A stretch of DNA of 45,295 nt from a virus, in IMG/VR virus record IMGVR_UViG_3300027754_000167, positions 1 through 45,295 of that record. One strand, written 5' to 3'. Both the position numbers and the translations under genes were made by a program. Positions 1 to 45,295 of the stretch are shown piece after piece. How positions within the stretch are numbered: position 1 is the first letter of the stretch; each line of letters opens with the position of its first letter. Under the pieces are notes generated by a model. The model did not search any database, was not told where the DNA came from, and saw only the letters and a program-made list of their open reading frames with translations.

Positions 1-75
1 TTTAAAGATTGAATCCGACTTTTTAGTGTTGTTTTGTAAAGAGCTAAATCTCTTTAGTGCCAATGAAATGTCCAT
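1..75 (-). CDS. Possible start of a gene running off the left edge
   Basis: An ATG at position 75 on the minus strand opens a frame of 25 codons that stays open to the window edge; it begins MDISLALKRFSSLQ. The leader just before it is A-rich, like those of the other genes here. The fragment is too short to identify. A 17-codon mini-ORF starting at 163 lies between this ATG and the late-type motif at 174-182, so the true start of the downstream gene is uncertain. An inverted repeat (7-base arms, 37-56) falls inside the frame. Confidence 0.4.
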   Translation of the reverse strand, partial: MDISLALKRFSSLQNNTKKSDSIFK

Positions 76-173
76 TGTTTTGTTGTTTTTAGGGTTTAAA
101 AATTTGTTTTTAAAGTTGAGGTTTATACTGATATATTCCTATATCTAAATATAACTTTTTCATCTTTTATTAC

Positions 174-182
174 TATAAATAT
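174..182 (-). promoter_or_regulatory. Late-type motif ATATTTATA
   Basis: Exact copy of the recurring coding-strand motif ATATTTATA, lying in the gap between the DUF3310 gene and whatever gene begins at or beyond the left edge. The nearest following ATGs are at 163 and 75. Promoter function is inferred from recurrence only. Confidence 0.4.
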
Positions 183-208
183 ACGACTATTTTTTGATAT
201 TACCAAAT

Positions 209-448
209 CTATTTTTGAAGGTTTTCAACCTTACGATTTAGGTAAAATATAGCTTTTTTTAGGTCTTCCAGTTCTTTTTTAGGGTCTTTTTTACCTGCTC
301 TTGCAACATATTTAACTACATTGAATAGGTAAGCATCTTTGTCTAATCCCCATGCTTCACATACTTTAATTACTTCGTATGGATTGTCTACTCCCCCATA
401 GTGTTGAGGGCCGTTAACCATTTCTTTTACTTCCATATTTGATACCAT
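209..448 (-). CDS. DUF3310 family small phage protein
   Basis: The 79-residue product has the layout of the phage DUF3310 family: a VNGPQHYGG motif near residues 11-19, then EVIKVCEAWGL, and a C-terminal stretch with FNVVKYVARAG followed by a Lys/Glu-rich helix ending in DLKKAIFYLNRK. These proteins are widespread in phages and have no well-established biochemical role; they are often annotated loosely as nucleotide-metabolism-related. The frame overlaps the end of the preceding gene by 22 bases. ATGs at 448, 436 and 421 are all possible starts; 448 gives the longest product but the family core begins close to the third. It is the last gene of a tight four-gene run. Confidence 0.8.
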   Translation of the reverse strand: MVSNMEVKEMVNGPQHYGGVDNPYEVIKVCEAWGLDKDAYLFNVVKYVARAGKKDPKKELEDLKKAIFYLNRKVENLQK

Positions 449-720
449 TTTCTTTTAGGTGCAGGTTTACATAGACTAAATGGATTATCCCCAAATGATG
501 TTGTACCTACATATTTTGATGAAAACATATTTAAAAATACTTCGTGATATTTTTCAGGTATCTTACTAAAATCAGCTTTTATTTCTACATTTAATTCAAT
601 TGTACCATCTTCTATGGTTATCAATTTTAATGAATTGTAAGTTTCAACATATTGTGTCGATTGGATGTTTAAGTGTCCTCCACCTAAAAATAACTCCGAA
701 TCTTTTTTCTTTTCTGCCAT
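427..720 (-). CDS. Small hypothetical protein (97 aa)
   Basis: I do not recognise this 97-residue protein. It has a charged start (MAEKKKDSEL), a central part with alternating hydrophobic residues that looks like beta structure (LKLITIEDG, IELNVEIKADF), and a basic, aromatic end (KRKWYQIWK). It has no signal peptide, membrane segment or Cys motif. It starts three bases after the stop of the Zn-ribbon gene and its end overlaps the DUF3310 gene by 22 bases in another frame, so these genes are almost certainly co-transcribed and translationally coupled. It could be a small host-takeover or regulatory protein, but nothing in the sequence decides this. Confidence 0.7.
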   Translation of the reverse strand: MAEKKKDSELFLGGGHLNIQSTQYVETYNSLKLITIEDGTIELNVEIKADFSKIPEKYHEVFLNMFSSKYVGTTSFGDNPFSLCKPAPKRKWYQIWK

Positions 721-723
721 AAC

Positions 724-1032
724 TTATTTTTTACTATCCCAATATAATTCTCTAACTTTTGCTCCCAATTCGGCATCGTTTGGTGTATCTAAAATTGTTC
801 TACCTTCTACTGTTATTAAGTTTCTATTTTCACCCATATAACATTGTCTACATAATTGTCCTGCTCCTTCTACATAACCATATCTAAAATCGACATGAGT
901 AGTTTTTAATGTAGTAGTTTCTTCACCACACATAACACAGGTTTCATAAATGTCAAATTCGTCTTTTTGTTTTCCTACTGATGTAACTAATCCGTTTTCA
1001 TCAAATGTAAGTGGTACATGTTGTTCACCCAT
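724..1032 (-). CDS. Small zinc-ribbon-like protein
   Basis: The 102-residue protein carries two CxxC pairs, C32/C35 (CVMC) and C61/C64 (CRQC), spaced like a zinc ribbon or treble-clef knuckle. The region between them holds aromatic and glycine residues (FRYGYVEGAG). The C-terminal third is helical and charged. Zinc binding is inferred from the cysteine spacing. Such small phage zinc-finger proteins may bind nucleic acid or host proteins, but no specific role can be given. It lies three bases from each neighbour in the 1350-to-209 gene run. Confidence 0.75.
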   Translation of the reverse strand: MGEQHVPLTFDENGLVTSVGKQKDEFDIYETCVMCGEETTTLKTTHVDFRYGYVEGAGQLCRQCYMGENRNLITVEGRTILDTPNDAELGAKVRELYWDSKK

Positions 1033-1035
1033 AAT

Positions 1036-1350
1036 TTATTCTTTTATTGTTTCTAATTTGTTTTTCAATTTTACTGCAAGAGCACAAGTTTCATACTCTT
1101 CAAAATCGATGAGTATTTGTAATTGTTCGTCTAATAATTCTGTAAATTCTCTACTATCAATGGATAATGTAATAACTATAATCTCTTTAATTAAGACTTT
1201 TGCGAAATCAACTCTCTTCTTTTTATTTCTTATTCCGAATGCAATACCATCTACGATTGCTTTTGCAAGTTCTCGTCTATTAAGTTCAAAAATGTCCGAA
1301 GGTTCGTTTGCGTGAATTTGAATTGGAGTGTATCTATTTCTCTTTGTCAT
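1036..1350 (-). CDS. Small hypothetical protein (104 aa), first of a four-gene run
   Basis: I do not recognise this 104-residue protein. It begins with a basic stretch (MTKRNRYTPIQIH) and is then mostly predicted helix: a middle section around FELNRRELAKAIVDGIAFGIRN, a basic patch with KKKR, and an acidic end. No Cys motif, signal peptide or clear membrane span is visible. It is the first gene after the non-structural type promoter-like element at 1355-1379, with the three following genes packed within 3 bases of each other or overlapping, so it probably heads a small operon. Confidence 0.7.
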   Translation of the reverse strand: MTKRNRYTPIQIHANEPSDIFELNRRELAKAIVDGIAFGIRNKKKRVDFAKVLIKEIIVITLSIDSREFTELLDEQLQILIDFEEYETCALAVKLKNKLETIKE

Positions 1351-1354
1351 GAAC

Positions 1355-1379
1355 CAAATATAAGAAAAATATTTTAATT
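1355..1379 (-). promoter_or_regulatory. Candidate non-structural promoter: AAAATATTTTT plus TATATTTG
   Basis: On the coding strand this reads AATTAAAATATTTTT, two bases, then TATATTTG, ending four bases before the ATG at 1350. TATATTTG matches the Bacteroidota -7 consensus TAnnTTTG. Almost the same element stands before the genes starting at 6426 and 7242. It overlaps the stop codon of the preceding gene. Confidence 0.5.
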
Positions 1380-1781
1380 CTCCAAATTTTCAGTATTAAA
1401 ACTTTTGAATACTTTTGTAGGTATCATTTTATAACCTGTATTGGATGTGGTTAAGATACAATTTCTAAATTCTTCCCAATCAATCATATAAGAATTATCT
1501 AACATACCACCCGTTTTTGACTTAACTACTTCGTTTAAAGCATTAATAGTGTATATTGAATTAGATTGTTTCTTTCTATGTACTAAAATGGTTTTCCATT
1601 CCGAAGGGATTGCGTTAGAACCCTTTTCGACATTAAAAGTAATAAATGCTTCTTCAGGTCTTATCTTACTTTCTAAAATGAAAACATTTGGATTAGTCAG
1701 AGTATAGTTTGTTAATATAAAATCAACCGACTTATCCAATTCCTCCTTTGTCGTAAAAAGGCAAAGTAGTTGTGTATTCAT
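1374..1781 (-). CDS. Hypothetical protein (135 aa)
   Basis: An unrecognised 135-residue protein. It starts MNTQLLCLFTTKEELDKSVD and looks like a small alpha/beta fold, with strands such as NVFILES, AFITFNV and KTILVHRK. No catalytic motif, membrane span or Cys cluster stands out. Its ATG overlaps the stop of the upstream 802-residue protein gene by one base, so it is likely translated by coupling and shares that transcript, which starts at a late-type motif at 5140-5148. That would make it a late product, possibly an accessory to the two large proteins. This is inference from position only. Confidence 0.65.
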   Translation of the reverse strand: MNTQLLCLFTTKEELDKSVDFILTNYTLTNPNVFILESKIRPEEAFITFNVEKGSNAIPSEWKTILVHRKKQSNSIYTINALNEVVKSKTGGMLDNSYMIDWEEFRNCILTTSNTGYKMIPTKVFKSFNTENLEN

Positions 1782-4189
1782 TATTTTCTATTTTTTACAC
1801 TGCCTTTTAAACAGTTTTGTAATTCAGGACCATACGCAGTTGCAACTTTTTTAGTATTTGCACCGGCTTGTCTCCAATTATCACTTGCTATTCTAACATT
1901 ATTTCCATTATTTCCAACTAAATAGACTGCACCTGAACCCGCATCTACTTTAACACTTTTTATCAAATGTTCTTTTAATTTATTTCTTTCTTGTGGAGTA
2001 TCAATTTTACCTTTATATCCGGACAATCTTGCCATACAACCTCTAACATCACGTGGGGTTACACCAACTCCACCCATTTCAACTAACACTTTGTCATCAT
2101 AGTTTTCAACATATGTATCAATGTGTAAAGATGATAGTGTTCCTGCAACATATGTTTGAACTGCAGGGCCATTTGGGCCTGTGTGTCCTGGTTTTGTTCC
2201 ATCGGCTTTATGTAAATCATTCATAAATCCAACGTGAACACCATTTAAACCAGCTGCGTGTCTTTCTTTTATATCCTTCATAGCAGCCATTGTTTTTCCT
2301 AAACTAGTTTTTGGATTTAACATATTTTGTATATCTTTTGGAGAATATACACCACCCATTGACTTTGATATTTCTTGAGGGGTCATTGATTGTGATTTCT
2401 CAAATATACTTTGTGATAAAGTTCCAATTTTTAATATAAATTTACTATAATTTCCAGATAATGTAGATTTATCAATTTTTGGGTCATTCCATACTTGCAA
2501 TGCATATTGAACGGTTTGTTCTGGTGTGATTTTATTTTGAGCTGCCTGTATTTGTTCTTTAGTTGCGTTTGGATTTTTCTTTAGAATTTCTTCTTTGATT
2601 TTATTCTTAATATATTTATCCCCACTCAATGCCGTTAAATATTCAGCAGATGCATCATCTTTACTTTTAATACTACTTCTTCCTGGTAATCTTTGCCCTA
2701 TATATGCTATTGATTTTGCATCATTTTTACTTATATCATCATATCCGGCCATTGCAATTGCATTCATATCTTCGGAACCTTTTTGAGCTTTTTGTTCTGC
2801 CTTTGCTAATTTTACAACAATTTCAGGTTTAATACCACGTTTTTTAGCTTCAGCCATATAATTCTTCAATCTTTGTGCTGGAGTTGTATTATTTTGTGGG
2901 TCATTTAAATCTCTACTTTTTTTATTAGAAATATTAAATGCTTCAACATAACCTTTATCATTGGTATAAACTAAATATGTATCATGGTATCCTTTAAATT
3001 TATTCCACATTTTAAGTTCTTTCTCATAATGTGCTTTTTCTTCTGGAGTTTTTGCAGCCTTTAATTTATTGTTTAATAATTCTTCGGTTGCACCATCGGT
3101 TATACCATTTGCCTTCATTACCGTTCCATTTCCTTTCTCTCTATTCCAATTTGCAGGGCCGTTCTTTTGTAATGATAAAGAACCCATGTAAGCTGAGCTT
3201 ATCCAACTTGTTCTAGCTTCTTCATTTTTGAATTTACTGTCCTTTCCTACATTTGTCTTTTTAAATTGAGCGTCATATGCGGTTACAAATGACTCTCTTT
3301 CATTATAAATTTGAACTGCAGCTTTAAAGTCATCAGGATTTTTTAAATCTAATTTTTGTGAAATTGAAATTGCTTCTAATTCACCGGCCAATTGTTTAAA
3401 TTCTCTACCTTTTTGTAAATCTAATATTTTTTGTGTATTCTTTTGATTAACTTGTAATGCTTTTTGATATAATGGTGTATTTTTAGTATCAGATGTTCCA
3501 TTTATCAAATCGGTTGCCAATCCAACATACATACTTTCTCCTGTTGATGCGACCATACCACCTGCACCTGCAATCTTATCTTTAAACATTTTTTGTTCTT
3601 CAGCTGCATGTAAATTAGTCAGTGCTTTTTGTAGTTCTTTTGAGTCTTTAGCCTCTGCAATTGCTCTTTGATATTGGTTATTTCTATCGTATTTTGGTGA
3701 TTCGTTTCCTTCCTCATCTTCTGCACCACTAACTTTTTTGGTTGGTTCTTGTTTTTTGTCCTTTTCAATATCCAATTTAAAATCGTTACCACCCAATTTT
3801 GTACCTTGTGGTTTTTCATCATCATCAGGACCCGCATCAACCATATCAATATCTTTCTCCGAATATCCTGCAGTACCCATCATGCTCTTTGCCGTAGTAT
3901 ATGCTTTTGAATTTTTCTTATATCCCAATGCAGATGCAACGGTTACTTGATTGCCCGTTTCTGGGTTTGTAAATTTTTGTTTTAATACTTTATCTAATGA
4001 TTGTTTTGCTTCATTCAAATAAGAATAATATACTCTTGCTTTCTGTGCCATTTCGTTTGCATCAGAAATACCATTCTCTCTTAATATTTCTACTAATTTT
4101 GTAACTTGTTCCTCTTTTGTCAAATCAATAATACCATGTTCTACACGATATTCTAATTCTTTAAGGATTTCTTGGAAATTTATTATCAT
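1781..4189 (-). CDS. Large putative internal virion protein (802 aa) with T4-like capsid-targeting start
   Basis: An 802-residue, Lys/Asn/Ala-rich, largely helical protein that I cannot assign to a family. Its first 11 residues, MIINFQEILKE, resemble the T4 internal-protein leader MKTYQEFIAE, and end in L9-K10-E11, which fits the LxE or IxE site cut by T4-type prohead protease (gp21). A low-complexity acidic/basic segment follows (about residues 115-165), then a long region rich in KNP, AEA and KAAK elements. The C-terminal 200 residues are more globular (GVHVGFMNDLH, VLVEMGGVGVTPRDVRGC). The start codon overlaps the stop of the 306-residue gene by four bases (ATGA type). A late-type motif precedes that gene. 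My reading is a protein packaged in the head and possibly ejected with the DNA; enzymatic activity is not evident. Confidence 0.65.
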   Translation of the reverse strand: MIINFQEILKELEYRVEHGIIDLTKEEQVTKLVEILRENGISDANEMAQKARVYYSYLNEAKQSLDKVLKQKFTNPETGNQVTVASALGYKKNSKAYTTAKSMMGTAGYSEKDIDMVDAGPDDDEKPQGTKLGGNDFKLDIEKDKKQEPTKKVSGAEDEEGNESPKYDRNNQYQRAIAEAKDSKELQKALTNLHAAEEQKMFKDKIAGAGGMVASTGESMYVGLATDLINGTSDTKNTPLYQKALQVNQKNTQKILDLQKGREFKQLAGELEAISISQKLDLKNPDDFKAAVQIYNERESFVTAYDAQFKKTNVGKDSKFKNEEARTSWISSAYMGSLSLQKNGPANWNREKGNGTVMKANGITDGATEELLNNKLKAAKTPEEKAHYEKELKMWNKFKGYHDTYLVYTNDKGYVEAFNISNKKSRDLNDPQNNTTPAQRLKNYMAEAKKRGIKPEIVVKLAKAEQKAQKGSEDMNAIAMAGYDDISKNDAKSIAYIGQRLPGRSSIKSKDDASAEYLTALSGDKYIKNKIKEEILKKNPNATKEQIQAAQNKITPEQTVQYALQVWNDPKIDKSTLSGNYSKFILKIGTLSQSIFEKSQSMTPQEISKSMGGVYSPKDIQNMLNPKTSLGKTMAAMKDIKERHAAGLNGVHVGFMNDLHKADGTKPGHTGPNGPAVQTYVAGTLSSLHIDTYVENYDDKVLVEMGGVGVTPRDVRGCMARLSGYKGKIDTPQERNKLKEHLIKSVKVDAGSGAVYLVGNNGNNVRIASDNWRQAGANTKKVATAYGPELQNCLKGSVKNRK

Positions 4190-5106
4190 TTTTTAAAATT
4201 TTTTGGTCTGTCTTGCATTTCTAATTCTTTTCTATGTTTCTTTGCAACATCACCCATAAACTTTATAGCATCTTTTGGATTATTAAAACTCTTATCAATT
4301 TTACCTTGTAGTTTTTTAGGGTCATTACCATAGGTTGGTTCCAATGAAACACGATGTTTACCAAATTCTTTACCCATATATAAAGTATAAGTTGGCATAT
4401 CACCATCACCCATATTATATGCAATTGCACCACCTTCATCTTTTTGTGCATATCCTTCACCACCAGATACTTTATTCAAATGATTTGTAACCGATGGTAC
4501 TAAATCTTCTGGTTTTGATTTATTTAATGTAGATATTCCGTTCAAACTAGCATCCGGTTTTTTATCACCACCCGTAGGTTTTATTCCACTTGAAGCACGA
4601 AGTTTATCATCCCACTTTTGATAATCTGCATCGGTTGGCATTGTTTGTTTACGCTTTAATCCTTTTGATTTTAAGACATCACCAACATTTGAATAATCAC
4701 CACTTCTAGTCCATATCCTAACACCATCTTTTTCAACATTAAAATCAGCATCTACATCCATTTTACTAAGTTGTTTTTGTATATTTGGTATGTCTTTTGG
4801 ATTTAATTTAGGTATCAACATTGAACTTGCAGCAGATTTATATTTCTTTTCTGCATCTTTTGGTGTAAATGCATAATTAGATGGAGTTTTACCACCAAAT
4901 ACATCACCACCTTTATCTTTACCAAAAACAGATGTTCCACCTTTAACTGGAGCAGAATTTTGAGCTGCTCTTCCTGCAGTTGTTACTCTACCTGCAACTA
5001 CTACCTTTGTATCAGGTCTTAATTTATGATTTTTACTATAAGTGTCAAATGCTGCCTGAGATGGAAAATCAATCTCATGTAATGGAATTAGGTTTATTAA
5101 ACGCAT
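4186..5106 (-). CDS. Putative internal virion protein (306 aa) with capsid-targeting-like start
   Basis: A 306-residue basic protein, unrecognised. The first 11 residues, MRLINLIPLHE, end in L9-H10-E11, again an LxE site at residue 11 as in its neighbour. The next part (FDTYSKNHKLRPDTKVVVAG) is well ordered, then comes a Gly/Lys-rich linker (about residues 55-90) and a mixed alpha/beta C-terminal half with FNVEKDGVRIWTRSGDYS and a Gly-rich YAQKDEGGAIAYNMGDGD segment. It is the first gene after the late-type motif at 5140-5148 and is coupled to the 802-residue gene. Together these suggest a late, head-packaged protein. The alternative is an ordinary cytoplasmic protein whose start matches by chance. 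Confidence 0.6.
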   Translation of the reverse strand: MRLINLIPLHEIDFPSQAAFDTYSKNHKLRPDTKVVVAGRVTTAGRAAQNSAPVKGGTSVFGKDKGGDVFGGKTPSNYAFTPKDAEKKYKSAASSMLIPKLNPKDIPNIQKQLSKMDVDADFNVEKDGVRIWTRSGDYSNVGDVLKSKGLKRKQTMPTDADYQKWDDKLRASSGIKPTGGDKKPDASLNGISTLNKSKPEDLVPSVTNHLNKVSGGEGYAQKDEGGAIAYNMGDGDMPTYTLYMGKEFGKHRVSLEPTYGNDPKKLQGKIDKSFNNPKDAIKFMGDVAKKHRKELEMQDRPKNFKK

Positions 5107-5139
5107 ATTATTGTTTATTAATTGGATATAATTATATGA

Positions 5140-5148
5140 TATAAATAT
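5140..5148 (-). promoter_or_regulatory. Late-type motif ATATTTATA
   Basis: Exact motif copy, 33 bases upstream of the ATG of the 306-residue gene at 5106, within the 48-base gap after the DNA polymerase gene. It links the 5106-to-1374 gene group to the structural genes rather than to the polymerase gene. Confidence 0.5.
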
Positions 5149-5154
5149 AAAAAT

Positions 5155-6426
5155 TTAACTTATAACCTCTAAATTGTTATAATTCTCTCCTTCTTCAACT
5201 TTAACCGGAAAACCACCTTTCTCCATTATCTCTCTAATGTCGTTTAAAACATTTTCTCTTTCAATAGGATGTGTGTCTATAAGAAAGGCATCATAGGTAT
5301 AAAGTATCATTTTTGACATTTTCCCACTCAAATACTCCAATACCTCACCAATCTTCATATAATTAATTTCAGTCTCCAAGGATTGTAATAAATAGTTGAA
5401 TACCTTTTGTTCGTTTGCACTCTCAATTCTATGGAATGGTATTTCTCTTTTATATAAGAGTGTCGTAAGTTTTCCCGAAATGACGAACGATTGGTATAAT
5501 TTATTAATATACTTATCCACCAATTGAAAGAATGGTATTTCTCTTGCATTGTCGTCTAATCCCCCATAAAGGTATGTAAAAGTGATTTTCTTTGCCGTCT
5601 CCAAATCACACCCATAAAGGTTTGCAAGATGTTGGTGAGCCGTTGTACCTTCCGGAAACTCATACCCAACCATTTTCGCAATTAAACGAATGTGATACGA
5701 CTCATAGTCAAATTGGATTAAGGTTCCGTATGGATGACGACTTATAAACATTTCTCTCGTACCATCGGATTTGTTTAGAGCAGAATAGTTCACATTAAGA
5801 TGTCTATTGGATGGTCTACCCGTTGTTGTATATGGGTTATATTGAGTGTAAACAATATCATTCTTTCGCAGGTATTGCTCATTAAAGTTAAAACTATCTA
5901 TAAATTTTTCTCTAACGACTTTTACCCCAGCCCCTTCCAACCTTCCTAATGTATTGATTGCTGATGTATATTTTCTATACCAATCTTCTCTTTTACTGAT
6001 ATTTGGGATTGTTTTTAGAACTTCATACCACTTCATTAAAGGTACACAATCATTCAACTCTTTAAAGTCGTTTCTATACCCTCTATAAACCGATTCTACG
6101 ACCTCACTAAAGATAAATGGTTTCCCATTCTCTTCAAAAGATACCCACTCATAATCCAGTCCTATGGTCTTTAAATACCTATTGTCTAAAACTAATGTAT
6201 TGACATGAACTATTTTGGATATGTCAAACATATCTATTTTTTTTGCATCTATGTGATTCAAATTAATTATTCCATCACTTCCGTCACTTTGTCTATAATA
6301 AATAAACGATAAACGATTTCCTAATGGATGTGCTCTATGAGAACTCCACACAGGAACAATAAGGTCAATATTTACATTACCCTTTAAAAACAAAAGTAGG
6401 GTATGTTTATCTTCAATTAGATTCAT
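5155..6426 (-). CDS. Short family A DNA polymerase
   Basis: The 423-residue protein carries the family A polymerase core. TTGRPSNRHLNVNYSALN (about 201-218) matches the TGRLSS...NLQNIP region. Motif A is FDYESYHIRLIA (239-250) with D240 as the first catalytic aspartate. The O-helix, motif B, is AKKITFTYLYGG (278-289), aligning K279, F283 and Y287 with E. coli Pol I K758, F762 and Y766. Motif C is LYTYDAFLI (375-383) with D379 as the second aspartate; the usual HDE triad reads YDA. The length leaves only about 200 residues before the palm, so there is no room for a normal 3'-5' exonuclease domain; residues 20-130 could be a degenerate remnant or a thumb. It likely replicates phage DNA. It stands alone behind its own promoter-like element. 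Confidence 0.88.
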   Translation of the reverse strand: MNLIEDKHTLLLFLKGNVNIDLIVPVWSSHRAHPLGNRLSFIYYRQSDGSDGIINLNHIDAKKIDMFDISKIVHVNTLVLDNRYLKTIGLDYEWVSFEENGKPFIFSEVVESVYRGYRNDFKELNDCVPLMKWYEVLKTIPNISKREDWYRKYTSAINTLGRLEGAGVKVVREKFIDSFNFNEQYLRKNDIVYTQYNPYTTTGRPSNRHLNVNYSALNKSDGTREMFISRHPYGTLIQFDYESYHIRLIAKMVGYEFPEGTTAHQHLANLYGCDLETAKKITFTYLYGGLDDNAREIPFFQLVDKYINKLYQSFVISGKLTTLLYKREIPFHRIESANEQKVFNYLLQSLETEINYMKIGEVLEYLSGKMSKMILYTYDAFLIDTHPIERENVLNDIREIMEKGGFPVKVEEGENYNNLEVIS

Positions 6427-6432
6427 ACCCTA

Positions 6433-6457
6433 CTAATATACTAAAAATATTTTGATT
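6433..6457 (-). promoter_or_regulatory. Candidate non-structural promoter before the DNA polymerase gene
   Basis: Coding strand: AATCAAAATATTTTT, two bases, then TATATTAG, ending six bases before the ATG at 6426. It shares the AAAATATTTTT block and the TATATT core with the elements at 1355-1379 and 7264-7289. Confidence 0.45.
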
Positions 6458-6465
6458 TACAAAAT

Positions 6466-7242
6466 TTATTCTCCCCAATGTTTTTGTTTCATCTCATAGA
6501 TGTCAATTGGTTCTCTTTTCATTTGGTTACCTGGATTGAAATAAGCTCCTTGTTTTAAATAACCACATAAGAAGTTTCTTCTCATTCTTGTTGTATCTCT
6601 ATTTGGTTCACTACCATGTACTACATGAGAATGTAATAATGCTACTTGACCCTTTCTTAAATATCCTTCAATCTTACGGAAATCATGTCCTTCGGGCATC
6701 ACACAACTCTTGCCTCTCTCACTTCTCCAGTTACCTGTATTTGTTTTCTTTCTTTCCTCATTATCTTCAATTGGTAATGTGGGTAATCTATGAGAACCTT
6801 CATAATTCCAAACTGCTCCATTTTCAGGGTCGTGATTATCCAATGCTAATGCTGTATTTACAATTTCATTATGTTTACAACCTGTGTAAAATCCATTTTG
6901 ATGTTGGTCTCTACCTAATTCACCTTTTGGTTTGTAGTATGCCCAAGTTTGCATTCCAACGATATCACCTTCCATCAGGAATTCACATGCCTCAATCATT
7001 TTAGGATGTGCAAACATCTTTTCAATTTTTTCAGAAACTTTGTGTGGGTGCATGATTGGTTCAAACTCTTGCCATTTTTCAGGTTCAGTTTGATTTCTTT
7101 CCAATCTTAATCTTGTTAATTCTTCGTTTAATTCATCAACCTCATCTTCGGTTAATAATTCTAAAACTGTCCAACCTCTATATCTCCAATCAAAGGTCAT
7201 TTGTTGTCTTTCCTCAAAGGATAAGTGTTTGTATTCTTTCAT
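6466..7242 (-). CDS. PhyH-type (phytanoyl-CoA dioxygenase family) Fe/2-oxoglutarate oxygenase-like protein
   Basis: The 258-residue product has the PhyH double-stranded beta-helix layout: YRGWTVLELLTEDEVDELN at the start, GMQTWAYYKPKG before the metal site, ALALDNHDPENGAVWNYEGSH in the middle, and the distal SHVVHGSEPNRDTTRMRR with H209 and a 2-oxoglutarate-binding arginine (about R219-R222). The first part of the facial triad, normally HxD, reads H114-Q115-N116, so the metal-binding Asp appears to be Asn. Phages of this type carry such enzymes with unknown substrates, possibly nucleotide, lipid or protein side chains. It has its own promoter-like element and is separated from the tail genes. 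Family assignment is good; activity is uncertain because of N116. Confidence 0.85.
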   Translation of the reverse strand: MKEYKHLSFEERQQMTFDWRYRGWTVLELLTEDEVDELNEELTRLRLERNQTEPEKWQEFEPIMHPHKVSEKIEKMFAHPKMIEACEFLMEGDIVGMQTWAYYKPKGELGRDQHQNGFYTGCKHNEIVNTALALDNHDPENGAVWNYEGSHRLPTLPIEDNEERKKTNTGNWRSERGKSCVMPEGHDFRKIEGYLRKGQVALLHSHVVHGSEPNRDTTRMRRNFLCGYLKQGAYFNPGNQMKREPIDIYEMKQKHWGE

Positions 7243-7263
7243 AACTTAATTTGTTTATATAAT

Positions 7264-7289
7264 TAAATATAATGAAAAATATTTTAATT
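7264..7289 (-). promoter_or_regulatory. Candidate non-structural promoter before the PhyH-like gene
   Basis: Coding strand: AATTAAAATATTTTT, three bases, then TATATTTA, 21 bases before the ATG at 7242. It is nearly identical to the element at 1355-1379. Confidence 0.45.
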
Positions 7290-7318
7290 ACCAAATTTTT
7301 ATATGATTTTAGTCAATT

Positions 7319-7693
7319 CTATTTATGAAATTGTAAAATATTTGGAAGATATAATCCAATATTTTTTAAAGTAGATGCTGTAATTTTTATTGAATTCTTA
7401 TTAGATTGCAATACTCCCATATCTATCAATTGTCCCATATCATTATATATAGGATTTATTGGGCCGTTTATTCTCCATCTTAATATTGCTGTTTTCCAAA
7501 ATGGATTATATTGTAATTCTTTATATGTACTATTATCTATTTCAAAAACAAATCCGTTTAAATCATTTATTTTTTGACAATAGTATCTTTGCATAAATCC
7601 AGTTTCATAGTCCGTTTCTTTTGGAATGGGTACTATTGTTTTTGGATTTTCAAAAGTATAATCTGTTTTATTATTTATTAAATCTCTATACAT
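7319..7693 (-). CDS. Small virion-associated protein of the baseplate gene group (124 aa)
   Basis: A 124-residue protein that I do not recognise with confidence. It opens with MYRDLINNKTDYTFENP and has an aromatic-rich middle (GFMQRYYCQKINDLNGFVFEI, NPFWKTAILRWRINGP), then a mixed C-terminal part ending in NIGLYLPNILQFHK. It has no membrane span. Its start lies six bases behind the stop of the large hub-like gene, so it is the last gene of the baseplate operon and is probably a baseplate or tail component, or a helper in baseplate assembly. It does not match T4 gp25 by eye. Confidence 0.65.
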   Translation of the reverse strand: MYRDLINNKTDYTFENPKTIVPIPKETDYETGFMQRYYCQKINDLNGFVFEIDNSTYKELQYNPFWKTAILRWRINGPINPIYNDMGQLIDMGVLQSNKNSIKITASTLKNIGLYLPNILQFHK

Positions 7694-7699
7694 TGTATA

Positions 7700-10348
7700 T
7701 TATTTCTTGTAAAATTTAGACAAATCAATTGCTGTAGCTCCCTGTCCCGTTGGTGTGTAATTAAATGGTTTAAGATGAATACCACCTGGGTCAGTTTTCA
7801 TAGCCATATCATATGCATAATTTGCTTTATATTGTCTTAATGCTGAATCATATGTCATACCTGTTGCACTTTGATTTGCATTTTTTATAGCCATAGCTCC
7901 TGCAAATTCTCTATCTTTATCCAATTTTAATTGGTCTTGTTGACTTATTACAGGTGTTGTTGGTTTTGATGATATAGGTCTTTCTTTATATTCATTTCCC
8001 TTATTGTTCCCTTCTGTATTTGTATCTTCAACATTATCCCCACTCTTTAATAAATAAGAAGCTTCAATTGTTGTTTTCCAATCATTATCACTTAATTCAT
8101 GTTTAACATTTGTAATTTGAAAATAACCATTTTGATTATATATTTCAGGAATACCATCTACATTAAAATATTCACCACAACTTAATCCAGACATCCCATC
8201 TATTTTTAATGTAATATCTAAAAATGTCAATACGGTTGTTCCATTTTCTTTTTTTGGAATATAATTTTGTATCAATGATGGGTCTGTATATATTAAATGA
8301 TTTAAAGCGGTTTCTGTATTTTGTTTAATATTAGTATTTAGTTTAAATCTTATATAATTTCCTTTTAATACTTCATTTAATTTTTGAACTTCATCTTCGG
8401 TTTCTTCTGGTTTTGGTTCTTTTGTATTTGTTTTTGTAGCTTCTTCTTGTTTTTTATACCATTGTAAATATTCTTTGTTTAATTGTATTCCAACTTTATT
8501 TATACTACAATATCCATCACCATTTGGTAAAAATGATAAATCTGCATAAGAATCCGATTCATTAGTGTTAGTTGTTCTTATATTATCAGTATCACCTGTT
8601 TCTAAAATTTTTAATTTATCATACTCTGCAGCAAACATTGATTGTCCCTGCATTAATTCATCCATTTCCATATTAAATTCAAATTCTCTAACAATTGAAC
8701 CAATTGGCCCTACTTTAAATCTGTAAATTTTTTGTATGTTTTGTTCAAAATTTGCAGTTATATTTTTTAATTTTGTATCTATTATTGTTAATGGTTCTTG
8801 GTTTGGAACATCGTTTACTTTTCCTAATTCCAATTTACATAATCCAAACATATTTAAATTAATTTCTGCTAATAATGCATTTATACAATCAGCTTGTACA
8901 TAAGATTCATTAAATATTTGAGTAAAAATTTCATATTTAATGAATACATTATACAAATTTCCAATGGCCAAATTACCAACTGAAATTGGGTCTCCGTTTT
9001 TAGGATATATCACATCACCTTTTATATTAAATGATTTACCATTTATATGACAATCGTTATATTTATCTGTTTTTAATATGATTTTGTCTTCCGCTTTTGG
9101 TATGTTTGCAACCGTTATAAATGGTAAATATCCAGGTAATATAAACGATGAATTTGTTGACATTATATTTTTATGAGAAGATACTGGTATTAAAGGTATT
9201 TTTTTAGCTTTATCTTCATAGTAAAAAGAATCAATTACTCCTTTTTTATAATTTTGTATAATTTTTGAAGCATCCATAATTTTTAATATAAATTTAAAAG
9301 AAATATATGGGTCTTTTGAAACATTTGTATCTTTTTCATTTTCATTAATTACTCCCCAATTAAATAATTCAGTTCTAAGAAATTCAGTAGGAAAATCTTC
9401 TTTAGTTAATTTACCTAAATTTAAATCCGATGCAATAACATTCAACCATTGTTGATAATCAGTATCAGTAACTAATGAGGCTCTTGATATTTTTCCAGTT
9501 GGTGATGATTGTTTTAATGGAACCCACATTTGTAATTCATTACCGGATGATATCTCTAATTGAATATTAAATGAACCATCGGTATCAGGACTAAATTTAA
9601 AATTTGTTAACTTTCCTGCAAAATAATCGTAATTATAATTTGTAGCTTTTAATATCTCCAAATATCTTTCTTTTGATTGTTTATATGCATTATCATTGTG
9701 TGAAAATATTTCTATAAATCTTTTTTCCCATGCTTTATATCCTTTACCTACAAAAAAATGTTGGTCTATTTGATTATAATACTCACCACGAATATCAGTA
9801 TTATATCCAAATTCTAAAACAATATCCATAGATGGTCTTAAAAAAAACAATTCAAACATTTCTAATTGTTTTAATGTAAATACTCTTACATTTACTTTTG
9901 CTGTTTTTAATGTATTATTATTACCATCACTATCTATGTCTATTGATTCTATAATTGGTGTAGATACTCTTCTATTTTCTTCTCCTTCTACAACTATTGG
10001 TTTTCCATTTAAATCATATCCTGCAATAGTTTGACCTGTTTGATACATATTTTTTATATCAGTAGTATTACTAATAACACATCCATAATATGCATCAGCA
10101 TGATTATCTAATGCACCTGGTGATTTAATAAGGTTTTTAATACTTTTAATTCTGCTTTTTATTTCACCGGATGTTTTTACAACCATAGCTCCGGTACTTA
10201 ATATTGCAAAGGGAGATAGTGTTGAAACATTATTCCAACCTGCTGCAGAACCTGGTGTTTTAACATCTGTCGGTGTATTAGCTAATTCTCTCGCTTCTAA
10301 TTTTTTCCTTACTTCTTCTTTTATTGGAGCTATAAATGGAAATCCCAT
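7700..10348 (-). CDS. Large baseplate hub-like protein (882 aa)
   Basis: An 882-residue protein placed after the LysM-like protein gene, where phages of this kind encode their baseplate hub (T4 gp27/gp5 role). The N-terminal 100 residues are Ala/Ser-rich. Residues about 135-300 contain hub-like strands (STPIIESIDID, TAKVNVRVFTLKQLEMFELFFLRPSMDIVLEFGYN, FNIQLEISSGNELQMWVPL). The middle (about 300-560) is beta-rich and the part near 720-790 reads like a galactosyltransferase-free tail-hub module with FNVDGIPEIYNQNGYFQITNVKHELSDNDWKT, a pattern common in gpD/gp27-type hubs. The C-terminal 100 residues are polar and repetitive. No lysozyme motif is visible. Assignment rests on position, size and these beta-rich patterns. 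Confidence 0.65.
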   Translation of the reverse strand: MGFPFIAPIKEEVRKKLEARELANTPTDVKTPGSAAGWNNVSTLSPFAILSTGAMVVKTSGEIKSRIKSIKNLIKSPGALDNHADAYYGCVISNTTDIKNMYQTGQTIAGYDLNGKPIVVEGEENRRVSTPIIESIDIDSDGNNNTLKTAKVNVRVFTLKQLEMFELFFLRPSMDIVLEFGYNTDIRGEYYNQIDQHFFVGKGYKAWEKRFIEIFSHNDNAYKQSKERYLEILKATNYNYDYFAGKLTNFKFSPDTDGSFNIQLEISSGNELQMWVPLKQSSPTGKISRASLVTDTDYQQWLNVIASDLNLGKLTKEDFPTEFLRTELFNWGVINENEKDTNVSKDPYISFKFILKIMDASKIIQNYKKGVIDSFYYEDKAKKIPLIPVSSHKNIMSTNSSFILPGYLPFITVANIPKAEDKIILKTDKYNDCHINGKSFNIKGDVIYPKNGDPISVGNLAIGNLYNVFIKYEIFTQIFNESYVQADCINALLAEINLNMFGLCKLELGKVNDVPNQEPLTIIDTKLKNITANFEQNIQKIYRFKVGPIGSIVREFEFNMEMDELMQGQSMFAAEYDKLKILETGDTDNIRTTNTNESDSYADLSFLPNGDGYCSINKVGIQLNKEYLQWYKKQEEATKTNTKEPKPEETEDEVQKLNEVLKGNYIRFKLNTNIKQNTETALNHLIYTDPSLIQNYIPKKENGTTVLTFLDITLKIDGMSGLSCGEYFNVDGIPEIYNQNGYFQITNVKHELSDNDWKTTIEASYLLKSGDNVEDTNTEGNNKGNEYKERPISSKPTTPVISQQDQLKLDKDREFAGAMAIKNANQSATGMTYDSALRQYKANYAYDMAMKTDPGGIHLKPFNYTPTGQGATAIDLSKFYKK

Positions 10349-10351
10349 AAC

Positions 10352-10654
10352 TTATTTATTTATTTTTTCTAAATCATTTAATATTTGTGAAACATTTGAT
10401 GGTATTCTCATTTGTATACCAGGTTCAATTGATAAAGATGCGTCATTTAAATTATTTGCGACTGCTATAATCCACCATAAACTTTGGTCATTATAATATT
10501 TACTTGCCAAAATATCCAATCTATCACTTTGTTGTGATATAACATACATATCATTATCGTTTGGTTTTATTTTTGGATATATAACACTACCTAAATATTT
10601 TTTCTTTGTATATTTGTTAGTTAATGTTGTTGAATATTGGTATCTATTTGGCAT
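10352..10654 (-). CDS. LysM-like baseplate protein (gp53-like)
   Basis: The 100-residue protein begins with a basic, Tyr/Thr-rich stretch (PNRYQYSTTLTNKYTKKKYLG) followed by a LysM-type fold: DRLDILASKYYNDQSLWWIIAVANN, then LSIEPGIQMRIPSN. In contractile-tail phages a small LysM-like protein of this sort (T4 gp53 or the P2 gpX type) joins hub and wedge. The gene lies between the tube-cap gene, 13 bases upstream, and the large hub gene, 3 bases downstream, exactly where a baseplate hub adaptor is expected. T4 gp53 itself is about twice as long. Confidence 0.75.
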   Translation of the reverse strand: MPNRYQYSTTLTNKYTKKKYLGSVIYPKIKPNDNDMYVISQQSDRLDILASKYYNDQSLWWIIAVANNLNDASLSIEPGIQMRIPSNVSQILNDLEKINK

Positions 10655-10667
10655 AAATTATTTTTTA

Positions 10668-12230
10668 TTATAAACCAGATGTTATTGGATTTTTGTATAT
10701 TATACCTTTTCTTAAATCTTTTTCAATTTCAAATGTTGTATCTTTAATTGTCGTTGATTTTGAAAATAATGAATGGTCAAGTCCATTTTTATCTATTTTT
10801 GATGTTGAACGTGTTACTTTTTTATTAACTTTTTTAGCGGTATTAGTTGGTTTTGGTGGTTCATCTTTTTTAGTCTCTTGGCCAGTCTCAAGTGGTTTTA
10901 ATGGGTCGGACTTTTTTTGTGTTAATTCTTCTGTTTCTAATATATTATAATTTCCATAATTACTCATATCTTCCAATCCGTCAAAATTATATCTATATCT
11001 TGTTATATTATCTTTAAACTCAGTTTTATGATTTTCAATGATTTTCATACTAATACTTACTGTAACTACGGATGGGTACATTGTTGTATGTCCATATGAA
11101 GAAAAATCAGCAAAGACTTCATGTGCTTCTATTGTTGGCCAAGTAATATTATCATCAACTGTAAAACTTAATGTTTCAATAAATCCAAACATATTTTTAT
11201 ACATATCTCCAATTGATAAATAAAATAAATTTGGAGAAAATGCATATTGTGATGAAGGGCCATTATCCTTTCCGTCTTTATAAGTAAATTGTGCAATATG
11301 TTCATATGGAAATGCTAATGATTTTAAATAATTTATTTTTTTAATCATTGTACCCTTTTCACCAATACCTGTATAATATAATTGTAAATTAAATGTTAAA
11401 GTTCTTTCTACTCCCTGATATCTATAAGTTTTAAATGGAGACCCTAAATATTTAAAATTAGTCCATTCAGGTGTAACATCTTCTGATATACCACTTATAG
11501 TTCCTACAAATGGAATTGTTTCGTTATTTCCTAATTTTTTAAATGTAATTAATAATTGATTTAGAGGGATGTTATCATAAATACTTTTGTCAGATGATTT
11601 TTCTAGTTTATTATATTCTTCATTACTTTTATCCCAACTTTTAAAACCATCAGCTCTTTTTTCAATTCCAGTTACAACCCAACTTTTAGGGCCATTTTGT
11701 TCTTGTAAACTATATGTTTCATGGAATCCTGAAAATGTTTTGGTTTCAGCTAAAGTTTGTCCATTTATAGTAGTTTGATATTTCTGACCATATGGTGAAC
11801 CCTTTGTAGGATTTTTATCTTTTAATCCTTTTAATAAATCAATACCAATTTCTGCAATTGTTCCTAATGGATTTGATGCACCTTCTTTTATTTTACCAAG
11901 TATAGAAGCTCCTGCAGGTGATTGTTTTACAAAGTAATTTGTTTTTGCATCTACGGCAGTTCTTAAATTTGCAGGTGTTTTAAATAAAGATATTGGTTTG
12001 GCTAAAAAAGAATTATTTTTAAATATTGTATCAGATGGTCTATTTGCTGAACCACCTACTGCACCTGCAATTTGATTACCTATTAAGTCACCTAATGAAT
12101 TTGGAGATGATAAAAGTAATGCTGCACCTCTTGGTGGATTGATTAAACCTCTGGTATCAATTCTAATAGCATCGGATTTACCATAGAGTTCTTTCTTTTG
12201 ATTTTTGAATAAGTCGGATATTGTTGGCAT
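10668..12230 (-). CDS. Baseplate tail-tube junction protein (gp48/gp54-like)
   Basis: A 520-residue protein following the tape measure gene. The N-terminal part is Gly/Ala/Ser-rich with GNQIAGAVGGSANRPSD. The core (about residues 195-400) is beta-rich: LNQLLITFKKLGNNETIPFVGTISGISED, FKYLGSPFKTYRYQGVERTLTFNLQLYY, FYLSIGDMYKNMFGFIETLSFTVDD, PSVVTVSISMKIIENH. These are typical of tube-like proteins that start tail-tube polymerisation on the hub. The C-terminal 100 residues are Lys/Thr-rich and probably flexible. A late-type motif at 12249-12257 precedes the gene, so the baseplate hub genes form their own unit. Exact equivalence to gp48 or gp54 is not certain. Confidence 0.7.
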   Translation of the reverse strand: MPTISDLFKNQKKELYGKSDAIRIDTRGLINPPRGAALLLSSPNSLGDLIGNQIAGAVGGSANRPSDTIFKNNSFLAKPISLFKTPANLRTAVDAKTNYFVKQSPAGASILGKIKEGASNPLGTIAEIGIDLLKGLKDKNPTKGSPYGQKYQTTINGQTLAETKTFSGFHETYSLQEQNGPKSWVVTGIEKRADGFKSWDKSNEEYNKLEKSSDKSIYDNIPLNQLLITFKKLGNNETIPFVGTISGISEDVTPEWTNFKYLGSPFKTYRYQGVERTLTFNLQLYYTGIGEKGTMIKKINYLKSLAFPYEHIAQFTYKDGKDNGPSSQYAFSPNLFYLSIGDMYKNMFGFIETLSFTVDDNITWPTIEAHEVFADFSSYGHTTMYPSVVTVSISMKIIENHKTEFKDNITRYRYNFDGLEDMSNYGNYNILETEELTQKKSDPLKPLETGQETKKDEPPKPTNTAKKVNKKVTRSTSKIDKNGLDHSLFSKSTTIKDTTFEIEKDLRKGIIYKNPITSGL

Positions 12231-12248
12231 CGGTGGATATCTATTTAG

Positions 12249-12257
12249 TATAAATAT
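12249..12257 (-). promoter_or_regulatory. Late-type motif ATATTTATA
   Basis: Exact copy 18 bases upstream of the ATG at 12230, in the 53-base gap after the tape measure gene. Confidence 0.5.
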
Positions 12258-12283
12258 CTTATATAAAAATTATTATTATTTTC

Positions 12284-15256
12284 TTATGTAGTAGGTCGTC
12301 TTGCTGATACAGTACGTGTATCCTTAGTTCTTGAGATACCAAATTGTTTTCTCGATGTTGATTGTAAAGCTTCTAGAACCTTTTTACCATCAACATTCAC
12401 TGCCAAATATTTTTCTTCATCTAATAGTCCATATAATAGTGTGTTGGCTAATCCTAATTGAGCAACCATTTCTTCTTGTAATTTAACAGAATACATAGAA
12501 TCACTTAATAGTAAACCAGCATTTATAGCCTCGTCTATTTGTGCATCAGTTAATAGTAATTCAACTTTTTCTTGTGATTCCACTACCGGTTCGTTTGCAC
12601 CTGTTATTGAATCTGCGATTGAAGTGGCTGCCATATACCCAAGCATACCTCCAATAATAGTTCCTACAACAGGCACAACACTACCCGCTGTGGCTCCAAT
12701 TGCAGCGGCTGCCAGTGCACTACCGGCTATTCCACCAAGAGCTCCAGCACCAGCTCCTGCTGTGGCTTGGGTGGTCGTTTGTCCTGCATCTTTTCTTTCA
12801 TTATATTCATATGCAGCAAATAATGCGGTTAATATACCACCTTTACCTTTTAATGAACTCATTACATTTGAACCAACACGTGCACCATATCCAGGTTTTA
12901 CTGCTGAAAGTATCGATGGACTTGCTGCTGTTGTTGCTCCTAAAAGTGGTGATGCACTTCCTGCTATTGCCGGTGCACCCGCTGCTAACCCTTGTCTTGC
13001 TGCCAGTATTGCGGCTGCTTGTGTACTTCCAGGTGCATACATTACTCCATTTTTAGCTGCAACCCAACCTAGGTTTGCTTTAAATGCGTCTGCAGTTGCT
13101 CTAGATACAAATTTACCTGCCGAATTGTGTACCATATTTTGGCCAACTAACTTTAATCCGGCAAATTGACTGCCTGCAGTAGCTGCAGTTGTAGCACCTA
13201 CTTTTGCTGCCGTAGTAGCAATTCCTGCATTTGTAAGTGCAGTAGTCAATGCCTTACTTAATATTTTTGGGCCTACCCTATACATTACAGCAGCACCGAT
13301 TAACATAGGTATTGCTGCACCAAAACCGGTAGCTACCGATTTCATCATCTCCGTTCTATTCAACGAATTCATTAAATCTTTAAGTCCTTGTGTATTATTT
13401 TCTATCGCAGTTTGTCTTGCTTTTTCAGCGTCAGATTCTAATAATGTTTTTTGTACATCTATCATTGCAGCTGCAACTGCTGAACCTATTGCTTTTGCAG
13501 ATTCGGCTGCATTTTTAGTTAATATAAATTGTTTATTTCCTACTTTTACTTTTTCACCCTCCAATTCACCTCCTGTTCTACCTGTTCTTGTTGCTATTTT
13601 TTGTAATGAATTTAAATCTAATCCACCAGTTGCATTTTTAAGTGCTTCTTGTTGAAATAGATTCATTTTTGATGGGTCTAATCCTTGTGCTTTTAATGCT
13701 TTTATTGCATCTTCCGTTCTACCTGCTGCAAATAATGCTCTAACTTGTGATAAATCAACTCTTCTACCCAACATTGCTGATAAAGACATTTCGGCTTTAA
13801 TACTATCTTTGTAGTTTAAAACCATATTTTTACCTGCATTTGCAATATCGGTAAATTTGGTTCCTAATGATGCTGCAAATGTTGCTGCTTTTGCTAATGC
13901 GGCCGGTGATTTAAGTTGGTATGATAATGCGTCCTTTGAAGCCTCTGCAACATCTTCCATCAATGCTCCCAAATTAACATTGGCTTGTTTTGCCATTGTT
14001 CTTAGACCTTCTTCTAAGTTTATTGCTGTTTCTGCAGATACATTACCTAACCTCATAAAAGTATCTGTGATAGATGCAATACCTTCCGATGTTTGACCTG
14101 TTCTAGCTGCTAATATTGCCATATCTGCTCCGAATTCACCACTTACATTTGAACCCATTGTAGAGGATGCATCTTTCATAGCCGTTGCAATTGTTTCTGC
14201 AGCGATTCCGGCCATTTGTAATTGTGCTGCACCATATCCAACACCACCTAATTTTTCACCAAATAATGCCGTTTTAGATGCTGCTTCAAATTCAATACCC
14301 ATTTGAGTTACTGTATTTGAAAAATCTAGTATTGCACTTTCTTTTACAAAATTTCTACCACCAAATATACCTAAAGTTACTTGTTGATTTATTGCATCAA
14401 TTTGTCCTTTTAAACCTGCAAGCTTTTTATCATAACTTGCAATTGTTCCTAATTTATCACCAACAAATCCTAAATCATATGCCATTTTTCCAAGTGCCGC
14501 ACCTAATGCTGCAAATGCTAATGCTAATCCCATACCACCTTCTGCAGCTGCTTTAATAACACCACCCAATTCATTCATAGCCGGAATACCGGTTGATGCT
14601 GCAGTCTCTAATGCAAACCCCATCCCCTCCAAATTCTTTTTACTTTTTTCAGCGGCATCTGCAAATGCTTTTAGTCTTTCTTTTTCATTTTCAAGTGTTC
14701 TTTTTACTACCTGTGCACTTCTCAATTGTGCAGCAGTCATTCCCTCCATTTGACCCTTCAATCTATCAAGCTGTTCTTCCATATCTTCATACCCATCTAA
14801 TATAGCTTGATTATATTGTGATTGTGTTATTTGTTGTTTAACTAATTTTTTTGTATTAACTGCTATTGCATTTCCTAAACCTTTATATGCATCTGTTGTT
14901 TTAACTACTTGTTTTTTGAAATTTGTTGCACCAGATAAAGCCGGGCCACTCATCACATCTGATATTGATTTCATAGATACCGACATTCCATCGGAAAGTG
15001 AATTCATTGCCTGAAATAACTTATTAGATTTACCTACAAATACACCCAAACTTTGTACACCTGATGAAAAATCATCAATATTTGCAATTGATTTTTTTAA
15101 ATTACTATTTATTTTATCAATTGCATCTTGTATCTTCTTTAAGGATTCAGCTGATTTACCTTCAGATATGCCTTTGGCCAATTGCTCTTCTAAATCTTCC
15201 AATCGTCTATCCGAACCAGACCCTTTACCTTTTGAATATGTTTTACTTCTAGCCAA
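12284..15256 (-). CDS. Tape measure protein
   Basis: The 990-residue product has the features of a tail tape measure protein, which sets tail length and is ejected ahead of the DNA. It has a charged, coiled-coil-prone N-terminal region (about 15-220, with LEDLEEQLAKGI, AQVVKRTLENEKERLKAFADAAEKSKK), Ala/Gly-rich hydrophobic segments near residue 240 (LALAFAALGAALGKMAY), near 650 (AIPMLIGAAVMY) and near 840-885 (IAGSALAAAAIGATAG, VVPVVGTIIGGMLGYM). The position, after the tail-chaperone pair and before the tube-cap gene, is canonical. The start appears to be TTG at 15254-15256, because no upstream ATG fits between it and the preceding stop. A member of the same class in T4 is gp29 (about 590 aa), so this tail may be longer. 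Confidence 0.88.
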   Translation of the reverse strand: MARSKTYSKGKGSGSDRRLEDLEEQLAKGISEGKSAESLKKIQDAIDKINSNLKKSIANIDDFSSGVQSLGVFVGKSNKLFQAMNSLSDGMSVSMKSISDVMSGPALSGATNFKKQVVKTTDAYKGLGNAIAVNTKKLVKQQITQSQYNQAILDGYEDMEEQLDRLKGQMEGMTAAQLRSAQVVKRTLENEKERLKAFADAAEKSKKNLEGMGFALETAASTGIPAMNELGGVIKAAAEGGMGLALAFAALGAALGKMAYDLGFVGDKLGTIASYDKKLAGLKGQIDAINQQVTLGIFGGRNFVKESAILDFSNTVTQMGIEFEAASKTALFGEKLGGVGYGAAQLQMAGIAAETIATAMKDASSTMGSNVSGEFGADMAILAARTGQTSEGIASITDTFMRLGNVSAETAINLEEGLRTMAKQANVNLGALMEDVAEASKDALSYQLKSPAALAKAATFAASLGTKFTDIANAGKNMVLNYKDSIKAEMSLSAMLGRRVDLSQVRALFAAGRTEDAIKALKAQGLDPSKMNLFQQEALKNATGGLDLNSLQKIATRTGRTGGELEGEKVKVGNKQFILTKNAAESAKAIGSAVAAAMIDVQKTLLESDAEKARQTAIENNTQGLKDLMNSLNRTEMMKSVATGFGAAIPMLIGAAVMYRVGPKILSKALTTALTNAGIATTAAKVGATTAATAGSQFAGLKLVGQNMVHNSAGKFVSRATADAFKANLGWVAAKNGVMYAPGSTQAAAILAARQGLAAGAPAIAGSASPLLGATTAASPSILSAVKPGYGARVGSNVMSSLKGKGGILTALFAAYEYNERKDAGQTTTQATAGAGAGALGGIAGSALAAAAIGATAGSVVPVVGTIIGGMLGYMAATSIADSITGANEPVVESQEKVELLLTDAQIDEAINAGLLLSDSMYSVKLQEEMVAQLGLANTLLYGLLDEEKYLAVNVDGKKVLEALQSTSRKQFGISRTKDTRTVSARRPTT

Positions 15257-15267
15257 TTGTAATTAAA

Positions 15268-15528
15268 TTAGGCGTTTTTTAATCCGTATTTTTTTATCAT
15301 TGCATCTATGTGACTAGTGTCTAATCCCAATGATTGTAAATCTCTTTTTTGTTGTTGCATACTTTTTGACAACTTATCATCATAATCAGACCATACATCT
15401 GCTAAATCAGGGTCAGCTTTACGAAGTTTCTGAAGCCATTGACTTTCTCTTCCGTCAGCTTTCGCTTGGAAAAAACTTTTGAAAAAATCCATTAAACCGG
15501 CTTCTCTAACTAATATTTTTTTACGCAT
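15268..15528 (-). CDS. Small virion-gene-cluster protein (86 aa)
   Basis: An 86-residue helical protein of unknown role. It starts MRKKILVREAGLMDFFKSFF, then an Ala/Lys/Asp-rich stretch with SQWLQKLRKADPDLADVWSDYDDKL, and a Gln-rich helix ending in IKKYGLKNA. V7-R8-E9|A10 is a weaker match to the prohead protease site than the LxE sites in the capsid protein, so cleavage is possible but not well supported. It has its own late-type motif at 15547-15555 and sits just before the tape measure gene, which suggests a tail or head minor component. Confidence 0.7.
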   Translation of the reverse strand: MRKKILVREAGLMDFFKSFFQAKADGRESQWLQKLRKADPDLADVWSDYDDKLSKSMQQQKRDLQSLGLDTSHIDAMIKKYGLKNA

Positions 15529-15546
15529 ATGTATTGATTTATCTTA

Positions 15547-15555
15547 TATAAATAT
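15547..15555 (-). promoter_or_regulatory. Late-type motif ATATTTATA
   Basis: Exact copy 18 bases upstream of the ATG at 15528, in the gap between the tail-chaperone second frame and the 86-residue gene. It would also drive the tape measure gene. Confidence 0.5.
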
Positions 15556-15569
15556 AACATTATTTCAAT

Positions 15570-15833
15570 TTACCTCTTTCTAGCTTTAGATGATGGATTA
15601 TTTGATTTATATACCCTTTCTGCTGATTTTTTCTCCTCTTCTTTAGTCTTTAATAATTCTCTAAAGTAGAACTCTCGAAACTTAATAGGCATGGTATATA
15701 GGTCTGTCCAATTGAATCCACCATTTGCATAGTAGAGTAATTGAAATAACTTTTGATGTAATAAAGTAGAATGATTAATCGGCAGGGTAAAAAAAGTCAA
15801 CCCCAAAAGGTATACGAAGTGCCTCCGTTTCAC
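15570..15833 (-). CDS. Second frame of tail assembly chaperone (T-like extension)
   Basis: The frame ends at 15570 and overlaps the preceding 275-residue gene by 59 bases in another frame. The only in-frame starts are a GTG at 15833 with no visible ribosome site and a late internal ATG. The part with conserved-looking sequence begins only after the overlap: LPINHSTLLHQKLFQLLYYANGG, then FNWTDLYTMPIKFREFYFRELLKTKEEE and a basic tail KARKR. This matches the short domain added by programmed frameshifting in tail assembly chaperones (lambda G/GT type), and the place between tube and tape measure genes is the classic one. A run of seven T at 15789-15795 inside the overlap is a plausible slip site. 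The fusion would be about 343 residues. Confidence 0.7.
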   Translation of the reverse strand: MKRRHFVYLLGLTFFTLPINHSTLLHQKLFQLLYYANGGFNWTDLYTMPIKFREFYFRELLKTKEEEKKSAERVYKSNNPSSKARKR

Positions 15834-16602
15834 CCGTAATCAACGATTCATAATCAAATGTTAAATCTAAATCAGGAGTAATTTCAGATATATGTTTTCT
15901 AAGTGCTTTTGAATCTGCTGCTAATAACTGATTTGTAACAAAACTATTTATATATCCAATATCTCTTGTTCCGTTTACTTCAACAATAAGTCTTCTATAT
16001 CTAGTTGTAATTTCGTTACTTTGTTTTAAAGTTTTTTCAGATGCTTCAATATCTCTTGCAATTGCAATCTCATCACCATGTGTCAATAATTTAAACTTAA
16101 TTGGTGTTTTTGATTTTGGAAGTATAAATTCGTATTCGTTATCTCTATTTAATTTAGATTCGTCAACTTCTTTTATCTTAATTTTAGATAAGTCAATTGT
16201 AACATTCACCTGTTCGTTATCTGCAGGGTCATTAACTGTTACATCGTATTCAGTACCAAATGCTAATATTCTAGATGAAATTAAGATTGCGTTTTTATCA
16301 CCCAATACCAAATCATTAATATTTACTCCTGGTTCAACTACTACTGATTCCAATAACTTATCTAAATGAAGTCCTTTACGAATTAAATTTTGATTTGTAA
16401 TAATGTCCTCTTCTTTTGCAGTCATCAATTTGATTGTAACCTCTCCTTTTGATAGAGGATTACTTTCTGCATATACCAATCCTTTTGATGGTAAAGAAAT
16501 AATTTCCGTTGGGAATTGAAATGATTTTTGTGTTTGAGTTGGTTGTGTACCTAATCCTCTTGTAACTTGTTGTTCGACTTGTTGTTCTATGTTTTTTTCC
16601 AT
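15775..16602 (-). CDS. Tail assembly chaperone (G-like; T4 gp26/gp51 region counterpart)
   Basis: A 275-residue protein that follows the tail tube gene. Residues 1-25 are Gln/Thr-rich; from about 27 the pattern FPTEIISLPSKGLVYAESNPLSKGEVTIKLMTAKEEDIITNQNLIRKG is typical of phage proteins annotated as baseplate hub assembly or tail chaperone proteins, which bind the substrate tape measure protein. Later segments include DLVLGDKNAILISSRILAFGTEYDVTVNDP and a charged helix RDIEASEKTLKQSNEITTRYRRL. The gene ends in frame with FFYPAD just after the T-run at 15789-15795, where ribosomes may slip into the 15570 frame. A terminator separates it from the tube gene. Confidence 0.75.
   Translation of the reverse strand: MEKNIEQQVEQQVTRGLGTQPTQTQKSFQFPTEIISLPSKGLVYAESNPLSKGEVTIKLMTAKEEDIITNQNLIRKGLHLDKLLESVVVEPGVNINDLVLGDKNAILISSRILAFGTEYDVTVNDPADNEQVNVTIDLSKIKIKEVDESKLNRDNEYEFILPKSKTPIKFKLLTHGDEIAIARDIEASEKTLKQSNEITTRYRRLIVEVNGTRDIGYINSFVTNQLLAADSKALRKHISEITPDLDLTFDYESLITGETEALRIPFGVDFFYPAD
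15789..15795 (-). promoter_or_regulatory. Candidate frameshift site, seven T
   Basis: In frame 0 the coding strand reads GAC TTT TTT TAC. A -2 slip on TTT TTT T keeps Phe pairing and reaches the second frame as does a +1 skip, giving Asp-Phe-Phe-(Phe)-Thr-Leu-Pro. It lies 14 bases before the frame 0 stop. Confidence 0.55.
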
Positions 16603-16654
16603 AATAAAATATAACTTTGTGTTTAATAATATATATACACTTTTTAAAAAAATA

Positions 16655-16681
16655 AAAGGGATACTTTGTGGGTATCCCTTT
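16655..16681 (-). terminator. Rho-independent terminator after the tail tube gene
   Basis: On the minus strand: AAAGGGATAC, a 7-base loop, GTATCCCTTT (perfect 10-base stem), followed by a T-rich tract TTATTTTTT. It lies 23 bases past the stop of the tube gene. Confidence 0.85.
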
Positions 16682-16703
16682 CGTTTATTATTTTTAGTCT
16701 AAA

Positions 16704-17192
16704 TTAGAATTCTAAGATAGCGTAATCATATGATAATGTTAATTCGATTGAAACTGGGTCATTTGAACTCCAATCTAAATCACCAAAGTTTGCTGAGTTG
16801 ATAAATGCACCTTTTAAAGTCCATTGTTCTACCTTATCACCTACTGGGCCTAAGATATAGAATGTGATATCTTTTTTGTAGAATGCAGCATATCCATCTC
16901 TACCTGTCAATGACTCATGTGATTGTCTAACCCACTCCATAACTTGTTGTGCACCTGATGGTACAATTGGGTCATAAAGAGTAATGTTTACATCATCCCA
17001 TGTAGATTTTCCTTTAATCTTTCTTTTTACATTGATATGGTCTAATTCAACAACTTCCGATGTGAATGTTGGTCTACTTGCAGTTTTAACGATATATGAT
17101 TCTATACCGTTAATTTCCATAATGAATCTATTACTTAACTTAGGTTCAAAGTTCTTATAGAAAATTTTATCAAACTCTAATATTTCTGGCAT
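16704..17192 (-). CDS. 19: Tail tube protein (gp19-like)
   Basis: The 162-residue protein matches the T4 gp19 class in length (T4 163) and layout: an N-terminal EFDKIFYKNFEPKLSNRFIMEINGIESYIVKTASRP, central VELDHINVKRKIKGKSTWDDVNITLYDP, helix with QQVMEWVRQSHESLTGR, and the C-terminal GAFINSANFGDLDWSSNDPVSIELTLSYDYAIL, a phrase shared by gp19 tubes. It polymerises into the inner tail tube through which DNA passes. The gene follows the sheath gene, as in T4, with a late-type motif in between and a strong terminator after it, which suits a high-copy product. Confidence 0.93.
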   Translation of the reverse strand: MPEILEFDKIFYKNFEPKLSNRFIMEINGIESYIVKTASRPTFTSEVVELDHINVKRKIKGKSTWDDVNITLYDPIVPSGAQQVMEWVRQSHESLTGRDGYAAFYKKDITFYILGPVGDKVEQWTLKGAFINSANFGDLDWSSNDPVSIELTLSYDYAILEF

Positions 17193-17217
17193 TTTACTTT
17201 ATTTTTTAATTCTTTTA

Positions 17218-17226
17218 TATAAATAT
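17218..17226 (-). promoter_or_regulatory. Late-type motif ATATTTATA
   Basis: Exact copy 25 bases upstream of the tube ATG at 17192, inside the 46-base gap after the sheath gene. Confidence 0.5.
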
Positions 17227-17238
17227 CTATTTCTTAAA

Positions 17239-19758
17239 TTATCCGTTAAATGCTGCTCCAGTTGGTAAGATGTTGAAATCAATTTGAATGAATTCAGCGG
17301 TTCTTGTTGGTTGTAAGTAGATAGCACCTTTCATAATGTTTCTATCAATTACATCTGGAGTATTATTAGAATCGTCCATTACAACACGGAATGCGTACAA
17401 ACCTTGTCTTTGTTGGATTGATTCTAAATAAGGGTTAACAATATTTAAAAATCTGTTTCTTGTTTCTGCTGTGTTTTGTTCGAATACTAAGTATCTTGAA
17501 GTAGATGCGATGTATTTTCTTACAGTTAATAATAATCTTCTTACATTGATTCTATCTAATGCAGATGGTTTATCTTGTAAAGTTTTTTGACCGAATACTA
17601 CGATACCTTGTCCTGGGAATTGAACGATTGGATTTACCTTTCCTTCATATAGAGTATCTTTTTCAGACTGAGTTAATCTATTCAATACACTAACTGCTCC
17701 TACTAAACCACCTCTATTCAAACCTGCTGGTGCGAACCACTCAGCTGCTACTCTATCGTTTGCTGCGAATACGCCAGGTAATAATACTGAAGGTGGAACT
17801 GAAATTAATTTGTTTGTATTAACATCAATTGTCTTAACCCATGGGTAGTAAGTTGCTGTCATATTTGAATCTATTGCGTCTGCTTGTGTTGTAGCTTGTG
17901 AAATTGAATCATCCGCTGCATTTGTATCCATAATATAGAAACAATCATCTCTTTGTTCAACCATATCTAAAACTGAAGTTACTACTGAAGTGTGATGTCT
18001 TCTAATAACACCTGGAGTTACAACCATATTGATATCAAATTCGTCAGCGTTAGATAATGCAGATATGTGTTTACCATAAGCTACCGAACCTGAAGATAAT
18101 GAAGTTGATAAATTAAATCCTTGTGAGTTACCTGCAATTATATTTGTTCCAGTATAAATTGGAGTTGTTGGATTCATACCATCAAATCCTTCTTGGAATG
18201 CTACAACAAATTGTGCATTTGCATCACCTACTGATAATGTACCACCATTTGTTGCGTCTAAACCAAATACTGAATTAGAACCTATACCTGCTCCTGTTGG
18301 AATTGCTTTAATATAAATTGAGTTATCAGTATTACCATCTAAATCAATACCACCAACTACAGTTGCTGAAGAACTTACAAATGTTACTGCAGGAACCAAT
18401 GCTCCTACACCAGCTGATGCTGAAATAGGTAATTGATATGCTGCGTGTGCAAATGGAACTGCTTGAACTGGTGCTGATTCATTTAAGTTTTTAATTCTAA
18501 TATATTTTGAATTATTAACCCAATCTCCTGTTTCAGAAATTTTACCATCTGATGCGATTGTTCTTTTTCTATCACCAATTACTCTACTAATATAGTTTGG
18601 TGAGTTAGGGTCTAAGTTTACATTAGAATAAGTTTCTAATACATTTTTCTTTTTGTTTGTGTCAGAATATCCTCTTACAACTAATGTGAATGTACCATAA
18701 TCTGTACCATTTACACTACCTGCTGCTTTAATATTTGTAATACCAATTTTAACTTTTGTATTTGCTGTATTTCCTGCACCAATCGTTTCAATTTGGAACA
18801 GATTGTATCTATCACCGGAAATTGTTTGAGATTTGATATATGGAGTTACTGCTTCTTGTGCATCAAATGTAAATAATTGGTCACCTAATAATGTTAAAGA
18901 TTGAGTTGCAAATGCGTTTAATGATACGGAATGGTTATTAAATAAACCATATACATATGCACCCTTAGCTCCGATTGCAGATGTGCCAAATGTTGATTCG
19001 ATATCGTTTGTATCTTCAGAATCTACCGATGATGTTCCTGCAAAGTTTGTTGAACCTGTTATACTAACAATGAAATCTCCGTTAGATAATGATGTCAATA
19101 TTGAACCACTCAATCCTGTTGTTAATGTATTTTTATCACTAGGGAATAAAATACCTACTGATGCAGATGCTGCTAAATCTCCATTTATTAATATGGATAC
19201 AGATGAACTACCAGCTCCTTGTGTTGCAGATTGTGATACATATACATTGGTAGGTAATACTTTACAACCATTACCAAATTCAGTTAATGAAACGGCTGTA
19301 ACAATACCGGCTGTAATAGTCGCTGTTGCAGTTGGTTGAGTAGTATTAAATGTACTACCTTCAAATATTAAATTAGCCGTACCAGTTGTTGTATTATTTG
19401 ATGCGGTATAACCACTACCTCCTGATATTAATGATAACGATGTAATTTGTCCTTTATTTGTAGAATTTATTAGTAAAGGATTTTGTGCAGTATATCCACC
19501 GATACCTGCTACTCTACAAATAGTTGCAGTTCCAGCTTCTCTTAAATATGATTGTACTGCTAAAGGAGTATAATATGTGTCATCTACTACTCCGTATAAT
19601 GTTTCAAATTCAGCTTGTGAATTTACAATTGTTGGTACTAATGGGCCTTCTTTGAAAGGGCCTATGAATGCTGCTCCGATGTCAGCTACACCTTGTTGTA
19701 AGAATGAAAGGTCGTTTTCTTTTGTAAATACGCCTGGTGATACTATCTTTTCTGCCAT
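17239..19758 (-). CDS. 18: Tail sheath protein (gp18-like)
   Basis: The 839-residue protein has the two conserved ends of T4-type sheaths. The start reads MAEKIVSPGVFTKENDLSFLQ, with GAAFIGPFKEGPL and FETLYGVVDDTYYTPLAVQSYLREAG. The C-terminal 220 residues carry KTIDVNTNKLISVPPSVLLPGV, DRVAAEWFAPAGLNRGG, GIVVFGQKTLQ, RRLLLTVRKYIASTSRYLVFEQN and a final FIQIDFNILPTGAAFNG. It is about 180 residues longer than T4 gp18, mostly from surface insertions between about residues 90 and 560, including a GGSGYTASNN segment and several Ser/Thr/Gly-rich stretches. It forms the contractile outer sheath. The late-type motif at 19794-19802 lies upstream. Confidence 0.95.
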   Translation of the reverse strand: MAEKIVSPGVFTKENDLSFLQQGVADIGAAFIGPFKEGPLVPTIVNSQAEFETLYGVVDDTYYTPLAVQSYLREAGTATICRVAGIGGYTAQNPLLINSTNKGQITSLSLISGGSGYTASNNTTTGTANLIFEGSTFNTTQPTATATITAGIVTAVSLTEFGNGCKVLPTNVYVSQSATQGAGSSSVSILINGDLAASASVGILFPSDKNTLTTGLSGSILTSLSNGDFIVSITGSTNFAGTSSVDSEDTNDIESTFGTSAIGAKGAYVYGLFNNHSVSLNAFATQSLTLLGDQLFTFDAQEAVTPYIKSQTISGDRYNLFQIETIGAGNTANTKVKIGITNIKAAGSVNGTDYGTFTLVVRGYSDTNKKKNVLETYSNVNLDPNSPNYISRVIGDRKRTIASDGKISETGDWVNNSKYIRIKNLNESAPVQAVPFAHAAYQLPISASAGVGALVPAVTFVSSSATVVGGIDLDGNTDNSIYIKAIPTGAGIGSNSVFGLDATNGGTLSVGDANAQFVVAFQEGFDGMNPTTPIYTGTNIIAGNSQGFNLSTSLSSGSVAYGKHISALSNADEFDINMVVTPGVIRRHHTSVVTSVLDMVEQRDDCFYIMDTNAADDSISQATTQADAIDSNMTATYYPWVKTIDVNTNKLISVPPSVLLPGVFAANDRVAAEWFAPAGLNRGGLVGAVSVLNRLTQSEKDTLYEGKVNPIVQFPGQGIVVFGQKTLQDKPSALDRINVRRLLLTVRKYIASTSRYLVFEQNTAETRNRFLNIVNPYLESIQQRQGLYAFRVVMDDSNNTPDVIDRNIMKGAIYLQPTRTAEFIQIDFNILPTGAAFNG

Positions 19759-19793
19759 TTTATATGCTTTAATTTAAATTTATTAGTTCTCAA

Positions 19794-19802
19794 TATAAAT
19801 AT
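19794..19802 (-). promoter_or_regulatory. Late-type motif ATATTTATA
   Basis: Exact copy 35 bases upstream of the sheath ATG at 19758, in the 71-base gap after the Hint/LamG gene. Confidence 0.5.
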
Positions 19803-19829
19803 AAAATTTTCAATCAAAACAACAAAATC

Positions 19830-21557
19830 TTATTTGTATGTTGGAGAGAAATAATCGTATACTTGTCCTACTGATGCTGCTGATTGTAATGTGTTATAGA
19901 ATAATACAGGTCCAATTTGTCCGTTCCAGAATGTTGTTCTTGCACTATTACTACCAATTGTTAAATAGTTTGTTGATGCTGGTGCCGTAAATGCTGCTGC
20001 GGTAAATGTTCCTACCGATGTTTTATCTACATAAACCGTTACAGTTCCTGATGGTTGGAATGTTGCTGAAATCATATACCAAACATTTGCTGATAATGAA
20101 GTCGTTAATTGTGCACTATTTCCTAATGTACTACCATAGAATTTTACTCTATTTAAAGTAGAACTATCTGATGATTCAATTGCCAAACCATAAAATCCTG
20201 CGTAGTCAAAAATGTGTCTTGTAGTTGTACCTAATGTTGTAGTAGGTCTTACCCACATATGGATTGTACCTGAAGTAGTATTAAATTGTGAAATACCACC
20301 ATTAATATTTGTAGTAGTATCTTTATACCAGAATTGAGTTGTACCATTTGCACTCCAAGATTTTTCTTTTCTACCTACACCATTATTATAAGATGGGTTA
20401 CCACCTGTAATACTTGCTGCGTTTGTTACACCTGCAGGTCTTACACCGGTATTATATCCACTCATATCTAACCAATCTGCCGTTGCAGTACCTGCCGTAG
20501 ATGATGCCTTTGATGGGTCAACATACATTCTTAATCCTGCAGATGGAATATATGGTTGAGTTTCTGTTCCTTTGTTGTGAGATATAATACCATTTGCTAA
20601 ATATACATCGGCATTTTCAACATTGAGTGTTACAATCTCAACATCAGCAGTTACTACTTCAATATTAATTACTTCGACTTCATTTAATCCGTTGGTTTCA
20701 TCATATGTTATTACTAAATCTCCAGGTAATACATCTTCTATATTTTTAAAATGATATTTTTGAATTTCATTATCCCAAACCCAAAGAGGGTGAGTTCCAG
20801 TTGCTTTAATTAAACCATTGTTTAAATCATAATATCCACTTGCAAAGTTGAATACAACATCTGATACAATTACTTCTTGATGTGTACCTGATTGGTTTTC
20901 TAACATATAAAATCTCCAATCAACATTTTCACTATCCATATCTTGTGACTCATCTGGTAATCCTGTTGGAACCCATGCTTTAATTGAATCACCTACTGAG
21001 ATATCTTCAACATTGACAATACTACCATCTGCTTTAGTTATTTTTGTACCAAATAATAAACAGAAGTCAGGTTGGTTAATAGTATTATAAACATCTACTG
21101 CGTATAATGTTTTAGTATATGCAGTTCCGTAGTTTGTTGCGGCAGTATTATAACCATCCTGATATTTCATCGTTAAAATTGAACTAGCTTCCGAATAGTT
21201 TGCTGCTGCAACTGCTGCAGGTGTTAAAGGAACTATGGTTGGGCCTGTTCCAAATGTTCTAGTTCCTGCTGTAAAGTTTACATTATCAAATGAACAAGTA
21301 TAATTGTTTGCAACTTGTTGAACTTTGGAATAAAATAAAGAACCTGTTGAACTAAACGAAAATTGTGCATTTTCAGTTGTACTTTCTACTACATAAGTAA
21401 AAGTTGGAACTGTTACTGTAATAGAATCGGTTGCAAATCCTAATAATGAACTATTTGCAGTGTTGCCACCCAAACCACCAATTGAAACTGTTCCTGGTCT
21501 CGCTGAACCACTTACTGCTCTGTATAAATTTCCTAACGATAAATTTGTTCTTGCCAT
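19830..21557 (-). CDS. Hint-domain (bacterial intein-like) and LamG-like virion protein
   Basis: A 575-residue protein in three parts. Residues 1-165 are Ser/Thr/Gly-rich and fibre-like. Residues about 166-328 form a Hint (Hedgehog/intein) domain: C166 begins CLLFGTKITKADGS and VEDISVGDSIKAW; the block B histidine is in TGTHPLWVW (H256); VLPGDLVI follows; the end is DVYLANGIISHN with H327-N328. The residue after N328 is Lys, not the Cys/Ser/Thr needed for standard splicing, as in A-type bacterial intein-like domains. No homing endonuclease is present. Residues about 335-575 look like a LamG/concanavalin-type domain: GLRMYVDPS, TIHMWVRPTT, WYMISATFQPSGTVTVYVD, NGQIGPVLFYNTLQ. I infer a surface protein that cleaves or splices itself, perhaps releasing or cross-linking its glycan-binding part. 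Confidence 0.85.
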   Translation of the reverse strand: MARTNLSLGNLYRAVSGSARPGTVSIGGLGGNTANSSLLGFATDSITVTVPTFTYVVESTTENAQFSFSSTGSLFYSKVQQVANNYTCSFDNVNFTAGTRTFGTGPTIVPLTPAAVAAANYSEASSILTMKYQDGYNTAATNYGTAYTKTLYAVDVYNTINQPDFCLLFGTKITKADGSIVNVEDISVGDSIKAWVPTGLPDESQDMDSENVDWRFYMLENQSGTHQEVIVSDVVFNFASGYYDLNNGLIKATGTHPLWVWDNEIQKYHFKNIEDVLPGDLVITYDETNGLNEVEVINIEVVTADVEIVTLNVENADVYLANGIISHNKGTETQPYIPSAGLRMYVDPSKASSTAGTATADWLDMSGYNTGVRPAGVTNAASITGGNPSYNNGVGRKEKSWSANGTTQFWYKDTTTNINGGISQFNTTSGTIHMWVRPTTTLGTTTRHIFDYAGFYGLAIESSDSSTLNRVKFYGSTLGNSAQLTTSLSANVWYMISATFQPSGTVTVYVDKTSVGTFTAAAFTAPASTNYLTIGSNSARTTFWNGQIGPVLFYNTLQSAASVGQVYDYFSPTYK

Positions 21558-21568
21558 AGTATAAAGTG

Positions 21569-22567
21569 TTATTCTCCGTTATAAATATCTAAAAGTTTTT
21601 GTTTCCACTCATCTTTATTAGAAAAGTTTTTAATCATCCAATTTTTAAGTTTTTCAAATTCTGCTTTACGGGTTTCGTAATCATCCTGACAAATTGTTTC
21701 GTAGGTTTTTTTAAATGTTTCCTCATCAATCGCTTTGTACTTATAGTCAAGTGGAACATGCCATGTTTCATGTAATATTGGTAATTTACCCCAATCGACT
21801 GCTTCAAATATTCCATATCCAAATGGTTCATATTCAAAACAAGAATGAGATATTCCCCAATCAAGTCCATAGAACTTTTCTTTATATTTGTAATCAAACT
21901 TGTAAATTTTTGATTTCTCAAATTTGTATCCATATTTCTTTTTGTAATATTTGTTGAATGTTTCTGAATTAGTAGAAATGTATCCACCTAACCCATTCAT
22001 ATATTCAACATTCTTTCTACCTTCAACTCTTGCTGCGTATCCTAATTCTATTGAGTTTGAAAGTTCGTTGTTTTGTATAAATCTATAATTATTTGGTATA
22101 TGATGTAAGTTTTCTGTTTGATATGGAAAATGATATAATCCTACCCAAATTTTATTTTTTATTTTATTTATTAATTCTGTTTCCCATTCCCAATTTCCGT
22201 ACCAATGTAAATATTCATCTTTTCCCATTTGTGCCATTAAAGACACCTTTGTAAGATTATGAAACACAATGGAATCAATCCTTTCTAAATTGTTGTGAAC
22301 TGCAGTAGTTGGGGTGTAATGACCATGTAATATATGTATTTTTCTTGCACCTTTAAGAATTTCATCAATTTTTAACTCGTTGGTTTCCCAAATATGGTCT
22401 ATGTCAATTGGAAATTCTTCGTAATTTGTAGGTTTGTGTCTATGGAAAAGAAGAAGTGGCTTAACATTTAAGTTAGGTGCCACTTCTTTTATCCAATTAG
22501 TTACCCATATATCAGCTCCACTATTGAACCAGGGTCCTCCTGCGGTAGTGTAGTATACATCGTACAT
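21569..22567 (-). CDS. GT-B glycosyltransferase (GT4-like) within the appendage cassette
   Basis: The 332-residue protein has a GT-B look. The N-terminal half starts MYDVYYTTAGGPWFNSGADIW and includes RKIHILHGHYTPTTAVHNN. The C-terminal half opens with IELGYAARVEGRKNVEYM, the usual start of the donor-binding domain, and has the EX7E motif at E247-PFGYGIF-E255, then DWGKLPILHE. Such retaining enzymes use nucleotide sugars. Its place between S74 fibre genes and the Hint/LamG gene, 11 to 21 bases from each, suggests it decorates Ser/Thr/Asn-rich virion proteins or appendages in the infected cell. Sugar and acceptor are unknown. The last codons of this gene contain the late-type motif for the next gene. 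Confidence 0.82.
   Translation of the reverse strand: MYDVYYTTAGGPWFNSGADIWVTNWIKEVAPNLNVKPLLLFHRHKPTNYEEFPIDIDHIWETNELKIDEILKGARKIHILHGHYTPTTAVHNNLERIDSIVFHNLTKVSLMAQMGKDEYLHWYGNWEWETELINKIKNKIWVGLYHFPYQTENLHHIPNNYRFIQNNELSNSIELGYAARVEGRKNVEYMNGLGGYISTNSETFNKYYKKKYGYKFEKSKIYKFDYKYKEKFYGLDWGISHSCFEYEPFGYGIFEAVDWGKLPILHETWHVPLDYKYKAIDEETFKKTYETICQDDYETRKAEFEKLKNWMIKNFSNKDEWKQKLLDIYNGE
21580..21588 (-). promoter_or_regulatory. Late-type motif ATATTTATA inside the glycosyltransferase 3' end
   Basis: Exact copy 22 bases upstream of the Hint/LamG ATG at 21557. It overlaps codons for Asp-Ile-Tyr-Asn at the end of the glycosyltransferase, so here the motif is kept within coding sequence. Confidence 0.4.
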
Positions 22568-22588
22568 CTATTATAAACCTTTTGAATA

Positions 22589-24553
22589 TTATTTAGACTT
22601 GCAATTATCGCATTTACATTCGTAATTTTCTAAATCTATTCTTAATTTTTCTATTTGTGTTTGTTGTTCTTTAATACCTTCAATTAATAATGCTACTAAT
22701 TTATCGTATTTAACTGCTTTGTATCCTGTTTCTCTTGTTGTTACTAATTGTGGTAATACTGCTTCAATTTCTTGTGCAATAACACCGACATCATTTCCTT
22801 CAAAACCATGGAACTCTTTCATGTCTGCTTTCCAATCATAAGTGTTACCACTAATCATTCTGATTTTTTCTATTGGATTTTCGATTGGAGTAATATTCTC
22901 TTTAAAGTTTATATCTGATGTAGAGTATGCTACAACATCACCACTTGCGTCAATTCTACCCGCAGTTGCTGATGCTGCCATACCAATACCCAATGAGTTA
23001 AATCTAACATCGGATGTAGTCAATAAGTTTTGGTTAATAACTGTACCATATCCAGTTGTTGAACTTAAAGTTACTTGTGCTGAACCACTTACTATTCCTG
23101 CTGGGATAGAAGAGATACTTGCGTATGTAATTTGAGATGAACCTGATACTAAGTTTGGTATTGTTATATTTGCAGAACCATCAAATGAAGTTCCGTTAAT
23201 AGTTCTTGCATTTTGTAAGGTAGTTGCAGTTGATGCATTACCTGTCAATGCTCCGGTAAATCCTGTTGAAGTTACTGAAGTTAAACCTGCTAATGAAGTA
23301 GATGTTCCACCTAATGCAGTTGATGTTGAACCGATTGTAATAGTATTTGTAGTAATTGCAGAACCAACTACTTGTGATGAACCCGAAATAACTGTATTAG
23401 AGTTTAATTGAGTTTTGATACCAGTAGACCAGTTTGTAGTTGCAGTTGCATCAATTTGTGATGAACCAGATACTATACCTGATGGGATAGATGAGATACT
23501 TGCGTAAGTTATTTGAGATGAACCACTTACTGTACCTGTTGGTAAGTTTGCAATTGTTTGTGAAGAACCTGAAACTACACCGGTTGGTAATAATGCTGGT
23601 ATTTGAGTTGAACTCGAAACTACTGAATCACCACCTACTCTTAATATTGCTAATTCACTTCCTTTAGCACCTGCTATCCATCTATCGTTTGTAGTATCCC
23701 ATAACATAGAACCTGTTGCTGTATTTCCACCTGCCGCATCTTTAACATACATACCACCATTTGTAGTAAGTGTTCCGTTTAATACTATAATATTGTCACC
23801 AATGTTTATATTTGTTGAGTCAATTGTTGTTGTTGTACCATTTACTACAAAATCACCACCTACTGTTAAACCAGTTGTTGTAGTAAGTGAACCTGTAATT
23901 GCTACATTATTTCCAAATTGAATTGCATTACCACCTGAAGATGTTATTTTATTACCATCTTGAACTTGTACCGTTCCTTTAAGTGATATAACACCCGTAG
24001 TTGGGTCTAAAACTACATCTCCACCACCTGATGATGCAAATGTAAGATTTCCGTCTGCAGTTTGTAATGTAATTGTGTCAGCAGAAGTTTCTAATAATTT
24101 TAAAGATTGTCCTGTGTCAGTTGTTAATTGTAAGTCATTTGCGGTTGACGAAAGAATTGCTGTACCATTCATATATAATGAACCGGTAGAAATATATAAG
24201 TGTCTCCATTGTTTAGAAGGAGAACCCAAATCGAATGTATTAGTTAATGAAGGAATTATAGATGAACTTAAATTTGCGGTCATTGCTACAGTATCGGATG
24301 TATTATCACCGATTGTAATGTTACCACCTAATGTTAAGTTACCATCAATTTTTGCGTTTCCTGTGATGTCTAATGAAGAACCTGAAATACCAGCGAATGT
24401 AGCTGCACTTCCTGTTCCTGATGCTCCTAGTGTAATATCACCAGTTGCTCCACCTACTTGTAATGTTCCTAAGTCTGTGTTTATGTATGGTTCTCCGAAT
24501 GCTAACGAACCGGATTTCTGTGCGGTGGTACCGCGTCTAAATTTAAGTCCCAT
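22589..24553 (-). CDS. Tail fibre-like protein with C-terminal peptidase S74 domain (654 aa)
   Basis: The start, MGLKFRRGTTAQKSGSLAFGEPYIN, resembles the RRG...GEL N-terminal module common to phage receptor-binding proteins. The middle is repeated, beta-rich and has VSGSSQITYASISSIPSG units. The C-terminal about 109 residues are an intramolecular chaperone auto-processing domain: S546-DINF-K551-ENITPIENP, the Ser-Lys dyad with spacing 5 as in the K1F endosialidase chaperone, then GNTYDW, DVGVIAQEIEAVLPQLV and a coiled coil. The last residues contain a CKCDNC cluster that could link subunits. The domain trimerises the fibre and then cuts itself off before S546. Third of three adjacent S74 genes. 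Confidence 0.88.
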   Translation of the reverse strand: MGLKFRRGTTAQKSGSLAFGEPYINTDLGTLQVGGATGDITLGASGTGSAATFAGISGSSLDITGNAKIDGNLTLGGNITIGDNTSDTVAMTANLSSSIIPSLTNTFDLGSPSKQWRHLYISTGSLYMNGTAILSSTANDLQLTTDTGQSLKLLETSADTITLQTADGNLTFASSGGGDVVLDPTTGVISLKGTVQVQDGNKITSSGGNAIQFGNNVAITGSLTTTTGLTVGGDFVVNGTTTTIDSTNINIGDNIIVLNGTLTTNGGMYVKDAAGGNTATGSMLWDTTNDRWIAGAKGSELAILRVGGDSVVSSSTQIPALLPTGVVSGSSQTIANLPTGTVSGSSQITYASISSIPSGIVSGSSQIDATATTNWSTGIKTQLNSNTVISGSSQVVGSAITTNTITIGSTSTALGGTSTSLAGLTSVTSTGFTGALTGNASTATTLQNARTINGTSFDGSANITIPNLVSGSSQITYASISSIPAGIVSGSAQVTLSSTTGYGTVINQNLLTTSDVRFNSLGIGMAASATAGRIDASGDVVAYSTSDINFKENITPIENPIEKIRMISGNTYDWKADMKEFHGFEGNDVGVIAQEIEAVLPQLVTTRETGYKAVKYDKLVALLIEGIKEQQTQIEKLRIDLENYECKCDNCKSK

Positions 24554-24580
24554 TTTAGTTTACTCTTTTTTTTAGTTAAA

Positions 24581-24600
24581 GTATAAGAAATTCCTTATAC
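24581..24600 (-). other. Leader hairpin between two S74 fibre genes
   Basis: On the minus strand GTATAAG, a 6-base loop, CTTATAC; the stem is extended by a bulged AAAG/CTTT. No T-run follows, so it is not a good terminator. It lies 3 bases past the late-type motif at 24604-24612, so it would sit in the 5' leader of the gene starting at 24553 and may protect that mRNA. Confidence 0.4.
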
Positions 24601-24603
24601 CTT

Positions 24604-24612
24604 TATAAATAT
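24604..24612 (-). promoter_or_regulatory. Late-type motif ATATTTATA
   Basis: Exact copy 50 bases upstream of the ATG at 24553 and directly next to the stop codon of the preceding fibre gene at 24613. Confidence 0.45.
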
Positions 24613-26847
24613 CTATTTGTTTTCTAATTCCTTTACTTTTGCTGATAATTCTTTTATAGATTCTATTAAAAGTGGAATTATTTTTTCATAATCAACTGCC
24701 TTATATCCATTTTCTCTATTTACAACAACTTGTGGAAGAACTTTTTCTATTTCTTGTGCTATAACTCCAACATCGTTTCCTTTGTGAGAATGTATTTCTT
24801 CGAATCCTTCTTTCCAATCATATGTGTTACCACTAATAGATTCAACTTTTGATAATGCGTTTTCTATTGGAACAATATTTTCTTTTAATCTAACATCGGA
24901 TGAATAAAATGCTGTAATATCATTAATTGCTCTAATTTCACCTGCTACTGCAGTTGCCGCAGTTCCAACTCCAATTGAATTAAATTGTACGTTTGCAGAT
25001 GTGTGAATATCTTGTGGTGTCGAAAGAGTTACGTCTGCACTTTCTAATCCTGAACCTGCTACTGTAATTTGATTTGCAGTACCTGTAATTGTTTGAATGT
25101 AATTGCCAGTAGTATGTGTTCCTAATGTTATTGCGTTTGAGGTTATTACTTGAGACGAACCCGATACAACTCCCGTTGGTAATAATGCAGGTATTTGTGC
25201 TGCTCCACTTACTATTCCAGATGGGATAGAACTAATACTTGTATATGTAATTTGTGAAGAACCCGAAACTACTCCTGTTGGTAAGTTTTCAATTATTTGT
25301 GCAGAACCTGATATAGTTCCTGCTGGTACAGATGAAGAACTTATAAATCCTAATGTAGTTATTTGTGCAGAGCCTGATATAGTTCCTGCTGGTGCAGTTC
25401 CACTTGCTACAACTGTTAAATCAAATGTTGAACCATTACCTTTAGTGAATGTTAATACATTTATATTTACACTAGCAGTTACTAATGAACTTGCAGTTAC
25501 AGATGAACTTACAAATCCAAATGTAGTTATTTGTGCAGAACCACTTAATGTACCTGTTGGTAAGTTTTCGATTGTTTGTGCAGAACTACTCACTACACCC
25601 GTTGGTAATAATGTAATTACTTGTGTCGAACCACTTACTATACCTGCTGGAATAGAACTGATGTTTGCGTATGTAATCTGTGAAGAACCGGAAACAATTC
25701 CCGTTCCACCTAATACTTGTGTAGAACCACTTACTGTACCCGTTGGTAATAATGTAATTACTTGTGTCGAACCACTTACTATACCTGCTGGAATAGAACT
25801 AATACTTGTATATGTAATTTGTGAAGAACCGGAAACAATTCCCGTTCCACCTAATACTTGTGAAGAACCACTTACTATTCCTGAAGGTATTGATGAAATA
25901 CTTGCGTATGTAATTTGTGTTGAACCACTCACTACACCATTGTTTGCATTTATTGTTCCGTTAAATGATGTTGCAGTTGAAGAACCTATTGTTGTAATTG
26001 AACCACTAATTTTGACTGAACCTGTGAAGTCATGTACATCATTACCAAAATCTCCAAATCTATTAGAACCACTACTGAATATGACAGATGCCGTTTCATT
26101 TACGGTTGTCAAATTTACTACTGTTAAATTTTCAATAGATGTGTTATTCAATTGAGAACTACCACTTATAATACCTCTACCAGTTGTTTCATATCTTATA
26201 TCATATGAAGATGTTAATTGTGATGAACCACTTACTACTCCCGTTGGTAATAATGGAGTTACTTGTACAGAACCACTAACTATACCTGCTGGAATAGAAC
26301 TAATACTTGTATATGTAATTTGTGAAGAACCACTCACTACACCCGTTGGTAATAATGGAATAACTTGTGCAGAACCACTTACTATACCTGCTGGAATAGA
26401 ACTAATACTTGTATATGTTATTTGTGACGAACCTGATACTACACCATTTGTTGCTGCTATTGCTCCTGATATAGATGTTGCATATACATTTCTATATACT
26501 TTAGATGTCGAACCTAAATCGTATGTATTAGTTGCATCAGGTATAATTGAAGAACTTAAATCTGCATTAAAAATAACACTATCATTTGTAGTATCACCAA
26601 TTGTAATCGTTCCACCTAATACTACATTGCCCGATACATATAAGTTTGAAGCAGTAATATCTCCGGATGCAGATATTCCACCTTTCAAATATAATGAACC
26701 TGTATTTAGTTCATCTAATTTTGCTAAAGTAATTTCTCTATCACCTACCGCATATTGTAATGAGTCAGGACCTTTGTTTACATATAATTCACCATCCTCT
26801 AATGATACTGAACCTGAACCTCTTCTAATTTGAAATATAGCTGCCAT
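24613..26847 (-). CDS. Tail fibre-like protein with C-terminal peptidase S74 domain (744 aa)
   Basis: The N-terminus MAAIFQIRRGSGSVSLEDGELYVNKGP is again the RRG/GEL module. Residues about 145-560 are built from many copies of GIVSGSSQITYTSISSIPAG and GSAQVIPLLPTGVVSGS units, with a nearly exact 141-base duplication in the DNA (25601-25882). A motif SGSNRFGDFGNDVHDFTGSVKISG near residue 240 recurs in the next fibre. The C-terminal 95 residues are the S74 domain: S650-DVRL-K655-ENIVPIENA, GNTYDWKEG, DVGVIAQEIEKVLPQVV and a closing coiled coil. The Ser-Lys pair predicts self-cleavage before S650. The S74 domain is closely related to that of the 654-residue protein, so the two genes are probably duplicates with diverged shafts. 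Confidence 0.88.
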   Translation of the reverse strand: MAAIFQIRRGSGSVSLEDGELYVNKGPDSLQYAVGDREITLAKLDELNTGSLYLKGGISASGDITASNLYVSGNVVLGGTITIGDTTNDSVIFNADLSSSIIPDATNTYDLGSTSKVYRNVYATSISGAIAATNGVVSGSSQITYTSISSIPAGIVSGSAQVIPLLPTGVVSGSSQITYTSISSIPAGIVSGSVQVTPLLPTGVVSGSSQLTSSYDIRYETTGRGIISGSSQLNNTSIENLTVVNLTTVNETASVIFSSGSNRFGDFGNDVHDFTGSVKISGSITTIGSSTATSFNGTINANNGVVSGSTQITYASISSIPSGIVSGSSQVLGGTGIVSGSSQITYTSISSIPAGIVSGSTQVITLLPTGTVSGSTQVLGGTGIVSGSSQITYANISSIPAGIVSGSTQVITLLPTGVVSSSAQTIENLPTGTLSGSAQITTFGFVSSSVTASSLVTASVNINVLTFTKGNGSTFDLTVVASGTAPAGTISGSAQITTLGFISSSSVPAGTISGSAQIIENLPTGVVSGSSQITYTSISSIPSGIVSGAAQIPALLPTGVVSGSSQVITSNAITLGTHTTGNYIQTITGTANQITVAGSGLESADVTLSTPQDIHTSANVQFNSIGVGTAATAVAGEIRAINDITAFYSSDVRLKENIVPIENALSKVESISGNTYDWKEGFEEIHSHKGNDVGVIAQEIEKVLPQVVVNRENGYKAVDYEKIIPLLIESIKELSAKVKELENK
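25601..25882 (-). repeat. 141-base tandem duplication inside a fibre gene
   Basis: Two adjacent copies beginning GTTGGTAATAATGTAATTAC at 25601 and 25742 share most bases over 141 positions, that is 47 codons, so the frame is kept. Each encodes a VSGSSQIT-type unit. The period and frame preservation mark it as a recent in-frame expansion. Confidence 0.75.
25991..26116 (-). repeat. Dispersed repeat shared with the neighbouring fibre gene (copy 1)
   Basis: About 125 bases nearly identical to 27996-28121 in the same orientation and reading frame; the first 35 bases are identical. It encodes the ETASVIFSSGSNRFGDFG and FTGSVKISGS segment. Such repeats allow recombination between fibre genes. Confidence 0.75.
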
Positions 26848-26867
26848 TTAATTCTTTTATGTTTCTT

Positions 26868-26876
26868 ATAAATATA
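26868..26876 (-). promoter_or_regulatory. Late-type motif ATATTTATA
   Basis: Exact copy 20 bases upstream of the ATG at 26847, in the 49-base gap behind the first S74 fibre gene. Confidence 0.5.
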
Positions 26877-26896
26877 GTAATATCTTTTTTCTTTTA

Positions 26897-29335
26897 TTAT
26901 AGTCCGCCTGCAGTCAATCTCTCTTTCAATGTGTCGTTTTCTGCTTTTAATTCTTGGATTGCTTTAACTAAATATAAACTTAAATTGGATAAATTTGTAT
27001 CATAGTAATCAATATCATCTCTTTTAATTGTGCCCACCATATCAGGGAATACTTCCATTAATTCTTGTGCTATAAATCCTGATATTCTTCTTTCTCTTGT
27101 TGCTTCGTCAAAACCAGATAATTCATTGTAGTTATATGTTACAGGTCTAATTGCACAAATCTTATCCAATACATTAGTTACTACCAAATCAGTAATATTT
27201 TCTTTTAACCTTGAGTCTGACCAGTTTGTCCAAGCAGTATAACCATTTGCACCCGGTTGGCCATTCAGGTTTAGTTTATATCCAAAGTCAGTTGCAGTAC
27301 CAATAGAAGTATTTCCACCAGAATTTGATTGTAATCTTAATACATTTGCATCTATATTTAACATTGCAAAAGTATTAGCTGCATCATTTACTGCACTTAT
27401 ACCTGCTTGGCCACCTTCTTGTGATATTCTTATATTTTGATTAGTAGCAGTTTTAACAGTCAAATTGCCTGTTGGGTTATTTGTATTAATTCCGACTTTG
27501 CCATCCGTTGCTAAATATAATTGATAATCTGTTCCACTTGCTCTTATTTCTAAAGGATTATAAGCTGATATTGCACTATTTAATCCTACTACGGAAGCAT
27601 ATGTTGCATTATCTGTTATAAAAATACCTTTGTTATTAGTTCCGTTTACATATGCAGAACCAGATACTCCAAATTTATAGTTTGCAGATGTTGCCAATCT
27701 ATTAACACTTACATTACTACTAAATGTAGCTGGGCCAGTTACTATAAATTTATCTGAAGTTATTGTTGCAGTTGTTGTATCGTTACTTTGTCCATCAAGT
27801 ACAATAGAGGCATTACCATATGCACCATTACTTTCTAATCTTAATTGTCTTGCAGCACCATTTGATGAAATTCTTTGGAAATAAGTTCCACTAAAATATC
27901 TTTCCCAAATTGTTCTTGTATCACTCTCCCATGGCATGTTTATAAAAGAACCATTAGCAAATTCTAAACTACCACTCATTGTTTGATTACCTGTTGTTGT
28001 AATTGAACCACTAATTTTGACTGAACCTGTAAAACTATGTATATCATCACCAAAATCTCCAAACCTATTAGAACCACTACTAAATAAAACACTTGCAGTT
28101 TCATTAACTGTTGTTAAGTTTGTAATAGTTAAATTTGTAATAGTTGCGTTTTCTAATTGTGCAGAAGAACTTATAATTCCGGTTCCACCTAAAACTTGTA
28201 TTGAACCTGAAACTGTACCCGTTGGTAATAATGGAGTTACTTGTGATGAACCACTTACTATTCCTGCTGGTATAGAAGAAATACTTGCGTAAGTGATTTG
28301 AGATGAACCACTAACTATACCTCTGCCTTTTGTTTCGTAACTTCCTGTTACAGATTCTATTGTTGTTAATCTTGTGCTTTGTGCAGTATTAGTAGTATCG
28401 TTTGAACCCGTATAAGTGTTTAAAGAGTTTAATATACTAACTACTTGTGACGAACCTGATACTACTCCCGTTGGTAATGCTCCTGCAATTGAAGATGTTG
28501 CAACTGCGTATGATACTCCACTACCATTACCTACCCAAGTATATCCTTGTTGTAAAGATGATGTGAATGTTGTATTTGTATAAAAACTTTGTGAACTAAT
28601 ACTACCAACATATCTATCGTCTACTACAAAATCAATAGAACGTGATGTTGGATATATAACAGTTGTATCTCCTAAATTAGATAATCCACCAACAAAGTGA
28701 ATTGGACTTCCAACTGTTTCTACATCTCCAAAATTAAGATTATATCCTAAACTTGCACTATTGAAATCTCCAAAAGTTGGGTCATCAACATTAAAGTCAA
28801 ATGCGTTAGGGAATACATATGTTCCTTGTGCTCCACCTGCTGCAAGGTCTGTTCCATTTAAATATAATGAACCGGTTACATTAACTGAACCTGTGAATTG
28901 ATGTGTATCGTCTAATGTATTACCAAATCTAGAACTACCACTTTCGAAAAGGACAGATGAAGAAATTACTGAAATATTGAATTGTCTTGCATTAACTGCT
29001 CCTAATATAGTTAAGTCGTTTGTTACTAATGCCGACCCACTCATTATTGTTTCACCGTGATTGACAGTAAGTGTATCGTTTACTTTTAGAGAACCAAATG
29101 AAGCGGTTAGGGTTGTTCTTATTGACTCTGCTGTCAATGCTCCTGTAATAGTTATGGAGCCTGTGTTTGTTACATTTGTTGTTATTACTTCTTGGACTGT
29201 ATCTGTCGAACCTGAACGTCTAAAAAATATCTTACCATCGTAAGTATTTAATGCTAATTCTCCTAAATTAAGGGAACCCGTACCAGGTACCTTACCCGAT
29301 AACGCAGAGCGTTTGAGTTGAACAGTTTGTGCCAT
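26897..29335 (-). CDS. Tail fibre-like protein with C-terminal peptidase S74 domain (812 aa)
   Basis: The start MAQTVQLKRSALSGKVPGTGSLNLGELALNTYDGKIFF is the KRS...GELALNTYDGK module also seen in the 182-residue protein upstream. The shaft has repeated SGSSRFG..FTGSV elements (about residues 130-150 and 415-435), then GIVSGSSQITYASISSIPAG units and a more globular part (about 450-700) with ANGAARQLRLESNG-like strands. The C-terminal 107 residues are the S74 domain: S706-DSRL-K711-ENITDL, RPVTYNYNELSG, RISGFIAQELMEVFPDMV and a Leu-rich coiled coil. It is more distant from the other two S74 domains. First of the three on the transcript. Confidence 0.88.
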   Translation of the reverse strand: MAQTVQLKRSALSGKVPGTGSLNLGELALNTYDGKIFFRRSGSTDTVQEVITTNVTNTGSITITGALTAESIRTTLTASFGSLKVNDTLTVNHGETIMSGSALVTNDLTILGAVNARQFNISVISSSVLFESGSSRFGNTLDDTHQFTGSVNVTGSLYLNGTDLAAGGAQGTYVFPNAFDFNVDDPTFGDFNSASLGYNLNFGDVETVGSPIHFVGGLSNLGDTTVIYPTSRSIDFVVDDRYVGSISSQSFYTNTTFTSSLQQGYTWVGNGSGVSYAVATSSIAGALPTGVVSGSSQVVSILNSLNTYTGSNDTTNTAQSTRLTTIESVTGSYETKGRGIVSGSSQITYASISSIPAGIVSGSSQVTPLLPTGTVSGSIQVLGGTGIISSSAQLENATITNLTITNLTTVNETASVLFSSGSNRFGDFGDDIHSFTGSVKISGSITTTGNQTMSGSLEFANGSFINMPWESDTRTIWERYFSGTYFQRISSNGAARQLRLESNGAYGNASIVLDGQSNDTTTATITSDKFIVTGPATFSSNVSVNRLATSANYKFGVSGSAYVNGTNNKGIFITDNATYASVVGLNSAISAYNPLEIRASGTDYQLYLATDGKVGINTNNPTGNLTVKTATNQNIRISQEGGQAGISAVNDAANTFAMLNIDANVLRLQSNSGGNTSIGTATDFGYKLNLNGQPGANGYTAWTNWSDSRLKENITDLVVTNVLDKICAIRPVTYNYNELSGFDEATRERRISGFIAQELMEVFPDMVGTIKRDDIDYYDTNLSNLSLYLVKAIQELKAENDTLKERLTAGGL
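27996..28121 (-). repeat. Dispersed repeat shared with the neighbouring fibre gene (copy 2)
   Basis: Second copy of the element at 25991-26116, offset by 2005 bases, in the same frame of the 812-residue fibre gene. Confidence 0.75.
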
Positions 29336-29385
29336 TTGGCTAAGTCTTTAAAGTTATCTAACAAAAATGTAGTATATACTACGAA

Positions 29386-29394
29386 CATAAATAT
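29386..29394 (-). promoter_or_regulatory. Late-type motif, one-base variant ATATTTATG
   Basis: Differs from the consensus only at the last base. It stands just downstream of the terminator at 29408-29429 and 50 bases upstream of the ATG at 29335, so a terminator-then-promoter order fits a new transcript. Confidence 0.4.
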
Positions 29395-29407
29395 AATATA
29401 AAATAAA

Positions 29408-29429
29408 AAACCCCTACTATGAGGGGTTT
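29408..29429 (-). terminator. Rho-independent terminator after the 182-residue appendage gene
   Basis: Minus strand: AAACCCCT, 6-base loop, AGGGGTTT, then TTTATTTT. A perfect 8-base stem lies 22 bases past the stop of the gene ending at 29451. Confidence 0.85.
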
Positions 29430-29450
29430 CTATTATAATTTTATTTACTA

Positions 29451-29999
29451 TTAAAGTTCTCCTGCATCTGGACCGAATGATGCTGAAAATTCTAAATTGA
29501 ATAATCTTGTTGCTACTGAACCACTAAATGCTAATACATCACCGATTCCGTAAAGAGAACCACTAAATCCTTGTGCAGTTGTGATAGTTGCGATTGTTAC
29601 ATCGTTATATCTAAAATCAACTGAACTTGTTGTAGTTGCTACTTTGTAAAGAGAACCACTACCTTGAATATATCCGATTGTTCCTGCAAATGGGTCAGAA
29701 TTAAAATCAAAATCATCTGGTCTCATTGATGCGGTTACACCTGTCAATGCTCCACCATAACCTGCAAAGGCTGATGCGGTTACTGCTCCACTAAGATTGA
29801 TTGAACCTGTTGTGTTTGCTCCGGTAACTACGATTTCTACTACCTCATCGGTTGAACCTGATTTGTGTAAAAATGCTTTACCATCATAGGTATTTAATGC
29901 TATTTCACCTACTTGTAACGTTCCGGTTGTTGGTTTTGAACCTGCGACACCCGAGCGTTTTAATAAAATTGATGAAGTTGGTTGATTAGGTAATGCCAT
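29451..29999 (-). CDS. Small appendage protein (182 aa) with fibre N-terminal module
   Basis: The N-terminus (ILLKRSGVAGSKPTTGTLQVGEIALNTYDGKAFLHKSGSTDEV) is a close relative of the start of the 812-residue S74 fibre. The remainder is short and beta-rich (SINLSGAVTASAFAGYGG, FRYNDVTIATITT) and ends in SASFGPDAGEL, a tail shared with other cassette members. So it looks like a stand-alone attachment module without a long shaft; it may cap or join fibres. It is followed by a strong terminator, which suggests a boundary between the upstream repeat-protein genes and the S74 genes. Confidence 0.75.
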   Translation of the reverse strand: MALPNQPTSSILLKRSGVAGSKPTTGTLQVGEIALNTYDGKAFLHKSGSTDEVVEIVVTGANTTGSINLSGAVTASAFAGYGGALTGVTASMRPDDFDFNSDPFAGTIGYIQGSGSLYKVATTTSSVDFRYNDVTIATITTAQGFSGSLYGIGDVLAFSGSVATRLFNLEFSASFGPDAGEL

Positions 30000-30031
30000 A
30001 ATATATTTTTATTTATTCTTTCTTTTTGTTA

Positions 30032-33000
30032 TTAATATGTTCCTCCGTCTATTGTTGTGAATGAAGTTGCTATTGAACTACTAAATGTACTAAATCCGGT
30101 AGTTGCTGTTATATTAACTTGTATTGAACCACTTACTACTGTTTCTGTATTTAATTTAGTTTTAACTCTTGCATCTGTATAGTAAAGGTTTGTTCCTTCT
30201 GCTACATCCGTAGTATTAAATCCTGTGAAGTCCGCATCGTTTAATACAATTTGTGAAGAACCACTTACTAATCCTGCAGGTTTACCAACTATATTTGCAA
30301 AAGTTGGAGCTCCCGCTGCAACCGATGCACTTATTGATGTTGCAATTGAACTACTAAATGTTGTATAGTTAGTTGTTGAAGTAATATCAACTTGTGACGA
30401 ACCACTTACTATTCCTGCTGGGATAGAAGAGATACTTGTATAAGTTATTTGAGAACTACCACTTACTGTACCTGTTGGTAATAATGATATTACTTGTGAT
30501 GAACCACTTACTACCGAATCTCCATTTTGTCTTAATAATTTACTTTCAGCTCCCAATGCTCCTGCTTTCCAGTAATCATTAGTTACATCCCAAAGTAAAG
30601 AACCAGATGTTGTTGAACCACCCGTTGCGTCTCTTACAACTAAACCACCATCAGATGTTCCAGCTGCATTTAATACTAATATATTATCTGCTAAGTTAAT
30701 TGTGGTTGAGTCAACAACTGTTTGAGTACCTTGTACAAACAAATTACCTTTAATAGTTGTATCACCATTGAATGTTACATTGACACCACTTGCAGTAAAT
30801 GCTGCAACTAATGATGAAGTATAGTTTCCTAAAGTTGTATTTTTACTTTCTTGTGAGGAAGTAAATGAATTTAAATTAGTTACTGAAATATTTACACTCG
30901 CTGATGTGCTTTCTAAATTTGTTAATCTAGTTAAGTTTGAACCACTAACTACATTTAATGCATCTATACTAATTTGTTGAGAAGCAGAAGATGTATTTAG
31001 AGCCGATACTGAATTATTTACACTTGCGGATGTGCTTTCTAAGTTAGTTAATCTAGTTAAGTTTGAAGCACTTACCGTATTTAAAGATGATACTGAATTA
31101 TTTACACTTGCCGAAGTTGCTTCTAAGTTTGTTAATCTACCTAAGTTTGAAGCACTTACCGTATTTAAAGCCGCAACTGAATTATTTAAACTTGCAGTTG
31201 TTGTGTTTATATTTGAAATCGAAATATTTACACTTGCTGATGTACTTTCTAAGTTTGTTAATCTACCTAAGTTTGAAGCACTTACCGTATTTAAAGATGA
31301 TACTGAATTGTTTAAACTTGCAGTTGTACTTTCTAAGTTTGTTAATCTTCCGTCTGCAGATGCTGTAAATGCGTTTAAGGCAGTAGTTGAAGTATTTGAA
31401 CTTGTATAACTATTTAAAGCATCTATACTAATTTGTTGAGATGCCGATGAGCTATTCAAAGCCAATACTGAATTATTAACACTTGCTGAAGTTGCTTCAA
31501 TATTTGTTAATCTTCCTAAAGTAGAACCACTAAATGTATTTAAAGATGCAGATGTAACATTTAAAGCGTCAATGCTAATTTGTTGAGAAGCAGTTGATGT
31601 ATTTAAAGCCGTTACTGAATTATTTACACTTGCCGAAGTTGTTTCTAAATTACTTAATCTACCATTTGCAGATGCTGTAAATGCGTTTAAAGCAGTTGTT
31701 GAAGTATTTGAAGAAGTATAACTATTTAAAGCGTCAATGCTAATTTGTTGAGAAGCAGAAGAAGTATTTAATGCCGTTACTGAATTATTTACACTTGCCG
31801 AAGTTGCTTCTAAGTTTGTTAATCTTCCTAAGTTTGAAGCACTTACTACGTTTAATGCATCAATGCTAATTTGTTGAGAAGCAGTTGAACTATTTAATGC
31901 TGTTACTGAATTATTTACACTCGCTGATGTACTTTCTAAATTTGTTAATCTACCTAAAGTAGAACCACTAAATGTATTTAAAGATGCAGATGTTACATTC
32001 AATGCATCAATACTAATTTGTTGAGATGCAGTTGAACTATTTAATGATGTTACTGAATTATTTACACTTGCTGATGTACTTTCGATATTTGTTAATCTGC
32101 CTAATGTAGAAGAACTGAATGAATTTAAGTTTGTTATTGAAACTCCAACACCAGAACCTACATTTGCAACAATTGATGCTAATGATGCCGATACCGAACC
32201 ACTATAATCACCAAATCCAGTTGTTGAAGTAATTGTAATTTGAGATGAACCACTTACTACTGAATCACCCTCTGCTCTTAATAATTTAGATTCAGAATTT
32301 AATGCTCCGGCCTTCCAATAGTCGTTTGTAGAATCCCAAAGTAAAGAACCACTTACCGTATTAGGTGCAGTTGGGTCTTTAACTAATAAACCACCATTTG
32401 CAACACCTGTACCATTTAATTCAATTATATTATCTCCTAATTGAATCGTAGTAGAGTTTACTGCGGTTGTTGTTCCTGCTACTGTTAAGTTACCTGCTAC
32501 TGATAAGTTACCATTTGCAGTTAAGTTTACACCACTTGCAGTTAATGCTTGAAGTAATGATGAAGTAAATGAATTTAAAGATGCTGATGAAACATTTAAA
32601 GCTGCTACTGAAGTATTTACACTTGCAGAAGTTGCTTCTAAGTTACTTAATCTAGTTAAATTTGAACCACTTACAACATTTAAAGCATCAATGCTAATTT
32701 GTTGAGATGCGGTTGATGTGTTTAAAGAAGTTACTGAATTATTTACACTTGCTGAAGTTGCTTCTAAATTACTTAATCTTCCGTTTGCAGAAGCAGTAAA
32801 TGCGTTTAAGGCAGTTGTTGAAGTGTTTGAAGAAGTATAACTATTTAATGCGTCAATACTTATTTGTTGAGATGCTGAAGATGTATTTAAAGCAGTTACT
32901 GAATTATTAACACTTGCACTAAATGTATTTAATGAAGTTAATATACCAACTACTTGAGAAGAACCTGAAACTACTGTCTCAGTATCTAATTTAGTTTTAA

Positions 33001-33520
33001 CTCTAGCATCTGTATAGTATAGTCTAGTTCCTTCACTTACATCATCGGTATTAAATCCTGTCTTATCTGCGTCATTTAATACAACTTGTGAAGAACCACT
33101 TACAATACCTGCAGGTTTACCATTTAAGTTTGCCCATGTAGATGCTGCAACTGATGCACTTATTGAAGTTGCAACTGATGCACTAAAGTTACTAATGTTA
33201 CCCGTTAAATCTGGAATATCATTTCTGTCAGAACCAAGTAAGTATAAAGTTGAACTACCACTTGCGTAGTAAGGAACACCTTTAACTAAACCATTATAGA
33301 TAGAAGAACTAAATATATTTGGTGCGTTCGTGCCCATTAAGAATCTATTAACTGCTTCAACTGAACCACTTTCGGTTGCTGCGAATAGAATAGATGAACC
33401 ATTGGTTGTCGTTAAATTGGACGAACCTGAGGTTATTATTAATTCACCTTTCTGGAAAGATGAGCTTACTGCCGATATACGTTCTAACGAACCACGTCTG
33501 TTTTTAATGATTTGTGCCAT
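30032..33520 (-). CDS. Giant repeat appendage protein (1162 aa)
   Basis: The first 125 residues (AQIIKNRRGSLERISAVSSSFQKGELIITSGSSN, ILFAATESGSVEAVNRF, GVPYYASGSSTLYLLGSD) are strongly similar to the start of the 970-residue protein two genes upstream. The long middle is built from coiled-coil-like heptad units: eight copies of ASQQISIDALN alternate with LTNLESTSASVNNSVTALN. Two FN/LPTG-type modules with VNSTTIQLGDNIIELNG and VDSTTINLADNILVLN, plus KDPTAPNTVSGSLLWDSTNDYWKAG, interrupt the repeats. It ends in SIATSFTTIDGGTY. No S74 domain is present. It is probably a long, trimeric, flexible fibre or whisker. Start chosen at the first ATG after the late-type motif. Confidence 0.8.
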   Translation of the reverse strand: MAQIIKNRRGSLERISAVSSSFQKGELIITSGSSNLTTTNGSSILFAATESGSVEAVNRFLMGTNAPNIFSSSIYNGLVKGVPYYASGSSTLYLLGSDRNDIPDLTGNISNFSASVATSISASVAASTWANLNGKPAGIVSGSSQVVLNDADKTGFNTDDVSEGTRLYYTDARVKTKLDTETVVSGSSQVVGILTSLNTFSASVNNSVTALNTSSASQQISIDALNSYTSSNTSTTALNAFTASANGRLSNLEATSASVNNSVTSLNTSTASQQISIDALNVVSGSNLTRLSNLEATSASVNTSVAALNVSSASLNSFTSSLLQALTASGVNLTANGNLSVAGNLTVAGTTTAVNSTTIQLGDNIIELNGTGVANGGLLVKDPTAPNTVSGSLLWDSTNDYWKAGALNSESKLLRAEGDSVVSGSSQITITSTTGFGDYSGSVSASLASIVANVGSGVGVSITNLNSFSSSTLGRLTNIESTSASVNNSVTSLNSSTASQQISIDALNVTSASLNTFSGSTLGRLTNLESTSASVNNSVTALNSSTASQQISIDALNVVSASNLGRLTNLEATSASVNNSVTALNTSSASQQISIDALNSYTSSNTSTTALNAFTASANGRLSNLETTSASVNNSVTALNTSTASQQISIDALNVTSASLNTFSGSTLGRLTNIEATSASVNNSVLALNSSSASQQISIDALNSYTSSNTSTTALNAFTASADGRLTNLESTTASLNNSVSSLNTVSASNLGRLTNLESTSASVNISISNINTTTASLNNSVAALNTVSASNLGRLTNLEATSASVNNSVSSLNTVSASNLTRLTNLESTSASVNNSVSALNTSSASQQISIDALNVVSGSNLTRLTNLESTSASVNISVTNLNSFTSSQESKNTTLGNYTSSLVAAFTASGVNVTFNGDTTIKGNLFVQGTQTVVDSTTINLADNILVLNAAGTSDGGLVVRDATGGSTTSGSLLWDVTNDYWKAGALGAESKLLRQNGDSVVSGSSQVISLLPTGTVSGSSQITYTSISSIPAGIVSGSSQVDITSTTNYTTFSSSIATSISASVAAGAPTFANIVGKPAGLVSGSSQIVLNDADFTGFNTTDVAEGTNLYYTDARVKTKLNTETVVSGSIQVNITATTGFSTFSSSIATSFTTIDGGTY
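30930..32900 (-). repeat. Imperfect repeats of the giant fibre gene
   Basis: Eight copies of a block coding ASQQISIDALN lie near 30971, 31430, 31578, 31740, 31868, 32014, 32695 and 32860, interleaved with LTNLE.TSASVNNSV blocks. Many share runs over 15 bases, so slippage or recombination could change copy number in frame. Confidence 0.8.
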
Positions 33521-33563
33521 ATTTTTTTGGGGTTATTCTCTTTACTTTATGTTAGTATTCCGA

Positions 33564-33572
33564 TATAAATAT
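33564..33572 (-). promoter_or_regulatory. Late-type motif ATATTTATA
   Basis: Exact copy 43 bases upstream of the ATG at 33520, within the 126-base gap after the 253-residue gene. Confidence 0.5.
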
Positions 33573-33646
33573 TCATTTTTCTATAAACAATGTAAGAATA
33601 TGAATATAATTCTATATTTTTTTATTATTAATGTGTTATGTAACTA

Positions 33647-34408
33647 TTAAAACTCTCCTGCGTCCAAATTCGAAGATGTAACAAATAACTCCGTATCGGT
33701 TGCAAATGTACTATCAACCGTTGTAGCCATTGTAGAACCTGATGTGAAGTTTGCGTTAAATATTGCTATTACCTGTGCAGAACTACTAATTAATCCAGAA
33801 GGTAAACTACCTGCTGGGTTTGAAATATAATCTGATAATTTTCTACCCACATATTGATATGCCGTAATGGTTACAACTTGTCCGTTTGATGGTGCCACTG
33901 CCGTTGTTGCAAACTGTATTACTCCTGTTTTATAATCAAAGGTGTAGTTATTTGTTGAAACTTGTGTTCCTGCTACAATTACTTTTGCACCATAACCCGG
34001 AGTTGCATCTTCCGTATTTGCGTTTGCTAATGCAGGTACAGAATATTTTGGTGATACAAAGTTTGTTTGTTGAGTTGCATCTATGATTTGTGCACCTATA
34101 CCACTATTTGAACCAGACGGGTTTAAGAAAAACCAAACCTCATTATTAAGGTCAGATTTAGTTAATGGTTGTCTATACCAATATTTTACAACATCTTGTC
34201 CAGCTAAAGAATATATGTTTCCATTTTGTCCACTACCACTAAAAGGTAATGATGCAGTTGGAATTAAATTGGCATCTATATAAATTTCACTAGCATTAAT
34301 GTCCAATGTAGATGTAAACGCTTCCTGTGCATCCGTATAGGTGTCATGCGTATATCTTCTACTTTGAAGTAATCTAGCCGATTTATATGTATTATTTATT
34401 GCTGCCAT
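33647..34408 (-). CDS. Appendage protein (253 aa) with conserved C-terminal tail
   Basis: A 253-residue protein of unknown fold. It begins MAAINNTYKSARLLQSRRYTHDTYTDAQEAF, then has strands (SEIYIDANLIPTASLPFSG, DVVKYWYRQPLTKSDLNNEVWFFLNPSG) and a beta-rich centre (AKVIVAGTQVSTNNYTFDYKTGVIQFATTAVAPSNGQVVTITAYQYVGRKL). The last 22 residues, beginning FATDTELFVT and ending DAGEF, match the C-terminus of the 173-residue protein and relate to the ends of two others. Its gene starts five bases after the stop of the 970-residue gene, so it is likely its partner in assembly. I cannot assign a family. Confidence 0.7.
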   Translation of the reverse strand: MAAINNTYKSARLLQSRRYTHDTYTDAQEAFTSTLDINASEIYIDANLIPTASLPFSGSGQNGNIYSLAGQDVVKYWYRQPLTKSDLNNEVWFFLNPSGSNSGIGAQIIDATQQTNFVSPKYSVPALANANTEDATPGYGAKVIVAGTQVSTNNYTFDYKTGVIQFATTAVAPSNGQVVTITAYQYVGRKLSDYISNPAGSLPSGLISSSAQVIAIFNANFTSGSTMATTVDSTFATDTELFVTSSNLDAGEF

Positions 34409-34413
34409 TTCTA

Positions 34414-37326
34414 TTAACTAAATGTTGTTGTTATTGATGTAACCGGTGCTGGGTCTCCTTTGTATCTTACGATTACATATATGTTAGTATAAGTTGCGTT
34501 CAATGTCATACCATCACCATTTCTCAAAGGTAAGGTGTAAGTCGTTGTTGATAATGAACCACCGGTATTACCATATAAGTCAAAATTTGCACCGAATGGG
34601 TTTTGGCCATCTGTGTTTGCAGTTTTGGTTGCTGTAAAGTTATCCGTTAAGTTAGATGGGTCATATATTCTTGCAGGTGTATAAATTGTATTCTTAGATG
34701 ATTCAAATAAGATACCCACTGCTACCGAATCGTTTGTTGTTGCTCCCCAATTCACTAATGTTTTTCCTAAGTTTAAAGTCATAGAAGTTTTAGTTCCTGA
34801 TGTTGTAAATTTACGAATATAATATTTGTAAGTTTTAGTTGCATCTGGGTCACCTAACCAATATCCATAAGTACCACCCGGTTTTACTAAATATCCAGGT
34901 TTAACTTGTAAATCGTTTCCGGTTAAGTTATAATAAGCTACCGTAGTTGTTGTTGGAGTTCCGTTAAATGCTAATACATTATCTGCTAATTGAATTCTAT
35001 AATTTTCTCCGGTAAATGATTCAATCAATGCGGTTGAAGTATCAGCTCCTTGTGTTCTTGTAAAGTATGCCAATGAACCTGATGATATTGGTTGTCCAAA
35101 ATCTCCTGCGTTATGATAGTTAAATGTATTTACTTTTGAAACCGATGAACCATTATTATAGTTTACACCATTCATTGTTGCTGTCCAAGTTGTTGGAGTA
35201 AACGATGTTTGTGTAATATTTGTAATATTTGAACTACCAAATGTATATAATCCATTTAATCTAACTACATCCGTTTCAAATGGAATTGTCGATGTTGTTC
35301 TTACTGTTGTATTGGTAGTATCCCATACACCATTTGCAGTTGATATAGTACCACCCGATGTTACAACCGATGTTACACCTGATGTTGCAGTTAACCCCGT
35401 ACCACTCAATGCAATTGAACCAACTGTTCCGTTATAGAATAATGGGTTGAATAAGTTTGTTATTGAAGATGATATTGAATATGTTGAACCACTTAAATAA
35501 GGAGCTCCACTCAATGAACGAGAAACTGCAGATATATAACTTAATGTTGTACTACCCGTTAGTGATGTTTGAACAGGAATGTTTGTTGCTATTTGAGTTA
35601 ATGGTGCGTAGAATATACCTTCCGTAACTACTATTGGTGTTGTAAATGCAGATGAACCACTTGCAATTGAAATTGATGCGGTTACATCGTAGTATCCACT
35701 TATGTTTATAGTAGATGTAGAACCTGTTACATATATTTTTTGTGGTAATACCGATACAAACTTTCCATCTTGATATGCTGCAGGAATTACTGCTGAGTTA
35801 GCCGTATTTATTTTTGCTAAAGTCACACCCGTCGTAGTACCTGCTCCTGTTTGAGTTAAAACTACTTGAGATGATGAAGTTTCCGTATCAGTTTTTGTAC
35901 CATTATCTTTAAATCTATGAGTAAATGAACCACTTACTTTAAATGTTGTTGGTGTACCATTACTTAATAAACCCAATCCAAATAATTGTGCATCTGCCGA
36001 AGAAGATACTACTGTAGTTCCTGCTGCAGTTGATGTATAACTAACTTGATAAGTATCTTGTGTATAAATTGGTGTAATACCACTAAAAATAGTAGAACCT
36101 GCAGTTGCAAATCCTTTACCATTTAAATAAGTAATTGTTGTATTAGTAGAAGTTTGTGGAATTCTACCTAGTAATGCAGTTCCAGTTGTTGTGTTTGTTG
36201 CTGCATCCGTAACTGTACTATATGTTTTTGTATTTGGAGATGCATCTGGTGCTGACGATGATAATAAACCTGCAACAAATCTTAAAATTTCAGATACATT
36301 TGTTTCTGAATTAAAGTTATTGAAATAAGAACCATTTAAGTTTGATTGCCATGCATTTGATGATGGAGTACCAACTGTTACATTATCTGGGTCGATTGTT
36401 CCACTTACTTTTAAACTACCTGTAATTTCTATATTATTAGTCGTTGCGTAAGCTGAACCTGTTTGAAGGAATATACCCGTATTAGCTGCTATACTTTGAT
36501 TTACCGATGCTAAACTTGTACTAAACGATGAACTTAAACTTGCAATCGATGCTACACTTCCACTTAAAGTTGATGCTATTGAAGCACTTATAGAAGAAGA
36601 TATTAATAATTGAGATGCCGAAATTGACGAACTTACTACCGATACTTCTAAATCAGTTGCTATGGTTGATAGAGAACTACTAAGTGAGGAACTAACCGTA
36701 TTAATAATAGTTTCTGTCAAAGAAGAACTCAAAGCACTAATGGTTCCACTTATAGAAGAACTTAATTGGGTTTGAGAAGCTAGACTTGAACTAAACGATG
36801 TTGCAACTGACGAACTCAATGTAGTTTGTGAAGCTTGACTTGCACTAAACGAAGTTGATACCGATGAACTTAAATTTGATAAGTTTAAACTCTGTGTTGC
36901 AAATGTTTGAGCTACTGATGAACTAAAATCTCCCGTTATACTTGCTATACTCGCATTACTCGCACTAAATGATGTTGCTACCGATGCACTAAATGTACTA
37001 ATATTACCTGTTAAGTTGATTGGAGTATTACCATCACTACCTAACAAATATAAAGTTCCACTACCACTATCGTAATAAGGAACTCCATTTACTAAACCAC
37101 CATAAGTCGATGCAGGAAATACATTTGGTGCCGAACTTCCAATTATAAATCTATTGGTAGCTTGAACTGAACCACTTTCAGTTGCAGCAAATAAAATAGC
37201 TGAACCATTTGAAGATGTAATATTTGACGAACCGGTTACAATTAATATTTCTCCTTTTTGTAAAGAACCTGTAATTGTGGATAACCTTTCTAACCTACCT
37301 CTTTTATGTTGTATTAATTGAGCCAT
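34414..37326 (-). CDS. Large appendage protein (970 aa)
   Basis: The N-terminal 130 residues (AQLIQHKRGRLERLSTITGSLQKGEILIVTGSSN, ILFAATESGSVQATNRFIIGSS, GVPYYDSGSGTLYLLGSD) are paralogous to the 1162-residue protein. Next comes a Ser-rich heptad region (about 135-280, with FSASQASQTTLSSSVATSFSSS) likely to form a trimeric coiled coil, then a long beta-rich, Thr/Ser-rich region with strands such as LVKPGGTYGYWLGDPDATKTYKYYIRKF and a C-terminal TYTNIYVIVRYKGDPAPVTSITTTF. There is no S74 domain and no DAGEF tail, which instead ends the next gene. It could be a long tail fibre or a receptor-binding part. The late-type motif at 37348-37356 is upstream. Confidence 0.78.
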   Translation of the reverse strand: MAQLIQHKRGRLERLSTITGSLQKGEILIVTGSSNITSSNGSAILFAATESGSVQATNRFIIGSSAPNVFPASTYGGLVNGVPYYDSGSGTLYLLGSDGNTPINLTGNISTFSASVATSFSASNASIASITGDFSSSVAQTFATQSLNLSNLSSSVSTSFSASQASQTTLSSSVATSFSSSLASQTQLSSSISGTISALSSSLTETIINTVSSSLSSSLSTIATDLEVSVVSSSISASQLLISSSISASIASTLSGSVASIASLSSSFSTSLASVNQSIAANTGIFLQTGSAYATTNNIEITGSLKVSGTIDPDNVTVGTPSSNAWQSNLNGSYFNNFNSETNVSEILRFVAGLLSSSAPDASPNTKTYSTVTDAATNTTTGTALLGRIPQTSTNTTITYLNGKGFATAGSTIFSGITPIYTQDTYQVSYTSTAAGTTVVSSSADAQLFGLGLLSNGTPTTFKVSGSFTHRFKDNGTKTDTETSSSQVVLTQTGAGTTTGVTLAKINTANSAVIPAAYQDGKFVSVLPQKIYVTGSTSTINISGYYDVTASISIASGSSAFTTPIVVTEGIFYAPLTQIATNIPVQTSLTGSTTLSYISAVSRSLSGAPYLSGSTYSISSSITNLFNPLFYNGTVGSIALSGTGLTATSGVTSVVTSGGTISTANGVWDTTNTTVRTTSTIPFETDVVRLNGLYTFGSSNITNITQTSFTPTTWTATMNGVNYNNGSSVSKVNTFNYHNAGDFGQPISSGSLAYFTRTQGADTSTALIESFTGENYRIQLADNVLAFNGTPTTTTVAYYNLTGNDLQVKPGYLVKPGGTYGYWLGDPDATKTYKYYIRKFTTSGTKTSMTLNLGKTLVNWGATTNDSVAVGILFESSKNTIYTPARIYDPSNLTDNFTATKTANTDGQNPFGANFDLYGNTGGSLSTTTYTLPLRNGDGMTLNATYTNIYVIVRYKGDPAPVTSITTTFS

Positions 37327-37347
37327 CTATTTTGTCGTAATATTGTT

Positions 37348-37356
37348 TATAAATAT
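37348..37356 (-). promoter_or_regulatory. Late-type motif ATATTTATA
   Basis: Exact copy 21 bases upstream of the ATG at 37326, in the 42-base gap after the 173-residue gene. Confidence 0.5.
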
Positions 37357-37368
37357 GAGTTTTTATTA

Positions 37369-37890
37369 TTAAAACTCACCCTGGTCAATAATAGCAGATG
37401 CCGTTTGATAAACCTCCACGTCGGTTGCAAATGTGTCTGCCAATGATGCCGTGTATGAATGGAAAGATGAAGTCGTTGTGTAAGATGTAGTTATAGCTCT
37501 TAAACTCGCACTTACTGATTGACTTAATGCAGTCACCGATAATGCGCTTCCACTTAATGTTGCAGCAATTGATGAACTTATTGAAGAAGATATTAAAACT
37601 TGCGATGCTGATAAAGAAGAACTTATTACTGCTACTTCTATATCCGTTGCTATATCACTATATCCAATTGTTCCACTAATGTATATTTGAGATGAACCCG
37701 ACACAACCCCAGCTGGTAAAGTTGCTCCTACATTATTTGTTATAATATTTATAATAGATTGTGATAAAGATGATTCCAATGATTGAGATACAATCGTATT
37801 TACCGATGCACTAAAATCCGTTCCTATTTCCGCGGATTGTTGTAATGCAGAACCACTCTCTATTTGTTTTAATCTTATTAAGTTTGCCAT
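37369..37890 (-). CDS. Small Ser-rich appendage protein (173 aa)
   Basis: A 173-residue, Ser/Ala/Ile-rich protein starting MANLIRLKQIESGSALQQSAEIG. The rest is made of heptad-like units (ASVNTIVSQSLESSLSQSIINIITNN; SSSLSASQVLISSSISSSIAATLSGS), the second of which also occurs nearly unchanged in the 970-residue protein. It ends with FATDVEVYQT and DQGEF, matching the 253-residue protein. It looks like a short coiled-coil connector or whisker. The late-type motif sits only four bases before its ATG, unlike elsewhere. Confidence 0.72.
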   Translation of the reverse strand: MANLIRLKQIESGSALQQSAEIGTDFSASVNTIVSQSLESSLSQSIINIITNNVGATLPAGVVSGSSQIYISGTIGYSDIATDIEVAVISSSLSASQVLISSSISSSIAATLSGSALSVTALSQSVSASLRAITTSYTTTSSFHSYTASLADTFATDVEVYQTASAIIDQGEF

Positions 37891-37894
37891 ATCC

Positions 37895-37903
37895 TATAAA
37901 TAT
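37895..37903 (-). promoter_or_regulatory. Late-type motif ATATTTATA directly at a start codon
   Basis: Exact copy in a 15-base gap, 4 bases before the ATG at 37890. A promoter here would give an almost leaderless mRNA for this gene, so this copy weakens or complicates the promoter reading. Confidence 0.35.
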
Positions 37904-37905
37904 CG

Positions 37906-39480
37906 TTAAGATAGTTTTATATATCCGTAATTAATTGTTTGAGTTGTTCCACTATTATTTGTTATACCAAACTTAAATACATTTGAAGTATTTGGTGCGT
38001 ATGATGCTGGGGAAGATATGAGAGTATTAGTTGTACCTATAATTTGGTCAGGCATTGCAGTTAAAACTAATGCATTACCTGCTGTGTAATACCAACCATA
38101 TTGAGAACCAACTACCGGAACATTGGTATTTGATGTTGTTACAGTTGCGTTCCAAGTTATAATACCATTTGGAATATTACCATTTACCCACATTGTATAT
38201 GAAGCACCTTGTTCAACTGTAAAACTTTGTGTAGATGCTCCTGCTGGTACCGACCAATCTCCCGTTGTTTTTGATGGGAATGCCGTTGTTAATTGAGTTG
38301 AACCACTTACTACACCATTTGTTGAATTGATTGTACCATTGATTGAACCAGTTACAATCAAATCTCCAGATACATATGTAGAACCTGATACGATTACCCT
38401 ATCATGTCTTAATTGTAAAGGTGTTTTCCAAGTACTTGCTGCATTTGAAATAAGAAAATCCATTCTATTCAATGCAGCTTGTGCATCGTGTCCAGTTTGG
38501 ATTTTATGAGTATATTGAGTAAGGTTACTACCTGCGTATCCAAATACAAATTGGTCTGCTGTATTACCTCCGGTTGTTCCGTTTTCAACACCAACTGCTC
38601 CTTTTAAATGTATTTTTTGTGTAGGTGTTGTTGTATTAACTGCTAATGATACGAATGATGCTGATGCGGAACCTGTAATATTTTGTGATATTAATAGTGA
38701 ACCAGTTATTTGTTGATTTCCGTTGAATGTGTTTGAACCCGTAGTTGCAAATGATGATGTGTTTATTGTTTGTGAAGAACTTATAAAACCCAATGTTGTT
38801 ATTTGAGCTGAACCACTTATAGTTCCGGCCGGTATTGCTGTTGACGAACTTATAAATCCAAATGCAGTTATTTGTGCAGATGAACTCAATAAATTTGAAG
38901 GTAATGGTTGAACACTACCACTCAATGTATATCTTGTATCTAATGAAGATGTTAATTGAGAAGAAGAACTTATTGCTCCACTTAATGATGTCAAAAATGA
39001 ACCCGTTTCACTTTCAGTAATCCAACTACCACTTACACTTTCAATTGCGTTTAATCTATTCACCAATGATGATGTAGACTGTGATGCGGTGAATGTATTT
39101 AAATTTGAAATAGATGTTACCAAACTTGCAGTTGAAATACTTGCAGTAAATGTATTTAAATTACTAATAGAAGTTACAATTGATGCCGTAGTTACACTTG
39201 CAGTAAAAGTATTTAAATTTGAAATAGATGTTATTAAACTTCCAGTTGAAATACTTGCAGTATAAGAATTGAAAGATGATGTAGATAATTTTGTATCTAA
39301 TGTATTACTTAATGCATTAGTTACTAAGTCCGTTGCAAATGCACCATCCAATGAAGATGTTAAATTATTTATAGAAATTTTATATGTTGTGCTACCTGAA
39401 ATACCAAGCACAAAAGTTGTATCTAATGATGCTACACTTAATGCAGGTAATTCTGATATTTTTTTTCTTGAGTTTGCCAT
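37906..39480 (-). CDS. Tail fibre-like protein (524 aa)
   Basis: The protein begins MANSRKKISELPALSVASLDTTFVLGISGSTTYKISINNLTSSL, a start of the ISELP.A....D.f.ig..g.t.kI....L type found on many phage fibre or structural proteins. Residues about 70-135 have three copies of SNLNTFTAS(I)STASLVTSI, then come SGSAQIT units, and a C-terminal globular part (about 320-524) with FVFGYAGSNLTQYTHKIQTGHDAQAALNRMDFLIS and SFTVEQGASYTMWVNGNIPNGIITWNATVTT, ending in NYGYIKLS. No S74 motif. It probably is the first fibre of the cassette, directly behind the two small proteins after the neck genes. Confidence 0.78.
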   Translation of the reverse strand: MANSRKKISELPALSVASLDTTFVLGISGSTTYKISINNLTSSLDGAFATDLVTNALSNTLDTKLSTSSFNSYTASISTGSLITSISNLNTFTASVTTASIVTSISNLNTFTASISTASLVTSISNLNTFTASQSTSSLVNRLNAIESVSGSWITESETGSFLTSLSGAISSSSQLTSSLDTRYTLSGSVQPLPSNLLSSSAQITAFGFISSSTAIPAGTISGSAQITTLGFISSSQTINTSSFATTGSNTFNGNQQITGSLLISQNITGSASASFVSLAVNTTTPTQKIHLKGAVGVENGTTGGNTADQFVFGYAGSNLTQYTHKIQTGHDAQAALNRMDFLISNAASTWKTPLQLRHDRVIVSGSTYVSGDLIVTGSINGTINSTNGVVSGSTQLTTAFPSKTTGDWSVPAGASTQSFTVEQGASYTMWVNGNIPNGIITWNATVTTSNTNVPVVGSQYGWYYTAGNALVLTAMPDQIIGTTNTLISSPASYAPNTSNVFKFGITNNSGTTQTINYGYIKLS

Positions 39481-39483
39481 TTA

Positions 39484-40032
39484 TTATATTATTATGTCTA
39501 AACCACTTTCGGTTATTATTATTGAGTCATCTTCGGTTGCAACTGGTACATCTACCAATTTTCCCATAACATAAATATCATTTATAGTCACATTATCGTA
39601 ATCTATGTATTGTTCATTTAAAGTTATTACTACATTATTTCCAACTTCTTTGACTGTATAGTTTCCTGGAATATGTAAACCAAATACTAATACTTCAAAA
39701 TTATTAGGAGATGCTCCTTCGGTTCCATAATCTAATGTAACATTGTATATCGTTAATGTATTTGTATTATTGTCAAATTCATCAATCATTCTTTGATTAT
39801 ATCTTGCACTATTTTCTAATATCTCTTGATAAAAATCCGATATTTTTGTTTTGTTATTTACAATTTTAGTTGGATTTGGATTTGAACGTGTTTTAGATTG
39901 AAATTTGGTATTGGTTGGAATTTCAATATTTTGTAAACTTCCGGTCAAATCATTGTTAGTAAGATTATTAATATTAACCTTTGGAACAACTTTATTAAGT
40001 TTTCTTGTATTTGATGAAAATTGTTTAAGCAT
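39484..40032 (-). CDS. Small structural-cluster protein (182 aa), cassette boundary
   Basis: I do not recognise this protein. The N-terminal 70 residues are polar and basic (MLKQFSSNTRKLNKVVPKVNINNL), then a helix with EILENSARYNQRMIDEFDN, and a beta-rich C-terminal half (TLTIYNVTLDYGTEGASPNNFEVLVFGLHIPGNYTVKEVGNNVVITLNEQYIDYDNVTI). This last part resembles a small beta-sandwich of a virion protein. It overlaps the upstream 109-residue gene by 8 bases and lies 3 bases before the first fibre gene, so it may attach the appendages to the neck. Confidence 0.65.
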   Translation of the reverse strand: MLKQFSSNTRKLNKVVPKVNINNLTNNDLTGSLQNIEIPTNTKFQSKTRSNPNPTKIVNNKTKISDFYQEILENSARYNQRMIDEFDNNTNTLTIYNVTLDYGTEGASPNNFEVLVFGLHIPGNYTVKEVGNNVVITLNEQYIDYDNVTINDIYVMGKLVDVPVATEDDSIIITESGLDIII

Positions 40033-40354
40033 ATTGTTCTATATCTCCTTTTATTTCAATATAATCATCATCATCCAAAGTGAATTCAAATCTACTCTTA
40101 ATAAATTTAACTAATAAACCACTTCCACCTTCTTCAACTATATAATCCGTTCCACTTATTGCTTGTGTGTTAATATAAACTTGTAATCTATCTTGTGTAG
40201 TTCTATATTCAATTTCTATTAATATATCTACAAATCTCCAACCCGTAGCTTCAAAAATCCAATAAGTAGAATTTGTTAAATCTTTTGGAGTTAAAACGGC
40301 TTTACCAGGTTTTCTACTGATTTTTTGAGTTATATCTAATAAACTTCTTTTCAT
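40025..40354 (-). CDS. Small structural-cluster protein (109 aa)
   Basis: A 109-residue unrecognised protein: basic start (MKRSLLDITQKISRKPGKAVLTPKDL), then mostly beta strands with YWIFEATGWRFVDILIEIEYR, RLQVYINTQAISGTDYIVEEGGSGLLVKFIKSRFEF and an acidic end DDDDYIEIKGDIEQYA. The beta pattern is similar in style to the C-terminal half of the 182-residue protein. Its start shares one base with the stop of the gp15-like gene and its own stop overlaps the next gene by 8 bases, so the three are translated together and likely act in the neck. Confidence 0.65.
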   Translation of the reverse strand: MKRSLLDITQKISRKPGKAVLTPKDLTNSTYWIFEATGWRFVDILIEIEYRTTQDRLQVYINTQAISGTDYIVEEGGSGLLVKFIKSRFEFTLDDDDYIEIKGDIEQYA

Positions 40355-41472
40355 TATACAATATCAATAAATTTACCTATAATAGTAACTTCATCGGTAC
40401 TGGTTACACTAAATCCTAAAGAACCTGTTAAGAATTGTAATGATAATGATGTACTATTTACAGACCCGGTAATGTGTGTATTCCAATAATATCTAACACC
40501 ATTTATATATGTTTTAACATCATATTGATTTTCACTATAAGTTATTCCTGCTGTAACTACCGATGATAATTGTGGAGGTGCTTGTATTAATTTTATATCA
40601 TTGAAAGATGCGGAGTTTGGTGTTGTTATTGAACCGGTCATACTATTATTTAAAGATAAGAAATCAATTAAATCTTTGTTATCGTAATATGGTGATGGTG
40701 TTGTTAATAAACCTTCCAATCTACCATTTCCAGTTACATCCACTTCGGTTGCAATTACTACTCTTTTTGTAGACATTGATTTTTTAATAGTATTTTCTCC
40801 GTCAAATTTCTCTGGAAGTAAATATGCTTTAACATTTAAAGTAAATTCAACTCTGTTAATTCTTTCAGTTCCATCTCCTACTTCATTTATTACATTATAA
40901 TCTGAAACGGATGTTCTAAATTTAAAATGGTCTTTATCTCCCCAATATGATGATGCGTAATTTAATTGTTCTATAACTCCATTTAATTGTTCTGTAAAAT
41001 TAGTCCAAACCATACACTCATAATTTAACTCAACATATTCTGGCATTGTTATATTATAAATTTCATATTTTGGTTTTACATTTGAACCTAACAAACTAAA
41101 TCTATCGTATCTATTATCTTTTGAATATTTTGTAATACCTGAATAAGATACATGTCTATTTAACATTGGCATGGTTTCATCTTTTGCAATAGATGTTCTT
41201 CGTATCATCATAAGTGGCAATTGTATTTTACCCTTATTGTCTCTATAAACACCTTGTCTCCTTGCACCAACCCATCTTTCCGAATTACCATATATAACAG
41301 GAATTTTTAATACCTTTCCATTATCATCTAAAGGTGGTAAAACAGTATCTTCCAAATATGTCATCATCGCATAGTCAATATCAAACAGAGTTATACTTTG
41401 CTTTAAGTCTCCTTTTGTGGATTTGATTTGTTTGGCTCTATTTAAATCGGTTCTTAGTGGATTTGTAGACAT
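40354..41472 (-). CDS. 15: Tail sheath stabiliser/completion protein (gp15-like)
   Basis: A 372-residue protein that resembles T4 gp15, which caps the tail and joins it to the head. Shared traits: ITLFDIDYAMMTYLEDTVLP then IPVIYGNSERWVGARRQG, LPLMMIRRTSIAKDETMPMLNRH, KYEIYNITMPEYVELNYECMVWTNFTEQLNGVIEQLNY, FKFRTSVSDYNVINEV and RINRVEFTLNVKAYLLP, which mirror the T4 order of strands and helix. It is about 100 residues longer than T4 gp15, mostly at the C-terminus (RLEGLLTTPSPYYDNKD onwards, beta-rich). It follows the gp13- and gp14-like genes, as expected. Confidence 0.78.
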   Translation of the reverse strand: MSTNPLRTDLNRAKQIKSTKGDLKQSITLFDIDYAMMTYLEDTVLPPLDDNGKVLKIPVIYGNSERWVGARRQGVYRDNKGKIQLPLMMIRRTSIAKDETMPMLNRHVSYSGITKYSKDNRYDRFSLLGSNVKPKYEIYNITMPEYVELNYECMVWTNFTEQLNGVIEQLNYASSYWGDKDHFKFRTSVSDYNVINEVGDGTERINRVEFTLNVKAYLLPEKFDGENTIKKSMSTKRVVIATEVDVTGNGRLEGLLTTPSPYYDNKDLIDFLSLNNSMTGSITTPNSASFNDIKLIQAPPQLSSVVTAGITYSENQYDVKTYINGVRYYWNTHITGSVNSTSLSLQFLTGSLGFSVTSTDEVTIIGKFIDIV

Positions 41473-41474
41473 AA

Positions 41475-41930
41475 TTATTTTGCTCTTTCTTCAATGTTTA
41501 ATGTAGATTTAGATACCATAAATGTTTCACAAACAATACTGAAATTATTATCAGGACTACCACCTATAAATTGAATTTCATTTGTATTGTCAATTTCATA
41601 ATAAGATGTGTCAAAAAATATAACATCACCTATTTCTGGATATACATTTTTTTCCTCACACATTGCTCTATCTAATTTAAATGTTATATTTTGTTGCATT
41701 TCAGGACCAAATCCTTCATATACAACATCTTCTGGGTTTTTTGCATATAATGCGTATAATTCAACTCCTGGATTCCAAGTTTTATTTAAAGATTCACCAT
41801 ATATATTTACTTTTGTTTCACTCATATTAATTTTGAATAAAACAATTGTATTTTGTATAACATCGTCTACCAGTTCTCTGGCAAAACTTTTAAATAACTC
41901 TATATCTCTACCGATTGCAAATTTTGACAT
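41475..41930 (-). CDS. 14: Neck protein (gp14-like)
   Basis: A 151-residue protein located between gp13-like and gp15-like genes. Its core is KVNIYGESLNKTWNPGVELYALY, FGPEMQQNITFKLDRAMCEEKN and YPEIGDVIFFDTSYYEIDNTNEIQFIGG, then NFSIVCETFMVS. The stretch with YPEIGDVIFFD...YEI matches the part of gp14-type neck proteins and head-tail connector proteins with a PxxGDLI/Y pattern. It is shorter than T4 gp14 (256 residues). It starts one base after the stop of the gp13-like gene. Assignment depends on gene order and this motif. Confidence 0.68.
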   Translation of the reverse strand: MSKFAIGRDIELFKSFARELVDDVIQNTIVLFKINMSETKVNIYGESLNKTWNPGVELYALYAKNPEDVVYEGFGPEMQQNITFKLDRAMCEEKNVYPEIGDVIFFDTSYYEIDNTNEIQFIGGSPDNNFSIVCETFMVSKSTLNIEERAK

Positions 41931-41931
41931 A

Positions 41932-43134
41932 TTATCCTACATATAATTTTAATGGAACTTTTCTTAACATTTCTTGATGATGATTTGATTCATGTGTTTT
42001 ATTTTCCATCACATTCTTTCTACTCATCTCTTCCAAATTTTCTCTTAATTGTTTTACCAATTCATCTTTCTCAACCTGTGCTTCTGCTCTTAATGCTGCA
42101 CCATCTAAACTTATCTCACCATCTGGAATTGGAACTGTTGAATATTTTTCTCTGATTGCACCTAATAATTCTTTTGATAATGCCAATGTATATTTTCTAA
42201 TCCATTGTTTACCTACATCATTTATATTTGAATACTGAATAAAGTCATATGGAATGTCGGAATAGTCGGAAAGTGAATCACTTTGAATTGTTTGTGAATC
42301 ATGTTCAAATTCATCTCTACTCATATACTCAAAATACATCTTACTTAGAACTCCTGTTGGTAAAGGAAATATTTCTAATTTATTATCTACTATATTAAAT
42401 GTAAATGTGGATTTTCTAATATGGTCATTGAATTCAATTTGTTGCATTCTTAAAACATCTTCATACAAAGGCATCATTAAGAATTGAGCTGCAGGAGAGA
42501 AATTTCCAAATCCCAACTCACTCATTAAATTTAAAGTTCCCTGTGCACCTACTGAATATGGGTCAAAGAAACGAGCTATTGCAGGAGTTGCTTCATAAAA
42601 TACTTTTGTTACATCTATTGTAGAACTACCAGTATACATAGTTGAAAAAGATGCAGATGTAACAGAATCATATGCTTCCGTCATCAAATCATATTTTTGT
42701 TTTCCAACTGATAAGTTTATATATGCTTTTTTAATTGAAGTATTACCACCTACACCAGCTAATGTACCATATTGTTGAGACATACGAACCGTAGTTGGTA
42801 AATATGAACCATCTACTAATGTTTGTGAATAATTACTTCTACCACCAAATGCTTCTTTCTTTTGGCCTCTTAAAATATCTAAGTTGTTTCTAATATTAAA
42901 TTGATTTACTTGTGCAGAATATTCTGAAGTAGATTCTTCAAAACAAGTAAATATTTGTTCATTATCTAATTCAATATTAACAATTGGATATCCCAATCGT
43001 TTTGCTACCCACGTAGCGGTCTTAGGTGCATCGTTTCTAAATCCACTATCGGAATCATATATACCAAATGGAGTAGATGAACCGGATATAAATGAGCCGG
43101 ATGTTGAACCCGACCAATAGGTGTTTACAGACAT
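41932..43134 (-). CDS. 13: Neck/head completion protein (gp13-like)
   Basis: A 400-residue protein directly behind the capsid gene. The part after the Ser/Gly-rich first 35 residues reads ATWVAKRLGYPIVNIELDNEQIFTCFEESTSEYSAQVNQFNIRNN, which parallels gp13-type neck proteins (LGYP..d.el...ql...ieea...y). Later segments include ALDS-free helices RDEFEHDSQTIQSDSLSDYSD, DIPYDFIQYSNINDVGKQWIRKYTLALSKELLGAIREKY and a charged coiled coil QVEKDELVKQLRENLEEMSRKN. It probably closes the packaged head. It is longer than T4 gp13 (309). A late-type motif precedes it after the capsid terminator. Confidence 0.7.
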   Translation of the reverse strand: MSVNTYWSGSTSGSFISGSSTPFGIYDSDSGFRNDAPKTATWVAKRLGYPIVNIELDNEQIFTCFEESTSEYSAQVNQFNIRNNLDILRGQKKEAFGGRSNYSQTLVDGSYLPTTVRMSQQYGTLAGVGGNTSIKKAYINLSVGKQKYDLMTEAYDSVTSASFSTMYTGSSTIDVTKVFYEATPAIARFFDPYSVGAQGTLNLMSELGFGNFSPAAQFLMMPLYEDVLRMQQIEFNDHIRKSTFTFNIVDNKLEIFPLPTGVLSKMYFEYMSRDEFEHDSQTIQSDSLSDYSDIPYDFIQYSNINDVGKQWIRKYTLALSKELLGAIREKYSTVPIPDGEISLDGAALRAEAQVEKDELVKQLRENLEEMSRKNVMENKTHESNHHQEMLRKVPLKLYVG

Positions 43135-43159
43135 ATATAAAAAGTTATAGTTTTACTAC

Positions 43160-43168
43160 TATAAATAT
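43160..43168 (-). promoter_or_regulatory. Late-type motif ATATTTATA
   Basis: Exact copy 25 bases upstream of the ATG at 43134, 15 bases past the capsid-gene terminator. The order terminator, motif, gene suits a new transcript. Confidence 0.5.
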
Positions 43169-43183
43169 GAATTATATAAATAA

Positions 43184-43217
43184 AAAAAGGGGAAAGTATT
43201 TCTACTCTCCCCTTTTC
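43184..43217 (-). terminator. Rho-independent terminator after the major capsid gene
   Basis: Minus strand stem AAGGGGAGAGTA, loop GAAA, TACTTTCCCCTT with one G-T wobble, followed by TTTTT. It lies about 40 bases past the capsid stop at 43259. Confidence 0.87.
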
Positions 43218-43258
43218 TTTTTATTGTAAGTTTATTACTTATCTAATCTACTCAAAGA

Positions 43259-44875
43259 TTATAAAGTGTTTAAACCATCAACGATAATCTTACCGTAAAA
43301 TTCTGGTCTTACGATTTTCTTAGCGTATCTAGTCATAACACCTCTTCTTGGAGTGAAGTTAGTTGGGTCATAAACTAATGGAGTCATAATCAATGGTACA
43401 TAAGGTGCGTAAACTGCTCCAGTCTCGAAGAAGTTAGAACCTTTGAAACCTAATAAGATTACGTTCTCAGTCATATAAGGGTTTTTGTAAACATCATATC
43501 TGTTAGAGATAGAACCGATGTTAGTTACACCTGCAGAGAAAGTCAATGCGTCTTTTCCTGGGTTAGCAGAAAATCCGTTCATTGATTCTAAGATAGTAGC
43601 TACATTTGGAGAACAAACGATAAAGTTTGCACCACCTCTCATAGTTAATTGATGAATCTTGTTAGAAACTTTTTGTAATTTAATACCTAAAGTTTGGAAC
43701 CAAGTACTTTTAACATATGCTGATGCTGCTGCTGCAGTTGAATCAACTTGGAATGCACCCGCTGCTGCGTTATAATCATAACCAACTCTAGCTGACCAGT
43801 AGTCAGTAGTGAATGCGTTTTGTTGTAACATTTCTAAGATTTCTAAGTCGATTTCTAAAGAGATGTATTCAGATAACATTTGAGTTAACTCAGCTTCAGC
43901 GTCTACACTATGGTAAGCGTTTAAATCTTGAGCTAATTCAGGAGTCCAAATTGCTTTTAATTTTCTTGTCTTAGCAACGATAGGCTCAGATTTCAATTCT
44001 AATTCGATTTCTGGAATAGCCAAATCAGTACCTCTATCTTCGAAGTCACCACGAGAAATATCATCTGGTTGCTTAGAATAAACTAAAGTTTGAGTAGTTA
44101 AAGAAGTTGCAAGTAAAGCTGCTGAAGAAGATACATAGAAAGATGCAGAACCTACTGAATCTAATGTAGTTAATTCAGGGAAATGAGTTACTGATGTAGA
44201 ACCAGAAACTTTGAATGCTCTTGCTGCGTTGTAATCAGCATTAGAAGGTAAACCTACTTTTACTTTTCTCCATCCGTCTGGAGTTGCTGCGAAAGATGCA
44301 GATAATGTTTCATTACCTAAGAAATCAGATGCAGAACCAGAAGTTACAGTCGCAGTAACTGCTGCTGTTACATCGTTGATTGTATATCCGAAACGACCTG
44401 CTCCGTAAAGACCACCTTCGGTAGCTTGAGTAGAACCCAATTTGTTACCGGTTGGTGATAAATTATCTTTTCCAAAAGTACCACCATTACCGAACATAGA
44501 AGAACCAGAAGCTGGTCTATTTGCATCGTTTTGAGTACCATATTTGAAATCCATATAGAAAATAAGACCTGAAGGTAAGTTCATTGGTTGAACTGAAACG
44601 AATTCTTTAGCTGCGATAGAACCGAAGATTCTTCTTACTAAAGGTAACGCAACACCTGCCCACTCTTCTGAACCAGAAGATGTACCTGTTCTTGTAGCCT
44701 CATCTAATAATTGTTTAGCTTGGTTTTCTAAAATTACAGCCATACCATGCTTAGTTGTTTCAGAACCTACTCCTTCAAGTAATCCTGTTTTTTCCCATTT
44801 GCTTTTCAAACCTCTAGTTTGTTCAAGCATAACGCTTTGTGGGTTAGCGCCTGTCATTAATTTTTTAATGTCCAT
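43259..44875 (-). CDS. 23: Major capsid protein (gp23-like)
   Basis: The 538-residue protein (T4 gp23 521) shows the gp23 layout. The prohead delta-peptide contains ENQAKQLLDEATRTGTSS, with L57-D58-E59 before A60, a good site for the T4-type prohead protease. The domain-A start reads ALPLVRRIFGSIAAKEFVSVQPMNLPSGLIFYMDFKYG. The insertion region (about 120-270) is Ser/Gly/Ala-rich. Then come IELELKSEPIVAKTRKLKAIWTPELAQDLNAYHSVDAEAELTQMLSEYISLEIDLEILEMLQ and RGGANFIVCSPNVATILES, and the C-terminal GFKGSNFFETGAVYAPYVPLIMTPLVYDPTNFTPRRGVMTRYAKKIVRPEFYG. It forms the capsid shell. A strong terminator follows. Confidence 0.96.
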   Translation of the reverse strand: MDIKKLMTGANPQSVMLEQTRGLKSKWEKTGLLEGVGSETTKHGMAVILENQAKQLLDEATRTGTSSGSEEWAGVALPLVRRIFGSIAAKEFVSVQPMNLPSGLIFYMDFKYGTQNDANRPASGSSMFGNGGTFGKDNLSPTGNKLGSTQATEGGLYGAGRFGYTINDVTAAVTATVTSGSASDFLGNETLSASFAATPDGWRKVKVGLPSNADYNAARAFKVSGSTSVTHFPELTTLDSVGSASFYVSSSAALLATSLTTQTLVYSKQPDDISRGDFEDRGTDLAIPEIELELKSEPIVAKTRKLKAIWTPELAQDLNAYHSVDAEAELTQMLSEYISLEIDLEILEMLQQNAFTTDYWSARVGYDYNAAAGAFQVDSTAAAASAYVKSTWFQTLGIKLQKVSNKIHQLTMRGGANFIVCSPNVATILESMNGFSANPGKDALTFSAGVTNIGSISNRYDVYKNPYMTENVILLGFKGSNFFETGAVYAPYVPLIMTPLVYDPTNFTPRRGVMTRYAKKIVRPEFYGKIIVDGLNTL

Positions 44876-44893
44876 TGTTTGTTTTTTAATATT

Positions 44894-45295
44894 TTATTTA
44901 ATAATACCTGCTAATTTCTTAAATCTGTCAGAGAAATCTGTGTTCTCAGCAATTACTTGCTTAGATTGTGCTGGCTTAGTAGATTTTGTTACTTTGCTTG
45001 CGATTCCTTCAGAAATAGATTTTTTAGTAGATTTGTTTGTAGAGAATTTGAAGTTTTCTGCTAATGTAGAATACACCAATTTAACTTCTCTAACTGAATT
45101 TGTTCTATCCAAAGTTTCAATCACTTTAACTTTTTGTTCGTTAGTCATGTTGTGAGCTCTAAATAATTTGTTTGCGAATAACAATTTAGCGTTTAACAAA
45201 TTAACTTCGTTGATTGTTTTTTGTAAAGATTTGATTACTTTGTAAGCTTCATTTAATTCAACTTTCATTTCTTTTTCATCTTCTTCTTTTTCTTC
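44894..45295 (-). CDS. 22: Prohead core scaffold protein, C-terminal part (gp22-like)
   Basis: The frame is open to the right edge; the window holds about 133 codons, with an ATG at 45268 that is probably internal, because nine more acidic codons (EEKEEDEKE) continue in frame to the edge. The fragment is helical and highly charged, with KVELNEAYKVIKSLQKTINEVNLLN. Possible protease sites are LNE|A (near VELNEAYK), LAE|N and ISE|G, as expected for a gp22-type core that is cut up during maturation. It lies 18 bases before the capsid gene start, the T4 gene order 22-23. The N-terminus is missing. Confidence 0.82.
   Translation of the reverse strand, partial: EEKEEDEKEMKVELNEAYKVIKSLQKTINEVNLLNAKLLFANKLFRAHNMTNEQKVKVIETLDRTNSVREVKLVYSTLAENFKFSTNKSTKKSISEGIASKVTKSTKPAQSKQVIAENTDFSDRFKKLAGIIK

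Follow-up and report, generated by a model that had tools for sequence, protein, structure and literature searches.

An invariant lysine after a fixed Hint domain in a phage tail-cluster protein suggests an unusual re-joining of the protein

The window, i.e. the whole stretch of 45,295 nucleotides analysed here, is a 45-kb IMG/VR virus record. It comes from an uncultured phage with a contractile tail and encodes a protein in which an intein-like Hint domain lies between an N-terminal domain (N-domain) and a LamG-containing C-terminal part (C-part), and in which the residue after the terminal Asn of the Hint domain (+1) is Lys. The question raised by this locus is what a Hint domain with such a junction does in a protein encoded among phage tail genes. 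The same Lys is invariant in hundreds of relatives, which suggests that the protein may be re-joined in an unusual way. The features of the protein are as follows:

19830-21557, minus strand: open reading frame of the Hint protein, 575 residues; the plus strand here is full of stops
21063..21557, minus strand: N-domain, residues 1-165 (MARTNLSLGNLYRA...VDVYNTINQPDF), a beta-rich region of its own in the AF2 model
20574..21062, minus strand: Hint domain, residues 166-328 (Foldseek; hhalign 99.7%; weak Pfam matches to Hint_2/Intein_splicing)
21060..21062, minus strand: C166, predicted nucleophile of the N-S acyl shift, in the context PDF/CLLFGTKI (177/177 distinct relatives)
20790..20801, minus strand: block B, T253-G-T-H256, then P (T253 and H256 in 175/175; two fragments lack the region)
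20574..20579, minus strand: H327-N328, predicted site of C-terminal cleavage by cyclisation of the Asn (H327 and N328 in 173/173)
20568..20573, minus strand: K329-G330, invariant +1/+2 junction, with K329 as candidate amine nucleophile (both in 173/173)
19833..20573, minus strand: C-part, residues 329-575, with a LamG/ConA-like domain (Laminin_G_3 and ConA-like folds)

The N-domain precedes the Hint domain in all family members complete enough for reading and has a low-confidence linker at residues 157-163 in the AF2 model; Pfam places LamG at residues 423-563 (Laminin_G_3, E 1.3e-15). Computed masses are 17.4 kDa for the N-domain, 18.2 kDa for the Hint domain, 26.4 kDa for the C-part, 61.9 kDa for the precursor and 43.7 kDa for a spliced product of N-domain and C-part. 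The complete active site named in the original prediction (C166, T253, H256 and H327-N328) is present at exactly those residue numbers, on the minus strand, no strand having been stated in the prediction. The prediction had also stated that no splicing nucleophile follows the Asn and that no endonuclease is present: the +1 residue is indeed Lys, not Cys, Ser or Thr, and Pfam gave no endonuclease match in the 163-residue Hint domain of the window protein or in its relatives.

Concerning the fold, Pfam returns only sub-threshold Hint/intein matches for the window protein, and the best E-values among relatives are 2e-5 to 3e-4 (Hint_2, Intein_splicing). The AF2 model of the whole protein was built from 67 family members (pLDDT 81, pTM 0.52); because of the low pTM the domain orientations in it are unreliable, and residues 330-334, with pLDDT < 50, are not placed. 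Among solved Hint folds, the lowest Foldseek E-value obtained with this model is that of BIL2 of Tetrahymena (6Y75, E 9e-10, target TM 0.74-0.78); further matches are the Clostridium thermocellum bacterial intein-like domain (BIL) 2LWY (target TM 0.80), Hedgehog 1AT0 (0.73) and inteins. Comparison of the family profile with other phage Hints/inteins by hhalign gave 99.7% (E 2.7e-25, 137 columns), and the controls gave 0.2% (N-domain) and 0.1% (LamG). Since these two independent tests are both strong, the assignment of residues 166-328 to a Hint domain is secure despite the weak matches in sequence libraries; a chance resemblance is ruled out by the invariance of the active-site columns in 173-177 distinct proteins. 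The domain thus combines the traits of the HINT superfamily: the Hint fold, a block A Cys, the block B TxxH and a terminal His-Asn. The profile match to Hint and intein families that had been anticipated was obtained with the family profile, Pfam alone remaining below threshold.

Relatives were collected by scanning IMG/VR with the whole protein, the Hint domain, the N-domain and the glycosyltransferase described below (best 80 of ~105 to 456 confirmed loci per scan). It is a new finding that the family is common in IMG/VR. A search with a DNA pattern made of this Hint end and HNKG returned, among the matches listed, 105 members of this family in 106 newly fetched loci. No relative was found by a whole-protein search of 50,697 phage records or by a Hint-profile search of GTDB genomes. 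Two MAG contigs, one assigned to Flavobacteriales and one to Pacearchaeota, contain the family of the neighbouring gene; both may be phage DNA that was binned with them, and the host may be a member of Bacteroidota. Four loci have an interrupted frame of the Hint protein, at or close to the Hint or LamG part, and sequencing errors are the probable cause.

The conservation counts given above refer to 177 distinct N-domain-plus-Hint proteins, taken from scans that were not selected on the C-junction; the shortfalls are fragments. Conservation by chance among close relatives is ruled out, as pairs of representatives chosen at 60% identity share a median of 36% of their residues (minimum 26%). Thirteen of ~190 columns are invariant (D155, Y157, C166, G189, W214, N246, T253, H256, E307, H327, N328, K329 and G330); D155, Y157, W214, N246 and E307 are thus invariant across the family in addition to the catalytic residues. 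Position +3 varies (T/A/S/G/Q), as does everything beyond it, and since K329 and G330 remain fixed, the Lys is selected together with the Hint domain. The codons of K329 (AAA/AAG), N328, H327 and G330 differ synonymously, so selection acts on the protein. In an independent scan anchored on the glycosyltransferase, the Hints on its downstream side have Lys-Gly in 64/64 cases. A pattern scan that allowed any codon with C, G or T as its first base at +1, with Gly imposed at +2, gave two matches, both random; +1 Asn, Thr, Ser (AGY), Arg (AGR), Ile and Met lie outside that scan and are excluded solely by the direct counts.

What follows the junction is exchangeable. After HNKG, relatives carry a LamG domain, which is ~250 or ~220 residues long, an FN3-like domain (~100 residues; in one example all seven PDB matches are FN3 or close, best E 0.025), other segments of 108-145 residues, or 20-27 residues; the shortest C-parts are 4-9 residues and a stop (KGSDSNPF*, KGTDSDPG*, KGTNSI*, KGSN*). 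Two relatives whose Hints are ~51% identical have 138 and 8 residues, respectively, after HN. Because Lys-Gly is kept before LamG, FN3-like, other and short tails alike, it belongs to the Hint domain, and the possibility that it is part of LamG was rejected. The short-tail and FN3 members also rule out LamG release as the family function; the freeing of the LamG part, proposed originally, does not stand as a general role, many relatives keeping HNKG with 4-9 residues after it.

Other Hints were found near or beside this family. The 484-kb uncultured phage LR756508 is the only phage record matching the neighbouring (glycosyltransferase) gene; a Hint protein ending in HNKH* directly adjoins that gene and has no confirmed relative in IMG/VR. 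Its +1 residue is Lys, and its block B His is replaced by Gln, so that activity may be absent from this distant relative or follow another course. The T4-like portal protein of the same phage (LR756508.1, about 145760-149920) contains three inteins, whose +1 residues are, in order, Ser, Thr and Ser; an HNH region is present in the third. In seven loci of short-tail phages, another Hint paralogue is encoded on the upstream side of the glycosyltransferase gene and ends in HNVH[GDAS]K, a fixed tail of four to five residues with Val at +1 and Lys at +4. As the portal inteins, the Hints of Erwinia phages and this upstream paralogue all differ at +1, phage Hints do not in general carry Lys there. 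Four loci on four contigs encode proteins of 740-773 residues with two or three tandem Hints; their N-part reads MKGTxFSADF...ExNTDT, two end in VHNK*, and the inner Hints have F, K, L and C at +1. ATP-grasp was considered for these proteins, and Pfam and PHROGs gave no support.

The Hint gene lies between two further genes of interest:

21569..22567, minus strand: GT-B glycosyltransferase, 332 aa, immediately upstream (AF2 pLDDT 89.7, and Foldseek)
17239..19758, minus strand: tail sheath gene, downstream (Phage_sheath in Pfam, phrog_23)

Pfam gave no match for the 332-residue protein; its model matches MshA, PimA, WaaG and T4 AGT (alpha-glucosyltransferase) in Foldseek, and the GT-B fold bears out the glycosyltransferase neighbour reported before. 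The N-domain and Hint follow the glycosyltransferase in 252/253 loci, the sole exception being LR756508, where the Hint gene is upstream; the Hint thus adjoins the glycosyltransferase in 253/253, and no Hint-less (empty-site) locus linked to a glycosyltransferase was found among them. The sheath gene is downstream in 159/159 testable window-type loci; some neighbourhood loci share contigs, hence these counts are not all independent. The identities of glycosyltransferase, N-domain and Hint change together (Spearman ~0.79). On the coding strand the order is S74-type fibre genes, glycosyltransferase, Hint gene, tail sheath, tail tube and a T4-baseplate-like gene. The fibre genes of the window (22589-24553, 24613-26847 and 26897-29335, minus strand) encode three consecutive proteins with C-terminal Peptidase_S74 self-cleaving chaperones; as they adjoin the Hint gene, several neighbouring tail proteins may self-process. 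Short-tail and FN3-type relatives have a distant match to phrog_38766 ('virion structural protein'), and from this weak match and the gene order (S74 fibres to sheath) we infer that the Hint protein may be part of the virion, perhaps an appendage as first suggested.

Judging from the sequences, self-processing of some kind is very likely. Excision of the Hint is predicted and well supported by conservation; ligation of the fragments, with Lys as nucleophile, would be a further step. In the proposed mechanism, the precursor (N-domain, Hint and C-part) would process itself. By established Hint chemistry, the acyl group of F165 would move to C166 as a thioester, aided by T253 and H256; N328 would then cyclise, aided by H327, and the N328-K329 bond would be cut. 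The amine of Lys329 would finally resolve the N-domain thioester, whereby the Hint would be removed and the N-domain joined to the C-part led by Lys-Gly (LamG in the window protein, an FN3-like domain or a 4-9-residue tail in relatives). Either amine of the Lys could attack: the alpha-amine has been proposed for BIL type A, and the epsilon-amine has been reported for BIL2 of Tetrahymena. Splicing in the absence of a +1 nucleophile is possible for type A BILs, in which Asn cyclisation frees an amine able to attack the thioester (PMC4031507); BIL2 was reported to form an isopeptide bond with a Lys epsilon-amine (PMC8616854).

An invariant +1 Lys, independent of what comes after, fits a nucleophile or a catalytic helper. 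We favour excision with ligation over the other readings, as the +1 Lys is invariant and BIL2 is reported to make a Lys isopeptide. The whole statement, that a fixed Hint excises itself and the N-domain is ligated to Lys329 through an amine, is put forward tentatively, as a reading with a substantial chance of being correct and a comparable one of being wrong. Of the roles first suggested, joining to another nucleophile comes closest; the Lys, taken at that time as a non-nucleophile, is itself invariant and is therefore the natural candidate amine. Lys-Gly could instead serve folding or fast Asn cyclisation, and by analogy the type A BILs, which mostly cleave (PMC4031507), speak against ligation. 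The loss of the block B His in LR756508 and the +1 Val of the upstream paralogue were also counted against it; because of this Val, some Hints in the neighbourhood evidently do without Lys at +1.

The next best reading is that the domain clips and releases: a type A BIL would cleave at both ends with no ligation, and Lys-Gly would speed Asn cyclisation or keep the junction accessible. Cleavage predominates in the type A BILs studied (PMC4031507; PMC7664689), and the model has low confidence at both junctions, where the linkers (157-163 and 330-334) are probably flexible. However, strict invariance of Lys-Gly is unneeded for simple cleavage, short-tail relatives would free merely 4-9 residues, and it is hard to see what purpose a LamG freed from a tail part would serve; we consider this reading possible though doubtful. 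Still less probable is dispensing in trans, by which the N-domain thioester would be passed to an amine on another molecule and cross-link or decorate the tail. The acceptor would be a hypothetical one: a neighbouring subunit, the surface of the host, or a sugar that the linked glycosyltransferase makes or attaches. In favour of this reading, the glycosyltransferase adjoins the Hint in all testable loci and some members have just a short tail after it. Hedgehog with cholesterol and BIL2 with ubiquitin-like domains are precedents; in the case of BIL2, a single ubiquitin-like domain is said to be handed to various substrates (PMC8616854). Against it, pure transfer would need neither the invariant Asn nor the Lys-Gly tail that is kept.

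An ordinary mobile intein that is decaying after loss of its endonuclease and +1 nucleophile would explain a Hint fold of mini-intein size with Cys1 and HN, but it was rejected and is very improbable: the absence of any empty-site allele in the 253 loci argues against mobility, the active site is strictly kept over deep divergence, and the C-part is exchangeable while glycosyltransferase, N-domain and Hint co-vary. A non-catalytic Hint, acting as a structural or assembly module alone, would suit LR756508, but C166, T253, H256, H327 and N328 are invariant in all other readable sequences, and this is equally improbable.

If excision with ligation is true, phages use built-in, amine-driven (not thiol- or hydroxyl-driven) protein splicing to build a tail-region protein, and there is a natural, widespread family in which lysine-mediated splicing could be examined; the literature searched describes it for a single other case, a ciliate BIL. 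It would also assign a chemical role to the genes of the glycosyltransferase and the Hint protein, which are conserved as a pair in large uncultured phages, and might offer a ligation tool tolerating any C-part that starts with Lys-Gly. The open literature searched on phage Hint structural proteins and amine-based BIL ligation holds no description of this family.

Regarding known systems, a polymorphic toxin or pretoxin HINT, with a toxin domain after the Hint, was rejected: the C-part, which is LamG, FN3-like or a short tail, has no toxin-domain match. Hedgehog autoprocessing domains carry out N-terminal transfer only, have a sterol-binding C-terminal region and lack Asn cyclisation; here the C-junction Asn is invariant, and LamG, an FN3-like domain or a short tail follows the Hint. 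BIL type B lacks the intein-like block G and HN, whereas HN is invariant in this family. Class 1 inteins, such as the three in the LR756508 portal, share the fold and blocks A, B, F and G; those three differ in their +1 Ser/Thr, their insertion in an essential protein and the HNH region of one, whereas this family has Lys in 173/173 distinct relatives, no empty allele among 253 loci and no match to a homing endonuclease. RTX self-processing (clip-and-link) modules also cleave themselves, and the end so formed is linked to a lysine (PMC7078468), but they are unrelated, Ca2+-dependent modules cutting Asp-Pro. Structural proteins of Erwinia/Dickeya jumbo phages (phage Y3 gp110, phrog_38766) share the contractile tail, the tail region and a Hint with HN near the C-terminus; they differ in +1 Thr (HNTDIVAKAEKL) and a collagen-like N-part, and a GT-B neighbour is not named in those of their annotations that were consulted. 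A Hint in a contractile-tail phage protein had been called unusual: a tail-region Hint is present here, but with one annotated in the Erwinia phages it is not unique.

The best solved Hint match is BIL2 of the Tetrahymena BUBL1 polyubiquitin locus (6Y75/6TMM), for which lysine-based ligation is reported (PMC8616854). The lysine used there belongs to ubl5, a ubiquitin-like domain next to BIL2, whereas the phage family has no ubiquitin-like domains and an invariant Lys at +1, which is compatible with an isopeptide-forming BIL of the BUBL type and is not proof of it. The family shares with BIL type A the Cys1, TxxH and C-terminal His-Asn, the lack of a +1 Cys/Ser/Thr and of an endonuclease, a non-enzyme host protein and the fold match to 2LWY; the BIL-A likeness noted originally thus agrees with the definition in PMC4031507, by which Cys1 and a terminal HN are present and a +1 nucleophile is lacking. 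It differs in the strict +1 Lys/+2 Gly over hundreds of relatives, a C-part exchangeable down to 4 residues, the tail-gene cluster and the fixed glycosyltransferase partner gene. A virus-specific Hint class, in which +1 Lys replaces Cys/Ser/Thr and the epsilon-amine of Lys329 links the N-domain by an isopeptide bond to an exchangeable C-part in tail assembly, is rather unlikely. The best reading of the sequences is that the Hint is a fixed, non-mobile part of a tail-cluster protein, probably of BIL type A.
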